64,000 bases of DNA from Marinobacter sp. LQ44 (GTDB lineage: Bacteria > Pseudomonadota > Gammaproteobacteria > Pseudomonadales > Oleiphilaceae): positions 620,001 to 684,000 of the forward strand of contig NZ_CP014754.1 in NCBI RefSeq assembly GCF_001447155.2, written 5' to 3'. Positions 1 through 64,000 of this stretch are shown piece after piece. The notes under the pieces are model-generated. The model had not been told where the DNA came from, did no database searches, and was given only the letters and a program-made list of their open reading frames with translations. The position numbers were made by a program, and so were the translations under genes. Each line of letters starts with the position of its first letter. Within the stretch, counting starts at the first letter, position 1.

Positions 1-81
1 GAGAAAAACAGCCAGCACCTTTGGCTCCATAGTTGCCCGGCCGATCGCAGCCCATAAGACGCAGCTTTAAGGAGCTCAAGT

Positions 82-1266
82 TTGGACCTTCAACTTTCCA
101 GCCGAGTACAGGCGATCAAGCCTTCCCCCACCCTCGCAGTCACCAACAAAGCCGCAGAACTCCGCGCGGCCGGCCAGGATATTATCGGCCTGGGTGCTGG
201 CGAGCCGGACTTCGACACCCCCGAGCACATCAAACAGGCAGCCATTGAAGCCATTAACAACGGCCAGACCAAGTACACCGCCGTTGATGGTACGCCGGCC
301 CTGAAGAAAGCGATTATTGCGAAGTTCAAACGGGACAACGGTCTGGATTATGAAGCCAATCAGATCCTGGTAAGCAGTGGTGGCAAACAGAGCTTTTTCA
401 ACCTAGCCCTGGCCACATTGAACGCGGGCGACGAAGCCATCATCCCCGCGCCTTACTGGGTTTCCTACCCGGACATGGTGCTGGTGGCTGAAGGCAAGCC
501 GGTGATTATCGAAACCTCTGCTGAGACCCGCTTCAAGATCACCCCCGAGCAGCTGGAAAACGCCATTACCGAGCGCACCCGCCTGTTTGTGATCAACAGC
601 CCGTCCAACCCCAGTGGCATGGCTTACACCCTGGAAGAGCTGCAGGCGATTGGCGAGGTGCTGAAAAAGCACCCGAACATCATGATTGCCACCGACGACA
701 TGTACGAGCCGATTCTGTGGACTGGCAAGCCGTTCTGCAACATCCTGAACGCCTGCCCGGAACTGTACGACCGTACCTTTGTGCTGAACGGTGTGTCCAA
801 GGCCTACTCCATGACTGGCTGGCGTATCGGCTACGCCGCTGGCCCGGCGAAGATCATCGGTGCCATGAAGAAAATCCAGTCCCAGAGCACCTCTAACCCG
901 GCGTCGATCTCCCAGGCCGCCGCCCAGGCAGCCCTGGACGGCCCGCAGGAGTGCGTTGGCGAAATGGTCAAGGCGTTCAAAGAACGCCACGACTGGCTGG
1001 TAGCCGCCCTGAACAAGTTGCCCGGCGTTGAGTGCCTGAACGGCGACGGTACTTTCTATGTGTTTCCGAGCTTCCAGGGCGCAATCGATGCCACTGACGG
1101 CGTGAGCACAGACGTAGAGTTTGCCGAGAAGCTGCTGACCGAAGCGGGCGTTGCCCTGGTGCCGGGATCTGCTTTCGGCACGCCTGGCCACATGCGCCTG
1201 AGCTTTGCGACCAGCATGGATAACCTGCAGAAGGCAGTTGAGCGTTTGCAGAAGGCGCTTGGCTAA
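82..1266 (+). CDS. aspC: Aspartate aminotransferase, class I fold
   Basis: A 394-residue PLP-dependent transaminase that interconverts aspartate/2-oxoglutarate and oxaloacetate/glutamate in the cytosol. The start is TTG at 82, chosen because AAGGAG sits at 69-74, seven bases upstream. Visible motifs are the N-terminal GLGAGEPDFDTP, SNPSG at about 175-179, the PLP-binding lysine in NGVSKAYSMTGWRIGY (Lys240) and a late RLSFA segment with the substrate-carboxylate arginine. This matches the I-gamma/I-beta subgroup found in pseudomonads rather than E. coli AspC. It stands alone before tRNA-Asn. Upstream, only 81 bases are in view; an ATG on the minus strand at 30 could start a divergent gene but just ten codons are visible. 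Related aminotransferases of the same fold cannot be fully excluded. Confidence 0.9.
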   Translation: MDLQLSSRVQAIKPSPTLAVTNKAAELRAAGQDIIGLGAGEPDFDTPEHIKQAAIEAINNGQTKYTAVDGTPALKKAIIAKFKRDNGLDYEANQILVSSGGKQSFFNLALATLNAGDEAIIPAPYWVSYPDMVLVAEGKPVIIETSAETRFKITPEQLENAITERTRLFVINSPSNPSGMAYTLEELQAIGEVLKKHPNIMIATDDMYEPILWTGKPFCNILNACPELYDRTFVLNGVSKAYSMTGWRIGYAAGPAKIIGAMKKIQSQSTSNPASISQAAAQAALDGPQECVGEMVKAFKERHDWLVAALNKLPGVECLNGDGTFYVFPSFQGAIDATDGVSTDVEFAEKLLTEAGVALVPGSAFGTPGHMRLSFATSMDNLQKAVERLQKALG

Positions 1267-1284
1267 AAATTTTTAGTCACAGGG

Positions 1285-1313
1285 TTGACGAGGCGGTATA
1301 GCCAACTTAATAT
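1285..1313 (+). promoter_or_regulatory. Sigma-70 promoter of tRNA-Asn
   Basis: TTGACG at 1285-1290 and TAATAT at 1308-1313 are separated by 17 bases. A GC-rich discriminator (ACGCGCC) follows the -10, as is common at stable-RNA promoters under stringent control. The tRNA begins 24 bases downstream. Confidence 0.75.
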
Positions 1314-1337
1314 ACGCGCCTCGTCACATGACGACGT

Positions 1338-1413
1338 TCCCCGATAGCTCAGTTGGTAGAGCAACGGACTGTTAATCCGTTTGTCCCTGGTTCGAGCCCA
1401 GGTCGGGGAGCCA
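1338..1413 (+). tRNA. tRNA-Asn (GTT)
   Basis: A 76-base cloverleaf with the CCA encoded. The acceptor TCCCCGA pairs with TCGGGGA, the D arm contains AGCTCAGTTGGTAGAGC, the anticodon loop is CTGTTAA (GTT) and the T arm has GGTTCGAGCCC. It has its own promoter upstream and a hairpin terminator downstream. Confidence 0.98.
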
Positions 1414-1421
1414 CTATTCCG

Positions 1422-1457
1422 AAAGCCCGCTAGTTCTCTGAATTAGCGGGCTTTTTC
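1422..1457 (+). terminator. Rho-independent terminator of tRNA-Asn
   Basis: AAAGCCCGCTA pairs with TAGCGGGCTTT and is followed by a short T run, nine bases after the tRNA 3' end. Confidence 0.9.
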
Positions 1458-1525
1458 GTTTGCTCTCGTTTGTTTCTATTGCCTGCAACTTTTGGCGGTT
1501 TTGCAGGACTCCTGCCCCAGCCTTT

Positions 1526-1658
1526 GAGTTTAGCGGGTGGGAACGGATGGATACCCCTCCCGAAAAACGCTACGAGCACATCCATGTGCGCTTCGCTCCG
1601 GCCATCCATGGCCTACGAGATTTTCGGGAGGGGTATCCATCCGTTCCTTTCTAAACTC
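1526..1658 (-). repeat. Long palindromic intergenic element, copy 1
   Basis: The arms GGAACGGATGGATACCCC and onward (about 1541-1567) and their complement (about 1621-1647) pair perfectly over about 27 bases, with a further seven-base GAGTTTA/TAAACTC clamp outside. The core between them, read on the minus strand, contains two mini-hairpins, GGCCATGGATGGCC and GCACATGGATGTGC, joined by GGAGCGAA. The same core occurs at 1776-1883 and 54434-54623, but the arms are different in sequence and still self-complementary. No gene is present here. Confidence 0.85.
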
Positions 1659-1775
1659 GGTGGCATAGTCCGGTTGTTTGGTGAATGTCCAGTCGAAATC
1701 TTATGAGGTCTGGCAGACTGCCTTCCCATTCCACAGTGCTAGGCATCTACGTGACTATTCTTGCGCTGCCTGAAT

Positions 1776-1883
1776 GGCAGTGTGGGACGGCCTTTCCAAA
1801 AATCTCGGAGGCCATGGATGGCCGGAGCGAAGCGCACATGGATGTGCTCGTAGCGTTTTTTGGAAAGGCCGTCCCACACTGCC
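1776..1883 (+). repeat. Long palindromic intergenic element, copy 2
   Basis: Arms starting GGCAGTGTGGGACGGCC pair perfectly over about 27 bases with the right end. The core carries the same GGCCATGGATGGCC and GCACATGGATGTGC hairpins as copy 1, in the opposite orientation. It lies just past the 3' end of pyrF, so it may also end pyrF transcription. The stretch 1458-1934 otherwise has no supported gene. Confidence 0.85.
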
Positions 1884-1934
1884 GCCCCACCAAACCAAGC
1901 AGGCTAGGGCCACAGCTCGACCACCCGAACAAGG

Positions 1935-2663
1935 TCAGACCGAGATCACCTCAGCGTGAATAGCCTCCAAGGCGGCCAGAGGATCGGGCGCCTGGGTAAT
2001 CGGACGGCCGATGACGAGGTAGTCGGAGCCGGCTTTGAGGGCATCGGTTGGGGTCATGATGCGCTGTTGGTCGCCTTTGTCGGCGGTCAGCGGGCGGATT
2101 CCCGGGGTGATTAGCTGGAAGTCGGCGCCCTGCTCTGCTTTCAGTCTGGGGGCCTCCTGGGCGGAGCAGACGACGCCGTCCAGGCCGCAGTTTTTCGTCA
2201 GAGTGGCCAGGCGGGAAACGTGGGCCTCTGCGGAGCCCGTAATGCCGATACCGGCCAGGTCCGCATCGGACATACTGGTCAGCACCGTGACGGCGATCAG
2301 CAGCGGCTTGTCCGCACCGAACGACTCCAGGCGCTCGCGGCAGGCGACCATCATTTTCTCACCACCCGAGGCGTGCACATTCACCATCCACACACCCAGA
2401 TCCGCCGCTGCGGCAACCGCCGCCGAGGTGGTGTTCGGGATGTCGTGGAATTTCAGGTCCAGAAACACATCAAAGCCCCGGCCCTGCAGCGACTTGACCA
2501 ACTCCGGGCCGGAACGGGTGAACAGCTCCTTGCCTACCTTCAGCCGGCACTTGGCCGGGTCCAGCTGATCAGCCAGAGCCAGGGCCGGGTTCTGGGAGGG
2601 GAAGTCCAGGGCGACGATGATTTTCGGATTATTAAGGTTTTGCACAGTCAGGTTCCGATTCAA
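1935..2663 (-). CDS. pyrF: Orotidine 5'-phosphate decarboxylase
   Basis: A 242-residue TIM-barrel enzyme that decarboxylates OMP to UMP, the last step of pyrimidine synthesis, in the cytosol. The signature [10 protein letters not shown] gives the catalytic Asp69-Lys71-Asp74 triad, the phosphate-binding end has TPGIRP, and a C-terminal IGRPI completes the site. Length is normal for the bacterial short form. It is the last gene of the leftward supraoperon, following lapB by only 12 bases, the same lapAB-pyrF linkage known from enterobacteria. The palindromic element at 1776-1883 lies beyond its stop codon. Confidence 0.97.
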
Positions 2664-2675
2664 AAGGTTAAAACA

Positions 2676-3845
2676 TTATTCGGCTTCAACGCCCTGGATG
2701 GGACGCACCGTTTCCCACTGCTTACAGCTGGGGCAAAGCCAGTGAAGCTGCTGGCCTGAGAAACCGCAACTGACACAAAGGTAAACGGGTCGATTGGCGA
2801 GAATCAGGTGGCCAATACGGCTGACCAGGCGGCCTTCGTCTGTGGTCATGCCTTTTTCATAGCCGGCCATTTCCACCAGCCGGAGCAGGCCACGAACGGA
2901 TGGCCGAATTTCCAGCTCCTGCCGGAGCAGATCAATAGCAGCGGGGCGACCAAAGGAACGCTCCACCGACTCCACCAGTGCCAGCAACAAACTGGTACTC
3001 GGATACTGTTCATAGAGTTTGCGGAGTTTTTTGACCAGCCTGCCTACATCACCGTGTTCCCGCTCGAGCTTCATCAGACGGTCGATGGCCTCCGGACCAA
3101 ACTCCGGGTTCTGTTCAAACACCTTCAGGCTTTGATTGCCGGCTTCGCGGAAGTTGCCCTGGCGGATCTGCTGTTTCATCAGCAACAAGGTTGCGCGAAC
3201 ACAGGAGCGGTCGTAGTCGAGGGCTTTTTTGGCCAGTTTCTGGGCAGTCCAGCGATCGTCTTTAGCCAGGGCCGCATCGGACAACTCACAGGTAATGTAC
3301 GCCAGTGTTTTGACCATCGCAGGATCTGCGTCGCTTCGGGTAAGGGTCTGCGCCACCTGGGCAGCCTTTTCCCACTCCCGCTCCTGCTGATACAGCTCAA
3401 TCAAGGCCGTAGCTGCGCGGCGACCATACTCCCTGTCACCCATCAACTGGTGCAGCAGGGCTTCCGCCCGATCGTGGAGGCCGGCATTGAGATAATCCAT
3501 TGCCAGTTCCAGGGTAACCTGGGGCGTATAGCGCGCCGGCAGTTCGGGCCGGGCCAGCAGGTTTTGGTGGATCAGAATGGCGCGATCGGTTTCGCCCTTA
3601 TTGCGGAAATGGCTCCCGATAGATAAATGCAGACTAACGGTATCTTTATTGACGGCCAGGGACTGCACAAAGTTGTCGACAGCCTGGTCAGAGTAGTTTG
3701 TAAACAGAAATTGCAGACGGTCACGAACGGAATCTTCATCGGAAATGGCCCGGGAGCGGCGCTTGCCCTGGCTACCAAACCTGCCGACCACCCAGCCGGC
3801 AGCGACCGCTACCGTCAGAAGCAGCCACTGTAGAACTATTTCCAT
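2676..3845 (-). CDS. lapB: Lipopolysaccharide assembly protein B
   Basis: About 389 residues: one N-terminal membrane anchor (residues 5-20), a long run of TPR helices, and a C-terminal rubredoxin-type metal knuckle with CVSCGFSG and CPSC. LapB (YciM) tunes LPS synthesis by presenting LpxC to the FtsH protease at the inner membrane. The start is taken as ATG at 3845 because it overlaps the lapA stop as TGATG, a translational-coupling arrangement; a TTG at 3848 is an alternative. A second FtsH paralogue lies elsewhere in this window, but nothing here says which FtsH LapB partners. Confidence 0.95.
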   Translation of the reverse strand: MEIVLQWLLLTVAVAAGWVVGRFGSQGKRRSRAISDEDSVRDRLQFLFTNYSDQAVDNFVQSLAVNKDTVSLHLSIGSHFRNKGETDRAILIHQNLLARPELPARYTPQVTLELAMDYLNAGLHDRAEALLHQLMGDREYGRRAATALIELYQQEREWEKAAQVAQTLTRSDADPAMVKTLAYITCELSDAALAKDDRWTAQKLAKKALDYDRSCVRATLLLMKQQIRQGNFREAGNQSLKVFEQNPEFGPEAIDRLMKLEREHGDVGRLVKKLRKLYEQYPSTSLLLALVESVERSFGRPAAIDLLRQELEIRPSVRGLLRLVEMAGYEKGMTTDEGRLVSRIGHLILANRPVYLCVSCGFSGQQLHWLCPSCKQWETVRPIQGVEAE

Positions 3846-4147
3846 CAAATTGCCCGGTCGTTCTGTGCCCTGGATTTCTCTAATGCGTGCTCAGCACGCT
3901 CGAGTCTTTTCTTGAGAGCCCGCCGGGACACCGACGTACGGAATGTGGCAAGCAAGGCAATCAACACCCCCACAAGGGCGCCAATCACAAACGACATGAT
4001 AATCCAGACAGCAACACCATGGGGCTGGGTTTCAAACAACAGGAAGTTGAGCGAAACGGCCATCTGATTGTTCAGAGAAAACACCAGCGCCAGGAGTATC
4101 AGAACCAGAACCAGAACGGTGATTAGGATCTTCTGCAGTCCTGCCAT
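3845..4147 (-). CDS. lapA: Lipopolysaccharide assembly protein A (DUF1049)
   Basis: A 100-residue inner-membrane protein with two hydrophobic segments (about 7-26 and 45-67) and a short basic coiled C-terminal tail rich in Arg, Glu and Lys. It belongs to the LapA/DUF1049 family, the partner of LapB in LPS homeostasis. Its stop codon overlaps the lapB ATG. It follows ihfB by 70 bases on the same strand, as in many gammaproteobacteria. Confidence 0.93.
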   Translation of the reverse strand: MAGLQKILITVLVLVLILLALVFSLNNQMAVSLNFLLFETQPHGVAVWIIMSFVIGALVGVLIALLATFRTSVSRRALKKRLERAEHALEKSRAQNDRAI

Positions 4148-4217
4148 GTCAATATCTCTCCAGACGGGCGCCAGGCCCGATAGTGCGGTGTTCCATCAGC
4201 ATTGCCTGGAACCGGGC

Positions 4218-4514
4218 TTAAAAACCCTTCTTCAAGCTGTCATTCACCTGCTCACGCAATTCTTTGCCGGGCTTGAAGTGCGGAACATACTTGGCAGGCA
4301 GCTGCACCGCTTCACCAGTTTTCGGATTACGCCCGGTTCGGGCTGCCCGGTGATGCAGGGAAAAGCTGCCAAATCCCCTGATTTCAATACGCTGACCATC
4401 GGCAAGGGCCTGAGACATATGCTCGATGATGGTCTTAACCGCTAACTCCACATCCTTGACGGAGAGCTGTGTTTGCTTGGAGGCAATCAGTTCAACCAGT
4501 TCGGACTTCGTCAT
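4218..4514 (-). CDS. ihfB: Integration host factor subunit beta
   Basis: A 98-residue DNA-bending protein of the HU/IHF family. The start [11 protein letters not shown], the [25 protein letters not shown]-binding arm and the KPGKELRE tail identify the beta subunit. It dimerises with IHF-alpha, which is not in this window. It follows rpsA, from which it is separated by a strong terminator at 4599-4630, so ihfB-lapA-lapB-pyrF probably has its own promoter in the 130-base gap; I did not resolve one with confidence. Confidence 0.97.
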
Positions 4515-4598
4515 GAGGCGTTTCCCTCTGTCATTATTATTCCGCAGTCAATTACCGGGTCCCAGTGCCTCTAGTTTAGCCAAACCAGAAAAAAACAC

Positions 4599-4630
4599 AA
4601 AAAAAACGGGCTCTTAGAGCCCGTTTTTTT
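4599..4630 (-). terminator. Rho-independent terminator of rpsA
   Basis: The hairpin ACGGGCTC-TTA-GAGCCCGT is flanked by A and T runs on both sides, so it could work in either direction. On the minus strand it follows the rpsA stop codon by about 17 bases. Confidence 0.9.
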
Positions 4631-4646
4631 GATGCCAACCGGAAAA

Positions 4647-6338
4647 TTAATCCTTGTTGGCGTTTTGCTGCTGCATCTGCTCTTTGATCAGATCACCGAT
4701 GGTGGTCGCACCAGAGGATTCTGCAGTTTTGCTACGTACGTTTTCCAGAGCCTGCTTGTCGTCTTCAACGTCTTTGGACTTGACAGACAGGTTGATTACG
4801 CGGTTCTTGCGATCGATGCTGATGATCTTCGCTTCAACTTCTTCGCCTTCTTTCAGAACGTTACGCGCGTCTTCAACGCGGTCACGGCTGATTTCAGAAG
4901 CCTTCAGTACCGCCTCAACTTCCTCGTTCAGGGCAATGGTAGCGCCTTTGGCGTCTACTGCAGAAACAGTACCCTTAACGATGGAGCCCTTGTCGTTCAG
5001 CTGAACGAACTCGGCAAACGGATCGCTTTCCAGTTGCTTGATACCCAGGGAGATGCGCTCGCGCTCTGGATCAACAGACAGGATAACGGTTTCAACTTCG
5101 TCGCCTTTCTTGTACTCGCGAACGGCTTCTTCGCCAGTCTCGTTCCAGCTGATGTCAGACAGGTGAACCAGACCGTCGATGCCACCGTCCAGGCCGATGA
5201 AGATACCGAAGTCAGTGATTGACTTGATCTTACCGGAGATACGGTCGCCCTTGTTGAACTTGCCGGAGAAGTCTTCCCACGGGTTGGCAACGCACTGCTT
5301 GATGCCCAGGGAAATACGACGACGCTCTTCGTCGATATCCAGGATCATCACTTCAACTTCGTCGCCTACCTGAACAACCTTGGACGGATGGATGTTCTTG
5401 TTGGTCCAATCCATTTCGGATACGTGAACCAGACCTTCAACACCCTCTTCCAGCTCGGCAAAGCAGCCGTAGTCAGTCAGGTTGGTAACGCGTGCAGTAA
5501 CCTTGGCACCTTCAGGGTAACGGGCCTTGATTTCTACCCACGGATCTTCACCCAGCTGCTTCAGACCCAGAGATACGCGGTTACGCTCGCGATCAAACTT
5601 CAGGACCTTAACATTGATTTCGTCGCCCACATTCACGATTTCGCTCGGATGCTTGATGCGCTTCCAGGCCATATCGGTGATGTGCAGCAGGCCGTCAACA
5701 CCGCCCAGATCTACGAACGCGCCGTAGTCGGTCAGGTTCTTGACGATACCCTTGATTTCCAGACCTTCGGTCAGGGTTTCCAGCAGAGCTTCGCGCTGCT
5801 CGCTGTTTTCAGCTTCCAGAACGGCGCGGCGGGAAACAACCACGTTGTTACGCTTCTGGTCCAGCTTGATAACCTTGAATTCGAGTTCTTTGTTCTCCAG
5901 GTGCGCAGTGTCGCGAACCGGACGAACGTCTACCAGGGAACCCGGCAGGAAGGCACGGATGCCAGCCAGATCAACAGTGAAACCACCCTTGACCTTACCG
6001 TTGATGATACCCTTGACAACTTCTTCCGCTTCGAAGGACTTCTCAAGTACCTTCCAGGCTTCAGCGCGCTTGGCCTTCTCACGGGACAGACGGGTTTCAC
6101 CGAAACCGTCTTCAACTGCATCGAGAGCCACATCGACAACGTCGCCGATAGCTACTTCCAACTCGCCTTTTTCGTTCAGGAACTGGGAGGCGGGGATAAC
6201 GCCTTCGGACTTCAGCCCGGCGTTAACGGTGACCCAGTCGTTATCGACGTCTACAACGGTTCCCTGAACAATGGAACCTGGTTGCATATCGATTTCTTTC
6301 AAACTTTCTTCGAAAAGATCCGCAAAGCTCTCGCTCAT
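4647..6338 (-). CDS. rpsA: 30S ribosomal protein S1
   Basis: A 563-residue mRNA-binding ribosomal protein that helps unwind and dock mRNA on the 30S subunit. Six S1 (OB-fold) repeats are visible; the later ones show the typical G-x-V-x-x-I-T-D-F/Y-G-x-F pattern, for example [19 protein letters not shown] and [19 protein letters not shown]. Length is close to the 557 residues of E. coli S1. It lies 131 bases after cmk, the conserved cmk-rpsA-ihfB order, and ends in a strong terminator. Confidence 0.98.
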
Positions 6339-6469
6339 TATGTGCCCTATATGATCAACGCAAGTGTGCTCCGTGCCGCCAGCAACACGGTCTGTTAACG
6401 ATTTCCGGAATCAGCCAGCGGCTGGCAATTTAGCGCTGTTTCCGGCATTCCAACAACAAAAAGGTGTAG

Positions 6470-7150
6470 TCAGGCCTGACCTGCTGCGGCCATACACCTG
6501 TCTAACACCTCTTCTATACTCAAACCCGTAGAATCAATGACTTGCGCATCATCCGCAGGCTTGAGAGGGGCCGCTGACCGGTTCATATCCCGATCGTCAC
6601 GCACCCGTATCTCTTCCAAAAGGGCGTCAATGTTAACATCGACCCCTGCTTGCTTCAACTGATTATAACGGCGCCGCGCCCGCTCCTCGGCACTGGCAGT
6701 CAGGAATATCTTTACCGGCGCATCGGGAAAAACCACCGTTCCCATATCCCGACCATCTGCCACCAGCCCGGGCAGCTGCCGAAAATCCCGCTGGCGTTGC
6801 AACAGTGCATCGCGCACCGGCTGTATCACCGCCACCTTTGAGGCATTGTCGCCACAGGTTTCAGTGCGGATTTCCGAGGTTACGTCCTCACCTGCCAGCA
6901 CCACCTTGACCGGGTGGCCTTCGCCCGTGGGCTCGAAAGCCACATCCAGGGTAACCGCCACCTTTACCAAACCGGCTTCGTCATTCAATGCCACGCCCTG
7001 CCGCATAGCCGCCAATGCCGTCAACCGATAAAGTGCCCCGCTGTCGAGCAGATGCCAGCCAAGCTTTCTGGCCAGCATCTGAGTGATGGTACCTTTACCG
7101 GAACCTCCGGGACCATCAACGGCGATTACCGGTGCCTTGCTTTGGGTCAT
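6470..7150 (-). CDS. cmk: Cytidylate kinase
   Basis: A 226-residue NMP kinase that phosphorylates CMP and dCMP with ATP. The P-loop is GPGGSGKGT at 13-21, followed by the LLDSGALYR substrate region and the [13 protein letters not shown] motif characteristic of CMP kinases; the lid is in [13 protein letters not shown]. Its ATG overlaps the stop codon of the upstream tyrA-aroA gene by one base (TAATG), implying coupled translation within the supraoperon. Confidence 0.97.
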
Positions 7151-9378
7151 TAAAACTCGCCTTCTGTACTGATTTGAATGCCAGTCTGTTTGGCCAGGTC
7201 AACAAAGCCCGGAAACGACGTAGCCACATTTGCGCAATCGTTGATGCGGATAGGGCCAGTGGCTCGCAGAGAGGCAACGGCGAACGACATGGAGATCCGG
7301 TGATCTTCATGGCTTTCAACCGTGCCGCCGCCAATGGTCTGGCCGCCTTCGATGACAATGCCATCCGGGGTGACCGTGGTTTCAACGCCCAGAGCCGCAA
7401 GCCCGTCCGCCATGACCTGAATCCGGTCACTCTCTTTTACCCGAAGTTCTTCGGCCCCGCGCAACACGGTGCGGCCCTTGGCGCAGGTTGCAGCAATAAA
7501 CAGCACCGGGAATTCGTCGATCGCCAGCGGCACCTGATCTTCCGGAATATCAATACCGCGCAGCTCTGCGGACCGAACACGCAGGTCAGCTACAGGCTCG
7601 CCGCCAATCATCCGCTCTTCGAGCACCTCAATGTTGGCACCCATCTGGCGAAGGATATTGATCACCCCTACCCGTGTCGGGTTCATGCCAACATGGCGCA
7701 GGGTCAGGTCGGAATCCGGGGCGATACTCGCCGCCACAAGGAAGAATGCCGCTGAAGAAATATCCGCCGGCACGTCAATGGCGCAGGCTGTCAGCTTGCC
7801 ACCACCGGTGACGCTGGCTGTGGCTCCATCACGGTGAACGTGGTAACCGAAGCCCTCCAGCATTCGTTCGGTATGGTCACGGGTCGGTGCGGGTTCCGTT
7901 ACCGACGTAACGCCTTCGGCGTACAGGCCCGCCAGCAGCAGGCAGGATTTGACCTGGGCACTGGCAACCGGCATTTCATAGTGGATACCGGTCAACGGGT
8001 TACCGCCGCGGATCCTGAGCGGTGGGCGACCACCCTCGGCGGTATCAATCACCGCACCCATCGCACGCAGCGGGTCGGCAACCCGGCCCATGGGGCGCTT
8101 GGACAAGCTGGCATCGCCGGTTAACTCGGAGTCAAAAGGCTGTGTCGCCAGCAGGCCAGAGAACAGGCGCATAGCCGTACCGGAGTTACCCAGGTATAGA
8201 GGGCCGCGCGGTGCCTGGAGCCCGTGCATACCCACGCCATGAATGCGCACGAAGCCGTCTTCCGGGCCCTCAATGGTTACGCCCATATCCCTGAATGCCT
8301 GCAAGGTGGCCAGGCTGTCTTCGCCTTCCAGAAAGCCCTTTACCTCGGTAATACCTTCGGCCAGGGCGCCCAGCATGATCGACCGGTGCGACATGGATTT
8401 GTCACCCGGAACCCGAATGTCACCCCGAACGGAACCGCCGGGCTGCATAGTAAAAATAACCTGCTTGTCGGTATTGTTAGTCACGTAAGCCTGTCCTGAA
8501 AGCATCTTCGAAAAATGTTCCCGCGCCGCTTTGGCGCGACTGAAAACCCGCATTAGGGTTGCACCATCGCCATTGGCAATGGCCGCCCTGAGCTGATCCA
8601 GGTCTTGGGTAAAATGATCAATCACGCGCAACACGGCATCGCGGTTTGACAAAAAAATGTCATGCCACATTACCGGATCACTGGCGGCAATGCGGGTGAA
8701 GTCCCGGAAGCCACCGGCGGCGTACCGGAAAATGTCCATATTCTGGTCTTCGCCCGCCAGGGTGTCCACCAGGGAAAAAGCAATGAGATGGGGCAAATGA
8801 CTGGTGGCCGCCAACACTTCGTCGTGATACGCCACCGACATGGTCAGGACCGTTGCACCGGTGCCCTCCCAAAGAGCCGTTAGCCCTGAAAGCGCCGCCG
8901 CATCGGCATCGTCGGCCGGGGTCAGAATGACTTTGTGATTGGCGAACAGGTCCGGGTTGGCCGCCCGGATACCGCTTTTCTCCGAGCCAGCAATCGGATG
9001 CCCGGGGATCACTCTTGGCGGCAAGCTGCCGAATACGGCTTTAACATCTGCGACGAAACTGGACTTGGTGCTGCCGACATCGGTCAACACTGCGTCATTC
9101 GCCAGCCAGGGCCGTATCTGTTCCAGCACCACCCGCGTTGCCCGAACCGGCACGGCCAGGACCACCAGATCACTCCCTCTCACCGCCTGTTCGAGCGTGG
9201 CCGCCGCCTGATCAATAACACCGAGGTCCACGCCCAGTGCCGCGTCTTCCGGTTTTTGATCAAAGCCCACGACAACCCGCGCCAGGTTGTGGCTGCGAAT
9301 GGCGCTTGCCAGGGAACCACCTATCAGCCCAAGACCAATGACAGCAACACGCTGAAAAAGAGGCTGGTTATCAGCCAC
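7150..9378 (-). CDS. tyrA-aroA: Fused prephenate dehydrogenase / EPSP synthase
   Basis: A 742-residue bifunctional enzyme. Residues 1-297 are a TyrA-type dehydrogenase with the NAD-binding [11 protein letters not shown] (Rossmann) and the catalytic-histidine region PGHPIAGSE near 125-133. After a short linker, residues from about 311 form EPSP synthase with GDKSMSHRS, the LGNSGTAMR loop and RVKESDRI. It therefore serves both the shikimate stem and the tyrosine branch. The fusion is known from pseudomonads and relatives. The start is taken as GTG at 9378, one base after the hisC stop; upstream in-frame codons lie inside hisC and lack family similarity. Confidence 0.93.
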
Positions 9379-9379
9379 C

Positions 9380-10504
9380 TCAACCCCCCTGCCCGGCAGC
9401 CGCCAGGGACTGGGACAAGGCATCCAGGAATCGCTCATTTTCCTCTGGGAGCCCCACCGACACCCGCAGGTGATACGGCATGCCATAGCCGGCGATCGGG
9501 CGAACAATCACACCATGAGACAGCAGCGCCTGATAGATTCCCTGGGCCTGATCGCCCACTTCAACGGCAATAAAATTACCCGCAGACGGAATATAAGGCA
9601 GGCCCATTAATTCAAAGGCTTCCGATAACTGACGCAGGCCAGCCTCATTCACTTCCCGGGAACGATTCAGATAGGCTTCATCCTGCAAAACCGCAGTGGC
9701 CGCCGCAAGGGCGACCGAGTCGACATTAAACGGCTGCCGCACCCGGTTCAGGATATCAGCAATGGCCGGCGAGCTGATGGCATAGCCAACCCGCAAAGCT
9801 GCAAGCCCCCAGGCTTTGGAGAACGTGCGGCAAACAATCAGATTAGGATAACGCTCAAGCAGTTTGATGCCGTCCGGGTATTCACTACCGCTCAGATACT
9901 CGCAGTAGGCTTCATCCAGAACCACCAATACCCGCTCCGGAATTTGATCCAGAAATGCCTCAATCGCCTTCGCCGTGTGCACGGTACCGGTAGGATTGTT
10001 GGGGTTGGCCACGAACACCAGCTTGGTGCGTTCGGTCACCGCTGCCGCCATGGCCTCCAGATCGTGCCCCCACTCTTTGGCGGGAACCGGCACCCCTTTG
10101 GCACCAATGGCCTGGGTAACGATGGGATAAACCGCAAAGGCATATTGGGAAAACACAACTTCACTGTCGGTGTCGGCAAAACAGCGGGCAATCACCTCGA
10201 GCACATCATTAGAGCCGTTACCCAGGGTAATCTGATCCATACCCACGCCGAACCGGTTGGCCAGTGCCTGTTTCAGCTCAAAGCCGTTGCCGTCCGGGTA
10301 CAGGCAAAGTTCTTCCAGCGCTTTACGAGCGGCCGCCAGAGCCTTCTCGCTGGGGCCCAGAGGGTTCTCGTTGCTGGCCAGCTTGATGATCTCCGAGGGA
10401 TTCAACCCCAGTTCCCGGGCAAGCTCCTCAATGGGCTTACCGGGCTGATACGGAGACAGAGCCTGAACACCTTTTACCGCAAGACTCTGGTAATCCACTG
10501 CCAT
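9380..10504 (-). CDS. hisC: Histidinol-phosphate aminotransferase
   Basis: A 374-residue class I/II PLP aminotransferase. It shows KLASNENPLGPS, the NPNNPTGT loop, and the PLP lysine in RTFSKAWGLAALRVGY (Lys230). The start ATG at 10504 is preceded by GGAGGAAAG; a longer reading from 10540 overlaps pheA and has no better ribosome site. In this supraoperon the enzyme (HisHb type) is thought to act in histidine synthesis and possibly in aromatic amino-acid transamination; the sequence alone does not separate these. Confidence 0.93.
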   Translation of the reverse strand: MAVDYQSLAVKGVQALSPYQPGKPIEELARELGLNPSEIIKLASNENPLGPSEKALAAARKALEELCLYPDGNGFELKQALANRFGVGMDQITLGNGSNDVLEVIARCFADTDSEVVFSQYAFAVYPIVTQAIGAKGVPVPAKEWGHDLEAMAAAVTERTKLVFVANPNNPTGTVHTAKAIEAFLDQIPERVLVVLDEAYCEYLSGSEYPDGIKLLERYPNLIVCRTFSKAWGLAALRVGYAISSPAIADILNRVRQPFNVDSVALAAATAVLQDEAYLNRSREVNEAGLRQLSEAFELMGLPYIPSAGNFIAVEVGDQAQGIYQALLSHGVIVRPIAGYGMPYHLRVSVGLPEENERFLDALSQSLAAAGQGG

Positions 10505-10536
10505 TAAACTTTCCTCCGGTTGAGATCTTTCAGAAA

Positions 10537-11634
10537 TCAAAGCACGCCGATGGGATAGGAGCCCAGGCGCTTCAGCTCCACGGCTTCCTGGTCGATTTCT
10601 GACAACACTTTCTTTACCTGCTCATCTTCCACGTGCCCCTCGAAATCGATGTAGAACACATAGGCCCAGGTACCACTGGGCGACGGCCGGGTTTCGATGC
10701 GAGTCAAGCTGATGCCATGGCGATGGAAAGGCTCCAGCACCGCATACAGGGCGCCAGGCTTGTTGCGCATGGACACCAGTACGGATGACTTGTCCTGGCC
10801 GCTGGCCGGCACCTCTTCGCGCCCGATAATAAGGAAGCGGGTGGTGTTGTCCGGGCGGTCCTCAATGCTGTTGGACAGTTTTTCCAACCCGTACAATTCT
10901 GCGGCCATATCGCCAGCAATCGCAGCGGAGCCGGGCTCTTCCGCCGCCCGGCGGGCCGCTTCCGCATTGCTGGACACGGTGATTCGCTCAATGCCGTAGC
11001 GGTGCGTATCCAGCCACTGGCGGCACTGGGCAAAGGACTGCTGGTGGGAATAAATCCGGGTAATTTCCTGGTCTTTGTGCTTGGGCGAGACCAGCAAATG
11101 ATGGTGAATGCGCAACTGCACCTCGCCACAGATTTTCAGCGGCGAGGAAATGAACATATCCAGCGTGTGGTTGACCATGCCTTCAGTGGAGTTTTCCACC
11201 GGCACCACGCCGTATTGGGCCGCACCGGATTCCACTTCACGGAACACCGCGTCAATGGCTGGCAGCGGAACGCTGATAACCGAATGGCCAAAGTGTTTGA
11301 GCGCCGCCGCCTGGGTAAAGGTGCCCAAGGGCCCCAGGAACGCGATGTGCATCGGCTTCTCCAGAGCCAGGCAGGCAGACATGATCTCCCGGAACAATCG
11401 GGCCATCTCTTCCGCTGGCAGCGGGCCGGGATTCTGCTCCTTAATGCGGCGCAGCACCTGGGCTTCCCGTTCGGGACGGTAGAAGAACACGTCCTGGCCA
11501 GGATTGGCAGCCATCTTCACATTGGCCACTTCCTGGGCACACTTGGCGCGAGCGCTGATCAACTGCATGATCTGTTGATCAAGACTGTCTATTTCGTCCC
11601 GCAGTTCGCCCAGGCGGGTCTTCTCATCCGTCAT
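10537..11634 (-). CDS. pheA: P-protein: chorismate mutase / prephenate dehydratase
   Basis: A 365-residue bifunctional enzyme of phenylalanine synthesis. Residues 1-90 are an AroQ chorismate mutase helix bundle (LRDEIDSLDQQIMQLIS); about 95-275 are prephenate dehydratase with FLGPLGTFTQAAA, VPVENSTEGMVNHTLD and the catalytic DNTTRF; the rest is an ACT regulatory domain with GALYAVLEPF and ETRPSPSG, the usual site of phenylalanine feedback. It follows serC by two bases and precedes hisC by 32 bases. Confidence 0.97.
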   Translation of the reverse strand: MTDEKTRLGELRDEIDSLDQQIMQLISARAKCAQEVANVKMAANPGQDVFFYRPEREAQVLRRIKEQNPGPLPAEEMARLFREIMSACLALEKPMHIAFLGPLGTFTQAAALKHFGHSVISVPLPAIDAVFREVESGAAQYGVVPVENSTEGMVNHTLDMFISSPLKICGEVQLRIHHHLLVSPKHKDQEITRIYSHQQSFAQCRQWLDTHRYGIERITVSSNAEAARRAAEEPGSAAIAGDMAAELYGLEKLSNSIEDRPDNTTRFLIIGREEVPASGQDKSSVLVSMRNKPGALYAVLEPFHRHGISLTRIETRPSPSGTWAYVFYIDFEGHVEDEQVKKVLSEIDQEAVELKRLGSYPIGVL

Positions 11635-11636
11635 GA

Positions 11637-12719
11637 TCAGCCCCGCTCCTTCGCAAATTCCGCCATATAGTCAATCAACGCATCCACGCCCTCTTCCGGC
11701 ATGGCGTTGTAGATACTGGCGCGCATACCACCCACCGAGCGGTGGCCCTGCAGGTTGAGCAGGTGGCGGGCCTCCGCGCCCTTCAGGAACTCACCGTTGA
11801 GAGCATCGTCCGCCAGGGTGAACGGCACGTTCATCCAGGAACGGAAACGCGGCTCGATCGGGTTGGCATAGAAATCATTGGCATCAATGAAGTCGTACAG
11901 CTTCTTCGACTTGCGGGCATTCAGCTCGCCCATGGCCTTTACGCCGCCCTGCTCTTTCAGCCACTTGAACACCAGGCCAGACAGGTACCAGGAATAGGTG
12001 GCCGGCGTGTTGTACATAGAACCGTTATCGGCGATGACCTGGTAGTTCATCATCGTCGGCGTTTCCTTGCGGGCCTTGCCCAGCAGGTCCTTGCGGATAA
12101 TCACCACTACCAGGCCAGACGGCCCGATGTTCTTCTGGGCGCCGGCGTAAATCAGGCCAAACTTGTTGATGTCGACCGGGCGAGACAGCATGGTGGATGA
12201 CATATCCGCCACCAGCGGCACACTGCCGCTGTCCGGAATGAAGTCGTATTCCAGGCCACCGATGGTTTCATTTGGGGTGTAGTGCAGGTAAGCGGCATCG
12301 GCACTGGTGTTCCAGGTTGACTGATCCGGAATGGTGGTAAACCCGCCATCCTCAGAGCTGGCCACCACATTCACGCTACCGTAGCGCTTGGCCTCGGCAA
12401 TGGCCTTTTTGGACCAGATACCGGTGTTCACATAATCGGCCGACGACTTGTCACCAAGCAGGTTCAGAGGGATGGTGGAAAACTGACTGGAAGCTCCACC
12501 CTGCATGAAGAGTACGGCGTAATCATCTGAAATGCCTGCAAGTTCCCGAAGGTCCTTTTCAGCCGCATCGGCAATGGCCACAAACTCGTCACTGCGATGG
12601 CTCATTTCCATAACCGACATACCGGTGCCACGCCAATCCAGCATCTCGTCACGAGCCTGCTTCAGCACGGCTTCCGGCAAGGTGGCCGGACCGGCACAGA
12701 AATTAAACGCCCTGCTCAT
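11637..12719 (-). CDS. serC: Phosphoserine aminotransferase
   Basis: A 360-residue class V PLP enzyme that makes 3-phosphoserine, and 4-phosphohydroxythreonine for vitamin B6. The start [16 protein letters not shown], the GGASSQF phosphate loop and the PLP lysine in [12 protein letters not shown] (Lys196) are all present. Its ATG overlaps the gyrA stop codon as ATGA, so it is translationally coupled to gyrase subunit A, as in pseudomonads. Confidence 0.97.
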
Positions 12720-15289
12720 TCTTCGGTTTCCTCGCCTTCTACTTCGACGTCGTCGTCATCAGACTCTGCAATACGCTCCACACCCACCAGGCGCTCATCT
12801 TCCTGAGACAGGCGAATCAGGCGCACACCCTGGGTATTCCGGCTGAGCACGGAAACCTCGTCGGCACGGGTACGCACCAGGGTGCCCTTGTCGGAGATCA
12901 GCATCATCTCGTCGCCTTCAAACAGCTGAAGCGCCGTTACCAGATTACCGTTACGCTCGGAGCACTGCATGGCGATAACGCCCTGGCTGCCACGGCTGTA
13001 TGCCGGGAACTCATCAATCGCGGTACGCTTGCCGTAGCCGTGCTCACTGGCAGTAAGAATCACACCGCCTTCCTGCGGGATAATCAGGGACACCACATGG
13101 TGGCCTTCCGGCATCTTGATACCACGTACACCACGGGCGGTCCGGCTCATCGGGCGTACCTGCTCCTCCTGGAAGCGAACGGCTTTGCCCGCAGTGGAAA
13201 ACAGCATCACTTCGGCGGAACCATCGGTAATGGCCGCGCCAATCAGGGTATCGCCTTCATCCAGGTTCAAAGCAATCAGACCACTGCTCCGCGGACGGGA
13301 GAAGTTCGGCAGCGGCGTTTTCTTGACCACACCGGCGGAGGTGGCCATCAATACAAACTGATCTTCCGGGTAGTCCCGCACCGGCAGGAAAGTGGTAATC
13401 CGTTCACCTTCTTCCAGCGGCAGGATATTGACCATCGGCCGACCACGGGAACCACGGCTGCCACGGGGAATCTCAAACACCCGCAACCAGTACACCTTGC
13501 CCCGGTTGGAGAAACACAGAATGGTGTCGTGGGAGTTGGCCACCAGCAGCTTTTCGATGAAGTCTTCGTCTTTCATCGAGGTTGCTGCCTTGCCCCGGCC
13601 TCCACGGCGCTGGGCCTGGTAATCTTCAACCGCCTGGGTCTTGGCGTAACCGCTGTGGGAAATGGTGACCACCAGGTCTTCTTCATCGATCAGGTCAGCA
13701 ATCGTCAGGTCGCGCTGCGAACTGGTGATCTCGGTACGGCGCTCGTCACCGAACTCGGCTACCACGGCTTGCAGCTCCTCACGGATGACCTGCATCAGGC
13801 GGTCCGGATCCGCCAGAATTTCCAGCAGGCCGGCGATCTTCTCGAGGATATCCTTGTACTCGTTCTGGAGCTTTTCGGTTTCCAGACCGGTCAGGCGGTG
13901 CAGACGCATATCCAGAATCGCCTGGGTCTGCTCCGGAGACAGGTAATACAGGCCATCACGCAGGCCGTAGATCTCCGGCAGATCGTCCGGGCGGCAGGCG
14001 TCTTTACCGGCACGCTCTAGCATGGCCAGAACATCACCCGGCACCCAGCCCTTGGACATCAGCTTTTCTTTGGCTTCCACGGAGCTCGGTGATGCTTTGA
14101 TCAGCTCGATCATTTCATCGATGTTGGCCAGGGCAACCGTCAGACCTTCCAGGATATGGCCGCGTTCGCGGGCCTTGCGCAGCTCATAGATGGTCCGGCG
14201 CGTCACCACTTCGCGGCGGTGGCGAACGAACGCATCAAGCATTTCCTTCAGGTTCAGAATCTTCGGCTCGCCGTTGATCAGCGCCACCATGTTGATACCG
14301 AACACGGTTTGCAGCTGAGTGTGGGCGAACAGGTTGTTCACGATCACTTCGGGGTTTTCACCACGGCGAAGCTCGATCACCACCCGGATGCCTTCCTTGT
14401 TGGATTCATCACGCAGCTCGGTGATGCCTTCCAGGCGCTTCTCTTTAACCAGTTCAGCAATCTTTTCGATCAACCGCGCCTTGTTCAGCTGGTACGGCAG
14501 TTCGGTGATGATGATGGCGTCACGATTGGTTTTCTTGTCGTGCTCAATCTCGTGGCGGGCGCGGATGTAAATACGGCCGCGGCCAGTGCGGTAGGCTTCA
14601 ACAATGCCGGCGCGACCATTGATAATGCCCTGGGTCGGGAAATCCGGGCCGGGAATAAACTCCATCAACTCGTCAATGGACAGGTCCGGATTATCAATCA
14701 GCGCCAGACAACCATTGACCACTTCCGTCAGGTTGTGGGGCGGAATGTTGGTCGCCATACCCACAGCAATACCGGAAGAACCATTTACCAGCAGGTTCGG
14801 TACACGGGTAGGCAGGACTTCCGGAATACGCTCGGTGCCGTCGTAGTTGTCGACGAAATCCACGGTTTCCTTGTCCAGGTCCGCCAGCAGCGAATGGGCA
14901 ATTTTCTCCATGCGGATTTCGGTGTAACGCATGGCGGCGGCGTTGTCGCCGTCGATGGACCCGAAGTTACCCTGACCATCCACCAGCGGGTATCGTAAGG
15001 AGAACGGCTGAGCCATACGAACAATGGTGTCGTAAACGGCTGAATCACCATGGGGGTGATATTTACCGATAACGTCACCCACCACACGGGCGGATTTCTT
15101 GTATGCCTTGTTCCAGTCGTTACCCAACTCGGACATGGCGAACAGCACCCGACGGTGCACCGGCTTGAGGCCGTCACGCACGTCTGGCAGAGCCCGGCCG
15201 ACGATAACGCTCATGGCGTAATCGAGGTAGGACTGCTTCAATTCGTCTTCAATATTGACCGGCAGGATCTCTTTGGCTAACTCACCCAT
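12716..15289 (-). CDS. gyrA: DNA gyrase subunit A
   Basis: An 857-residue type IIA topoisomerase subunit. The active-site tyrosine is Tyr122 in [10 protein letters not shown]. The quinolone-determining region reads [10 protein letters not shown] with Ser83 and Asp87, the usual susceptible residues. The GyrA box QRRGGRGK, needed for DNA wrapping, is intact near residue 560, followed by the six-bladed C-terminal domain and an acidic tail ending in EEGEETEE-like residues. It is the first gene of the leftward supraoperon, with a 126-base gap holding two hairpins between it and purU. Confidence 0.98.
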
Positions 15290-15325
15290 CGAGAAAGGTT
15301 CCTTTGCGTTATCTGGAAGTCGTAC

Positions 15326-15346
15326 CGGGGCCGTTTCCGGGCCCCG
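15326..15346. other. GC-rich hairpin in the gyrA leader
   Basis: CGGGGCC-GTTTCC-GGGCCCCG forms a strong hairpin about 40 bases upstream of the gyrA ATG. On the plus strand it is followed by TCTTTATT, a poor T run; on the minus strand it would lie in the gyrA 5' leader. It may be a weak terminator for purU transcripts or a leader structure. Confidence 0.4.
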
Positions 15347-15376
15347 TCTTTATTCTTCAACAAGCCGCCAAGCATA

Positions 15377-15408
15377 CCACAGTCCACTGCCCCGAGGGGC
15401 GACTGTGG
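15377..15408. other. Hairpin after purU
   Basis: CCACAGTC and GACTGTGG enclose an inner GCCCC-GA-GGGGC stem, eight bases after the purU stop. It lacks a T run on the minus strand, so a terminator role is only suggested. Confidence 0.4.
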
Positions 15409-15415
15409 CACAGCC

Positions 15416-16270
15416 TTAATCGAACACTACGGTCTTGTTTTCGTAGGTAATCACGCGGTCTTCGATATGAGACCGAAGGCCGCGGGCCAGCACGTTCTTT
15501 TCAACGTCTTTGCCCAGCCGAACCATATCTTCAATGGAATCGCTGTGGCTGATGCGAATCACGTCTTGCTCAATGATCGGACCTTCGTCCAGGTCCTGGG
15601 TCACGTAGTGGCAGGTGGCCCCGATCAGCTTCACGCCCCGGCTGTAGGCCTGGTGATACGGGCGGGCCCCGGCAAACGACGGCAGGAAGCTGTGGTGAAT
15701 GTTGATCACCTTGCCAGCGTACTTTTCGCACAGCTCAGCCGGCAGAATCTGCATGTAACGCGCCAGCACCACCACGTCGGCATCGTACTTCTGGAAAAGC
15801 TCTTCAATGTGAGCAAAAGCTTCTGCCTTGTTTTCCTTACTGACCGGTATATGGTGATAGGGAATATCGTGCCATTCCACCATCCGGCGAAGGTCATCGT
15901 GGTTGGAAATAACCGCCACCATTTCGGCGTTCAGTTCCTTGCTGTGCCAGCGGTGCAGGAGGTCCGCCAGACAGTGTGATTCTTTGCTGCACATCAGGAT
16001 GACGCGTTTGGGCCGGGCGGAATCGGCGATGTGCCAGCGCATGTTGAATTCGCGGGCAATCGGTTCGAACGCGGCGCGGAACTGATCAAGCCCGAAGGGG
16101 ATCGACTCAGCCTTGATCTCGTGACGCATGAAGAACCAGCCAGACTGAGTGTCTGAATGGTGGCTCGCCTCGGTAATCCAGCCGTTGTAGGTGGACAGAA
16201 AATTACTCACCTTGGCAACAATCCCTACCCGGTCCGGGCAGGAAATAACAAGACGATAGGTATGCTCCAT
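15416..16270 (-). CDS. purU: Formyltetrahydrofolate deformylase
   Basis: A 284-residue enzyme that hydrolyses 10-formyl-THF to formate and THF, feeding formate to PurT and balancing one-carbon pools. An N-terminal ACT domain (RLVISCPDRVGIVAKVSNFL) is followed by a formyltransferase-like hydrolase with AVISNHDD, the catalytic HHSFLPSFAGA region and the DLDEGPII aspartate. The ATG at 16270 is chosen because AGGAAAGG precedes it; the longer frame from 16327 adds a low-quality basic leader. Confidence 0.95.
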   Translation of the reverse strand: MEHTYRLVISCPDRVGIVAKVSNFLSTYNGWITEASHHSDTQSGWFFMRHEIKAESIPFGLDQFRAAFEPIAREFNMRWHIADSARPKRVILMCSKESHCLADLLHRWHSKELNAEMVAVISNHDDLRRMVEWHDIPYHHIPVSKENKAEAFAHIEELFQKYDADVVVLARYMQILPAELCEKYAGKVINIHHSFLPSFAGARPYHQAYSRGVKLIGATCHYVTQDLDEGPIIEQDVIRISHSDSIEDMVRLGKDVEKNVLARGLRSHIEDRVITYENKTVVFD

Positions 16271-16410
16271 TAAGCCTTTCCTTAACTTGAATCCGGGAAA
16301 GCGGGTGCGCCGGAAAACCACAGCCATCCGCCTGCGGTGGCGTGCTTGGGCGCACCGGAAAAAATGATCGGCTATGATAGCCTATCTGGCAGCCAGAAAC
16401 GAGGAATCCA

Positions 16411-18174
16411 ATGACAGACAGAGTGATCCACAGCCCCCGGCCAAGAATTCCACTGAGGCGCCTGTGGGGCCTGACAACCGCACTGATGGCGTTACTGGCA
16501 CTGAATGCCGCCTACGCCAGCAATCAGGCCATCCTTGAAGGCGAGCGATTCCACCCGGTTCAGGCCACCCAGGGCATGGTAGCCACCAGTCACACCCTGG
16601 CCAGCGAGGTGGCCCTGCAGGTTCTCAAAGACGGTGGCAACGCCATTGATGCAGCGGTCGTCGCAGGTTTTGCACTGGCGGTCACCCAGCCTCGTTCCGG
16701 CAATATCGGTGGCGGCGGCTTTCTGCTGTATGCACCCGGTGACGGCAGCGCGCCAGAAGCCATCGACTACCGGGAAACCGCCCCGGCCGGCGCCAGCGAA
16801 ACCATGTTCCAGGATGACAATGGCAACGTCGTCAGTCAGCGCAGCCGGTTCAGTCACCAGGCCGCCGGCGTGCCTGGCACCGTCGCTGGCCTGGCCCTCG
16901 CGCTGGAACGGCACGGCACTCTGTCGTTAAGGGAAGCCCTGGCCCCGGCCATCCGGCTCGCTCAGGAGGGCTTCGTGGTTCCCCATCGTTTCACCGAAGG
17001 CCTGGAACAAGCCAGAGAGCGCCTGCAACGCTGGCCCGCTACCAAGGCGGCCTTTTATAAGGAGGACGGTTCGGCACCGCAACCGGGGGAAGTCTTCAAG
17101 CAACCTGACCTCGCCGACACCCTCAAGCGCATTGCAGAGCATGGCCCAGAGGATTTTTACCAGGGGAAGACCGCCGAGTTGATTGTTGATGAGATGCAAC
17201 GCCACGACGGCCTGATCACCCTGGATGATCTCAAGGCCTATCGGCCCGCCGTCCGGCAACCGGTTCATGGCCAATACCGTGGATACGACATCTATTCCAT
17301 GTCGCCACCCTCCTCCGGCGGCACCCATATCATCCAGATCCTCAACATCCTTGAGGGCTTCCCCATTACCGAAATGGGCCACAATTCCGCCGCGACCATT
17401 CATCACATGGCCGAGGCCATGAAACTGGCCTATGCCGACCGGGCTGAATACCTGGGCGATACCGATTTCGTGGAGGTTCCGCTGCGCGGGCTGACCAGCA
17501 GGGCCTATGCAGCAGAGTTGCGAAAAGGCATCAACCCGGACAAAGCACGGCCCGCCAGCGACATCAAGCCCGGCCATCCGGCTGCCTATGAAAGCCCCGA
17601 GACTACTCATTTTTCCGTGGTGGACCGCTGGGGCAATGCGGTATCCAACACCTACACCATCAACTTCAGCTATGGTTCCGGCATTACCGTGGCGGGCGCT
17701 GGCTTCCTGCTAAATAACGAAATGGATGATTTCAGCACCAAGCCGGGTGAACCCAATGCTTACGGCCTGATCGGCGGCGAGGCCAATAAGATCCAACCGG
17801 GCAAACGCATGCTCAGTTCCATGTCCCCGACCGTGGTGCGCAAAGACAACCGCAACTTTCTGGTAACCGGAAGCCCTGGCGGCTCCCGCATTATCACCAC
17901 CACCCTGCAGGTTCTGATGAATGTGATAGACCACAACATGAACATCCAGACCGCCGTTGCCGCGCCCCGCATCCACCATCAGTGGCTGCCCGACGAAATC
18001 CGCATGGAACAGGGCATCAGCCCGGACACCGTGCGCCTGCTGGAGGCCAAAGGCCATGAGGTCACCACCAGCACCGCCATGGGCGCTAGCCAGAGTATTA
18101 TGATTGGAGAAGACGGCACCCTCTACGGCGGTGCCGATCCACGCCGGAGCACGTCATCGGCGATGGGCTTTTAA
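16411..18174 (+). CDS. ggt: Gamma-glutamyltranspeptidase
   Basis: A 587-residue periplasmic Ntn hydrolase that cleaves or transfers gamma-glutamyl groups from glutathione. A basic N terminus and hydrophobic segment (about 17-36) ending in AYAS form a signal peptide. The proenzyme should self-cleave before Thr398 in ETTHFSVVD, releasing a small subunit with the Thr nucleophile; downstream NNEMDDFS and SPGGSRIITTT are conserved binding motifs. GAGGAA precedes the ATG. Divergent from purU with a 140-base gap. Confidence 0.96.
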   Translation: MTDRVIHSPRPRIPLRRLWGLTTALMALLALNAAYASNQAILEGERFHPVQATQGMVATSHTLASEVALQVLKDGGNAIDAAVVAGFALAVTQPRSGNIGGGGFLLYAPGDGSAPEAIDYRETAPAGASETMFQDDNGNVVSQRSRFSHQAAGVPGTVAGLALALERHGTLSLREALAPAIRLAQEGFVVPHRFTEGLEQARERLQRWPATKAAFYKEDGSAPQPGEVFKQPDLADTLKRIAEHGPEDFYQGKTAELIVDEMQRHDGLITLDDLKAYRPAVRQPVHGQYRGYDIYSMSPPSSGGTHIIQILNILEGFPITEMGHNSAATIHHMAEAMKLAYADRAEYLGDTDFVEVPLRGLTSRAYAAELRKGINPDKARPASDIKPGHPAAYESPETTHFSVVDRWGNAVSNTYTINFSYGSGITVAGAGFLLNNEMDDFSTKPGEPNAYGLIGGEANKIQPGKRMLSSMSPTVVRKDNRNFLVTGSPGGSRIITTTLQVLMNVIDHNMNIQTAVAAPRIHHQWLPDEIRMEQGISPDTVRLLEAKGHEVTTSTAMGASQSIMIGEDGTLYGGADPRRSTSSAMGF

Positions 18175-18218
18175 CCGGGCGGGAATTGACCCGCCTCAGA
18201 CTGTTTGGGAGGCAAATC

Positions 18219-18467
18219 ATGTACCTTTCTGTACAGCTGAGCTGTTATCCGCTTAAAGACGATTACAAGCAACCGATCTGGGATCTGATTGATCGCCTCA
18301 AACAAACCGGCCTGGAAGTCTATCCCGGGCGTATGAGCACCGAAATTTTCGGCGACTATGATGAAGTAATGAACGTGCTGTCCGATACCATGAAGTGGTC
18401 TTTCGAAACCTACGGAAAATCGGTGTTCGTGGCCAAGATCATGGAGGGCGACCGGAGGCCGAGATGA
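18219..18467 (+). CDS. Small YkoF/thiamine-binding-like protein
   Basis: An 82-residue protein without signal peptide or membrane segment. The pattern MYLSVQLSCYPL...GLEVYPGRMSTEIFGDYDEV resembles the YkoF/MTH1187 ferredoxin-like fold that binds thiamine or its pyrimidine moiety; this is a family-level judgement and the ligand is not predictable. The ATG at 18219 has GGGAGG upstream. Its stop overlaps the ATG of the following ftsH paralogue as ATGA, so the two are co-translated, which is an unexpected partnership. Confidence 0.75.
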   Translation: MYLSVQLSCYPLKDDYKQPIWDLIDRLKQTGLEVYPGRMSTEIFGDYDEVMNVLSDTMKWSFETYGKSVFVAKIMEGDRRPR

Positions 18468-20365
18468 CCAACCCGAACGAACCAGGCAAACCCGATAACA
18501 ACGACAAGCCTCAGCCAGCCATACCGAACCAGTATTCATTCCTGTGGCTGAGCGCTGCCTTTTTCCTGATGTTTTTGTGGCTACAGGACACCGGTCGCCC
18601 GCAGCAGCAGGAACTGGCCTATTCCGAGTTTAAAGAAGCGGTGCTGAACGGGCAGGTGCAGGAAGTCACCCTGCGCAACGAAGAAATCCGTGGCCGGTTT
18701 ACCGAGGCCGGTGCCGCCCGGTTCAGTTCCGATACCGGGCGCAGCACAGAGAATTTCCTGACGTTACGGCCACCGGTTGACGATCCGGATCTGCTGTCAT
18801 TGCTGGAGCGGCAAGAGGTTGTCATTCGCGGTGCGCCGTCGGGCCGGCCCTGGTGGCAGGACCTGATTCTTGGCTTCCTGCCCTGGATACTGTTGCTGGC
18901 GCTGATGTTCTGGTTCTGGGGAGCGGCACAAAAACGCATGACCCAAGGTGGCGGAGCGTTTGATTACGCCAAATCCCGGGCCCGCCGGGCTCGCCGGGAA
19001 ACCTCAACCACCACCCTGGATGACGTGGCAGGCATAGAATCCGCCAAGCGCGACATTGCGGAGATCATCGACTTCCTGAAGTCGCCCGATAAGTACCGGC
19101 GCCTCGGGGCGGTGATGCCCAAAGGCGTGCTGCTGGTGGGGCCGCCAGGCACCGGTAAAACCCTGTTGGCCAGGGCAATTGCCGGTGAGGCGGAAGTGCC
19201 CTTCTTCAGCATCAGCGCCTCCGAGTTTATTGAAATGTTCGTGGGCGTAGGCGCCGCAAGAGTTCGGGACATGTTCCAGAATGCCCGCAAGGAAGCACCC
19301 GCACTGATTTTTATCGACGAGCTGGATGCCATTGGCCGCTCCCGGGGCGCAGGCCTGGGTGGCGGGCACGATGAACGGGAACAGACCCTGAACCAGATCC
19401 TGACCGAGATGGATGGTTTCGAAGCCCACGAGAATGTTCTGGTGCTGGCAGCCACCAACCGCCCGGATGTTCTGGACAGCGCCCTGCTCCGCCCCGGGCG
19501 TTTTGACCGCAAGATTACCCTGGATCGCCCACACAAAGAGGCTCGGGAAGCCATCCTCAGGGTGCATGTACGCAAGGTGCCATTGGCGGCCGATGTCGAC
19601 CTTGCGCAGTTATCGGCCCGCACCACGGGTTTCTCCGGCGCAGACCTGAAGAACCTGGTCAACGAAGCCGCCCTGACCGCCGCCCGGGAAAATCTGGACG
19701 AGGTTAACGCCCACTGCTTTGAGCAGGCCCGGGACCGACTGATTCTGGGCGAGGAGCGGGATGCCCAGCTAACGCCGGAAGAACGGGAAGTGGTGGCCTA
19801 CCACGAGTGCGGGCACGCCATCATGGCCTATTACATGCCCAAGGCCGACCCACTCACCAAGATCACCATTATCCCCCATGGCATGGCCATGGGCGTAACC
19901 GAACAAACTCCCCGAGAAGACAAATACAACTACACCGAAAGCTATCTGCGGGACCGCATCAAAGTCATGCTCGGCGGCCGCTCCGCCGAGAAAATCATCT
20001 ACGGTGAGGTCAGCACCGGCGCCCAGAACGATCTTAAAGAAGCCACAAAATTACTGCGCCGAATGATCGGCCAGTGGGGCATGAGTGAGAAAGTGGGCCC
20101 GCTGGGACTGGGTATTGGTGAGGAGCACGTGTTCCTGGGACGGGAGATGGGTGCCCCCCGGGAGTACAGTGAAAAGCTGGCCGACCTGATTGATTCAGAA
20201 ATCCAGTCGCAACTCATGGACCTGGAATCCTACACCGTCAACTTCCTCAAGGAACACCGCAAGGAGTTGGACGCCTTGGCCAAGGCGGTGATGAAACACG
20301 AAACCCTCTCCACCGAGGAAATCACCGAGGTTTTAAACAAAGCCGGTAACCGGAAAATCGCCTGA
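18464..20365 (+). CDS. FtsH-type ATP-dependent zinc metalloprotease (probable second copy)
   Basis: A 633-residue inner-membrane AAA+ protease. Transmembrane segments lie near 25-41 and 135-152 around a roughly 90-residue periplasmic domain. The AAA module has Walker A GPPGTGKT at 226-233, Walker B LIFIDELDAI at 281-290 and the second region of homology ending LLRPGRFDRK. The zinc site is HECGH at 447-451. The usual housekeeping ftsH sits beside rlmE/folP; neither is here, so this is probably an accessory paralogue. It lies in a cluster with Usp and Lon-like genes, suggesting stress proteostasis (inference). Confidence 0.92.
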   Translation: MTNPNEPGKPDNNDKPQPAIPNQYSFLWLSAAFFLMFLWLQDTGRPQQQELAYSEFKEAVLNGQVQEVTLRNEEIRGRFTEAGAARFSSDTGRSTENFLTLRPPVDDPDLLSLLERQEVVIRGAPSGRPWWQDLILGFLPWILLLALMFWFWGAAQKRMTQGGGAFDYAKSRARRARRETSTTTLDDVAGIESAKRDIAEIIDFLKSPDKYRRLGAVMPKGVLLVGPPGTGKTLLARAIAGEAEVPFFSISASEFIEMFVGVGAARVRDMFQNARKEAPALIFIDELDAIGRSRGAGLGGGHDEREQTLNQILTEMDGFEAHENVLVLAATNRPDVLDSALLRPGRFDRKITLDRPHKEAREAILRVHVRKVPLAADVDLAQLSARTTGFSGADLKNLVNEAALTAARENLDEVNAHCFEQARDRLILGEERDAQLTPEEREVVAYHECGHAIMAYYMPKADPLTKITIIPHGMAMGVTEQTPREDKYNYTESYLRDRIKVMLGGRSAEKIIYGEVSTGAQNDLKEATKLLRRMIGQWGMSEKVGPLGLGIGEEHVFLGREMGAPREYSEKLADLIDSEIQSQLMDLESYTVNFLKEHRKELDALAKAVMKHETLSTEEITEVLNKAGNRKIA

Positions 20366-20379
20366 TTACCAGCCTGGCT

Positions 20380-21237
20380 TCAGGGCGTTACGATGATCGG
20401 CAGGTTCATCTCGATCAACAGGGAATCGGCGCCCTGCTCACGGAACAGTCTGCACTGCCGGCTAAGCACCAGTTGCGAGGCGCCTTCCTCCCTGATCACC
20501 CGTGCAACAGCTCCGGCACTGGCCATGGGCAAGAAACTGACCCGGGCGGTAATACCCTGGCTTTCCATATAGGCCAGCAAATCCTCGGCGATACGCTCAT
20601 CACGGCCGGTTTCGGTTCGCACCAGAATCGTTAACGGCTGCCGGTTACGCCTTGCCAGCTCAGCGCCAACCCTGACAGCCCGATGGTTCGCCCCTTGATC
20701 GTGATTCAGCAACACCACAATGCGATTTCGGGACCGCATGGGCGGATCGGCCCACAACAACACATCCCCGAGCGCCTGGCTCACCAGAACCCTGGCCGTG
20801 GACCCAAGGCGAGAGCCCGGACTGCCAGACCAGCCCACGCGGCCTAACACCAGCAAATCCCCTGGCCGCGCCAGATTCAATACTTCATCTGCCACACGGC
20901 CGCGACACAAGGTGAGCGCCTGGGCAAGCCCCCGTTGCGCCATGGCACGCTCCAGCGATCTTCTCGCCTGCTCCGCCAGCGAGCGCATCCGGGCCTCAAT
21001 AGCCGCAAGGTCCATTGGCCGGGTGACTCCGGAACTTCTGCCCACTTCCCTTGTGAACCCGTAGCCCGCGCTGCGCAACAGGTTCACTTCTTCCACGAAC
21101 ACCCCCAGCACTTCGGCCTTTCGCGCATGGGCAATGTCCGCCGCGGCTTCCAGAGCCGCCAAACTTAACCTTGAACCATCCAACAGAATCAGCACCCGGC
21201 CCACTGGCTCCACCGGTAGCTGTTGCTCAGCGGTCAC
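20380..21237 (-). CDS. Universal stress protein family, tandem-domain
   Basis: A 285-residue cytosolic protein. The N-terminal half starts VGRVLILLDGSRLSLAALEAAADIA, a Usp-type nucleotide-binding fold, and a second degenerate half follows from about residue 165 (NRIVVLLNHDQGANHRAVRVGAELA). The typical GxxGxnnG-S ATP motif appears only as LGSTARVLVSQA in the first half. Its ATG overlaps the 3' end of the upstream lon-like gene by 11 bases, so both are one transcription unit. It converges on the ftsH paralogue with a 14-base gap and no obvious terminator. Confidence 0.8.
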   Translation of the reverse strand: MTAEQQLPVEPVGRVLILLDGSRLSLAALEAAADIAHARKAEVLGVFVEEVNLLRSAGYGFTREVGRSSGVTRPMDLAAIEARMRSLAEQARRSLERAMAQRGLAQALTLCRGRVADEVLNLARPGDLLVLGRVGWSGSPGSRLGSTARVLVSQALGDVLLWADPPMRSRNRIVVLLNHDQGANHRAVRVGAELARRNRQPLTILVRTETGRDERIAEDLLAYMESQGITARVSFLPMASAGAVARVIREEGASQLVLSRQCRLFREQGADSLLIEMNLPIIVTP

Positions 21238-23626
21238 CGTTCTTGCCTCCGCTGTCGTTATCCTGGGCGTCTTCCTTCTTTTGCCCTACCTTTGCATACT
21301 CCGCCAAACGATCGGCCACGCGACGGTTGAAGCTCCCTTCCGGATAACCGCCCTCATCATCAGGCGAGCCTGGCGCCATGCCGGTCATCAGCTCAATGGC
21401 CTGATCAATGTGGGTCATCGGGTAAATGGCAAACACGCCCTCCCTAACCGCCTTGCGCACCTCTTCATTCAACATCAGGTGCTCAACGTTACTGGCGGGC
21501 AGCAAAACGCCGTGGCCATTTACCCCACCGTTTTTCTTGCAGACATTGAAGAAACCCTCGATTTTCTCATTCACCCCTCCCACTGCCTGAACCTCACCGT
21601 GCTGGTTCATGGAGCCGGTCACCGCCAACGACTGTTTCAACGGCACACGGGTAATAGCCGATAACAACACGCAGGTTTCCGCTACCGAGGCGGAGTCGCC
21701 TTCCACGCCCCCGTAGGATTGCTCGAAGGCCAGGCTCGCAGACAGGGATAAATCACCCATGGGCGCATAGCGGCCTGCCAGAAAGCGGGACAAGATCATC
21801 ACCGCCTTACTGTGAATGGGCCCGCCAAGTTTCGCCTCACGCTCAATATCCACCACCTGGCCTTTGCCGGGCCGGGCGGTGGCCGTGATGCGGGTAGGCT
21901 GACCAAAACGGGTGGCACCTATCTGCAACACAGACAAGCCGTTCACCTGCCCCGCCTGCTCACCGTCTGTGGCAATCATCACCACACCCCGGTAGATCTG
22001 CTCCAGGCTACGTTCCCGAATGCGGCTGGCGCGGAACTCGCGCTCATCAATCGCCTGCTGAATATGCCCGATGCCGATGTGCTTGCTGTCGGCACGTGCA
22101 GCCCAGTGATTTGCCTCGCTGAGCAGGTCTTTCAATACCCGGTCATGGGCGGTCAGTTTTTTCTGATCACCAGCCAGGCGACTGGCATGCTCAATCAAAC
22201 GCCCCACGGCAGGCTTGTCCAACGGCCGGGCCTTTACAGATTTGGCCATGGTGGCAAGCATTCTGGCGTAGAGCTGATAGCTCTCTCCGTCCCGGTCCAG
22301 ATCATCCTCAAAATCTGCCTCAACCTTGAACAGGTCCAGGAAGTCCGGGTCGTAGTGTGCCAACAGGTAATACAAGGTCCGGTCGCCCACCAGCACCACT
22401 TTCACTTTCAGCGGGATCGGTTCAGGCTGCTGACTGACGGTAGTGGCAAGGCCGTACAGGCGCTCCAGGGATTCAATACGAATTTCATTGGAAAACAGAA
22501 TACGCTTCAGGCTTTCCCAGGCCATGGGCTGGGTCAGAATGCGGCGGGCATCCAGGATCAGAAAACCGCCATTGGCCCGATGCAGCGAACCGGCCCGGAT
22601 CAATGTGAAATCCGTGTACAGGTTACCCTGGTGAGCACGATGCTCAATCTGACCAGTCAGGTGCTGGTGATTGGGCAGGTCCTCATACACCACCGGGGCG
22701 CCCTGCGTTTCCGAATTATCCACCAACAGGTTCACCCGGTAACGATTGAGCAACCCGGCGGGGGCGCCGTTTTCACTATCCTGGAAGGCTTCCGCGTGTT
22801 CTACCACGTCTTCCCGAACCGCATCCAGGTAGGCAACCACCTCCGGCAGGTGCGACCACTTCTCGCGCAATTCGCCAATGGGGCCGCCCAGGGTCAGCTG
22901 AACCATCTCTTCGTTCAGAGCGTGGATACGCTCTCGCACTTCCTTGCGCAGCCGCGGCACTTGCTGGATAGCCTGCTGCAGTTTCTTCTGCAGGTCTTCA
23001 ACCTTGGCCTCCACCAGCGCCTTCTCATCATCAGAGAAGGTCTTGTATTCCTCCGGCTCAATCACTTCGCCGTTACGCATGGGCGCAAAGGTAAAGCCGG
23101 CCGGAGTTGTGATCATGGCAATGTTGTTGGCGTTGGCTTCTTCCTGAATGGCGAACAGGCCTTTCTGCTGGCGACGGGTCACCTCTTCCTGAAGCTCCTG
23201 AATGCGAGCCTGATACTCCTCACTTTCAAAGGTAGCCGGAATAGCCGTTTTAAGTTCTGCCGCCAGGTCACTCATATCACGCTTGAACTGCCGGCCTTCA
23301 CCCGGCGGCAACTCAATGGCGTTCGGCTTGTCGGATTGCTGGAAGTTGAAAACATGGCACCAATCAGAAGGCACCGGCTGTCCTGAGGCATGTTTATCGA
23401 GGAACTGCCTAACCAGTTCATGCTTGCCGGCCCCGGACGGGCCGAGCACAAACAGGTTAAAACCATTGGCCTCCATGCTGGCGCCAAACTCCATCGCGCG
23501 CAGCAGGCGCTCCTGCCCAAAAGGAAGTTCCAGTTCCTCCAGCGTTGCCGTTGTCTCAAAGTTCAACTTGTCCAACGGACAACGGTGGTAAATCTGGTCT
23601 TCGGTTAACGCCGCAGGAATCGCCAT
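21227..23626 (-). CDS. Lon-like ATP-dependent protease (S16)
   Basis: A 799-residue protein with an N-terminal AAA-like P-loop (LGPSGAGKHE, about 61-70), a long coiled-coil/insertion region (about 120-260), a sensor/helical part, and a C-terminal Lon protease domain. The Ser-Lys dyad is Ser645 in EGDSAS and Lys688 in NEKIEGF, 43 residues apart exactly as in E. coli Lon. The N-terminal LAN domain of LonA is absent, so it belongs to the LonB-like/YcbZ-type group with AAA_32 architecture. Substrates are unknown. Confidence 0.88.
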   Translation of the reverse strand: MAIPAALTEDQIYHRCPLDKLNFETTATLEELELPFGQERLLRAMEFGASMEANGFNLFVLGPSGAGKHELVRQFLDKHASGQPVPSDWCHVFNFQQSDKPNAIELPPGEGRQFKRDMSDLAAELKTAIPATFESEEYQARIQELQEEVTRRQQKGLFAIQEEANANNIAMITTPAGFTFAPMRNGEVIEPEEYKTFSDDEKALVEAKVEDLQKKLQQAIQQVPRLRKEVRERIHALNEEMVQLTLGGPIGELREKWSHLPEVVAYLDAVREDVVEHAEAFQDSENGAPAGLLNRYRVNLLVDNSETQGAPVVYEDLPNHQHLTGQIEHRAHQGNLYTDFTLIRAGSLHRANGGFLILDARRILTQPMAWESLKRILFSNEIRIESLERLYGLATTVSQQPEPIPLKVKVVLVGDRTLYYLLAHYDPDFLDLFKVEADFEDDLDRDGESYQLYARMLATMAKSVKARPLDKPAVGRLIEHASRLAGDQKKLTAHDRVLKDLLSEANHWAARADSKHIGIGHIQQAIDEREFRASRIRERSLEQIYRGVVMIATDGEQAGQVNGLSVLQIGATRFGQPTRITATARPGKGQVVDIEREAKLGGPIHSKAVMILSRFLAGRYAPMGDLSLSASLAFEQSYGGVEGDSASVAETCVLLSAITRVPLKQSLAVTGSMNQHGEVQAVGGVNEKIEGFFNVCKKNGGVNGHGVLLPASNVEHLMLNEEVRKAVREGVFAIYPMTHIDQAIELMTGMAPGSPDDEGGYPEGSFNRRVADRLAEYAKVGQKKEDAQDNDSGGKNGDR

Positions 23627-23635
23627 TGTTTCCCC

Positions 23636-24508
23636 TTATTTTTCGCTGTCCAGCTTGTCCTGGGTACGCAAATCAAAGTCACTGGCATCATGCCGCTCGT
23701 GCAGCTGGGAAGACAGCTCACCCCAGGCCCGGTTTACCATGCGGCCACGTTGCACCGCGGGGCGCTTGGCCAGCTCATCTGTCCAACGCAAAATGTTCGT
23801 GTAGGTGTGGGCCTCCAGGAACTCCGCCGCCTCGTACACCGTGTTCTTCACCAGCGAGCCATACCAGGGCCAGATTGCCATGTCGGCAATGGTGTATTCA
23901 TCACCGGCGATGTACTGGTTGTCCGCCAACTGGCGATCCAGCACATCCAGTTGCCGCTTCACCTCCATGGTGTAACGGTTGATCGGGTACTCGTATTTTT
24001 CCGGGGCATAGGCATAAAAATGCCCGAAACCACCACCCAAAATCGGTGCGCTGGCCATCTGCCAGAACAGCCAGTTCATCGTCTCTGTGCGCCGGGTCCG
24101 GTCTGTTGGTAAAAAGGCACCGAACTTTTCCGCCAGATAGAAAAGAATAGATCCGGATTCAAACACCCGCACGGCCGGGTTCTCGCTGCGGTCCAGCAAC
24201 GCCGGAATCTTGGAATTCGGGTTTACCTCAACAAACCCGCTGCTGAACTGATCTCCTTCCATGATGTTGATCAGCCAGGCATCGTACTCTGCCTCTTTGA
24301 TACCCTTCTCCAGCAACTCCTCAAACATCACCGTCGCTTTCACGCCATTGGGCGTGGCCAGGGAATACAGCTGGAATGGATGCTCCCCCACCGGCAACGC
24401 TTTGTCGTGGGTAGGCCCGGCAACGGGACGATTAATGTTGGCAAACCTGCCACCGTTACTGCTGTCCCATTTCCAGACCTTTGGAGGCGTATAGGTTGAA
24501 TCACTCAT
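23636..24508 (-). CDS. yghU: Glutathione S-transferase, YghU (nu-class) type
   Basis: A 290-residue thioredoxin-fold plus all-alpha GST. The N-terminal extension MSDSTYTPPKVWKWD, then the TPNGVKATVMFEEL glutathione-site helix, NPNSKIPAL cis-proline loop and FESGSILFYLAEKFG match the YghU/YfcG group, which binds two glutathiones and has disulfide-bond reductase activity. The ATG at 24508 has GGAGA upstream; a longer frame to 24607 lacks similarity. It stands nine bases after the lon-like gene stop region, divergent from the ABC cluster. Confidence 0.9.
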   Translation of the reverse strand: MSDSTYTPPKVWKWDSSNGGRFANINRPVAGPTHDKALPVGEHPFQLYSLATPNGVKATVMFEELLEKGIKEAEYDAWLINIMEGDQFSSGFVEVNPNSKIPALLDRSENPAVRVFESGSILFYLAEKFGAFLPTDRTRRTETMNWLFWQMASAPILGGGFGHFYAYAPEKYEYPINRYTMEVKRQLDVLDRQLADNQYIAGDEYTIADMAIWPWYGSLVKNTVYEAAEFLEAHTYTNILRWTDELAKRPAVQRGRMVNRAWGELSSQLHERHDASDFDLRTQDKLDSEK

Positions 24509-24669
24509 GTTTGGTCTCCGATTGACGGTGAGTAAGCTATTGACCGACTTTACCTGATTGCCCCTGCCGTTAGCACCTGTGTTCGCATTGAGAATGCGCC
24601 GGATCAAATCCGGGAGTTCCCAACAGGCTATACTGGTCGTGATCTGTTGTTTACGAAGGGAGTCGTATT

Positions 24670-25395
24670 ATGGCTGCATCCGCGCTATCAGGCGCTCCGG
24701 TATTCCACACCCGCGGCCTAACCAAAACCTACCAGCAGGGTGAAGTACAGGTGCACGCCCTGCGCGGAGTGGATCTCGACCTTTACGCCGGTGAACTGGT
24801 GGTCATGCTGGGTGCCTCCGGCTCTGGCAAATCGACACTGCTGAATATTCTCGGCGGCCTGGATATACCGACCAGCGGTGAAGTCCGGTACCTGGAAACG
24901 GACCTTGCCCGGGCCACCGACAAGGAACTCACCCGCTACCGCCGGGATTACGTGGGCTTTGTTTTCCAGTTCTACAACCTCATCCCAAGCCTGACCGCCC
25001 GGGAGAACGTCGTCGCTGTTACCGAAATCGCCCGCAACCCCATGGCGCCGGACCAGGCACTGGAACTGGTCGGGCTTGCCAACCGGGCCGATCATTTCCC
25101 GGCCCAGTTGTCTGGCGGCGAACAGCAACGGGTTGCCATTGCCCGGGCCATAGCCAAACAGCCTAACGTGTTGCTGTGTGATGAGCCCACAGGCGCCCTC
25201 GATTCCGCTACAGGTGTTCTGGTACTCGAGGCTCTGGAGAAAGCCAATCGGGAAACTGGCACCACCACGGTGATCATCACCCACAACGCCTCTATTGCCC
25301 TGATGGCAGACCGGGTGATCACCCTCTCAGACGGCCTGATCAGCGGTGAACAGCGCAATGCTCACCGGCAAGACCCAAAAACTCTCAACTGGTAG
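24670..25395 (+). CDS. ABC transporter ATP-binding protein (LolD/MacB type)
   Basis: A 241-residue ATPase. Walker [10 protein letters not shown] at 48-56, Q-loop [14 protein letters not shown], signature LSGGEQQR at 147-154, Walker B VLLCDEP and the D-loop GALD are intact. The Y-N-L-I-P-x-L-T region is typical of LolD/MacB/FtsE-like subunits that pair with FtsX-fold permeases. GAAGGGAG precedes the ATG. It is first in a three-gene set with the permease and a HlyD adaptor, forming a tripartite or DevABC-like exporter of unknown substrate. Confidence 0.93.
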
Positions 25396-25399
25396 CGCC

Positions 25400-27778
25400 A
25401 TGGCCCTCTTTGGTACCAGCATCCTCCGAACCAAGCTGCGCCGCGAAATCTGGCAGATGCGCGGCCAGATGCTGGCCATTGCCCTGGTGATTGCCGGCGG
25501 CATCGCGGTTTGCTTGTTATCACTGGTGAATTACGCGTCGCTCACCGCCACGCGGGACCAGTATTACCAGGAACACCAGTTTGCCGACGTCTTCGTAAAC
25601 CTCAAACGAGCCCCCATACAGGTACTGGCGCAGGTTTCCGACATCCCAGGTATCACACGCCTAAGTGCGCGGGTGGAGGGCGTTGCCAAACTCGACGTGG
25701 CCGGTTATGAAGACCCGATATCCGCGCGGCTGGTTTCAGTGCCTGCCACCGGTCAACCCGCCGTCAATCAACTCTACCTGCGCCAGGGGCGGCTGCCGGA
25801 TGCCAGCCGCACCGACGAAGTTGCGATTATCGGAAGCTTCGCCGATGCCCACGACCTTCAGCTGGATGATCGGATATTCGGCATAATTAACGGCCGCCAA
25901 CAACGGCTCACCGTGGTTGGTATCGCGGAATCACCGGAGTTCATCTATGTCATTCCACCCGGCGGGATGTTGCCGGACTACGAGCGATACGGCGTGGTCT
26001 GGATGGCCGAGGAGGCACTGGCCTCGGCCATGGACATGCGGGGGGCCTTCAACAGCCTGGTGCTGCAAACAGCTCCTGATTACCCGGTTGAGGATGTGAT
26101 TGACCGCCTGGACAGGTTACTTGACCGCTACGGCAGTGCCGGCGCCTTCGGCCGTGAAGACCAGTTCTCTCATCGTTTTCTGAGTGATGAGCTTGAGCAG
26201 CTCAAAGCCATGGCCACCATCTTCCCTGCCATTTTCCTGGGCGTTGCTATGTTTCTTCTGAACGTGGTGGTCAGCCGGTTGATCAGCACTCAGCGAGAAA
26301 TCATCGCGGTGCTCAAGGCCTTTGGCTACAGCAATCGGCAAATTGGCTGGCATTACAGCCAGTTGGTACTCGTTATTGCCCTGATTGGACTGGCCATTGG
26401 CACATTAGCCGGGCTTTGGCTCGGGCGGGCGCTGGGTGAACTCTATATGGACTTTTACCGCTTTCCCGAACTGCTGTTCCGAATCAACCCACTATGGGTG
26501 TTGCTGCTCGCCGCCACCAGTTTGGGCGTCGCGTGGCTTGGCGGGTGGCGCTCCATCCGCGCCGCAGCCACGCTGCCTCCGGCCCAGGCCATGCAGCCGG
26601 AAGGCCCGGCCCGCTTTCAAATCAGTACACTGGAACGCCTGCTGGGCTGGGACCGGTTTACCCAGCCTTCTCGCATGATCGTACGGCACCTGTCACGGCG
26701 GCCAGGCCGAACCCTGCTCTCCATCACCGGGATTGCCATGGCCACCGCGATTGTGGTGGTGGGCAATTTTCAGTTCAGTTCGGTCTCGCTGATGGTACAT
26801 ACCCAGTTCGCCAAGGTTCAGAAACAGGACCTCACCGTCAGCCTGACAGACCCGGTAAGCCAGTCAGCTATGTACGGCTTAGCCCGGCTTCCCGGCATCT
26901 GGTACACCGAAGGCCGGCGGGTAACGGCGGTAGAGCTGATTCACGGCCACCGGCGCTGGCGAACCGCGCTGACAGGTATCCCTGAAGACGCCAAACTGCA
27001 ATTTGTGGTCGACCACCAGCTTCAGGACGTCAGCATCCCCCAGGCCGGCATACTGCTGACCGATTTCCTGGCAGACTCATTAGGCCTGCGCCCCGGCGAC
27101 ACGTTGACCGTGCGTGTACTGGAAGGCCAGCGCCCTACCCTGAACCTGCCCGTTTCCGGCGTCACCAGCGAATTTCTGGGCGTGGGTGCCTATATGAACC
27201 TGGACGCCATGAACCGGGCGTTGAGAGAAGGCCCCGTCATCAACCAGATACTGATGAACCTGGACCCAGACCTCACCGAAACGGTTTACCGGGACCTGCG
27301 CGACACACCCAAAGTGATGGCCCTGAATCTACGCCAGGCCATGCTCGACAGCTTCTTTGAAACCCTGGCCAAAACCTTCCTGACCTACACCTTCATTATC
27401 AGCTTGCTAGGCGGCACCATCGCGTTTGGCGTGATCTACAACACCGCCCGAATCTCACTGGCAGAGCGAGCGCGAGATCTGGCCAGCCTGCGTGTGCTGG
27501 GATACAGCCATAACGAAGTGTCCCACATACTATTGGGGGAGCTTGCGGTATTGTTGATATTGGGCATACCACTGGGCTGGGCCGTGGGTACCGGGCTTGG
27601 CCAGCTCGTGGTAACAGCCATGCAAACCGAATTATACCGGGTGCCACTGATCATCACCGGTAAAACCCTGGCACTGGCAGCAAACGTAGTGATCGCCTCT
27701 GCCCTGATCTCCGGCTTCATCACCTGGCGCAGGCTACGTAAACTGGACCTGGTGGCCGTACTGAAAACCCGTGAATAA
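25400..27778 (+). CDS. ABC transporter permease, FtsX fold, duplicated
   Basis: About 792 residues. An N-terminal membrane helix (about 27-47) is followed by a periplasmic MacB-like domain, three helices around 280-390, then a second copy of the module: a helix near 450, another periplasmic domain and a final three-helix bundle ending WRRLRKLDLVAVLKTRE. Such ten-helix permeases act as one polypeptide with a LolD-type ATPase. I chose ATG at 25400, four bases after the ATPase stop; ATG 25358 or GTG 25346 would overlap the ATPase gene and cannot be excluded. Substrate unknown. Confidence 0.88.
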   Translation: MALFGTSILRTKLRREIWQMRGQMLAIALVIAGGIAVCLLSLVNYASLTATRDQYYQEHQFADVFVNLKRAPIQVLAQVSDIPGITRLSARVEGVAKLDVAGYEDPISARLVSVPATGQPAVNQLYLRQGRLPDASRTDEVAIIGSFADAHDLQLDDRIFGIINGRQQRLTVVGIAESPEFIYVIPPGGMLPDYERYGVVWMAEEALASAMDMRGAFNSLVLQTAPDYPVEDVIDRLDRLLDRYGSAGAFGREDQFSHRFLSDELEQLKAMATIFPAIFLGVAMFLLNVVVSRLISTQREIIAVLKAFGYSNRQIGWHYSQLVLVIALIGLAIGTLAGLWLGRALGELYMDFYRFPELLFRINPLWVLLLAATSLGVAWLGGWRSIRAAATLPPAQAMQPEGPARFQISTLERLLGWDRFTQPSRMIVRHLSRRPGRTLLSITGIAMATAIVVVGNFQFSSVSLMVHTQFAKVQKQDLTVSLTDPVSQSAMYGLARLPGIWYTEGRRVTAVELIHGHRRWRTALTGIPEDAKLQFVVDHQLQDVSIPQAGILLTDFLADSLGLRPGDTLTVRVLEGQRPTLNLPVSGVTSEFLGVGAYMNLDAMNRALREGPVINQILMNLDPDLTETVYRDLRDTPKVMALNLRQAMLDSFFETLAKTFLTYTFIISLLGGTIAFGVIYNTARISLAERARDLASLRVLGYSHNEVSHILLGELAVLLILGIPLGWAVGTGLGQLVVTAMQTELYRVPLIITGKTLALAANVVIASALISGFITWRRLRKLDLVAVLKTRE

Positions 27779-27801
27779 ACTCAACTTGCAGGGAACAACC
27801 C

Positions 27802-29007
27802 ATGGCCGAGCGTAAACAGATCACCGGCAAACGGCTTTTCTGGTCACTGATCGCGGTAGTGATTGTGGTCATTGTCGCCTTTATCCTGCGGCCGGAACCG
27901 GTATGGGTAGATCTGTCGACTGCACAACGGGGGCCGCTTGAAGTCACCGTTCTGGAAGAAGGTAAAACCCGGGTAAAAGATCGCTATCTGGTGTCTTCGC
28001 CTGTCACTGGCTTTGTCCATCGGCTCGAACTGGACGTGGGCGATACCGTTATCCCTGGGGAGCTTCTCACCCTGATAGACCCCATGCCCGCCAGCATTCT
28101 GGATGCCCGCAGCCGCGCCGAGGCAGAAGCCCGCGTAGCCGCCGCCCGCTCTGCGCTTCAATCCATCCGGCAGAAAGCCGCAGCGGCGGAAGCCGATGCA
28201 GACTTCAGCCAACAGGAATACCAGCGGTTATTGGCGCTGAAACCTTCCAGCTTCGTTTCGGAGGAACAACTACAACAAGCCAGAACCACCGCCGCCCGTG
28301 CCCAGGCTATATTACGCTCTGCCAGGTTTGATGAAGAAGTGGCCACCCACGAACTGGCGGCCGCCCAAACCCGGCTGCAGGTGTCCAGCGCCGCTAACGG
28401 AGGCAAACCGGCCGAACGCGTTGCCGTGCGCTCGCCCATTCACGGTGCTGTACTCGGGCTGGTCAGAAAAAGCGAAGGCATTGTCCAGGCCGGGGAGCCA
28501 TTACTGGAATTGGGAGACCCAGGCACCCTGGAAGTGGTGGTAGACGTACTGAGTTTCGATGCGGTGAAACTGGAGCCCGGGCTGGCCACCCGCCTTACGG
28601 GCTGGGGCGGCCCCACACTTGATGCCGTTATCCGGCGAGTAGAGCCGGTCGGCTTCCAGGATGTCTCGGCGCTTGGCGTTGAGGAACAACGGGTAAAAGT
28701 CATCGCGGATATGCTCAGCCCCCACGAGCACTGGCAACTTCTGGGCGATGGCTACCGCGTGGATGCCGAGTTTATCCTTTGGCAAGCGGAGGACACCCTG
28801 CAAGTCCCCGCCTCCGCCCTGTTCCGCCATAACAATGGGTACGCGGTATTCAAGGTGACCGGAGACCGCGCCAACGTCCAGCCAGTGGAGACCGGCCCCG
28901 GTAACGGACTGAACACCGCTATCCTGTCGGGACTCAATGAAGGCGACCGCGTTGTAAGGCACCCGGGGCGTGGACTGAATGATGGAGATCGAGTCCGGGT
29001 TCGTTGA
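27802..29007 (+). CDS. HlyD/MacA-family periplasmic adaptor
   Basis: A 401-residue membrane-fusion protein. One N-terminal anchor (about 12-30) precedes a lipoyl half (VSSPVTGFVHRLELDVGDTV), an alpha-helical hairpin rich in Ala/Gln (about 105-195), the second lipoyl half (VRSPIHGAVLGLVRKSEGIVQAG) and beta-barrel/MP domains. It lies 23 bases after the FtsX-type permease with GGGAA as ribosome site, and links that transporter to the outer membrane; no TolC-like gene is adjacent. Confidence 0.9.
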   Translation: MAERKQITGKRLFWSLIAVVIVVIVAFILRPEPVWVDLSTAQRGPLEVTVLEEGKTRVKDRYLVSSPVTGFVHRLELDVGDTVIPGELLTLIDPMPASILDARSRAEAEARVAAARSALQSIRQKAAAAEADADFSQQEYQRLLALKPSSFVSEEQLQQARTTAARAQAILRSARFDEEVATHELAAAQTRLQVSSAANGGKPAERVAVRSPIHGAVLGLVRKSEGIVQAGEPLLELGDPGTLEVVVDVLSFDAVKLEPGLATRLTGWGGPTLDAVIRRVEPVGFQDVSALGVEEQRVKVIADMLSPHEHWQLLGDGYRVDAEFILWQAEDTLQVPASALFRHNNGYAVFKVTGDRANVQPVETGPGNGLNTAILSGLNEGDRVVRHPGRGLNDGDRVRVR

Positions 29008-29132
29008 GCCGCTACATTGCTCCTTCTGTGCATAGCGCGCGGCGGAAAGCCGTCACCGCGCTGCCATTCGTTGGCATCTATGTTTTTCTCGCGACCAAGA
29101 ATATCGATTCATGACTGGTCTGCCACTCTCGC

Positions 29133-29345
29133 TCAATAGTAAAACCTGATTTCAGTAGCTTGGAAGTCAGCTGACTCTCGGATAGCGGTAGCGCCACTGC
29201 CACATCCAAACTCGAGTACCTTCCAGTCCGATTTCAGGAACGCTTGAGTAATGGCCAACTTTTGCTGATATGTAGCTTCATCTTTGACAGGGCTTTTTAT
29301 GTATTTCTCTACACAGTTATCCCAAAATTTCTTTGAATCTTTCAT
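29133..29345 (-). pseudogene. Remnant of a class I SAM-dependent methyltransferase
   Basis: About 70 residues starting MKDSKKFWDNCVEKYIKSP and reaching the SAM-binding motif KVLEFGCGSGATAI, after which the sequence loses similarity and stops within 15 codons. Intact relatives continue for over 100 residues with the rest of the Rossmann fold, so this is a 3'-truncated gene. It lies between the HlyD gene and the antiporter at the distal edge of the integron region. The stretch 29008-29132 shows no gene. Confidence 0.7.
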
Positions 29346-29474
29346 GACGCCTGTATCCCATTGGCACTTCGGAGCCATAAAAGAAATGGGTCCTGGGAAC
29401 ATGCCAGGCCGCATTAAAAACGATGCCCCCGTGCCTGCGACGGTTATGCATTTGGCTCTGACCAGACTGCATAT

Positions 29475-30434
29475 TCATTGCCATTTGGTGAAACTCAGAC
29501 CTACATATACACCGTAACCCAACAGGAGCAACCCTCCTTCGAGCCTGCTAAGCCGATTGCCCGTGTACAAAAAGAACAACAGAATTAACGATGTTCCCAA
29601 CATGACCCATTGATCAAACTGCAGGATTCGCTCATGGACTGGAAGCGGTTGTAGCAACGCCGAAATGCCGAGTATTCCCAGAAGATTGAAGATATTACTG
29701 CCAAGAATATTGCCAATAGCAACATCCGCATGTCGGCGGAATGCCGCGATTACCGATATCGAAAGCTCGGGCAAAGACGTGCCAACCGCCACAAGGGTCA
29801 AACCTATCACAGCTTCTGAGACACCAAACGACTCGGCTATTCCCACGGCTCCGTTCAACATTACTTGTGATCCGGCGACCAAAAGGGCCAAACCCAATAC
29901 CACCGCCATTACTATCCATAGAGTTGTTTTAGGCAGAGACGTGACTTCTTCCCCTTCAGCTATGTGTAGCCCTGCAGACGGCGCTTCTCCAGAGCGCTCG
30001 GTCCAATAGGCCCAGATCAGATAAGCGGCCAGTGCCAATAGGAATATGGCAGCGTCAGTCCTCACCAGAGCATCCCCACCGACAAGCACAAGAAACAAAA
30101 TACTGGCAGCTACAACCGTGACACCATCCCGCCGCAAGACCAGCGGCTTGACAGCAAGAGGTGTGATCAATGCGCACAAGCCTAGAATCAGAAGGATGTT
30201 ACCGATGTTGCTGCCCACAACATTACCGACTGCGATGTCGGGCCGTTCACTGAGAGCTGCCTCAATTGAGACCACCAGCTCTGGCGCAGATGTACCGAAA
30301 CCGACGATTAGCAAGCCGCTGAGAAGCGGTGAAATACCTAGCCGATTTGCTGCTGCCAGAGACCCTCTGATAAGCGCCTCGCCACCACCCGTTAAAAGCA
30401 AAACTCCGATACCGACGAACAGCAGGTCCAACAT
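29475..30434 (-). CDS. Calcium/sodium antiporter, CaCA family
   Basis: A 319-residue inner-membrane exchanger of the YrbG type. Two inverted alpha-repeats are clear: GFGTSAPELVVSI with GNVVGSNIGNILLI in the first half and AVGTSLPELSISV with GNILGSNIFNLLGI in the second; the Glu and Asn residues in these form the ion sites. About ten hydrophobic segments surround a short central hydrophilic loop (about 147-168). It lies just past the last, decayed part of the cassette array; whether it was once a cassette is not clear. GC content looks lower than the core genes. Confidence 0.93.
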   Translation of the reverse strand: MLDLLFVGIGVLLLTGGGEALIRGSLAAANRLGISPLLSGLLIVGFGTSAPELVVSIEAALSERPDIAVGNVVGSNIGNILLILGLCALITPLAVKPLVLRRDGVTVVAASILFLVLVGGDALVRTDAAIFLLALAAYLIWAYWTERSGEAPSAGLHIAEGEEVTSLPKTTLWIVMAVVLGLALLVAGSQVMLNGAVGIAESFGVSEAVIGLTLVAVGTSLPELSISVIAAFRRHADVAIGNILGSNIFNLLGILGISALLQPLPVHERILQFDQWVMLGTSLILLFFLYTGNRLSRLEGGLLLLGYGVYVGLSFTKWQ

Positions 30435-30469
30435 AATTTTTAGCTTCCTGTTGAGAACTTGGTAGAAAA

Positions 30470-30505
30470 TGGGTGCGTCCGGTGGAGGGCCAAAGGCCCG
30501 GAATG
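30470..30505. repeat. Relic attC fragment at the distal end of the array
   Basis: GTGCGTCCGGTGGAGGGCC followed by AAAGGCCCGGA matches the left part of the attC arms seen at 33373-33456 and 40327-40410, but the core boxes are missing. Confidence 0.55.
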
Positions 30506-30694
30506 GTATTCGCCCCAGCCCATATACTCTTAATACTTTGTCATTGCGTCAAAATGGGAGTGTGCTTCGCAGGTTCAGACAAGCTTTGAGCCAGGTTCGA
30601 GCAGAGCCCGAGCATCATTTCCTTGCTCACCGGCAAGACACAAGGTTTCTAACCCGTCCTCGTCCATCCGCAGTTCATACTTCCCTTTGGACAT
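30502..30694 (-). pseudogene. Decayed cassette gene with two in-frame stops
   Basis: Reading the minus strand from ATG at 30694 gives MSKGKYELRMDEDGLETLCL... and then SKLV, a TGA at 30575-30577, TCEAHSHFDAMTKY, a TAA at 30530-30532, and EYMGWGEYHS. The frame continues sensibly past both stops with no indel, so this looks like a small acidic protein of about 65 residues inactivated by point mutations (Trp and Tyr codons the likely originals). The ATG lies at the edge of the attC at 30693-30762, as for other cassettes read leftward. Family and function unknown. Confidence 0.65.
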
Positions 30695-30762
30695 TTAACG
30701 CTTGGCTTTGCAGCGTGCCGGAGGCCAGCGCAGGCACGTCCGACAACAGCCATTGGTTAAAT
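30693..30762. repeat. attC site
   Basis: Outer boxes ATTTAAC (30693) and GTTAAAT (30756) bracket a 70-base imperfect palindrome with AACGCTTGG/CCATTGGTT arms. It separates the decayed cassette from the ccdAB cassette. Confidence 0.75.
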
Positions 30763-30816
30763 ACTTGCATGCGCATAAGATCAAGGCTTGTATTCTAAAT
30801 CTTCTGGGAGGCCCTC

Positions 30817-31061
30817 ATGGCCGAACTCTATAACTTAGCCGCCCCCAAAAGGCAGCGAACCTCTCAATCAATAGCGATCTTCTGCGTAAGACCCGGGAAC
30901 TGAACATTAACTTGTCTGCCACTCTGGAACGAGCTCTGAAAGAAGAGCTTTCGAAACGCGAAGCCGCTCAATGGGTTGAAAAGAATCGTGCTGCGAGAAA
31001 AAGCTACAACGATTTCGTCGAACAACATGGATGCTTCGGCGACGAATTCAGGGAGTTTTGA
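30817..31061 (+). pseudogene. ccdA: CcdA-type antitoxin, frameshifted
   Basis: An ATG at 30817 with GGGAGG upstream begins MAELYNLAAPKRQ, then the frame breaks near 30851-30857. One base inserted there would continue into NLSINSDLLRKTRELNINLS...FVEQHGCFGDEFREF, a typical CcdA with an N-terminal ribbon-helix-helix and a C-terminal toxin-binding tail. The C-terminal frame has no start codon before the break; a TTG 18 codons in would lose the DNA-binding strand. The stop overlaps the ccdB ATG (TGATG). Either a real mutation leaving the toxin unguarded or a sequencing error. Confidence 0.8.
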
Positions 31062-31378
31062 TGGCACAGTTCGATGTGTACCCCAACCCGAGCAAAATCA
31101 GCAAGGCTCACTATCCTTACCTTGTGGACGTTCAAAGAAGCCTTCTGAGCGATTTGACAACTCGCACTGTTATCCCTTTGGGCAAACGTTCTGCCTTCAA
31201 TGGTGAAGCCATGCAAGGGCTCACTCCCGAAATAAGCTTTGCCGATCAAGAGCTGTTGCTGTTAACTCCGCAAATTTCCTCCGTGCCTGAAAAATATCGG
31301 AAGAGCCCTATTGGCTCTCTCTCACATTTCAGAGACCAGATTGTTGGAGCTTTGGACCTGGCTACCACCGGCATTTAA
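31061..31378 (+). CDS. ccdB: CcdB-type gyrase-poisoning toxin
   Basis: A 105-residue homologue of plasmid F CcdB, which traps the gyrase A-DNA cleavage complex. The start MAQFDVYPNPSK, the core PYLVDVQRSLLSDL, TRTVIPL and the C-terminal end TTGI match the family; the last residues of CcdB (Trp-Gly-Ile in F) contact GyrA and here read TGI, with Trp replaced. The target GyrA is encoded in this window. ATG at 31061 overlaps the ccdA stop. The cassette is on the plus strand, against the reading direction of the array. Confidence 0.88.
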   Translation: MAQFDVYPNPSKISKAHYPYLVDVQRSLLSDLTTRTVIPLGKRSAFNGEAMQGLTPEISFADQELLLLTPQISSVPEKYRKSPIGSLSHFRDQIVGALDLATTGI

Positions 31379-31450
31379 CGCGAAGCGCACCGGTGACCTT
31401 GACGTAGCGAAGCGGAGACAAGGGCATGCGAGTGACGCGCCTGGTTAGCT
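31373..31450. repeat. attC site
   Basis: ATTTAAC at 31373 and GTTAGCT at 31444 bracket arms CGCGAAGCGC and GCGCCTGGTT. It contains the ccdB stop codon at one side and the stop of the leftward toxin gene at the other. Confidence 0.8.
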
Positions 31451-31747
31451 GTTCCCAAGCATGTATGCACGAAGCTGCCGCTCCTCTCGCATGACATAGA
31501 GGACAAGAACCCGCTTCTCATCCTCACGATAAAAAATGCGACACGGTGGAGCAACCACTTCCCTGTATACCGAATTAGGGAGCTCTGGAGGAATCCGCCC
31601 GGATTGGGGAAAATCTTCCAAGCGGTCGATTTTTTCAAAAACTTCCTGGACCAAATGACTTGCGGCGGCAGGATTATCCAGGGCAATGTACTCAGCGATA
31701 GCATCCAGTTCCTGAAGGGCCGGCTCCGTCCAGACTACTTCAGCCAT
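31445..31747 (-). CDS. RelE/ParE-family toxin
   Basis: A 100-residue ParE/RelE-fold protein: VVWTEPALQELDAIAEYIALDNPAAA, then FPQSGRIPPELPNSVYREVVAPPCRIFYRED and a final VLYVMREERQL. The R-x-x-x-x-P-x-R-I-x-Y pattern is the usual signature. The target (gyrase for ParE, mRNA for RelE) is not readable from sequence. It overlaps its antitoxin gene by 13 bases, and its stop codon lies inside the attC core box GTTAGCT, a common arrangement in tight cassettes. Confidence 0.87.
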   Translation of the reverse strand: MAEVVWTEPALQELDAIAEYIALDNPAAASHLVQEVFEKIDRLEDFPQSGRIPPELPNSVYREVVAPPCRIFYREDEKRVLVLYVMREERQLRAYMLGNS

Positions 31748-31992
31748 TTACTCATTTTCTCCCTGGCCTCACTTTGGCTGTACGTTCTTCCTTCAAGTAC
31801 AGCACGCTCTCCTCGTGAGAGCCCCTCAAGCAGCTCAAGTCGGCGCTGCATAAACTCGTAATCCTGCACATCGACAAGGTATGCGGATGGCTGGCCATGC
31901 TCCGTGATCAGTACCGGCTCTTTAGTCAAGTGCAGATCTGCCAGAATCTTTGTGGCTTGGCGCTTGAGGTTCGTAACAAGCTCAACTTTCAT
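31735..31992 (-). CDS. Phd/YefM-family antitoxin
   Basis: An 85-residue antitoxin starting MKVELVTNLKRQATKILADLH, then EPVLITEHGQPSAYLVDVQDYE, the characteristic Phd/YefM DNA-binding fold, and a helical C-terminal tail that should wrap the toxin. The ATG at 31992 is preceded by GGGTGAG. Encoded just upstream of the RelE/ParE-type toxin on the minus strand, in array reading direction. Confidence 0.87.
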   Translation of the reverse strand: MKVELVTNLKRQATKILADLHLTKEPVLITEHGQPSAYLVDVQDYEFMQRRLELLEGLSRGERAVLEGRTYSQSEAREKMSKWLK

Positions 31993-32054
31993 GGGCTCAC
32001 CCTGATCCAAATTGATAGTGACACTATAGTGTCACTTTGCAGGTGAGGCAATCA

Positions 32055-32139
32055 CCGCTAGCGCCTGCAGCATGCGCGCCCTTGAAATGGAGCCGGAGGC
32101 GCAATGTAAAGGGCGTCGCCGTGCCTGCATTGGTTAGCA
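32055..32139. repeat. attC site, family with GCATGCGCGCCC arms
   Basis: CCGCTAG (32055, a one-base variant of the usual TAAC box) and GTTAGCA (32133) bracket GCCTGCAGCATGCGCGCCC and the complementary GGGCGTCGCCGTGCCTGC. Nearly the same palindrome occurs at 36141-36224. Confidence 0.75.
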
Positions 32140-32177
32140 CTTGTTGACGCCCGTGTATATGCTGATAATATACTTTT

Positions 32178-32489
32178 ATGATCAACTGGGCACAAGTTAC
32201 TGGCTTTGACTGGGACGAAGGCAACTCCCGCAAGAACGCGGAGAAACATGGCGCAAACCAGTCCGAAGCGGAAGAAATTTTCTTTAACGAACCACTTCTG
32301 GTGCTGGTTGACTCCAAGCACAGCCAGACTGAGGCCCGTTTTCATGCCCTTGGTTCAACGGATGATGAGAGACTGCTCCACATTACGTTCACACTAAGGC
32401 AGAACGGTACGCTGATTCGGGTGATTTCCGCTCGCGACATGCACCGCAAAGAGAGGGCTGTTTATGAGCAAGCTAAAAAAGATGCCTGA
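32178..32489 (+). CDS. brnT: BrnT-family ribonuclease toxin
   Basis: A 103-residue RelE-fold toxin of the BrnT family: FDWDEGNSRKNAEKHGANQSEAEEIFF near the N terminus, ARFHALGSTDDERLLHITFTLR in the middle, and IRVISARDMHRKERAVYE at the end, all diagnostic of BrnT/COG2929. It cleaves or inhibits mRNA translation in characterised members. The brnA antitoxin follows with a 26-base overlap. The cassette is on the plus strand and carries its own upstream region. Confidence 0.9.
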   Translation: MINWAQVTGFDWDEGNSRKNAEKHGANQSEAEEIFFNEPLLVLVDSKHSQTEARFHALGSTDDERLLHITFTLRQNGTLIRVISARDMHRKERAVYEQAKKDA

Positions 32490-32736
32490 ATTTAAAACTG
32501 AAGCAGAAGAGCGAGAGTTCTGGGAAACCCACGATTCCACAGATTACCTAGATTGGAGTCAGGCCAAGCCGGCATCGTTCCCGAAGCTGAAACCCTCAAC
32601 CAAGACGATCTCACTCCGGTTGCCGGAAACCTTGCTTGATCGGATCAAAATCGAAGCCAACAAGCGGGACATGCCCTATCAATCACTGATCAAGGCTTGG
32701 CTTGCGGACGATGTGAACGACAGCCGTCGGACCTGA
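32464..32736 (+). CDS. brnA: BrnA-type CopG antitoxin
   Basis: A 90-residue antitoxin. An N-terminal toxin-binding arm (MPEFKTEAEEREFWETHDST) is followed by a ribbon-helix-helix DNA-binding module, KTISLRLPETLLDRIKIEANKRDMPYQSLIKAWL. This layout is the CopG/BrnA family that pairs with BrnT and autorepresses the operon. It overlaps brnT and ends just before the attC at 32738. Confidence 0.9.
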   Translation: MSKLKKMPEFKTEAEEREFWETHDSTDYLDWSQAKPASFPKLKPSTKTISLRLPETLLDRIKIEANKRDMPYQSLIKAWLADDVNDSRRT

Positions 32737-32737
32737 G

Positions 32738-32816
32738 GTGCTAACGCGAAGCTTTGCGGCAATTTTGGAGCCGCGAAGCGGCGGAAAATCGGTCGCTGTG
32801 CAGCCGATTGTTAAAT
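32738..32816. repeat. attC site, family with GAAGCTTTGCGGC arms
   Basis: A TGCTAAC-type box (32738) and GTTAAAT (32810) bracket GCGAAGCTTTGCGGC and GCCGCGAAGCGG arms. The same left half recurs at 35494 beside the first IS copy. Confidence 0.8.
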
Positions 32817-32870
32817 CCTTTGGCGTACAGTATCCTGACCATGGTCAACATCCTGTACAGGAGCAACCTT

Positions 32871-33122
32871 ATGGATGCCATTAGCTACACAGCCGCTAGA
32901 ACCAATCTAGCAAAAACCATGGAGCAGGTCTGTGAAGACCATTCCCCTGTGATCATCACCCGGAGCAAGTCGCAGTCCGTGGTAATGATCTCCCTAGAGG
33001 ACTACGAGGCGCTGCAAGAGACTGCATACCTTCTGCGCTCACCAAAAAACGCACGGCGTTTGCTGGAATCCGTTGCCGAGCTGGAGCAAGGCGGTGGTCA
33101 AGAAAAGGAACTTCTTGAATGA
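32871..33122 (+). CDS. yefM: YefM antitoxin, copy 1
   Basis: An 83-residue Phd/YefM antitoxin: MDAISYTAARTNLAKTMEQVCEDHSPVIITR, then SVVMISLEDYEALQETAYLLRSPKNARRL, the hallmark of YefM paired with YoeB. The ATG at 32871 has ACAGGAG upstream. It overlaps the yoeB gene as ATGA. A near-identical copy lies at 39825-40076. Confidence 0.93.
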   Translation: MDAISYTAARTNLAKTMEQVCEDHSPVIITRSKSQSVVMISLEDYEALQETAYLLRSPKNARRLLESVAELEQGGGQEKELLE

Positions 33123-33373
33123 AACTCATCTTCTCCGAGAACGCCTGGGAAGACTATCTGTACTGGCAGAAAACCGACAAAAAGATTCTTAACCGAATCA
33201 ACAAACTGATCAAAGAGACCAAACGAGAACCGTTCGAAGGTGTTGGCAAACCAGAGCCCCTCAAACACAGCCTCGCCGGGTACTGGTCCCGCCGGATCAA
33301 CGAAGAACACCGAATAGTTTACAAAGTCACGGATGACGCTTTGCTTATCGCCCAGCTCCGGTATCACTACTGA
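33119..33373 (+). CDS. yoeB: YoeB toxin, copy 1
   Basis: An 84-residue ribosome-dependent mRNA endonuclease. It shows KLIFSENAWEDYLYWQKTDKKILNRINKLI, EPLKHSLAGYWSRRINEEHRIVYKV and a final QLRYHY, where the Glu, Arg and C-terminal His/Tyr are the YoeB active-site set. Translation is coupled to yefM. The second copy (40073-40327) differs at one residue visible here, Lys to Asn in LIKETK/LINETK. Confidence 0.95.
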   Translation: MKLIFSENAWEDYLYWQKTDKKILNRINKLIKETKREPFEGVGKPEPLKHSLAGYWSRRINEEHRIVYKVTDDALLIAQLRYHY

Positions 33374-33456
33374 CTTAACGCCAGCCATCAACGCCCTGAC
33401 AAGGGCGTCCCGTGGAGGGCCATCGGCCCGGAAAAGACTTAATGGCTTTGTTAATT
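33373..33456. repeat. attC site, copy shared with 40327-40410
   Basis: ACTTAAC (33373) and GTTAATT (33450) bracket GGGCGTCCCGTGGAGGGCC and complementary bases. The site at 40327 is almost identical. Confidence 0.8.
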
Positions 33457-33486
33457 TGCGGCTCCAAGCCGACTACGAACATGTGT

Positions 33487-33708
33487 TTATTTCCTGCGGC
33501 GTGTACGCCACAAACCCCACCCGCCAACAATGAGAAGAAAAAGGTTCGCCAGCAGTGAAGCTCCCCAAAACTGAATGTTAGCGGATTGCTGCTCCAACAT
33601 TTCTGGCGTTGCATCCTGATAAGGAAGGGAGGCTCCTGACAATTCCAGGAAGCTGAAAAGAGCCCCTAAAAGCCCAATCACAACGAAAATGAAGCTCCCT
33701 ACTCGCAT
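33487..33708 (-). CDS. Small two-helix membrane protein, copy 1
   Basis: A 73-residue cassette protein not recognised. Two hydrophobic segments (about 5-24 and 49-67) are joined by an acidic/polar loop (LPYQDATPEMLEQQSANIQ) and followed by a basic tail RTRRRK, so both ends are probably cytosolic. AGGAA lies upstream of the ATG. The second copy at 40441-40662 differs by one residue in the tail (Arg/Cys). It reads in array direction. Confidence 0.7.
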   Translation of the reverse strand: MRVGSFIFVVIGLLGALFSFLELSGASLPYQDATPEMLEQQSANIQFWGASLLANLFLLIVGGWGLWRTRRRK

Positions 33709-33720
33709 GCTATTCCTGCA

Positions 33721-33792
33721 ATTTAACGCCAGTGGTAATGGGCGGCAACGGAGCGCAGCGTAGTTGGCGTCCCGTTGACCACCTTGTTAAAA
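33721..33792. repeat. attC site
   Basis: ATTTAAC (33721) and GTTAAAA (33786) bracket GGCAACGGAGCGCAGCGTAGTTG, a 72-base palindrome. It marks where copy 1 of the duplicated block stops matching copy 2. Confidence 0.75.
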
Positions 33793-33814
33793 GGCCGGAA
33801 TCGACGACTCAGAG

Positions 33815-34021
33815 TTATTCGAGATCCCCGAAGTAATATAGCGCCGCTGGCACTCCTCCCATCCCGGAGCCAAGAGCAAGCCCGAGAGCCAATCCCTCAA
33901 GTGGATCCCAAACAGTGAATCCAATCGCTGCACCGACACCAATGCCCGACCCCATTCCTCCAATGAGCCAAGCTACTGCCTTTTGTTGACCTGGTCGTTT
34001 CTGTTGCTCATTTTTGCCCAT
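33815..34021 (-). CDS. Small glycine-rich membrane protein
   Basis: A 68-residue cassette protein not recognised. A basic N terminus (MGKNEQQKRPGQQK) is followed by two Gly/Ala-rich hydrophobic stretches (about 17-36 and 42-62), a glycine-zipper-like pattern. GGAG lies eight bases before the ATG, within the adjacent attC. It reads in array direction. Confidence 0.6.
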   Translation of the reverse strand: MGKNEQQKRPGQQKAVAWLIGGMGSGIGVGAAIGFTVWDPLEGLALGLALGSGMGGVPAALYYFGDLE

Positions 34022-34115
34022 TGCTTAACTCCACGAACATTGGCTTGTCTCGAGTGAATTTAGCAGCCTTACGAAGGCATTGAAGCCGAGAGGTCTCAGT
34101 ACAGCCTGTTAACGA
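34022..34115. repeat. attC site abutting the first IS1111-type copy
   Basis: GCTTAAC (34022) and GTTAACG (34109) bracket a looser palindrome containing AGCCTTACGAAGGCATTGAAGCC. GTTAACG is also the left box of the next attC, so two sites appear to lie back to back with no gene between. Confidence 0.55.
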
Positions 34116-34202
34116 ATGATATGGACTCCCCCTGCTCCCACGGCATCTATGTGCCACATTGAAGGTGTCTGACATCTTCAATCAAAAGCAGGAGGAGTCA
34201 CC

Positions 34203-35228
34203 ATGAATGTTACAACCATTGGCATCGATCTGGCGAAAACTGTGTTCAGTATTCATGGCACCAATCAACACGGCAAGGTCGTGGTTCGCAAACGGCTCAA
34301 TCGCCCTAAACTGCTGGCGTTCTTCGCACAACTGCCACCGTGCCTGATCGGCATGGAGGCCTGTTCCGGTGCCCATTACTGGGCTCGGGAGTTAACCAAA
34401 CTCGGCCACGATGCCCGGATCATTGCACCCCGCTTTGTCGCTCCGTATCGCAAGAGCAACAAGAACGACGACAATGATGCCGAGGCCATCTGCGAAGCCG
34501 TCAGCCGGCCCAACATGCGCTTTGTCCCGATCAAGACCGAAGATCAACAAGCCGTGCTGTGCCTGCACCGCATCCGCCGTGGGCTGACCAAAGAACGCAC
34601 CGCACAGATCAATCAGATTCGTGGGCTGCTGGCCGAGTTTGGACCGATCATTCCCCAAGGGCGCTATCATGCTCGCCATCGGATTCCGGAAATCCTGGAG
34701 GATGCCGAAAACGGTTTGCCCATGCTGGCACGGCGTTTACTTAACAACATCAACCAGCGCATTCTCCAGCTCGATGAAGAGATCCTGGCCTATGACCGGG
34801 AAATCGAAGCCATGGCCCGGCGCGACGAACAGGCCAAGCGGCTGATGGCCATTCCAGGCATCGGGCCACAAACCGCCACCGCCATACTGGCCAGTGCGCC
34901 CGATCCCAGACAGTTCAAAAGCGGACGACACTTTGCCGCCTGGCTAGGGCTCGTTCCCAGGCAGTACTCGACCGGGGGCAAGCCCCGACTGGGCAGGATT
35001 ACCAAGCGAGGGGACAAATACCTGCGAACGCTATTAATTCATGGCACCCGGGCGGTGATCGCCAAGCTCGCCGACAAGAACGATCGACTCAGCGGGTGGG
35101 CTAAAGAGTTGGTGGAACGCCGCGGATATAAGAGAGCCGCTGTGGCGTTGGCTGCCAAGAATGCCCGGATTATCTGGGCGTTACTGATGAACCAAACCGA
35201 ATTCAAAACCCAGCCTGTGGAGGGCTGA
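34203..35228 (+). CDS. IS110-family DEDD transposase, copy 1
   Basis: A 341-residue transposase. The N-terminal RuvC-like DEDD domain shows IGIDLAKTVFSIHG (first Asp), GMEACSGAHYWAREL (Glu) and KNDDNDAEAICEA (Asp residues). The C-terminal half has the transposase_20 region IPGIGPQTATAILASAPDPRQF and a conserved serine region FAAWLGLVPRQYSTGGK. AGGAGGAG gives a strong ribosome site before ATG 34203. Members of this family work with an element-encoded guide RNA. Confidence 0.95.
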   Translation: MNVTTIGIDLAKTVFSIHGTNQHGKVVVRKRLNRPKLLAFFAQLPPCLIGMEACSGAHYWARELTKLGHDARIIAPRFVAPYRKSNKNDDNDAEAICEAVSRPNMRFVPIKTEDQQAVLCLHRIRRGLTKERTAQINQIRGLLAEFGPIIPQGRYHARHRIPEILEDAENGLPMLARRLLNNINQRILQLDEEILAYDREIEAMARRDEQAKRLMAIPGIGPQTATAILASAPDPRQFKSGRHFAAWLGLVPRQYSTGGKPRLGRITKRGDKYLRTLLIHGTRAVIAKLADKNDRLSGWAKELVERRGYKRAAVALAAKNARIIWALLMNQTEFKTQPVEG

Positions 35229-35474
35229 TAACCAGGCAACAACGACAGGCAGAACGCGCCTGCCAGCCGAGTCTTGCAACGGCAAGCGATGACGGAACGG
35301 TCAGACCGAGAGTGATTGAACCTGTTAAGCTTTGCGGCTGATAAAAGCCGACTAACGAATGAGGTCATCACTCACACGCATCATCATCCTGGCCCGGGCT
35401 GAAGCGCCCACATAGAGGCCGAATGTAGAGCTGCAGTCTCAAACCGCTTCGGAATCAAATGGCGTTGCTTGACC
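35229..35474 (+). ncRNA. Candidate guide (seek/bridge) RNA region, copy 1
   Basis: The 246 noncoding bases between the transposase stop and the right inverted repeat. In IS1111-type elements the guide RNA is encoded at this end. A hairpin CGGCT-GATAAA-AGCCG (35336-35351) is flanked by AAGCTTTGCGGC (35327-35338), identical to the right flank at 35496-35507, and TAACGAATGA (35353-35362), identical to the left junction. RNA ends cannot be set from sequence. Confidence 0.45.
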
Positions 35475-35493
35475 GCAGGGGGAGTCCATGTAG

Positions 35494-35563
35494 CGAAGCT
35501 TTGCGGCAATTTTGGAGCCGCGAAGCGGTGGAAGAATTGTCCGATAACAGCGGCTGGTTATGC
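35494..35563. repeat. attC site, right part, interrupted by the first IS copy
   Basis: CGAAGCTTTGCGGC through GTTATGC (35557). Together with GTTAACG left of the element it forms a full attC of the family at 32738. Confidence 0.75.
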
Positions 35564-35564
35564 A

Positions 35565-35828
35565 TTATTCGTAGTGACTCCAGAGCCTGAGGACTTTCAC
35601 CACTCGCTCGTTCTCGAGCACTTGGTAGACCAGACGATGCTGAATATTGATGCGGCGAGAATAGGCCCCCGCAAGATCACCAATAAGCTTCTCAAACGGC
35701 GGCGGCTTGCAGTATGGATCTTCCGCTATCAGCGCTAACAGTTCCTGGGCTTTCGGTTTGAGGCCACTGGAGGCCAACTTCTTTGCATCTTTCTGGGCTT
35801 GCTTGGTGTAAACCAACTTCCATGTCAC
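35565..35828 (-). CDS. YoeB/Txe-like toxin
   Basis: An 87-residue RelE-superfamily toxin: LVYTKQAQKDAKKLASSGLKPKAQELL, then PFEKLIGDLAGAYSRRINIQHRLVYQV and VVKVLRLWSHYE. The Y-S-R-R-I-N-x-x-H-R-L-V-Y block is the YoeB/Txe signature; the C-terminal SHYE replaces the RYHY of yoeB copies 1 and 2, so it is a distinct lineage. It overlaps the antitoxin gene as ATGA and reads in array direction. Confidence 0.9.
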   Translation of the reverse strand: MTWKLVYTKQAQKDAKKLASSGLKPKAQELLALIAEDPYCKPPPFEKLIGDLAGAYSRRINIQHRLVYQVLENERVVKVLRLWSHYE

Positions 35829-36067
35829 CAGTCCAGCTCCTCATCGCATTCATCCACGGGGGTATCCATCCCCTCACGAATGGACTCTCGCATACCAGGC
35901 ACGGAGAGCAGGTAAAGTGTTTCCTGAATTGCAGACCAGTCTTCCTCGGATACCAGAACGGCTTTGTTCCGCTTACCCATAATGACGATTGGCTGGTGGG
36001 ACTCGGCAGTTTCATCAATCAACCGATAAAGGTTGCTGCGCGCCTCAGTTGCTGTGATTCCGGTCAT
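35825..36067 (-). CDS. YefM/Phd-like antitoxin
   Basis: An 80-residue antitoxin: MTGITATEARSNLYRLIDETAESHQPIVIMGKRNKAVLVSEEDW, typical of YefM, followed by an acidic tail ending DECDEELDW that should bind the toxin. GAGG precedes the ATG. It is the partner of the YoeB-like gene and probably autorepresses from the short upstream region, where TACGTACG-type palindromic bases occur at about 36115-36122. Confidence 0.9.
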   Translation of the reverse strand: MTGITATEARSNLYRLIDETAESHQPIVIMGKRNKAVLVSEEDWSAIQETLYLLSVPGMRESIREGMDTPVDECDEELDW

Positions 36068-36140
36068 GACGCACCTCTTGCGTGTTCAAACTTCCATCAA
36101 GTGTACGCCTATAGGTACGTACGTCAAGACGAACGCTTTT

Positions 36141-36224
36141 GCATAACGCTTGCAGCATGCGCGCCCACGAAATGAAGCCGAAGGCGCAATGTAGTGGGCG
36201 TCGCCGTGCCTGCACTTGTTAACT
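36141..36224. repeat. attC site, family with GCATGCGCGCCC arms
   Basis: GCATAAC (36141) and GTTAACT (36218) bracket GCTTGCAGCATGCGCGCCC and its complement, matching the site at 32055-32139 in all but a few bases. Confidence 0.8.
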
Positions 36225-36653
36225 GAATATATTGGACTGCTGCTTAATTACGTTTATATCCGCTAAGTCTGACTTAATAAACTCGATCCGATACTCACCA
36301 CTTTCCCCGACCTTCTTTACGCTCCAGCGTAAGGCATACTTGCCTTTCGGTAACGCTATACTCTCTTCTGCTATGTCGACCGAACCTGATAGACATTCAA
36401 ATGGGAACTCAACAATATGATCCCATTTTTCTATTTCGGCTTCGGGAGCAGTGTCGTGAATCGATACGGGTATTTTATGATCATCATTTTCGATAACCCC
36501 GAGCGCAACTACCTGCGGACAGTAACATCCAAATTTTGAGATAGCGTCATCATCCCAGTCTAACTCGGCATCGCTCTCACAAGGATCAAAATCACCATCA
36601 AATACTTGTATTTGGCCAAAATCAGAGAAAACCTCTAACTCGATTACGTCCAT
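36219..36653 (-). CDS. Acidic cassette protein, unknown
   Basis: A 144-residue soluble protein not recognised. It starts MDVIELEVFSDFGQIQVFDGDFDPCE, is rich in Asp and Glu, and ends KVGESGEYRIEFIKSDLADIN, suggesting a beta-rich fold (alternating hydrophobic strands). It contains two Cys in a CYCPQ context. AAGGAG gives a strong ribosome site; its stop codon lies in the attC core box. The gene is clearly AT-richer than the flanking chromosome. Confidence 0.7.
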   Translation of the reverse strand: MDVIELEVFSDFGQIQVFDGDFDPCESDAELDWDDDAISKFGCYCPQVVALGVIENDDHKIPVSIHDTAPEAEIEKWDHIVEFPFECLSGSVDIAEESIALPKGKYALRWSVKKVGESGEYRIEFIKSDLADINVIKQQSNIFS

Positions 36654-36674
36654 GTCTATCTCCTTACTTTTACC

Positions 36675-36776
36675 AGTTAACGCCAGCGCACAACGGCGCC
36701 CTTGTAATGGAGGCGCAGCCGCAATGAAAAGGGCGTCCGGCGGCCACCGGCCGCGTATTGATGCGCCTTGTTATGT
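36675..36776. repeat. attC site, family with GCGGCGCCCTTG arms
   Basis: A GTTAAC box (36676) and GTTATGT (36770) bracket CGGCGCCCTTGTAATGGAGG and the complementary GCCGCAATGAAAAGGGCG. Similar arms occur at 38522 and 40675. Confidence 0.75.
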
Positions 36777-36822
36777 TTACGTTAGCTGAAAAGCCAGCCA
36801 AGGATATGCTGGAAACGAATAC

Positions 36823-37110
36823 CTATTTCTTATCGCTATCCAAGAATATCAGGATGGCTCCGACAACCACTGAAACAGAAGATACAAAGAAAATTGCCGA
36901 AAAGGGCAAACGTGTACCACCGAACAGGCTGTTGGGATCCTTATATATGGTGATATATGAATGCTTTATATTCCAAAGCAGACTCAAATCCGCTGCCCAC
37001 CTATCAGTCAACAGATAACCAGCGGTACATAGAATCACCCCGAAACCAATGAGCCAAGTACCTTTTGCCTTGGTCGTCATCTTCTTGAAAATGTCTTCAA
37101 GGTCATTCAT
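36823..37110 (-). CDS. Small two-helix membrane protein, unknown
   Basis: A 95-residue cassette protein not recognised. An N-terminal amphipathic stretch (MNDLEDIFKKMTTKAKG) is followed by hydrophobic segments at about 18-34 and 69-89, with a short periplasmic loop between and a charged tail DSDKK. GAGG lies upstream of the ATG at 37110; the longer reading to 37209 runs into the second IS copy and is not real. Confidence 0.65.
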   Translation of the reverse strand: MNDLEDIFKKMTTKAKGTWLIGFGVILCTAGYLLTDRWAADLSLLWNIKHSYITIYKDPNSLFGGTRLPFSAIFFVSSVSVVVGAILIFLDSDKK

Positions 37111-37134
37111 GGGAAACCTCTGATTGAATTCACA

Positions 37135-37142
37135 ACATAACG
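37135..37142. repeat. attC left box, interrupted by the second IS copy
   Basis: ACATAAC followed by G sits immediately left of the element; the remainder of the attC resumes at 38522. Confidence 0.7.
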
Positions 37143-37230
37143 AATGATATGGACTCCCCCTGCTCCCACGGCATCTATGTGCCACATTGAAGGTGTCTGA
37201 CATCTTCAATCAAAAGCAGGAGGAGTCACC

Positions 37231-38256
37231 ATGAATGTTACAACCATTGGCATCGATCTGGCGAAAACTGTGTTCAGTATTCATGGCACCAATCAACACG
37301 GCAAGGTCGTGGTTCGCAAACGGCTCAATCGCCCTAAACTGCTGGCGTTCTTCGCACAACTGCCACCGTGCCTGATCGGCATGGAGGCCTGTTCCGGTGC
37401 CCATTACTGGGCTCGGGAGTTAACCAAACTCGGCCACGATGCCCGGATCATTGCACCCCGCTTTGTCGCTCCGTATCGCAAGAGCAACAAGAACGACGAC
37501 AATGATGCCGAGGCCATCTGCGAAGCCGTCAGCCGGCCCAACATGCGCTTTGTCCCGATCAAGACCGAAGATCAACAAGCCGTGCTGTGCCTGCACCGCA
37601 TCCGCCGTGGGCTGACCAAAGAACGCACCGCACAGATCAATCAGATTCGTGGGCTGCTGGCCGAGTTTGGACCGATCATTCCCCAAGGGCGCTATCATGC
37701 TCGCCATCGGATTCCGGAAATCCTGGAGGATGCCGAAAACGGTTTGCCCATGCTGGCACGGCGTTTACTTAACAACATCAACCAGCGCATTCTCCAGCTC
37801 GATGAAGAGATCCTGGCCTATGACCGGGAAATCGAAGCCATGGCCCGGCGCGACGAACAGGCCAAGCGGCTGATGGCCATTCCAGGCATCGGGCCACAAA
37901 CCGCCACCGCCATACTGGCCAGTGCGCCCGATCCCAGACAGTTCAAAAGCGGACGACACTTTGCCGCCTGGCTAGGGCTCGTTCCCAGGCAGTACTCGAC
38001 CGGGGGCAAGCCCCGACTGGGCAGGATTACCAAGCGAGGGGACAAATACCTGCGAACGCTATTAATTCATGGCACCCGGGCGGTGATCGCCAAGCTCGCC
38101 GACAAGAACGATCGACTCAGCGGGTGGGCTAAAGAGTTGGTGGAACGCCGCGGATATAAGAGAGCCGCTGTGGCGTTGGCTGCCAAGAATGCCCGGATTA
38201 TCTGGGCGTTACTGATGAACCAAACCGAATTCAAAACCCAGCCTGTGGAGGGCTGA
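37231..38256 (+). CDS. IS110-family DEDD transposase, copy 2
   Basis: The same 341-residue transposase as at 34203-35228, with the RuvC-like IGIDLAKTVFSIHG, GMEACSGAHYW and NDDNDAEAICEA segments and the C-terminal IPGIGPQTATAIL region. No difference is seen between copies, so at least one transposition was very recent, or homologous exchange keeps them equal. Confidence 0.95.
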   Translation: MNVTTIGIDLAKTVFSIHGTNQHGKVVVRKRLNRPKLLAFFAQLPPCLIGMEACSGAHYWARELTKLGHDARIIAPRFVAPYRKSNKNDDNDAEAICEAVSRPNMRFVPIKTEDQQAVLCLHRIRRGLTKERTAQINQIRGLLAEFGPIIPQGRYHARHRIPEILEDAENGLPMLARRLLNNINQRILQLDEEILAYDREIEAMARRDEQAKRLMAIPGIGPQTATAILASAPDPRQFKSGRHFAAWLGLVPRQYSTGGKPRLGRITKRGDKYLRTLLIHGTRAVIAKLADKNDRLSGWAKELVERRGYKRAAVALAAKNARIIWALLMNQTEFKTQPVEG

Positions 38257-38502
38257 TAACCAGGCAACAACGACAGGCAGAACGCGCCTGCCAGCCGAGT
38301 CTTGCAACGGCAAGCGATGACGGAACGGTCAGACCGAGAGTGATTGAACCTGTTAAGCTTTGCGGCTGATAAAAGCCGACTAACGAATGAGGTCATCACT
38401 CACACGCATCATCATCCTGGCCCGGGCTGAAGCGCCCACATAGAGGCCGAATGTAGAGCTGCAGTCTCAAACCGCTTCGGAATCAAATGGCGTTGCTTGA
38501 CC
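38257..38502 (+). ncRNA. Candidate guide (seek/bridge) RNA region, copy 2
   Basis: The same right-end noncoding segment as in copy 1. Its AGCTTTGCGGC word matches the flank AGCTTAGCGGC of this copy's attC at all but one base, and TAACGAATGA again repeats the left junction. Confidence 0.45.
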
Positions 38503-38521
38503 GCAGGGGGAGTCCATGTAG

Positions 38522-38614
38522 CTGAGCTTAGCGGCGCCCTTGCAATGGAGGCGAAGCCGCAATGTAAAGGGCGTCCGGCGGCCATCGGCCGCGTACTACA
38601 GCGACTGGTTAAGT
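38522..38614. repeat. attC site, right part, interrupted by the second IS copy
   Basis: CTGAGCTTAGCGGCGCCCTTG and the complementary AAAGGGCGTCCGG arms lead to GTTAAGT at 38608. It belongs to the same family as the site at 36675. Confidence 0.75.
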
Positions 38615-38647
38615 ACGCCAAGCGACAAAGCCCAAGGTCGGCAACTG

Positions 38648-38881
38648 TCAGATTGCATCATTGCCTACAAAACCGCCATCTTCGAACCGGGCAACAAAGT
38701 TTTCCTTATTGCAGCCAGTCATCTTGCCGCAGTGCGGACACTGCGCCTGATTGCCGGTCAACGTTGCGGTACTGAATGATGCATACGGTGTCATGAATAT
38801 TGGGGAGGGGAATTTGCCGCCACAATTCAGACACTTGATAGTGATGCTCTGGGTTTCCGCGTCTGGACGAATATCACTCAT
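38648..38881 (-). CDS. Small zinc-ribbon protein
   Basis: A 77-residue cassette protein with two Cys pairs, CLNCGGKF and CPHCGK, spaced about 30 residues apart, forming a probable zinc ribbon; the linker has FMTPYASFSTATLTGNQAQ. Such modules bind nucleic acid or protein partners, but nothing identifies the role. The ATG at 38881 has GGAGT upstream. It reads in array direction. Confidence 0.72.
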   Translation of the reverse strand: MSDIRPDAETQSITIKCLNCGGKFPSPIFMTPYASFSTATLTGNQAQCPHCGKMTGCNKENFVARFEDGGFVGNDAI

Positions 38882-38899
38882 TTCTGACTCCTTTTGGCT

Positions 38900-38988
38900 A
38901 CTTAACGCGAAGGTAACCGGCGCCGAAGCGCAGCGGAGGGAACCAAAAGCTGTAAGCTTTTGGCGTCCGGTTGACCGCCTGGTTAGTG
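38900..38988. repeat. attC site
   Basis: ACTTAAC (38900) and GTTAGTG (38982) bracket an 89-base palindrome with CCAAAAGCTGTAAGCTTTTGG as an inner stem. Confidence 0.75.
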
Positions 38989-39294
38989 GCCGGTCACCAC
39001 CAAGGTCTCCCTTGGCACCCAACGCTGAATGCCCTCTCCCGAACAGCTTGCACCAACCAGACGGATGGCGAAAGGAACCAGAACGCAAACCGCACCAACC
39101 CGATTACTGTTTGAACTGGACGGCCCCGCGACTGGGGCACGCCATGAATAACCATGCTGCGGGTGACTTTGGCAACCAACCCCGACAGCCACTTTTCCGG
39201 CCTTGGCCATCACCACCATAAGCGGCTTTGCAGCCAAACCTGGTGCCAAGGCCTTTGCACTGAGCCCGCCAAAAATGAAGACGGCCTGGGCCAT
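38983..39294 (-). CDS. Hydrophobic cassette protein, unknown
   Basis: A 103-residue reading frame starting MAQAVFIFGGLSAKALAPG. The N-terminal third is hydrophobic and could be an anchor; the middle contains HPQHGYSWRAPVAGPSSSNSN and a second hydrophobic stretch VGAVCVLVPFAIRLVGA follows. No Shine-Dalgarno site is seen: the ATG lies within the attC box GTTAATG, so translation may depend on a transcript from the attI side. The stop is inside the next attC. Reality moderately supported by position. Confidence 0.5.
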   Translation of the reverse strand: MAQAVFIFGGLSAKALAPGLAAKPLMVVMAKAGKVAVGVGCQSHPQHGYSWRAPVAGPSSSNSNRVGAVCVLVPFAIRLVGASCSGEGIQRWVPRETLVVTGH

Positions 39295-39363
39295 TAACGC
39301 CCTGGGTAAGCTGCCGGTACGGAGCGCAGCGTAGTACCGGTCAGCTTCACCCACTGGTTAAAG
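39292..39363. repeat. attC site
   Basis: CATTAAC (39292) and GTTAAAG (39357) bracket AAGCTGCCGGTAC-GGAGCGCAGC-GTAGTACCGGTCAGCTT, a neat 72-base palindrome. Confidence 0.8.
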
Positions 39364-39375
39364 GTCTGAAGCGGG

Positions 39376-39687
39376 CTACTGGATTGTGGCGATACCAACA
39401 ATTTGCGCCCCACTCATGAGTCTTATTTTTGTACCTGACACAAACTGGTCAGATAAGTCTCTCGGATAGCTAGCATTTAACCATCCATCTTGCGTGCTAC
39501 CCGGGTAAGCCAAAGTCTCAAAATCGATTTGCCCCCAAAACTGGCGGTCACTTTGAGACAGATACATGTCGGGGCGCCAATTCTCGCCAGGAACCACCGG
39601 ATTAACGCGACCGCCACTATTCGTTTGTGTTAGCTCAACCAACACCTTCATAGGTTGGCGGATCTTTTCAAAATCCTCTGATCTCAT
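39376..39687 (-). CDS. Small beta-rich cassette protein, unknown
   Basis: A 103-residue soluble protein: MKVLVELTQTNSGGRVNPVVPGENWRPDMYLSQ, then QFWGQIDFETLAYPGSTQ and VSGTKIRLMSGAQIVGIATI. The alternation of strands and the R-P-x-x-x-L...G-x-x-I-x-x-G-x-x-I-x-x-A-T pattern faintly resembles the C-terminal beta-barrel of EF-Tu-like proteins; this is weak. AAAGG lies six bases before the ATG. It reads in array direction. Confidence 0.6.
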   Translation of the reverse strand: MRSEDFEKIRQPMKVLVELTQTNSGGRVNPVVPGENWRPDMYLSQSDRQFWGQIDFETLAYPGSTQDGWLNASYPRDLSDQFVSGTKIRLMSGAQIVGIATIQ

Positions 39688-39692
39688 ATGAC

Positions 39693-39770
39693 CTTTAACG
39701 CCCGGCTCACGCGCCGGTTTGGAGCCGCGAAGCGGCTGAAAATCGGTCGCTGTGCAGCCGATTGTTAAAT
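39693..39770. repeat. attC site
   Basis: CTTTAAC (39693) and GTTAAAT (39764) bracket GGCTCACGCGCCGGTTTGG and the right half GCCGCGAAGCGGCTGAAAAT. The right half matches the site at 32738-32816, so this is a hybrid of two attC types. Confidence 0.75.
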
Positions 39771-39824
39771 CTTTTGGCGTACGGTATCCTGACCATGGTC
39801 AACATCCTGTACAGGAGTAACCTT

Positions 39825-40076
39825 ATGGATGCCATTAGCTACACAGCCGCTAGAACCAATCTAGCAAAAACCATGGAGCAGGTCTGTGAAGACCATTCCC
39901 CTGTGATCATCACCCGGAGCAAGTCGCAGTCCGTGGTAATGATCTCCCTAGAGGACTACGAGGCGCTGCAAGAGACTGCATACCTTCTGCGCTCACCAAA
40001 AAACGCACGGCGTTTGCTGGAATCCGTTGCCGAGCTGGAGCAAGGCGGTGGTCAAGAAAAGGAACTTCTTGAATGA
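39825..40076 (+). CDS. yefM: YefM antitoxin, copy 2
   Basis: An 83-residue protein with the same sequence as the one at 32871-33122, preceded by ACAGGAG and coupled to yoeB as ATGA. Carrying the same antitoxin twice may protect against loss of either cassette, because each copy can neutralise the toxin of the other. Confidence 0.93.
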   Translation: MDAISYTAARTNLAKTMEQVCEDHSPVIITRSKSQSVVMISLEDYEALQETAYLLRSPKNARRLLESVAELEQGGGQEKELLE

Positions 40077-40327
40077 AACTCATCTTCTCCGAGAACGCCT
40101 GGGAAGACTATCTGTACTGGCAGAAAACCGACAAAAAGATTCTTAACCGAATCAACAAGCTGATCAATGAGACCAAACGAGAACCGTTCGAAGGTGTTGG
40201 CAAACCAGAGCCCCTCAAACACAGCCTCGCCGGGTACTGGTCTCGCCGGATCAACGAAGAACACCGAATAGTTTACAAAGTCACGGATGACGCTTTGCTT
40301 ATCGCCCAGCTCCGGTATCACTACTGA
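40073..40327 (+). CDS. yoeB: YoeB toxin, copy 2
   Basis: An 84-residue YoeB differing from copy 1 by one visible substitution (LINETK instead of LIKETK). The EPLKHSLAGYWSRRINEEHRIVY block and terminal RYHY are intact, so it should be active. It is followed by the same attC and the same 73-residue membrane-protein cassette as copy 1. Confidence 0.95.
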   Translation: MKLIFSENAWEDYLYWQKTDKKILNRINKLINETKREPFEGVGKPEPLKHSLAGYWSRRINEEHRIVYKVTDDALLIAQLRYHY

Positions 40328-40410
40328 TTTAACGCCAGCTATCAACGCCCTGACAAGGGCGTCCCGTGGAGGGCCATCGGCCCGGAAAAGACTTAATGGC
40401 TTTGTTAATT
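40327..40410. repeat. attC site, copy shared with 33373-33456
   Basis: ATTTAAC (40327) and GTTAATT (40404) with the same arms as the copy at 33373; only a few bases differ. Confidence 0.8.
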
Positions 40411-40440
40411 TGCGGCTCCAAGCCGACTACGAACATGTGT

Positions 40441-40662
40441 TTATTTCCTGCGGCGTGTACACCACAAACCCCACCCGCCAACAATGAGAAGAAAAAGGTT
40501 CGCCAGCAGTGAAGCTCCCCAAAACTGAATGTTAGCGGATTGCTGCTCCAACATTTCTGGCGTTGCATCCTGATAAGGAAGGGAGGCTCCTGACAATTCC
40601 AGGAAGCTGAACAGAGCTCCTAAAAGCCCAATCACAACGAAAATGAAGCTCCCTACTCGCAT
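40441..40662 (-). CDS. Small two-helix membrane protein, copy 2
   Basis: A 73-residue protein equal to that at 33487-33708 except for a tail residue (Cys for Arg). It keeps the AGGAA ribosome site. With the preceding yefM-yoeB cassette it forms the duplicated two-cassette block, whose right edge falls exactly in the ATTTAACGC box of the next attC. Confidence 0.7.
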   Translation of the reverse strand: MRVGSFIFVVIGLLGALFSFLELSGASLPYQDATPEMLEQQSANIQFWGASLLANLFLLIVGGWGLWCTRRRK

Positions 40663-40674
40663 GCTATTCCTGCA

Positions 40675-40758
40675 ATTTAACGCGAAGCTGAGCGGCGCCC
40701 TGAAAAGGGCGTCCGGTGGAGGCCGCAGGCCGGAACAAACTCAAGCGCCTTGTTATGC
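40675..40758. repeat. attC site, family with GCGGCGCCC arms
   Basis: ATTTAAC (40675) and GTTATGC (40752) bracket GCTGAGCGGCGCCCTGAAAAGGGCG. The downstream sequence differs from the attC after copy 1 of the block. Confidence 0.8.
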
Positions 40759-40916
40759 ACTCTCAAACCTGGGACTCCGTTTTTGATATACCTTCAGTCC
40801 GATTAACACACTGGGCACAAAGGATAATACTGCAAAGATGAGGACCCAGCCCGGAAGACCCGATAAGAAAAGCATGCAAATGATGACGTAGGGAATGAAT
40901 CCTGCGTAAACCGCTG
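40753..40916 (-). pseudogene. 3' fragment of a small membrane-protein cassette, cut by IS21-type element
   Basis: About 54 codons, SAVYAGFIPYVIICMLFL... through KVYQKRSPRFESA, with two hydrophobic stretches and a basic tail. The reading frame upstream runs into the IS21-type terminal repeats at 40917, so the true start is lost. The stop sits in the attC box at 40752. It may or may not belong to the same original gene as the fragment at 47003-47310; the two do not rejoin with a target duplication. Confidence 0.6.
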
Positions 40917-41006
40917 AAGGTTGCCACCCATTCCACGTGAAGCCTGCCACCCGGACCGGAGCAAGGCTGCCACCCATCGGAGCGTAGCGACGCGGGGTTT
41001 CTCTTC

Positions 41007-41762
41007 TTACTCCGAAATCTCAGTGTCCGTCAACTTTGCTTGCCGTTTTCGCATGGATTCGCCTCGGAGATTGATCTTGTAGGCGTTATGAACGAGCCGG
41101 TCCAGGATGGCGTCGGCCAGAGTGGCGTCACCGATTACACCATGCCATTCCTCGATGGGTAATTGGCTCGTGGCGATGGTGGAGCGCCTGCCATGCCGGT
41201 CTTCCAGTACCTCCAGCAAGTCTCGCCGATTTTCGGCGCTCAGCTTCATCAGTCCCCAGTCATCCAGGATCAGGACGTCGACTTTGGCCAGGTTGGTCAG
41301 GAGTTTGGCGTACTGGCCATCGCCCTTGGCAATGGTCAGCTCCCGTAGCAGCCGGGTCAGGCGCACATACTGTGCGGTGTAGCCTTCCCGGCAGGCCCTG
41401 TGTGCCAAGGCACAGGCCAACCAGGTTTTGCCAACCCCGGTGGGACCGGTGATGAGCACGTTCAGGTGCTCTTTTACCCATTGGCAGCCGGCCAGTGACT
41501 GCACCAGCCCTTTATCCAGGCCCCGTGAGTTCCGGTAATCGATGTCTTCGAGGATGGCATTGTGCCGCAGCCTGGCACGGCGCAACCGGCTGGTCATGCG
41601 CCGGTTATCTCGCTCGGTCATTTCCCGGTCCACGAGTAGCCCGAGGCGCTCCTCGAAGCTCAGATCGGTGATGTCGGGGGTGGCTGACTGATCCGCCAGG
41701 GCGGCGGCCATGCCGGTCAGCTTGAGGGCGTGGAGCTTATCCAGTGTGGGATGTTTTAGCAT
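41007..41762 (-). CDS. istB: IS21-family helper ATPase IstB
   Basis: A 251-residue AAA+ protein related to DnaC. The start MLKHPTLDKLHALKLTGMA, Walker A GPTGVGKTW, Walker B VLILDDWG and sensor SQLPIEEW are present. It promotes transposition and selects target DNA together with IstA. The ATG at 41762 has GAAGGAA upstream and lies 11 bases after the istA stop, the normal istA-istB order. Confidence 0.94.
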   Translation of the reverse strand: MLKHPTLDKLHALKLTGMAAALADQSATPDITDLSFEERLGLLVDREMTERDNRRMTSRLRRARLRHNAILEDIDYRNSRGLDKGLVQSLAGCQWVKEHLNVLITGPTGVGKTWLACALAHRACREGYTAQYVRLTRLLRELTIAKGDGQYAKLLTNLAKVDVLILDDWGLMKLSAENRRDLLEVLEDRHGRRSTIATSQLPIEEWHGVIGDATLADAILDRLVHNAYKINLRGESMRKRQAKLTDTEISE

Positions 41763-41773
41763 GTCAGATTCCT

Positions 41774-42678
41774 TCAGTGGTAGTAGGCAGGGCCGCGGAT
41801 GTTGTCGTGTGTGTCGGGCAAGGCCAGTTCCTGTTGTTCTTCCAGAGGCTGCTGATCCAGACGGTGTTTGAGGATGGATTCGATGCTCTTGTAACGGCAA
41901 CTGCCCAGCATCAGGGCACGCTGGCAGGCGGCTTCCAGCCGCGACTCACCGTAGCTCTGCCCCAGCCGTAGTATGCCCAGACAGGAGCGATAGGCCTGTT
42001 GCGGGTGCTTGCGGGCTCCGAGGGCCGTGCGGATGAGCTTCTCGGTAGCCGGGCCGGTCTTGGCCGCCCAGGCGATCAGACGTTCTGGTGACCAGTCACC
42101 AGCGTGGCGATGAGACTCAGGCATGTGAGCGGCGATGGTGGTGTGTCGTCCCTTCTGGTCGGAGCGCCGGTGACTGGCGATCCGGTTGCCCCGGTAAAAG
42201 CATTCGATGGTGTTGTGGGTAATCCGGACTTCTACCTCTTTCTTGATCAGGGTGTAGGGCACCGAGTAGTAATGTCCGTCGATGGCCACATGGTAGTCGA
42301 TGTGCACCCGGGCCTTCTTCCACTCCGCGTAAACATACGGCTCTGCGGGCAATGGCTGTAGAACGGGTTTATCCAACTGCTCGAAGTGGTCGCGCCGACA
42401 GCCGGGCAACTTGCGGAAGGGCCGGCTGTTGAGTCGCTCCAGCAGCTCGCGGATGGTGGCGTTGAGTTGCCCCAGTGAGAAGTGCTGACGATGGCGCAAC
42501 GCCGCCAGGATCCAGCGTTCGACGATCAGTACTCCACCTTCCACCTTGGCCTTGTCGCGGGGCTTACGGGCCCGTGTGGGGACAACGGCCACGCCATAAT
42601 GGGCGGCCATGTCCTGATAGGTTGGATTTAGATCCGGCTCGTAGCGGTGAGCCTTGGTAACGCCGGAGCGGAGGTTGT
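41774..42678 (-). pseudogene. istA: IstA transposase, 3' part (split by RIT)
   Basis: The C-terminal part of IstA, resuming at [25 protein letters not shown] and continuing with [19 protein letters not shown], which has the final Glu of the DDE triad, then the C-terminal domain ending [13 protein letters not shown]. Joining it with 46199-46835 after removing the insertion gives an uninterrupted frame of 513 residues, with VVPDN restored at the second catalytic Asp. The insertion therefore falls exactly at an active-site codon. Confidence 0.9.
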
Positions 42679-42682
42679 CCGG

Positions 42683-42743
42683 ATTATGTTCCCTATCCCA
42701 TTATGTTTCGTTCACTTTGGAAGACCTTGAAACCATAGGGAGG
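42683..42743 (+). repeat. RIT left terminal inverted repeat
   Basis: 61 bases starting ATTATGTTCCCTATCCCATT and ending CCATAGGGAGG. Contains two ATTATG words in tandem. Confidence 0.85.
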
Positions 42744-42769
42744 CCCCCTTGCACTGGGGCACATAACGA

Positions 42770-43786
42770 TCACAGGGATTCCAGCCATTGCAGCAGCTCG
42801 GAATTGGATCGCCATACTGGCTTTCGGTGGGACTCCGCCGGAGAATCCCAAATAGGCTCACAGGTGCGGAGCGCGTCCACTTTCATTCGGAGGGTGATCT
42901 CGGCGTATCGGTTGGTGGTCTCCAAACTGACGTGTCCAAGCCAGGCGCGGATGACGTTGACCTCGACACCTGCTTCAAGCAAATGCACGGCCGTCGTGTG
43001 GCGTAAGACATGGGGTGAGATGTGCCGCACTGTGCCATCTGCGCTTTTCTTCACCACCTTGACGGTATGACGCCGCACGATCTTGTAGATACCAAATCTG
43101 GTCAGCGGCGCACTGTTGCGGGCTAGGAAGACAGCGTCATTGGAGTGGCGTCGTTGCCGATTTTGCTCCAGTAAGTCCTGCATCAGACCCGCCGTTCGCG
43201 TCCACAAAGGACAGGTACGCCATTTGTCACCTTTACCATGCAGCCGTACTCGGGGCTCAGAACCGAGTTCCAGGTGCGTTGCGCGCAGATCCGCTACCTC
43301 CTGTACGCGTGCTCCGGTGTTATAAAGGAAGCGAAGCAAGGCTTGGTCGCGCAGAGCCTGAGGGTGGTCGGTGGGCAAGGCAGCGAACAGAGCATTAATC
43401 TCGTCGCGTTCGAGATACAGAGTCTCGCCCGGTTGCCAGCGTTTGACGGGAATGGAAGCAATTTGCTGTGCTTCCCCGAGCACGCAGGGCTCACGGCCGG
43501 CAAGATACTCGAAGAAGGTATGCAGCGCCGCCAGGCGCTGGTTTCGGGTTCTAACCCCATTACCACGTTCCTGTTCAAGGTGTTGCAAAAAATGGCGCAC
43601 TCGCTCGCCAGTGAGATCAGCCAGTTCCAAGCGGGTGATCCGGCAATGCTTATCCTTTGCAGCGAATTGCAAGAACAGGCGCAGGCTCTCCTTATAACTT
43701 CGGATACTGGCCGGGCGCAGCCCCCGTTGGCATTTAAGGTGATCCTCTACGAAGGCAAAGACGAGACGCCCCAATTGATCCGTCAT
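42770..43786 (-). CDS. RIT recombinase C (tyrosine recombinase)
   Basis: A 338-residue phage-integrase-fold protein, third in the trio. Catalytic set: Arg in NTGARVQEVADL, HVLRHTTAVHLL (His-x-x-Arg-His), GHVSLETTNRY with the nucleophilic Tyr. The N-terminal SAM-like DNA-binding domain covers about residues 1-100. Its ATG overlaps the stop of the preceding recombinase (ATGA). Confidence 0.92.
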   Translation of the reverse strand: MTDQLGRLVFAFVEDHLKCQRGLRPASIRSYKESLRLFLQFAAKDKHCRITRLELADLTGERVRHFLQHLEQERGNGVRTRNQRLAALHTFFEYLAGREPCVLGEAQQIASIPVKRWQPGETLYLERDEINALFAALPTDHPQALRDQALLRFLYNTGARVQEVADLRATHLELGSEPRVRLHGKGDKWRTCPLWTRTAGLMQDLLEQNRQRRHSNDAVFLARNSAPLTRFGIYKIVRRHTVKVVKKSADGTVRHISPHVLRHTTAVHLLEAGVEVNVIRAWLGHVSLETTNRYAEITLRMKVDALRTCEPIWDSPAESHRKPVWRSNSELLQWLESL

Positions 43787-44772
43787 GATAGCTCCTCCTC
43801 TCTGCGGGGATCGGCGAATCGCTCGAACCGTTGGCTCGCCTCCCGGAGCAGTGCTTCGGTGATGGTCAGATACCAGGCAGTCGATGCCGGGTCGGCATGG
43901 CCCATGAAGGTTGATAGATGAAAGAGCCGTTGATTGGGATCCACGCCGGTGCGATACCAGCGGAGCAGAGTTGCGACCGCGAAGGAATGGCGCAGGCAGT
44001 GCAGATGAGGTTGGCGTACGCCAGGTGGCACGTACGGATCCATCTTCAGTATCAAGTGGTGAAATGTCTGACTGACCGTCTCAATACGCATTGGCTTGCG
44101 CTCTGGGAAAAAGCTGAAAGAAAATACCGGATCATCCGGCTGCCATGGCCCATACCGATCAACGCCAAACTGTAGATAGACAGCGATCTGTTGCGCCATG
44201 CGCGGGCCAAAGGGGACCAAACGCGTCTTGCCAAACTTGCTCTTGTCGATCACCAGAAGGCTGCGCTGGCAATCGACGTCGCGATACCGAAGATGCACAA
44301 TCTCGCCGACACGCAGGCCCAAACCGTACATCAGCGAGAAGATTGTTCGGTAGACCATGCCACGACAGGGTGCCCGGGAATTGTCCGGAAGCTGTGACGC
44401 CAACGTCAGGATGTCTTCCACCTGAGCCGGTTCGAACAGGAAGGGTTTAAGCTGGGAAGTCACCGGCTGAGGGTGAGCACGAACCGGAGAATGCGCTAGC
44501 CGCTCCTGGGCCACCTGCCAGGCAAAAAAGCAGCGGAGCACCCCCAAGAGGTGGTTATAGCTGCGTGGGCGAGTGCGTGGCCGCGAAGCGAGAAAGGCCT
44601 CAATCAACGCCGGTTGCACTAACGCCGCATCACTCACCCGTTCCTCGACCAAAAAGCGATCGAATAATTGCAAGGCGAGCTCTTCAGTATCAAATTTTCG
44701 GCCCAGCGCGCGCTTGTAACTCAAGTAAGCCGAAAAATCCTTGCCCAGTACGCTGTGGAAGGAGGCGGTCAT
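43783..44772 (-). CDS. RIT recombinase B (tyrosine recombinase)
   Basis: A 329-residue tyrosine recombinase. Catalytic residues appear in YGLGLRVGEIVHL, HCLRHSFAVATLL and GHADPASTAWY. The start is ATG 44772, overlapping the stop of recombinase A as ATGA; a longer reading to 44922 lies inside gene A. All three genes are coupled and probably made in equal amounts. Confidence 0.92.
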   Translation of the reverse strand: MTASFHSVLGKDFSAYLSYKRALGRKFDTEELALQLFDRFLVEERVSDAALVQPALIEAFLASRPRTRPRSYNHLLGVLRCFFAWQVAQERLAHSPVRAHPQPVTSQLKPFLFEPAQVEDILTLASQLPDNSRAPCRGMVYRTIFSLMYGLGLRVGEIVHLRYRDVDCQRSLLVIDKSKFGKTRLVPFGPRMAQQIAVYLQFGVDRYGPWQPDDPVFSFSFFPERKPMRIETVSQTFHHLILKMDPYVPPGVRQPHLHCLRHSFAVATLLRWYRTGVDPNQRLFHLSTFMGHADPASTAWYLTITEALLREASQRFERFADPRREEELS

Positions 44773-46031
44773 GGCAGCACCTCCTCGTGGCCCAGCGCCA
44801 CCATGCGCAGGGTTTCCACGTCCACCTTGGTATAGATGCGGGTGGAACTTGGCGATGCATGACCAACGTAATCGCCGATGACCTTGAAGTTGAACTCGGC
44901 ATCGACCAATCGCTGTACGCAAGTGTGGCGCAAGGTGTGCGAACCTGGGCGACGGACATTAATACCCGCTTTGCGCAGGTAGTGCGTCGCGCGGCTGGAC
45001 ACAGTAACCGCCGTCACAGGTCGGACGGGCGCCAGAACCCGGAAAAACAGCCTTCGCTCCTCGACGTGTGGGCGTGCATTTTTTAAGTAGTCGAGAATAG
45101 CTTCGCCTACCACTGAAGAGAGAGGGTACGCAGTGGTGTGTCCCGCCTTGCGCTGCGGCACCAACAGGCGTTCTCTCTTCCAGTCAATATTCTCCAGTGT
45201 CAATCCGGCCACCTCATGGCCGCGCAGTCCATACGTGACGAGCAAAAGTAGAATGGCATAGTCGCGCTTGCCCAGAGCACTGCGCCGATCAACAACATCT
45301 AGCATGCGCCGGACGTCGTCCCAGGAGATCGAACGCGGGAGATCGGCCAGCTGATACCGACGCGGGGACTCTACGGTAGCGCCGAGATCGCGATTGATCA
45401 GCTGCTCGCGGTACAGGTAGCGCAGGAAGACTCGCAAGGAGCTGCACAGCCCCGTCATAGAATGCGGGCTCAATCGGCGACCGCTCTCCACCACAAATGC
45501 ACTGAGTATGGCTGGAGTGAGCTCGGACAAATGCAGCAGGTTGATTCGCGCCAGGTAGGCTTCCAGGTTATGCAGATAATGGCCATAGTGCCGGAGAGAC
45601 AGCTCGCGCAGGCCCCGTTCTTCACGCAGATAAACAAAGAACCCCGGTGCCTGAACCAGGAAGGGATCTTGACTGGTCCGTCTCCGACCTGTTCCGCGGA
45701 AATCGGGCAACATCAGGGACAGCAATTGCTCGATCGGTGTACGAGCATCATTAGCCACCCATCGCTTTGCCTGGTATGCGTTCTTGGCGTGAACCTTTAC
45801 CCAGTGCTTTACATAAGGCTCGACATGAGTCGGAAGCTCGCTCCACTGCGTGGCACCATGATCGCGAGCAAACTCGCCAAACTGCCTCAGGAGTGGGACT
45901 CGCCGCAAGATTACCCTGGGCCTGTATCCGTGCCCGGCTAACCACGCAACGTACTGCTCAATCGGTTCCGCGATCCAGGAAGCGCGGATCGCATCGATGG
46001 TATCGGGCTTAACGAAGTAATGTTCTAACAT
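44769..46031 (-). CDS. RIT recombinase A (tyrosine recombinase)
   Basis: A 420-residue tyrosine recombinase, first and longest in the trio, with an extended N-terminal domain. Catalytic residues are in TYGLRGHEVAGL, HTLRHTCVQRL and GHASPSSTRIY. GGAG precedes the ATG at 46031. All catalytic positions are kept in A, B and C, so none is an obvious inactive partner. Confidence 0.92.
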   Translation of the reverse strand: MLEHYFVKPDTIDAIRASWIAEPIEQYVAWLAGHGYRPRVILRRVPLLRQFGEFARDHGATQWSELPTHVEPYVKHWVKVHAKNAYQAKRWVANDARTPIEQLLSLMLPDFRGTGRRRTSQDPFLVQAPGFFVYLREERGLRELSLRHYGHYLHNLEAYLARINLLHLSELTPAILSAFVVESGRRLSPHSMTGLCSSLRVFLRYLYREQLINRDLGATVESPRRYQLADLPRSISWDDVRRMLDVVDRRSALGKRDYAILLLLVTYGLRGHEVAGLTLENIDWKRERLLVPQRKAGHTTAYPLSSVVGEAILDYLKNARPHVEERRLFFRVLAPVRPVTAVTVSSRATHYLRKAGINVRRPGSHTLRHTCVQRLVDAEFNFKVIGDYVGHASPSSTRIYTKVDVETLRMVALGHEEVLP

Positions 46032-46111
46032 GACAATCTCCTTTCTGGATGTAGGAAAGGAAATCATGCGCCCAAACGGCATCTGTCGTTATGTGTCCTT
46101 TTACACGGGAT

Positions 46112-46172
46112 CCTCCCTATGGATTCAAGGTCTTCCAAAGTGAACGGAACATAATGGGATAGGGAACATAAT
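46112..46172 (-). repeat. RIT right terminal inverted repeat
   Basis: The complement of 42683-42743 with two mismatches. Confidence 0.85.
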
Positions 46173-46176
46173 CCGG

Positions 46177-46198
46177 ATTATGTGTCCCGGCACATAAT
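46177..46198. repeat. 22-base palindrome between two CCGG copies, possible excision scar
   Basis: ATTATGTG-TCCCGG-CACATAAT is a palindrome with perfect 8-base arms, flanked by CCGG on both sides. Its tips resemble the RIT ends (ATTATG/CATAAT). Confidence 0.6.
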
Positions 46199-46835
46199 CC
46201 GGAACCACCAGTTCCGGCACGCCGCCCAGGAACTCGAAGGCCCGGATATGGGAGCCAATCCAGTCTGGCAGCGACTGGCTCCAGGTGGCTTCGGCATAGG
46301 TGTAGTTGGACGCGCCCATAACGGCCACAAAGACTTGCGCCTCGTGGATTTCTCCAGTGGTGCGATCAATAATGGGCACGGTCTGGCCCGCATAGTCCAC
46401 GAACAGCTTCTCACCGGCCCGATGGTCCTGGCGCATCACCAGATCCAGCTTGCCCCGCCAGGCCCGGTAGTGCTCGCAGAACCAGCTGTACTGATAGCCA
46501 TCGGGGTTGGCTTGCCGATATTCCTGCCAGAGCAGGAACAGTGTGACGTTCTTGCCCCGGAGCTCATCGTGGATCCGCTGCCAGTCCGGAATGCCTCGGG
46601 CCTGTGCCGGCAGATCCGGTGGTGGCGGGAACAGCCGTTGCTCCAGTTGGGCCTCGTCCAAGTCCGCTGGCAACGGCCAGCTCAAACCGGCCTCAGCTGT
46701 GCGGCGCAGGTATTCGCTCACGGTCGGGCGGCTGACGCCGCAGGCCGCCGCAACCTGACGATTGCTCAGCCCTCGCTCCCACTTGAGGCGAAGGACTTCT
46801 TTGATTTTACGCATGGATAACCTCTTCGCTGGCAT
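46199..46835 (-). pseudogene. istA: IstA transposase, 5' part (split by RIT)
   Basis: The N-terminal part of IstA, starting MPAKRLSMRKIKEVLRLKWE with a helix-turn-helix (LSNRQVAAACGVSRPTVSEYL) and the first DDE aspartate in KLFVDYAGQTVPI. It reaches GVPELVVPD and then continues into RIT sequence. Two in-frame ATGs, 46835 and 46814, both have GAGG-type sites. Excision of the RIT would restore the gene. Confidence 0.9.
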
Positions 46836-47002
46836 CTGGCCCTCTCCGGATGAAAAGGAGCAGAGTACCGTTAGTTATCCCGCGCCGGACGTTTTGATGG
46901 GGAAATCAGGCAGCCTGCCGGGGTGGCAGCTTTGCCGTGGAATCAGTGGCAGCTTTCGCGTGGAATGGGTGGCAGGCTTCGTCTGGAATCAGTGGCAACC
47001 TT

Positions 47003-47310
47003 GGTCTGGAATACGCAAATCCGACACCCGCGACGATTTTAGCGTTCATTGACGAAGTATCTTCTGTAGTTCTCGCCGCAGTGTATCCAGCAATAAGCGC
47101 CAGAAGGGGCAACGCCAATACACTCGCGAATTGATAAACCAAGGATGATGGAATGAGGGACAGCAAATAAAGCACGGAGGCAACCCCCGCCGTTGAAACG
47201 AAAAAGCCAGCCCCGCAAGCAGCGGGACTTTGGGGCGGATTGGGTTTCATCACTGCTTTATACAAGCCAACCAAAACTGCGCCAGACGCGGCAACGATAA
47301 TCACGTTCAT
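47003..47310 (-). pseudogene. First cassette gene, 3' end cut by IS21-type element
   Basis: About 100 codons from MNVIIVAASGAVLVGLYKAVMK through LYLLSLIPSSLVYQF, LALPLLALIAGYTAARTTED to NAKIVAGVGFAYS, with three to four hydrophobic segments; not recognised. The frame then runs into IS21-type terminal repeats, so the natural end is missing. GGGAG lies before the ATG. As the attI-proximal cassette it would be the most recently acquired one. Confidence 0.65.
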
Positions 47311-47339
47311 TCGATTAGTTACTCCCTTAACTTAAAGAT

Positions 47340-47530
47340 GCATAACAGCTAATTATACGAACACGTTCGTATATCCCGCGCTCGTATAACTCCACCCAGA
47401 ACGCGCCCCAAGTTTCATTCTTTTCCGAACAAAAACAGAAGGATAAAAGCATTTCACCACGGCTACCGCCGGAGTTATACGCCCTCTTCCGGCCACCCCA
47501 GCCCCTGCATAGGGGCGTATAACTCCACCC
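47340..47530 (-). other. attI region with repeated motifs
   Basis: On the minus strand CTGTTATGC (to 47340) is the junction of the first cassette. Upstream are TACGAACACGTTCGTA (palindrome, about 47357-47372), the motif CGTATAACTCCACCC at about 47384 and 47515, its inverse GGAGTTATACG at about 47471-47481, and a further CGAACGCGTTCGTATAAC at about 47600. The 385-base gap 47311-47695 has no gene; these repeats are likely integrase-binding sites. Exact attI edges cannot be set. Confidence 0.55.
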
Positions 47531-47635
47531 CTGAAAATCCTAGTTTCTAACCATATCAGAAGGTTACAAACATTTCCTATCCATTTTTCCGGAGTTTTGC
47601 GAACGCGTTCGTATAACTACGGCTCCAATCAGGGA

Positions 47636-47675
47636 TTGACAAATCCCTACACCAATATACTGTATATCCATACAT
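47636..47675 (+). promoter_or_regulatory. intI promoter with LexA box
   Basis: TTGACA at 47636-47641 and TACTGT at 47658-47663 are 16 bases apart. A LexA site CTGTATATCCATACAT (47660-47675) overlaps the -10; it differs from the consensus CTGT-N8-ACAG only in the last base. The intI ATG follows 20 bases later, fitting the known SOS control of integron integrases. Confidence 0.75.
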
Positions 47676-47695
47676 GCAAAGAGAGAGTTCAGGAT

Positions 47696-48682
47696 ATGGA
47701 TATCCGCATCCCTATTTCACCGCAATCTACTCGCTTTCTGGACAAGCTCAGGAACTTTATCCGGCTACGGGGTCTGGCCTATAAAACCGAGATAACCTAC
47801 GTTTTCTGGATTAAACGCTTTATCCGGTTCCATGGCCGAAAACACCCGGGAACGATGGGCACTGAGGAGGTAGAGGCATTTTTGTCACATCTGGTACTGC
47901 AGGCAAATGTCAGCGTGGCTACCCAGCGAGTCGCACTGAATGCCCTGATTTTCCTGTACCGGGAGTTTCTGGGCACACCCTTGGAAGAGCTTCAGTATGA
48001 GGCAGCCAGAAAACCCAAGAAGCTGCCCGTTGTCTTCAGTCCGGATGAGGCCCGGCGGGTCATTGCCAACCTGGAGGGCGAGTATAAACTGATCGCCATG
48101 CTACTTTACGGTTCTGGTTTACGGATAAGTGAAGCGCTTCGGCTACGGATCAAAGATATCGATTTCGGGATGCAGCAGTTAATTATCCGCGAAGGCAAAG
48201 GCGGTAAAGACAGGATCACACTGCTTCCAGACCGGCTGATTGAGCCTCTCCAGAAGCAGATCCACTCAGCCCTGCTGCAGCACAAGGTAGATATCGCCCG
48301 TGGCTGTGGCTCGGTGTATATGCCGGCTGGTCTGGCCAGAAAATACCCCAGTGCCAGTCAGGAACCAGACTGGCAGTATGTATTTCCGGCACCGGATCTT
48401 TCTATTGATCCGCGTGCTGGAATACGGCGGCGCCACCACATGCTGGACCGAACGGTACAGAAGCACTTCAAGATTGCCATTCGCGCTGCGGGCATTCACA
48501 AGCCCGCCGGGAGCCACACCTTCAGGCACAGTTTTGCTACGCGGCTTCTGGAAGCAGGCTACGATTTACGCACTATCCAGAAGCTACTCGGCCATTCCGA
48601 TGTCCGTACCACCGAAATCTACACCCATGTTGTCCGTAAAGGCGGCTTTGGTGTGCGCAGCCCGGTGGACGAGGCCTTTTAA
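47696..48682 (+). CDS. intI: Integron integrase IntI
   Basis: A 328-residue tyrosine recombinase. Catalytic residues are Arg143 ([10 protein letters not shown]), His274-x-x-Arg277-His278 ([12 protein letters not shown]), His300 ([11 protein letters not shown]) and Tyr309. The IntI-specific extra patch lies at about 208-245 ([12 protein letters not shown]...[19 protein letters not shown]), which separates it from XerC/D. The ATG at 47696 is favoured because a longer frame from 47597 crosses the promoter. It is transcribed away from the cassette array, as usual. Its stop overlaps the phhB stop by four bases. Confidence 0.96.
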
Positions 48683-49014
48683 TAAAGCTCGTCTGTTCTG
48701 GCGGCCATAATGAAATCATTTTTGTGCAAACCGCCGATTTTGTGAGTCCACCAGCGCACGGTGGCTTTGCCCCACTCCAGCAGAATCGCGGGGTGATGGT
48801 TTTCGGCTTCGGCCAGGTCCGCCACTTTGTTGGTGAAGGCTTGCGCTTCCACAAAGTTCTTGAAGGTGAAAACCCGGCGTAGCTGTTCCTCGCCGTCTAC
48901 CATCACATCTTCCCAGCCTGGGATCACGCTCAGCAGTTCCTGCTTCTCCTGGCCGGTCACTTTCGGTGCGCCTGAACGACAGGCTTCACAGGCGTGTTGG
49001 CTCAATTTTGTCAT
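48679..49014 (-). CDS. phhB: Pterin-4a-carbinolamine dehydratase
   Basis: A 111-residue PCD/DCoH enzyme that recycles the pterin cofactor of phenylalanine hydroxylase. It begins [20 protein letters not shown], has [20 protein letters not shown] and the active-site [32 protein letters not shown]. The ATG at 49014 has GGAG upstream. Compared with Pseudomonas PhhB it lacks a few C-terminal residues. No phhA is adjacent. It converges on intI with a four-base overlap of stop codons. Confidence 0.93.
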
Positions 49015-49107
49015 GGCTGTTTCTCCTCTCCTGGTTACTGTGTCCAGCGTGGGTGGCGTGAGCGGTTTTATCAAGTGGGTAGTTGAAATTCCGCCTTCAC
49101 AATAATA

Positions 49108-49123
49108 CTGTATATATAAACAG
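49108..49123 (+). promoter_or_regulatory. LexA (SOS) box of imuA-imuB-dnaE2
   Basis: CTGTATATATAAACAG fits CTGT-N8-ACAG perfectly and lies 17 bases before the imuA ATG. TTGAAA at 49083-49088 with TACTGT 17 bases later is a plausible overlapping promoter, the same geometry as at intI. Confidence 0.9.
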
Positions 49124-49140
49124 TATTCAGAGATTTCCCC

Positions 49141-49830
49141 ATGAGTGACCTTCTCAGCAGTCTTCTGCAGGATGCCCGCGTATGGCAGGGCCACAAGCAC
49201 AGAAAAACTACGCAGCCAGCAGAACCGACAGGTTACCAGGTTCTGGACAATCAACTGGGTGGCCTGGGTTGGCCCCGGGGCGCGTTGAGCGAATGCCTGC
49301 TGGATGCCCTCGGCATTGGTGAGTTGCACCTTGTTTTGCCATTAATGCAGCGCTTGTCTGAGCAGGGCAAGACCATTTTCTGGCTGAACCCGCCACACAC
49401 GCCCTATGCCCCTGCCCTGGCCCGGGAAGGCGTGAATCTGGACCATCTGGTGGTGATCAACACAGACGATCAGGGTGATTTCCTGTGGACACTTGAGAAC
49501 TGCCTGCGCTCATCGGTAACCGGGCTGGTGCTCGCCTGGCCTGGCAAGCTTGCCAGCCGGGATATCCGCCGGCTACAGCTGGCATCAGAAGCCGGAGGCA
49601 ATGTGTGCGTGCTGTTCCGTAGCCGCCGGCAGGCGGATCACAACTCACCGGCGGCTTTGCGCCTGGAACTGGTGCCAGGGGATCACCAGGACCTCAAAGT
49701 AAACATCATCAAGCGCCGTGGCAGTTGGCCTGGCCAGCGTTGTTCCCTGGCGTTAGGGCACCGGGCAGACATCACCACCCAGGGCTCATCCCGCATAGTT
49801 CAGGGGCCATGGCCCCGCTCGCAAGGGTAA
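49141..49830 (+). CDS. imuA: Mutasome accessory protein ImuA
   Basis: A 229-residue RecA-fold protein without a complete Walker A, often annotated SulA-like. It starts [18 protein letters not shown] and shows [24 protein letters not shown], typical of ImuA, then [25 protein letters not shown]. It works with ImuB and the DnaE2 polymerase in DNA-damage-induced mutagenesis. It is the first gene behind the LexA box and is followed by imuB after five bases. Confidence 0.93.
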
Positions 49831-49835
49831 GCTGC

Positions 49836-51254
49836 ATGCTCTGGCTTTACCTGCACTTCCCGCATCTGCTACTGGACCACATCCACCGGAACCAGCCATC
49901 CACAGGAGCCCTGGCGATTGTGGATGGCGCCGGGTATACCGTGGTTCAGGCCTGCCCAAACGCCAGGGATCTTGGTATTGAAGCCGGTATGCGCCTGAAG
50001 ACTGCCCTGGGCCTGGCACCAGAACTGAGTATCATGCGTACCGAAGCCAGGCAGGAAGCCTGGCTGTTGGAAGACCAGGCACGCTGGCTATACCGCTATG
50101 CGGCACACATTACCCTTTCACCGCCAGACGGTATCTGGGCAGAAGTCAGCAGCCTGCAGAAACTGTATGGCGGTTTGCCTTCTATCTGGCAAACCGTGGA
50201 GCAGGCGCTGGCCGAACGTAAACTGACCGCCTGGGTCGCCATTGGCCATACGCCCCTGGCCGCACAGTTACTGGCCCGGGCCGGCAAAGGGGAATGCACG
50301 GCAGACAAACGCCACATTCTTACATCGGTGGGAAGCCTGCCCTTGCCGGCCGCAGGGTTTGATGAAAAGTCCTGTACCCGTTTACAACGCCTGGGGCTGA
50401 ACACCCTGGCAGAAGTGTTTGCCCTGCCCCCCAAAGAGCTGGCCCGGCGACTGTCGCCGGAACTGCTGGCCATGGTCCAGAAAATCCAGAGCACCCGGCC
50501 AGACCCAAAAGCCCCCTGGCAACCGCCCCACAGCTTCCGGCAAAAGGCAGATTTCATTCACGAAGTGGAGCACACCGAGGGGCTGCTGTTCTCATTACAG
50601 CGGATTCTGTCAGAGCTGGAAGAAGATCTGTGCTGGCGACAACAAGACACGGATACCCTGTTACTGATTCTGCAACACCGGCATCAGCAAGCCACCCGTT
50701 TACGCATTCGCACCACCGGGCCGGAACACCGGGCCGAGATGTTTCTGAAACTGATACGCCTGAAGCTGGACCAACACCCCCTGAGCGCACCCGTCACCGG
50801 CCTGATTCTGGCAGTCAAACGCTTCACCGGCCGGGAAGCCCCCGTAGGCCGGGATCTGTTGGGTGAAACGGAAGACCTGGACGAAGCCTGGCACACACTG
50901 ATCAGCCGCCTGCAGGCTCGCCTGGGCGAACAGTCCCTGAAACGGCTGGCGGCCAGGGCTGATCACCGGCCCGAATGTGCCTGGTCTGCCAGCAATCCAG
51001 GCAAACCCGGTAAAACCTGGCCACAGGCTTCAGTGACATTACCCCGGCGCCCCCTGTGGCTCCTTAAGGCCCCCCGGCCTCTGGAACAGCCCCCGTTGTC
51101 CTGGCACTCCGGCCCGGAGCGCATCAGCGGTGGCTGGTGGGATGGCCAGCGGGTTCACCGGGATTACTATATCGCCCAGCTGCCGGGCGGCGAACTGGCC
51201 TGGGTGTTCCGGGACGTTCAGGGTGGCTGGTTCATACACGGATGGTTTGGCTGA
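49836..51254 (+). CDS. imuB: Y-family polymerase-like protein ImuB
   Basis: A 472-residue Y-family polymerase homologue starting MLWLYLHFPHLLLDHI. The catalytic carboxylates are lost: the N-terminal site reads WLYLHFPH rather than the usual D-x-D, and the second reads AEVSSLQKLYGG. This is the known state of ImuB, which acts as a clamp-binding adaptor that recruits ImuA and DnaE2. The longer reading to 49725 lies inside imuA. Its stop overlaps the dnaE2 ATG as TGATG. Confidence 0.94.
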   Translation: MLWLYLHFPHLLLDHIHRNQPSTGALAIVDGAGYTVVQACPNARDLGIEAGMRLKTALGLAPELSIMRTEARQEAWLLEDQARWLYRYAAHITLSPPDGIWAEVSSLQKLYGGLPSIWQTVEQALAERKLTAWVAIGHTPLAAQLLARAGKGECTADKRHILTSVGSLPLPAAGFDEKSCTRLQRLGLNTLAEVFALPPKELARRLSPELLAMVQKIQSTRPDPKAPWQPPHSFRQKADFIHEVEHTEGLLFSLQRILSELEEDLCWRQQDTDTLLLILQHRHQQATRLRIRTTGPEHRAEMFLKLIRLKLDQHPLSAPVTGLILAVKRFTGREAPVGRDLLGETEDLDEAWHTLISRLQARLGEQSLKRLAARADHRPECAWSASNPGKPGKTWPQASVTLPRRPLWLLKAPRPLEQPPLSWHSGPERISGGWWDGQRVHRDYYIAQLPGGELAWVFRDVQGGWFIHGWFG

Positions 51255-54200
51255 TGACTACCGGCTACGCAGAGTTGTTCTGCTTCAGCAATTTCACTTT
51301 TCTGACCGGAGCTTCACACCCCCACGAGCTGGCCGAACGTGCCCTGGAGCTGGGCTACAACGCTATCGCCATCACCGATGCCTGCTCCGTTGCCGGCATT
51401 CCCAGAGCCTGGGCTGCCCTGAAGGACAGCCCGGTAAAACTGATTACCGGCAGCTGGTTTGAACTGGAAGACGCGCCCCCCGGTGGTGCAACTCCCCGCT
51501 TTATCCTGCTGGCCCGTAACCGCAAGGGCTATGGCCAACTCTGCCAGTTGATCACAACCGGCCGGCGCCGGGCAGACAAAGGCCAGTACCAACTGTTTAC
51601 ACAAGACCTGGAAACGCACGATCTGGATAGTTGCCTATGCCTCTGGTTGCCGCCTTCAACGGCCATGGCAGATGCAGGCCAGGCCCTGGCCTGTGGTGAA
51701 TGGCTTAACCAGGTGTTCCAACAAAGCCTTCGTATAGCCGCTTCCCGCACTCTGGAGGCCGGGGAAGAACAACAACTGGCCCGCGTACGCTGGCTGGCTG
51801 AGCAGTTACGCTGCCCGGTGGTAGCTACCGGTGAAGTGCACATGCACCTGCGCGAGCGCCAGCCTCTGCAAGACGTACTCACCGCCTTGCGTAACCACAC
51901 CAACCTCGAGAACGCCGGCCACTGCCTGTTCCAGAATGGTGAACGCTATCTTCGCCCGGTTCCGGTTTTGCAGCGGCTTTTTCCCAGGCCCTGGTTACAG
52001 GAAACCCTGAACATCGCAAACGCCTGCAGCTTCGAACCCGGCAGCCTTCGTTACGAATACCCCCCAGACCTGGTCCCGGAACAGGAAACGCCTGCCGCTT
52101 ACCTGAAGCGCCTTACCCGTGAAGGCGAGCGGCGGCGATATCCGGAGGGCACCCCTATGCGGGTGCAGGCGTTAATCCGCAAAGAACTGGCGCTGATTGC
52201 AGAGCTGAATTACGAGCACTACTTCCTGACCATTCACGACATCGTTGCCTTTGCCCGCAGCCGGGGGATTCTATGCCAGGGCCGAGGCTCAGCGGCCAAC
52301 TCCGCCGTCTGTTATTGCCTGGGCATTACAGAGGTAAACCCTGCCAAAGTGGACTTACTGTTCGAGCGCTTTATCTCCAAAGACCGGGACGAACCACCGG
52401 ATATCGATGTGGACTTCGAACACCAGCGCCGGGAAGAAGTCATCCAGTACATCTATCAACGTTATGGCCGGGAGCGGGCGGCACTGGCGGCCACCGTCAT
52501 TCGCTACCGCCCCCGCAGCGCCATCCGCGATGTCGGTAAGGCGCTGGGATTCGATACAGCTCTGGTAGAAAAACTGCTCGATGGCATCGACTGGCGCGAC
52601 AAGGCCACCAACTGGCGCCAGCAAATTCTGGATAAAGGGCTCACCCGAAACCCGAAAGTAGCAGGCCAGTTCTTTACCCTGGTCAACACGATACTGGGTT
52701 TCCCTCGGCACCTGTCCCAGCATGTGGGCGGGTTTGTGATCAGTGCCGGGCCATTGGCCGAACTGGTACCGGTAGAAAACGCCGCCATGGAAGGCCGTAC
52801 CGTGATTCAGTGGGACAAAGACGACCTTGAAAGCCTGGGATTGATGAAGGTGGATGTGCTGGCCCTGGGCATGCTCACCGCCATCCGTAAAGCACTGGCG
52901 TTAATCAGCGAGGAAAAGGGCCAAACCTTTACCATTCAGGACGTGCCCCAGGAAGATCCGGCCACCTACGCCATGCTACAAAAAGGCGACAGCATCGGCG
53001 TGTTCCAGGTGGAATCCCGGGCCCAGATCAACATGCTCCCGCGCCTGAAACCGGAAACCTATTACGACCTGGTGATCGAAGTCGCCATCGTCCGCCCCGG
53101 CCCTATTCAGGGCGACATGGTGCACCCTTACCTGCGCCGAAAACACGGCCTGGAACCGGTCGACTACCCCAACGACGCCGTCCGCCAGGTGCTGGAACGC
53201 ACCCTGGGCGTGCCGATCTTCCAGGAACAGGTCATCAAACTGGCCATGGTGGCCGCCGGCTTCAGCGCCGGCGAAGCCGATAAACTGCGCCGCGCCATGG
53301 CCGCCTGGAAATCCCACGGCGACCTCACCCCGTTCCGGGACAAACTGATCAGCGGCATGCTCGAACGGGGCCACGATCCGGACTTCGCCGAACGCTTATA
53401 CCAGCAAATCTGTGGCTTCGGCGGCTATGGCTTCCCGGAATCCCACGCCGCCAGCTTCGCCTTACTGGTATACGTCTCCGCCTGGATCAAACGCTACCAC
53501 CCGGCCGCCTTCTACTGCGCCCTGCTCAACAGCCAGCCCATGGGGTTCTACTCCCCCAGCCAGTTGGTACAAGATGCCCAGCGCCACCAGGTAACCGTGC
53601 TGCCACCGGATGTGAACCACAGCGCCTGGGAACACACCCTGCAAAGCAAGAAAAAACACCTGCGCCTCGGCCTCAGAATCATACAGGGCCTGTCCTCCAA
53701 CGGTGCCGAACGCATTCACCAGAACCGCCCCGCCAACGGCTACCAAAGCGCCGCCGAACTGCGCACCCGCGCCGGCCTCAACCAGCGCGACATGGAACTC
53801 CTCGCCGGCGCCAACGCCATGCCCAGCTTCACCAGCAACCGCCACCAGGCTTACTGGCAGTTACTCGAACACGAAGAACCCGCCGAACTCTTCGCCAACG
53901 AAGCCATGGCCGACTACACCCCGGAGCCCTGCCACCTGCTCCCCGAACCCACCGAAGGCCAGAACGTACTGGCCGACTACAGCAGCCAGGGCCTAACACT
54001 ACAAAGACACCCCCTCGCCCTGCTTCGCGAACAAGGCCACCTACGCTACTGCCTCACCGCCGACCAACTCAAAACCACCCGCCCCGGCATCCCCGTACAA
54101 GTCGCCGGCCTCGTCACCGGCCGCCAACGCCCCGGCACCGCCTCTGGCGTTACCTTCGTCACCCTCGAAGACGAAACCGGCAACGTCAACGTCGTCGTCT

Positions 54201-54370
54201 GGCTAGACACCGCCCGCCGCCAACGCAAACCGTTACTCACCGCCCGGTTGTTACACGTAAAGGGGATTATCGAAAAAGAGGGAGATATCGTTCATATCAT
54301 GGCCGGAAAGCTGTCTGACCTGAGCCACCTGATTAACGCGTTACCGGTTAGTTCCAGAGATTTTCACTGA
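51254..54370 (+). CDS. dnaE2: Error-prone DNA polymerase DnaE2 (ImuC)
   Basis: A 1038-residue C-family polymerase. The N-terminal PHP domain starts MTTGYAELFCFSNFTFLTGASHP; the palm has GRGSAANSAVCYCLGIT and the catalytic aspartates of PPDIDVDFEHQRR; a helix-hairpin-helix and an OB fold (VQVAGLVTGRQRPGTASG) lie near the C terminus. This length and the missing tail of DnaE1 mark DnaE2. It carries out translesion synthesis with ImuA/ImuB after SOS induction. Codon choice is very C-rich in the stretch 53100-54240. Confidence 0.96.
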   Translation: MTTGYAELFCFSNFTFLTGASHPHELAERALELGYNAIAITDACSVAGIPRAWAALKDSPVKLITGSWFELEDAPPGGATPRFILLARNRKGYGQLCQLITTGRRRADKGQYQLFTQDLETHDLDSCLCLWLPPSTAMADAGQALACGEWLNQVFQQSLRIAASRTLEAGEEQQLARVRWLAEQLRCPVVATGEVHMHLRERQPLQDVLTALRNHTNLENAGHCLFQNGERYLRPVPVLQRLFPRPWLQETLNIANACSFEPGSLRYEYPPDLVPEQETPAAYLKRLTREGERRRYPEGTPMRVQALIRKELALIAELNYEHYFLTIHDIVAFARSRGILCQGRGSAANSAVCYCLGITEVNPAKVDLLFERFISKDRDEPPDIDVDFEHQRREEVIQYIYQRYGRERAALAATVIRYRPRSAIRDVGKALGFDTALVEKLLDGIDWRDKATNWRQQILDKGLTRNPKVAGQFFTLVNTILGFPRHLSQHVGGFVISAGPLAELVPVENAAMEGRTVIQWDKDDLESLGLMKVDVLALGMLTAIRKALALISEEKGQTFTIQDVPQEDPATYAMLQKGDSIGVFQVESRAQINMLPRLKPETYYDLVIEVAIVRPGPIQGDMVHPYLRRKHGLEPVDYPNDAVRQVLERTLGVPIFQEQVIKLAMVAAGFSAGEADKLRRAMAAWKSHGDLTPFRDKLISGMLERGHDPDFAERLYQQICGFGGYGFPESHAASFALLVYVSAWIKRYHPAAFYCALLNSQPMGFYSPSQLVQDAQRHQVTVLPPDVNHSAWEHTLQSKKKHLRLGLRIIQGLSSNGAERIHQNRPANGYQSAAELRTRAGLNQRDMELLAGANAMPSFTSNRHQAYWQLLEHEEPAELFANEAMADYTPEPCHLLPEPTEGQNVLADYSSQGLTLQRHPLALLREQGHLRYCLTADQLKTTRPGIPVQVAGLVTGRQRPGTASGVTFVTLEDETGNVNVVVWLDTARRQRKPLLTARLLHVKGIIEKEGDIVHIMAGKLSDLSHLINALPVSSRDFH

Positions 54371-54433
54371 CCACCACAAATACCAACAACACGAATTTAT
54401 AAACGTTAACAGCGGCTAGCTCAGAGGTTAGAA

Positions 54434-54623
54434 GCGCCAGTATGGGACTGCTTTCCAAAAATCTCGGAGGCCATGGATGGCCGGAGCGAAGCGCACATGG
54501 GTGAGGCAAGCGTTTATGAAGCGAAGCTTCATGCGCAGCCGAACGACAGCAATCTGTGATTGCTGGCTGGACCCGCTTGCGGGTGCTCGTAGCGTTTTTT
54601 GGAAAGCAGTCCCACACTGGTGC
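54434..54623 (+). repeat. Long palindromic intergenic element, copy 3, with an inner insert
   Basis: Arms GCGCCAGTATGGGACTGC and CAGTCCCACACTGG pair through TTTCCAAAAA. The core matches copies 1 and 2 up to CACATGG (54500), then 83 extra bases (54501-54583) replace ATG before the core resumes at TGCTCGTAGCG. The insert holds three perfect hairpins: ATGAAGC-GAA-GCTTCAT, CAGCAAT-CTGTG-ATTGCTG and ACCCGC-TT-GCGGGT. It lies between the convergent dnaE2 and oadB genes, in a 351-base gap that holds no other gene. Confidence 0.85.
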
Positions 54624-54667
54624 CGCCCCCAAAACTCTCAGGCTACTAGACACAAACTCCAAAGCTA

Positions 54668-54701
54668 AAAAAAGAAAACCCCGCCGAAGCAGGGTTCTCT
54701 C
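54668..54701 (-). terminator. Rho-independent terminator of oadGAB
   Basis: On the minus strand GAGAACCCTGCTTCGGCGGGGTTTTC is followed by a long T run. It lies 21 bases past the oadB stop. Confidence 0.88.
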
Positions 54702-54721
54702 AATACAGCAGCGAACAACAA

Positions 54722-56044
54722 TCAGCCAAGCAGCTTGATCATCACACCCGCTGCAACCGCAGAGCCGATAACACCAGCCACATTCGGGCCCATCGCGTGC
54801 ATCAGCAGGAAGTTCTGCGGGTTCGCCTCCAGGCCAACCTTGTTGGACACCCGCGCCGCCATCGGCACCGCAGACACCCCGGCAGAACCAATCAACGGGT
54901 TGATCGCTTCCTTGGTCACCTTATTCATCAGCTTGGCCATCAAGATACCGGCCGCTGTACCAACCGCAAAGGCCACCATGCCCAGCACCAGAATACCCAG
55001 AGTCTGGCCATCCAGGAACTTGTCCGCCACCAGCTTGGCGCCAACAGACAGCCCCAGGAAAATGGTCACAATGTTGATCAGCGCGTTCTGGGCCGTGTCG
55101 CTCAAACGCTCAACCACGCCACACTCACGCATCAGGTTACCGAAGCAGAACATACCCAGCAGCGGAGCCGCATCCGGCAGGAACAGAACCACCGCGATCA
55201 GTACCACGATCGGGAAGATGATCTTCTCTTTCTTGCTCACCGGGCGCAGCTGCGACATCTTGATCGCACGCTCTTTCTGGGTGGTCAAAGCCTTCATGAT
55301 CGGCGGCTGAATCATCGGCACCAGCGCCATGTAGGCGTAGGCAGAGACCGCGATGGCACCCAGCAGATGCGGAGCCAGAACGCTTGATACGTAGATCGAC
55401 GTCGGGCCATCCGCACCACCGATAATACCGATGGCGGCTGCTTCAAGGATGGTGAACTCGAGAACACCGGTCCAGTCCAGCAGCGCCGCACCAATCACGG
55501 TACCGAAGATACCGAACTGAGCGGCGGCACCAAGCAACAGCGTCTTGGGGTTAGCCAGCAGAGGGCCAAAATCGGTCATCGCGCCAACGCCCATGAAGAT
55601 CAGCAGCGGGCCAACGGTAGAACCGATAATCACCATGTAGAAGCTATGCAGCATGCCGTGGCTGTAACCAAGGCTCTGAGCAATGGAATCTGCGGCACTC
55701 ACCGTGCCGTAGCCAGCCGACTCATAAGCTTCCTTGAAGGCCGCTTTCACCTCGGGGGTGACAGTCTGGCCAGCCTGATAGGCCACATCCAGGGTGCTCG
55801 CCAACGCCGCATACACTTCCGGCTTCGCAAAATGGATGGCGTTCTCAGCCGCAGACAAAGCAAGCCCTGCCTCCGGAATATTCGCCAAAATGCCACCGAA
55901 CCCGATGGGTACCAGAAGCAATGGCTCAAACTTCTTGTTGATCGCAAGATAGAGAAGCACAAGGCCGACGATGATCATCACCAGCTGGCCCGGCTCTATG
56001 TTGAACAGGCCACTACCTGTCCACAACGTCAATAACTTTTCCAT
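54722..56044 (-). CDS. oadB: Oxaloacetate decarboxylase, sodium-pumping, beta subunit
   Basis: A 440-residue integral membrane subunit that decarboxylates carboxybiotin and pumps Na+ across the inner membrane. The region [13 protein letters not shown] contains the conserved Asp essential for Na+ transport, and [13 protein letters not shown] with [18 protein letters not shown] forms the second conserved core. About ten hydrophobic segments are visible. It follows oadA by 13 bases and ends at a strong terminator. Confidence 0.95.
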
Positions 56045-56057
56045 GGAATGCTGGCCC

Positions 56058-57836
56058 TTATCCGATTGTCAGCATTTCATCATCAACGGAGACGGCGTCC
56101 CCCTCCTTGATGAAGACTTCACCGATGGTACCGGCCTTGGGTGCGCGAACCTCGGTTTCCATTTTCATGGCTTCGAGGATAATCAGCACATCGCCCTCTT
56201 CCACGGTGTCACCCGGAGAAACGTGAACCTTCCAGATGTTACCACCCAGAGGCGCCACCACAGGCTCGCCCTCACCGGCTGCCGGAGCAGGCGCTGCAGC
56301 AGGTGCAGAGGCACCACCCTGGCCTTCAATCTGGCTGATCTCACCACCTTCGTTAACAGCAACCACGTACTTCTTGCCGTTAACTTCTACGGTGTAGGTC
56401 TCGGGGCCGGCGGCTTTCTTGGCGGGGGCAACGTCGTCGGCACTCGGTACCGGCTCAAATGCATCCGGGTTGCCACGGTTTTCCAGGAACTTCAGGCCAA
56501 TCTGCGGGAACAGGGCGTAGGTCAGAACGTCGTCGACTTCCTGCTCGGCCAGTTTGATGCCCTTCTCTTTGGCGATGTCCTTCAGCTCAGCGGTCAACTT
56601 GTCCATTTCCGGTTCAAGCACATCCGCCGGGCGGCAGGTCATCACTTCCTTGCCATCCAGAACACGATCCTGCAATTCTTTGTTCATGGGTGCCGGCGCA
56701 GCACCATACTCACCCTTCAGGATCGCAGCGGTTTCCTTGGAGATGGACTTGTAACGCTCGCCGGTCAGAACATTCAGTACCGCCTGGGTACCGACAATCT
56801 GGGAAGTCGGAGTCACCAGCGGAATGAAGCCCAGGTCTTCGCGAACCTTGGGTATTTCTTCCAGAACCTGGTCAAATTTGTCGCTGGCGTTCTGCTCACG
56901 CAACTGGTTTTCCATGTTGGTCAGCATGCCGCCCGGCACCTGGGCAATCAGGATGCGGGAATCGGTGCCACGCAGGCTGCCTTCAAACTTCGCGTACTTC
57001 TTACGCACTTCACGGAAGTAAGCGGCAATTTCTTCCAGCAGGTTCAGGTCCAGGCCGGTGTCACGGTCAGTACCTTCCAGAATGGCCACAACTGCCTCGG
57101 TGGGCGAGTGGCCGTAGGTCATACTCATGGAGGAGATGGCCGTGTCCACGTTATCAATACCGGCTTCCGCAGCTTTGATGGCGGTGGCAGTAGACATACC
57201 GGTGGTGGCGTGGCACTGCATGTGGATCGGGATATCCAGCTCTTTCTTCAGACGACTGACCAGCTCATACGCCACATAAGGCTTGAGAATGCCCGCCATG
57301 TCTTTGATGGCGATGGAATCGGCACCCATATCCGCGACTTCTTTCGCCAGCTCAACCCACATGTCGATGGTGTGCACCGGGCTGGTGGTGTAGGCAATGG
57401 TACCCTGGGCATGTTTGCCGGTTTTACGAACCGCCTTGATGGCGCGGTCCATGTTGCGAGGGTCGTTCATCGCGTCGAAGATACGGAACACGTCAACGCC
57501 ATTTTCGGCGGCACGCTCACAGAAACGGTCAACCACATCATCCGCGTAATGGCGATAGCCCAACAGGTTCTGACCACGCAACAGCATCTGCTGTTGGGTG
57601 TTGGGCATGGCTTTTTTCAGCTCGCGGATGCGCTCCCATGGGTCTTCGCCCAGGTAACGGATACAGGAATCAAAGGTAGCACCACCCCAGGATTCCAGAG
57701 ACCAGAAACCGACTTTGTCGAGTTTCTCGGCAATGGGCAGCATGTCATCAAGCCGCATACGGGTGGCAAGCAGGGATTGGTGGGCGTCACGCAGAATTAC
57801 GTCCGTAATCCCCAGCGGTTTCTTGGTATCAGTCAT
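56058..57836 (-). CDS. oadA: Oxaloacetate decarboxylase alpha subunit (biotin carboxyltransferase)
   Basis: A 592-residue cytosolic subunit. The N-terminal TIM-barrel carboxyltransferase starts [19 protein letters not shown] with the metal-binding Asp, and has FRIFDAMND and [10 protein letters not shown] with the metal histidines. A Pro/Ala linker (about 510-530) leads to the biotinyl domain with EAMKMETEV, where Lys carries biotin. No biotin carboxylase domain is present, excluding pyruvate carboxylase. It transfers carboxyl from oxaloacetate to biotin for OadB. Confidence 0.96.
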
Positions 57837-57877
57837 CGTGTCAGCCTTCTGTTAAAAGGTTCTAATCGTGCAACGGG

Positions 57878-58129
57878 TCACTTCTTGTGGCGTGCCCGGT
57901 ATTGTGCAATCGCCTTCTTGATGGCCTCGGCGGTGTCAGGATCAACCGACGCGGGCGCCTTCGGCTTGGCACGTGGCGTTTTGGCCGGGGTTGCCGGCTC
58001 TGGCGGCGCAAACCGTCCAATGAGTTTGGACATGAGCAGTGTCGCGAATACCAGAATGATCAGGAACGCGAACACAAAGCCCATACCAGCAATCATCAAC
58101 TCGACGGCTTGTGACATCAGCTCATTCAT
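57878..58129 (-). CDS. oadG: Oxaloacetate decarboxylase gamma subunit
   Basis: An 83-residue single-span membrane protein: a hydrophobic segment at about 12-33 (GMGFVFAFLIILVFATLLMSKL), then a Pro/Ala/Lys-rich linker and a helical C-terminal tail AEAIKKAIAQYRARHKK that anchors the alpha subunit and may bind zinc. It is the first gene of oadGAB. The 223 bases upstream to dbpA hold the likely promoter, not resolved. Confidence 0.9.
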   Translation of the reverse strand: MNELMSQAVELMIAGMGFVFAFLIILVFATLLMSKLIGRFAPPEPATPAKTPRAKPKAPASVDPDTAEAIKKAIAQYRARHKK

Positions 58130-58352
58130 ATCGAATAGCTACCTGTATTGATTTGTGTGATTTCCCCGTTTCGCCGCTTTCAGCCGTCAGACCAAAGTCT
58201 AATGGCTGGAACAAACAAATCGGGAGGCAAAATCCTGCGTAATTTACCGTTTTCATTGATCAGGAGCAACCTGAAGTAAACATTTCTATAGGGACTTTCC
58301 GAGCTTCCTGGCCTGATCTGACACTCACCCGACGTGTTCTCAACAACCGGAA

Positions 58353-59726
58353 TCAAGCATAACGAACCCTGATTTTGCGGCCTTTGACCTTACCTTTCTC
58401 AAGCCGGGCCAGAGCTTTATCTGCCCAGGCTTCATCAACGGCCACAAAACACTGGAAATCGAACAGGTCTATTTTTCCCACTGCCGTACCCGGAATACCC
58501 GCATCCCCGGTCAAGGCGCCCAGCACGTCGCCCGGGCGCACTTTGTCTTTTCGGCCACCGGCCAGGCACAGGGTTTTCATGGCCGGGCGTACCGGGCGCA
58601 ATGCTTGCGCCAGCAAGCTTTCGGAATCGCCCCAAACAACAGACTCACCCCGGGCTGATTCAAGCCGCGAAACTTTATGGCCCTGACTGGGCGCGCACAG
58701 TGTAATCGCGTGCCCCTGTTCACCGGCACGCCCGGTACGACCAATTCGATGGGTGTGCACTTCCGGGTCGCGGGCGGGTTCCGCATTGATCACCAGGGGC
58801 AACGCCTTGATATCCAGACCGCGAGCAGCCACGTCGGTGGCCACCATAACGGTGCAACTCTGATTGGCGAACTTCACCAGCGTGCTGTCCCGGTCTTTCT
58901 GCTCCAGATCCCCATGCAAGGACAAAGCAGCAAAGCCGAGCGCCTCAAGCTCCCGCGCCAGTTCGTCGCAGTCCCGCTTGGTCGTGCAGAATACCAAAGA
59001 GGATACCGGCTGATACTCAGACAACAAGGCTGCAACTGCACGAACCTTCTGATCAGGCGATATCTCATAGAACACCTCAGAAATACTGCTGGTCGCGTCC
59101 TTTGCCTCAACCCGCACATCCACTGGCTCAACCTGGAAGCGCTCGCTCATAGCCCGAATGGGTTCCGGCCAGGTTGCCGAGAATAAGAGGGTTTGCCGAG
59201 CTTGCGGTGTTTGCGCAAGAATGGACAAAACCACCTCCTCAAAACCCATATCCAGCATCCGGTCTGCTTCATCCAGCACCAGCGTGTTCACCCGATCCAG
59301 CGCCAGCGTCCTCTTGCGCAGGTGATCCTCCACCCTGCCCGGTGTGCCCACTATGATATGAGCGCCATGACTGAGCGAGCCAATCTGGGGTCCTATGGGA
59401 ACACCACCACAAAGCGTGAGCACTTTGACGTTGTCTTTTGCCCGCGCCAGTTCTCTCAGAGCTTTGGCCACCTGATCCGCCAGCTCCCGGGTTGGGCACA
59501 ACACCAGCGCCTGCACCGCGAAATGCTTTGGCTTCAGGCGCTCCACCAGCGGAATGCCGAAAGCAGCCGTCTTGCCACTGCCGGTCTGTGCCATGGCAAT
59601 CACATCCTTGCCGCCCAGGGCTGATGGCAATGCCTTGACCTGTATGCCGGTTGGCTGCTCAAAACCTAACCGCTGCAGATTCGCCTGCATGGCCTGAGAC
59701 AGCCCCAGCTCTTTAAAAGAAGACAT
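58353..59726 (-). CDS. dbpA: DEAD-box RNA helicase DbpA
   Basis: A 457-residue helicase, the same length as E. coli DbpA. Motifs: Q-motif PTGIQVKALP, Walker A AQTGSGKT, DEAD in VLDEADRML, SAT, then ATDVAARGLDI and HRIGRTGRAG. The C-terminal DbpA RNA-binding domain (RPGDVLGALTGDAGIPGTAVGKIDLFDFQCFVAV) targets hairpin 92 of 23S rRNA for large-subunit assembly. ATG 59726 is preferred; GTG 59738 is an alternative with no better ribosome site. Confidence 0.96.
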   Translation of the reverse strand: MSSFKELGLSQAMQANLQRLGFEQPTGIQVKALPSALGGKDVIAMAQTGSGKTAAFGIPLVERLKPKHFAVQALVLCPTRELADQVAKALRELARAKDNVKVLTLCGGVPIGPQIGSLSHGAHIIVGTPGRVEDHLRKRTLALDRVNTLVLDEADRMLDMGFEEVVLSILAQTPQARQTLLFSATWPEPIRAMSERFQVEPVDVRVEAKDATSSISEVFYEISPDQKVRAVAALLSEYQPVSSLVFCTTKRDCDELARELEALGFAALSLHGDLEQKDRDSTLVKFANQSCTVMVATDVAARGLDIKALPLVINAEPARDPEVHTHRIGRTGRAGEQGHAITLCAPSQGHKVSRLESARGESVVWGDSESLLAQALRPVRPAMKTLCLAGGRKDKVRPGDVLGALTGDAGIPGTAVGKIDLFDFQCFVAVDEAWADKALARLEKGKVKGRKIRVRYA

Positions 59727-59830
59727 AGAAAAATCCACGAGGTAAATGTTTGTGGGTTATTGCGGGAATAACGTCGGCGTATACTAGAGGTTCATAATAT
59801 GCAGTTTATCACGAATCCACGGAGTCACTG

Positions 59831-60367
59831 ATGGCGTCTTTGCAGGAACAACTACTCAAGGCCGGGCTGGCCGACGAAAAGAAAGCCAAAAGCATACGCA
59901 ACGAAAAGCGCAAACAACGCAAACAGCAACCCAAAGGGGCCGTTCAGATAAATGAAACCGAGGAACGCGCTCGCCAGGCTCGCGCTGAAAAGGCCGAGCG
60001 GGACCGCCAGCTGAATCTGGAACGGCAGAAAGAAGCGGAAAAGAAAGCCATTCAGGCTCAGATTCGGCAACTGGTAGACAGCAACAAACTGAATCGCAGC
60101 CGCGCAGAAACCTCGTACCAGTTCGTTCACGACAAGAAAATCAAAAAGATTTTTGTAGACGACACCATGGTGGACCAACTCTCCCGAGGCCGCCTCGCCG
60201 TGGTATTTGTCAACGGTGAGTATGAAGTGGTTGCCGAGGGTGTCGCCCGCAAAATCATGGAACGGGACGAGCTGGCAGTGATTGTACTGCACGACCGTAG
60301 CCAGAATGATCAGGGCGATGACGACCCCTATGCAGGATACGAAATTCCCGATGATCTGATGTGGTAA
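59831..60367 (+). CDS. YaiL-like nucleoprotein (DUF2058)
   Basis: A 178-residue protein. The N-terminal half is a highly charged helix (GLADEKKAKSIRNEKRKQRKQQPKG, then about 60 residues of Arg/Glu/Lys-rich coiled coil); the C-terminal half is compact, with NRSRAETSYQFVHDKKIKKIFVDD and ending YAGYEIPDDLMW. This is the DUF2058 family, thought to bind nucleic acid; its function is unproven. GGAG lies seven bases before the ATG. It is divergent from dbpA and has its own terminator. Confidence 0.9.
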   Translation: MASLQEQLLKAGLADEKKAKSIRNEKRKQRKQQPKGAVQINETEERARQARAEKAERDRQLNLERQKEAEKKAIQAQIRQLVDSNKLNRSRAETSYQFVHDKKIKKIFVDDTMVDQLSRGRLAVVFVNGEYEVVAEGVARKIMERDELAVIVLHDRSQNDQGDDDPYAGYEIPDDLMW

Positions 60368-60385
60368 ATACCCGCCTCACCACGA

Positions 60386-60425
60386 AAGCCGGTAGCGCCC
60401 TAGCGCTGCCGGCTTCAGTTTTTTT
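60386..60425 (+). terminator. Rho-independent terminator of the DUF2058 gene
   Basis: AAGCCGGTAGCGC pairs with GCGCTGCCGGCTT (one G-T), followed by CAG and a run of seven T. Confidence 0.9.
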
Positions 60426-60477
60426 GCCACCGTTCTAATGACCTGGCAACGATCTCAAGACTGCAAGTTCACGCCTG

Positions 60478-60669
60478 TTAGTGGAGCTTGTGCCGATCAA
60501 AAATCTCCTTCACTTCCCGCTCCGCTTCCTCTGGCACGATCACTTTAACCAGCTTGTTTTCTTCATCGATATAAACGTTGTCTCTCGGAATACCCGTGGC
60601 TATCAGGTCATCCCAGGTGTTCTTGGCTTGATCGTGGTTATCGTAACCGCCATTCATTGTCTTGTTCAT
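60478..60669 (-). CDS. Small stress-type protein, unknown
   Basis: A 63-residue soluble protein starting MNKTMNGGYDNHDQAKNTWDDLIATGIPRDNVYIDEE and ending IVPEEAEREVKEIFDRHKLH. The beta-alpha-beta pattern with an Asp/Asn-rich N terminus recalls small 'general stress' domains, but I do not recognise a characterised homologue. ATG 60669 has GGGAG eight bases upstream. It is separated from the tRNA genes by about 140 bases without features. Confidence 0.7.
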   Translation of the reverse strand: MNKTMNGGYDNHDQAKNTWDDLIATGIPRDNVYIDEENKLVKVIVPEEAEREVKEIFDRHKLH

Positions 60670-60808
60670 CACTGGCACTCCCTGGCAAATGATTGGGCGT
60701 CACCAGAAAGAATAGGAGGAAGATGCGGGATTGTACAACTTTTAACCAACGTGCAGGCGGGCTTCGGTCAAACCTCTATCGGTTCAAATTCTCCCAGCTA
60801 TACAAAGC

Positions 60809-60850
60809 AAAACGCCCCAGCTTGTGAGGTATACAAGCTGAGGCGTTTTG
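60809..60850 (-). terminator. Terminator after the tRNA-Arg genes
   Basis: On the minus strand ACGCCTCAGCTTGT-ATACCTC-ACAAGCTGGGGCGT is followed by TTTGC; it ends the tRNA transcript. Confidence 0.8.
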
Positions 60851-60859
60851 GTCTTTATT

Positions 60860-60936
60860 TGGCGCGGCTGGGAGGATTCGAACCTCCGACCGCCTGGTTC
60901 GTAGCCAGGTACTCTATCCAGCTGAGCTACAGCCGC
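60860..60936 (-). tRNA. tRNA-Arg (ACG), distal copy
   Basis: 77 bases with CCA encoded. Acceptor GCGGCTG, D arm AGCTCAGCTGGATAGAG, anticodon loop CTACGAA (ACG) and T arm GGTTCGAATCC. It is identical to the copy 97 bases away. Confidence 0.98.
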
Positions 60937-60956
60937 TAAAAACGGTTTTGCGATAG

Positions 60957-61033
60957 TGGCGCGGCTGGGAGGATTCGAACCTCCGACCGCCTGGTTCGTA
61001 GCCAGGTACTCTATCCAGCTGAGCTACAGCCGC
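60957..61033 (-). tRNA. tRNA-Arg (ACG), proximal copy
   Basis: The same 77-base tRNA as at 60860-60936, separated from it by 20 bases, so both are co-transcribed with tRNA-Ser. Confidence 0.98.
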
Positions 61034-61089
61034 GCATCTTTCGCATTGGTTGAATGCTGCTTCAACCTGTTCTCATTTCCCCAAAAGGA

Positions 61090-61181
<92 letters not shown>

Positions 61182-61264
61182 TTGAGAACGGGGCGTATAC
61201 TACCATAATTTTTCTGTTTTCATAGGGTTGACACGAGTTTTTTCTACTCGATTTTCCCCTCCAT

Positions 61265-61302
61265 CAAAAAAGCCGCTCAGGTTTCCCGTGAGCGGCTTTT
61301 TA
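61265..61302 (-). terminator. Rho-independent terminator of csrA
   Basis: AAAAAAGCCGCTCA pairs with TGAGCGGCTTTTT around a 9-base loop, just past the csrA stop. Confidence 0.92.
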
Positions 61303-61306
61303 TTGA

Positions 61307-61504
61307 TCAACGATTGCCCGGTTCCGGCTCGTCTGAGCCTTTTTCGGACTGAATCCGCTGATAGATTTCTTCACGGTGAACCGCGACGTCTTTGGGCGCG
61401 TTAACACCGATACGTACCTGGTTCCCCTTCACTCCAAGAACGGTAACGGTAATCTCGTCACCGATCATCAGAGTTTCGCCAACACGGCGGGTCAAAATCA
61501 ACAT
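61307..61504 (-). CDS. csrA: Carbon storage regulator CsrA/RsmA
   Basis: A 65-residue RNA-binding dimer that controls translation by binding GGA motifs in leaders. The canonical [35 protein letters not shown] and [10 protein letters not shown] with Arg44 are intact. AAAGGGAT precedes the ATG. It follows lysC by about 170 bases in the conserved alaS-lysC-csrA order and ends with a strong terminator. Confidence 0.98.
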
Positions 61505-61675
61505 ATCCCTTTCTCCCTATTCCAAACCAACCTGTTCCGACAACAGAATGTTGTACTTATAGCTTTTATAAAGAGATCACCGATCATACTAAAGACGCAA
61601 TAATACTTATACCCCTTCGCATCTCGATAGCTATTATCAATGACTCAAAAAGGCGCGCTTGCGAGCATCCTGCTG

Positions 61676-62914
61676 TTAAGCGCCCTCGTCCACCCCGGCC
61701 TGATCCAGCTCAAATGCACTGTGCAGTGCACGAACCGCCAGCTCGAGATACTTCTCATCGATCACCACCGAAATCTTGATTTCAGAGGTGGAGATCATCT
61801 GAATATTAATACCTTCTTTGGACAGCGCCTCAAACATTTTAGTTGCTACGCCAGCGTGCGAGCGCATGCCTACGCCCACAATGCTCACTTTCGCAATCTT
61901 GCTGTCGCCACCCACTTCGCCAGCGCCAATTTCGCTGGAGGTGCCACGCAGAACTTCCTGGGCCCGCTTGAAGTCGTTACGGTGAACAGTGAAGGTAAAA
62001 GCCGTTTTGTTGTCCTCACCCACGTTCTGAACAATCATGTCCACTTCAATATTGGCATCGCTAACCGGCTTCAGAATCCGCAGGGCGCTACCCGGAGTGT
62101 CGGGCACACCTGAAATGGTCAGTTTGGCTTCATCACGATTGAAAGCAATGCCGGAAACAACCGGTTGTTCCATGGCGTTCTCATCCTCAAAAGTAATCAG
62201 GGTGCCTTCACCTTCCTGGAAGCTGGAAAGCACTCTTAATGGAACATTATATTTACCTGCAAATTCGACGGCGCGAATCTGGAGCACTTTCGAGCCCAGG
62301 CTGGCCATCTCAAGCATTTCTTCAAATGTAATTCGATCGAGCCGGCGAGCGCTGTCTACCACCCGCGGGTCGGTTGTATAAACGCCGTCCACATCTGTGT
62401 AGATCTGGCACTCATCAGCTTTCAGGGCAGCCGCCAAAGCCACAGCGGTGGTGTCTGAACCGCCGCGACCGAGTGTGGTAATGTTGCCGTGCTCGTCGAT
62501 ACCCTGGAAGCCCGCAACCACCACTACCCGGCCGGCTTCCAGGTCTTCACGCATGCGCTGCTCATCAATCTGCTTGATCCGCGCCTTGGTGTGGCTGCTA
62601 TCTGTCAGGATGCGCACCTGTGAGCCGGTGTAAGACCGGGCATCACAGCCACGCTTCTGCAGTGCCATAGACAACAGCGCGATGGTTACCTGCTCACCGG
62701 TAGACACCAGTACATCCATTTCCCGAGGTACCGGATCTTCCATAATGTCGTTGGCCAGGGCGATCAGCCGGTTGGTTTCTCCGCTCATGGCAGAGACCAC
62801 AACCACCACATCGTGCCCGTCTTTACGGAACTGACACACCTTGTCAGCGACCGCCTCAATCCGCTCGGTTGTACCAACGGACGTACCACCAAATTTCTGA
62901 ACCAACAGAGCCAT
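61676..62914 (-). CDS. lysC: Aspartate kinase
   Basis: A 412-residue enzyme that phosphorylates aspartate, the entry to lysine, threonine and methionine synthesis. The start [24 protein letters not shown], the [13 protein letters not shown] loop and two C-terminal ACT domains ([32 protein letters not shown]) match the class feedback-regulated by lysine and threonine in Pseudomonas. ATG 62914 is chosen over an upstream frame to 62944, which lacks family similarity. It lies between alaS and csrA. Confidence 0.96.
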
Positions 62915-63021
62915 GTTTTGCCAAACTCCGAACCGGGGACTCAAAGCGGAACACCGATTGCCCGCCCATCAAATAAAGCGGGCGGAATTATAAACCTCCG
63001 CCCGCGTCCAAAAACAGTTGC

Positions 63022-64000
63022 TTAACCGATATTTTGTTCAACCCAGGCCGGAACGCCTGCCAGGGCATCCGCCAGCTTGGACGGGTCGTTACCGCCACCC
63101 TGGGCCATATCCGGTCGGCCACCACCTTTACCGTCCACTTGCGCCGCCAGATGCTTCATCAGATCGCCGGCTTTGATACGGCCAGTGGCAGACTTGGTAA
63201 CCCCGGCAACCAGGGTAACCTTGCCGTCGTCCACGGTGGCCAGAACCACCACACCCTCGCCCAGTTTATTCTTCAACTGGTCGGCGGTTTCCATCAGTGC
63301 CTTGCGGTCAGCGCCTTCCAGCTCTGCCGCGACCACTTTGAGCCCGGCCACCTCTACGGCATTTCCAGCAAGATCACTGCCTGCGGAACTGGCGAGCTTG
63401 GCTTTCAGTGCATCCACGTCTTTTTCCAGCTGGCGGTTGCGGTCGAGAACCTGCTGCACTTTGTCCACGACGGTCTCACGGGTGCCTTTGACCAGGCGGG
63501 CCGTTTCGCGCAGGGTTCGTTCAGTAGCGTCCAGCCATTCCAGCGCACCAAACCCGGTCACCGCCTCAATACGGCGAACACCGGAGGAGATACCGCTCTC
63601 CGAGGTAATCCTGAACAGACCAATATCACCGGTGCGAGACACGTGGGTGCCACCACAAAGCTCAACAGAGTAGCTGTCGATTCCCATGCTCAACACGCGA
63701 ACCACATCGCCATACTTCTCACCGAACAGAGCCATGGCACCTTTCTCTTTGGCGGACTCCATGTCGGTCACGTCAACCTGAACCGGCGTATTCTCCAGAA
63801 CCTGTTCGTTTACCTGACGCTCAATCTCTTTCAACTGTTCCGGGCTAACCGCTTCAAAATGGGAAAAATCGAAACGCAGTTTGTCCGGGTCAACCAGTGA
63901 GCCCTTCTGGGTGACATGCTCCCCCAGAACCTTGCGCAGCGCCGCGTGCAACAGATGGGTGGCAGAATGGTTGCGTTTGGTGCGCTCACGCCGGGCGTGA
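63022..64000 (-). CDS. alaS: Alanyl-tRNA synthetase, C-terminal part, runs off the window
   Basis: About 325 C-terminal residues; the 5' part lies beyond position 64000. The editing-domain zinc ligands are present: [13 protein letters not shown] (H-x-x-x-H) and ELCGGTHV (C-x-x-x-H). A coiled coil ([27 protein letters not shown]) leads to the C-Ala domain ending [15 protein letters not shown]. It charges tRNA-Ala and edits mischarged Ser or Gly. The lysC gene follows after about 107 bases. Confidence 0.97.

Follow-up and report, generated by a model that had tools for sequence, protein, structure and literature searches.

Putative attC-addressing guide RNA in the right end of an IS1111-type element of Marinobacter sp. 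LQ44

Element anatomy and copies

The window analysed here, a stretch of 64,000 nucleotides from Marinobacter sp. LQ44, contains two copies of an IS1111-type element of 1379 bp. Copy 1 occupies positions 34114-35492 and copy 2 positions 37142-38520, both on the forward strand and with ends read from the sequence, and the two are 100% identical over 1379 bp. Both have a 7-bp left extension (GAATGAT) and a 3-bp right extension (GTA), and the subterminal inverted repeats (ATGGACTCCCCCTG / CAGGGGGAGTCCAT) measure 14 bp, where 11-13 bp is usual for IS1111. The transposase gene of copy 1 (34203-35228, forward strand) encodes 341 amino acids, inside the 330-350 aa of the group, and its motif GLVPRQYSTG fits the IS1111 pattern GL-P----S(T)G. 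The product lies above cut-off for both Pfam DEDD_Tnp_IS110 and Transposase_20 and scores 391.6 bits against NF033542, 'IS110 family RNA-guided transposase' (cut-off 140); ISCro4 and IS621 are its relatives in the PDB. The frame is open and, by eye, retains the D, E, D, D and STG residues at their positions. As in other IS1111 elements, a non-coding region, here of 264 nt (35229-35492), lies 3' of the transposase gene.

The source genome, one contig of 4.4 Mb, holds other copies at loci L003 (92% identity) and L004 (86%). Marinobacter accounts for 13 of the 15 named loci whose transposases are 88-98% identical. Further copies, a second one in genome G096 and a partial one in G041, were left out of the locus set. 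At G044:C110:202221-202349 a short segment brings together fragments of the element's left end and transposase and may be a deletion derivative.

Insertion sites

Both copies interrupt attC-like sites of a cassette array. The flanks of copy 1 are CCTGTTAAC | GCGAAGCTTTGCGGC and those of copy 2 ACATAAC | GCTGAGCTTAGCGGC. At copy 1 the left half of the target is TAAC (34110-34113, forward strand; GTTA on the other strand) and the rest of the interrupted attC runs from 35493 to 35563, its end placed by eye. An uninterrupted paralogous attC at 32742-32813, on the same strand, shares the right arm of the interrupted site over the point of insertion (TAAC GCGAAGCTTTGCGG), and 44 of 50 right-flank bases are identical between the two sites. 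The integron integrase gene lies at 47735-48673 on the forward strand (TIGR02249, 430.6 bits, cut-off 265). The window copies and L003 are all inserted at TAAC|GC, with attC-like right flanks and in one orientation, as are elements of the IS1111-attC group. The insertion point reads GC|GTTA on the cassette-sense strand, which was assigned by eye using the attC ends and the location of the integrase. Integron integrases cross over at G|TT, and the insertion point sits one base before this crossover.

An empty site for the L004 lineage, ATAGC|GGTGAAATAA, was found on the Marinobacter plasmid NZ_CP034143.1; it fixes the element ends and shows, for L004, that there is no target duplication. The guide and flanks of L004 are shared by the named Marinobacter loci L009-L012 and the same-genus loci L043-L046, which are therefore probably one spread insertion and not independent events. 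Across the close clade, the GCGG arm of the local attC sites is found within the first 20 right-flank bases of 15 of 18 elements, while the right flanks of L004, L019 and L054 are without an attC arm. The clade is thus mainly attC-directed, with at least three members apparently redirected, which bears out the proposal in the earlier note that the guide addresses integron recombination sites. In 43 of 46 elements the core base (base 1 of the left end) and the first base of the right flank are the same, a count in which clade members are over-represented. Locus L006, from a record labelled as a Kiloniella MAG, combines an L004-type left flank with an attC right flank and an attC-type guide, and from its sequence looks like a recombinant between two copies.

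Structure and expression of the RNA region

The earlier note had pointed to two words in the right end, CCTGTTAAGCTTTGCGGC at 35321-35338 and TAACGAATGA at 35353-35362, flanking a CGGCT-GATAAA-AGCCG hairpin. All three are present, the hairpin at 35335-35350, and copy 2 carries identical words at 38349 and 38381 and the hairpin at 38363. Within the window TAACGAATGA occurs four times on the forward strand (two left junctions and two RNA copies) and never on the reverse strand, and AAGCTTTGCGGC is also found in the right flank of copy 1 (35496) and in the uninterrupted attC (32749).

The putative target-reading part of the guide RNA spans 35302-35393 on the forward strand, with its counterpart in copy 2 at 38330-38421. 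Minimum free energy folding and the alignment agree on a stem, GAGTGAT..ACCT / AGGT.ATCACTC (35310-35316/35367-35373, with an inner stem at 35320-35323/35362-35365), an internal loop made of two 11-nt strands, and the apical hairpin between them. The 5' loop strand, GTTAAGCTTTG (35324-35334), is the candidate right-target guide. On the 3' strand lies the candidate left-target guide TAAC followed by the core G (35353-35357), which has the sense of the left flank and would pair with the bottom strand. It is continued in register by AATGA (35358-35362), which matches the left end of the element and is a candidate handshake or splint. The predicted right-donor guide is ATCATCAT (35380-35387), in which ATCAT is the reverse complement of left-end bases 3-7 and two registers are possible. 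The predicted left-donor guide, CCGAAT-GTA-G (35419-35428), contains the right extension GTA and the core G. All of these parts are on the forward strand.

Double changes that keep pairing were observed in 11 of the 15 predicted pairs among 22 sequences; each pair is broken in 0-5 of the 22, partly through poor alignment of the Vibrio-type rows. In a clade of 16 sequences 99.2% of cells are paired and 5 of 16 pairs show double changes, a number reached by 0 of 500 shuffles, while 22 of 500 shuffles reached the value observed for further pair types, one of five measures used. The energy of the single-sequence fold is ordinary (z -1.35 for 92 nt and -0.93 for 213 nt). A search of 32000-40500 against Rfam 15, with E up to 1, gave two irrelevant weak matches and no IS110/IS1111 RNA.

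No promoter-like site was found in 33900-35700. When the ends are joined in a circle, the -35-like TTGACC near the right end (35469-35474, forward strand) would pair with TA|GAAT across the junction as TTGACC-16 nt-TAGAAT, so that the site is promoter-like only in the excised circle. A circle-junction pair of at least 9/12 is present in 41 of 46 elements, a figure that comes without a shuffle control and from elements many of which share ends. Because of this predicted promoter, and by analogy with published IS1111 elements, the guide RNA is probably transcribed. Away from the element, stretches of about 38-50 bp nearly identical to the region from the left guide through the right-donor guide were seen at L063, L065 and L080, and matches to the same stretch (element positions ~1240-1289) occur in eight same-genus genomes as well (G029, G037, G058, G073, G086, G095, G120 and G138). 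In the three loci inspected (L063, L065 and L080) it lies at the 3' end of a rho-like gene, which at L063 has an ATP-synt_ab domain and the C-terminus ..LLKNIPGPG.

The right-target guide and the right flank

Ends were scanned in 145 of 146 loci (L073, an empty site, was excluded); 73 had the required anchors and 46 elements were left after removal of duplicates. The anchors CCTG, CCGRAT and CAT were picked after inspection of the sequences. Eight Vibrio superstes loci and L068 were missed by the scan, and their ends and guides were read by eye only. The guide-flank comparison took 43 of the 46 elements (L107, L113 and L116 have no CCTG in the searched stretch) and added five loci with a right end only (L054, L078, L083, L084 and L086); L031/L052, L056, L085, L090 and the truncated L033 stayed outside it. 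The automatic anchor took a wrong CCTG in at least five rows (L072, L089, L114, L129 and L130), which were kept.

Co-variation of guide and target across relatives, a check suggested in the earlier note, is clear. Among 42 distinct guides the mean Watson-Crick run was 5.76 nt with the element's own right flank and 3.72 nt with swapped flanks, and 0 of 20000 permutations reached the observed value. The same holds where the right flank begins otherwise than with GC (27 distinct guides; 5.63 against 3.61; 0/20000) and within the close clade (12 distinct guides; 6.0 against 4.36; 1/20000). Within the source genome, the L004 guide TTATTTC faces the right flank GAAATAA. Random 14-mers of the window gave a complementary run of at least 6 nt in 72 of 4000 draws, so the evidence from the window by itself is weak and the case depends on the related elements.

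In 14 of 48 elements the own Watson-Crick run was 4 nt or shorter (L014, L015, L018, L039, L066, L067, L069, L071, L072, L083, L089, L105, L114 and L129). By eye, L072, L089, L114 and L129 are anchoring errors. Allowing G-U pairs lengthened the run in L018 (3 to 8), L066 (4 to 10), L069 (3 to 7), L071 (3 to 8) and L039 (3 to 5) and left L014, L015 and L105 at 4. A fixed distance between the insertion point and the pairing was also considered and rejected: the shift is -1 to +2 in 19 of the 21 elements shown, and L006 and L008 align best elsewhere.

Only part of the first word, which had been read as guide throughout, behaves as one: its middle changes with the target, while CCTGTT is scaffold. 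The motif CCTG(T/A)T lies in the RNA region of each of the 15 clade elements, irrespective of their left flanks. The redirected L004, L019 and L054 carry both CCTG(T/A)T and TAACGAAT (L004 with AATAA for AATGA) at flanks without an attC arm. It had been reasoned that the same words in elements with other targets would speak against a guide; CCTG(T/A)T and TAACGAAT thus fail as sole address words, and the middle of the first word, being altered along with the target, withstands this test.

The left-target guide and its continuation

Over 26 distinct left flanks, the left guide and core base match their own flank at 5.5 of 6 positions, against 4.07 with swapped flanks (0/20000). L004 has one mismatch, TAAC in the RNA for TAGC in the left flank. 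The second word, TAACGAATGA, had been taken as a repeat of the left junction; it consists of the left guide TAAC, the core G and AATGA, so that TAAC does address the left target, but the GAATGA after it matches the left end of the element and not the target (TAAC|GAATGA). In the 23 elements with at least 5/6 left-guide matches, the five bases that follow the core agree with the left end at 3.30 of 5 positions and with the right flank at 1.30 of 5. With left ends swapped, 419 of 20000 permutations reached the observed value, and an (A/G)ATG pattern is common to both the RNA continuation and the left ends.

The permutation result is suggestive only, and the following idea is accordingly put forward as a tentative one that we rather doubt. 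In IS1111 RNAs the left-target guide may run without a break into a copy of the left end of the element, so that a single RNA strand could bind the bottom strand of the left junction once this is complete. As a bottom-strand handshake or product splint, it would drive strand exchange and, in the reverse direction, would tag for excision those copies that are correctly seated. If true, a part of the conserved 7-bp left extension would thereby be accounted for. In IS621 the handshake guides are 2 nt long and belong to the right guides (PMC11208158). A longer, left-sided handshake was not met in the consulted text of PMC11187229, PMC11208160 and PMC11208158, and may be in print.

The donor guides

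In the RNA, the right 3-bp extension and the core base come after CCG(A/G)AT, as GTA-G in the window element. Elsewhere the corresponding words are AGG-C (L088), CTA-T (L072), ACA-T (L129) and AGA-T (L113 and L114). Among 21 distinct donors this guide matches at 4 of 4 positions in 19, the exceptions being L016 and L118 (0/20000). The right-donor guide is a 5-nt word ending in CAT that is the reverse complement of left-end bases 3-7: ATCAT in the window element, GTCAT in L069 and L087, CACAT in L104 and ACCAT in L105. Its match is 4.52 of 5, against 3.55 with swapped ends (0/20000), with 12 of 21 words perfect and 9 of 21 having at least one mismatch; of the two candidate words in L128, the second was taken by hand. 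When only the first two bases are counted, which are free of any anchor, the match is 1.62 of 2 against 0.65 (0/20000). Complementarity to the donor ends covaries with the ends of the element, as is asked of a seekRNA or bridge RNA.

Interpretation and alternatives

We conclude with high confidence that the right non-coding end encodes a seekRNA/bridge RNA whose guides address attC and the element's own donor ends, and the stretch flagged in the earlier note is very probably its target-reading part, in an IS1111-type element that inserts into attC ends. Structure and guide-target covariation thus back the note's assignment to the IS110/IS1111 type, with the RNA in the right place and a hairpin between the guide strands. 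The target stem-loop of the RNA would open into the internal loop, where two guides would jointly address one attC end (TAAC|GC..AGCTT.GCGG), and the element would enter between the C and the G, a single base away from the crossover of the integrase. A second branch would carry the donor guides, reading the element's own abutted ends (GTA|GAATGAT). By analogy with IS621 and ISEc11, the transposase would bind this RNA and exchange strands as those systems do.

The note had wired the guides in another way, with CCTGTTAA as a direct copy of the left flank, AAGCTTTGCGGC as one of the right flank, and both as guides. Copy 1 does contain the exact words, and its right flank has a direct run of 11 nt against 6 nt for the reverse complement. 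In direct comparison the 5' strand is also somewhat more like its own right flank than swapped ones (identity 4.12 against 3.69; 57/20000). However, copy 2 has the same RNA between other flanks, lacks the left word in its flank, and gives 5 nt direct against 6 nt for the reverse complement. Over 48 elements the reverse complement, which pairs with the top strand, follows the target (5.76 against 3.72, as above) and is longer than the direct match in 29, shorter in 8 and equal in 11; examples are L004 (7 against 4), L054 (9 against 4), L070 (10 against 4), L086 (9 against 3), L088 (8 against 3) and L127 (9 against 3). The left flanks of the clade include CAACATAAC, CACCATAGC and AAATCTAAC, and CCTGTTAAC is found in only 2 of 15 (L001 and L015). 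As a direct copy of the left flank, the left word scored 3.09 against 3.13 with swapped flanks, a value reached by 12877 of 20000 permutations. The left-word match in copy 1 is taken for a coincidence, and the direct wiring is very improbable.

Choice of the site by the transposase or by the folded attC hairpin alone, with the RNA-like region being structural or a terminator and the matches due to shared ancestry, would agree with the folds alone not being significant and with the likeness of RNAs and targets in the clade, some of which is inherited. This explanation is scarcely credible given that the flanks of L004, L054 and L019 match their guides without an attC arm, that the guides facing right flanks without an initial GC covary as strongly as given above, and that ISEc11, according to the text of PMC11187229, stops forming circles and transposing when its downstream non-coding region is deleted. 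It is also unlikely, if less so, that the element is real but now inert in the source genome and its RNA a relic, since two identical copies, an open transposase frame with the residues named above, intact ends and a promoter-like pair at the junction all speak against this.

Relation to known systems

The guide RNA proposed here belongs to a system of known kind in a new lineage, in which a changed guide matches a changed target in related copies, one of them in the same genome. seekRNAs that target attC have been published for ISKpn4 and ISPst6, in both of which the RNA was purified together with the transposase (Siddiquee et al. 2024, PMC11187229), and attC insertions are also treated in PMC12444791 and PMC11616780. 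By the description in the text of PMC11187229, our element resembles the IS1111-attC group (ISKpn4, ISPst6 and ISPa25) in its transposase, 7- and 3-bp extensions, subterminal inverted repeats and downstream non-coding region, as well as in insertion at one attC end and an RNA whose top-strand match lies 5' of the bottom-strand match. Unlike that group as described, it belongs to a Marinobacter lineage and some members are redirected to flanks without an attC arm. ISEc11 and ISXne4, in the same text, share natural redirection by exchange of guide bases and a circle-junction promoter (predicted in our case); they differ in having other targets, and redirection is seen here between copies of one genome and across 42 distinct guides.

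With the IS621 bridge RNA, as presented in the text of PMC11208160 and PMC11208158, the likeness lies in a target loop with donor guides, a core overlap and an RNA-guided DEDD recombinase. In contrast to IS621, the RNA here is in the right end with the order of the guides reversed, a single shared core base (judged from 43/46 elements) would replace CT, and for 4-5 nt past the core the left guide is similar to the left end of the element. This running on of the left guide into the element's own left end is the less familiar feature, and a possible splint for the insertion product.

In this lineage, attC-hunting elements offer guides paired with their targets as a natural series, in which one copy of the same genome is redirected to a non-attC site whose empty form is known. 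The lineage also yields a map of four guide segments that covary with the target and the element ends. Rules for IS1111 guides, such as spacing tolerance, the handshake and donor reading, become testable without blind screening. Their insertion a single base away from the crossover of the integrase points to a way in which integron cassettes can be locked by elements of this kind.

Other features of the window

Three adjacent tyrosine recombinase genes (42770-46082) lie between the integron integrase gene and the cassette array, inside inverted 60-nt arms that are 77% complementary (40916-40975 / 46921-46980). Matching sets of this trio are found at nine genome places, this one included. A stretch of 300 nt is duplicated with 99% identity (32764-33063 / 39718-40017), and its first copy encodes a Phd/YefM-type antitoxin. 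Two identical tRNA-Arg (ACG) genes stand in tandem beside a tRNA-Ser (GCT) gene at 60860-61181.
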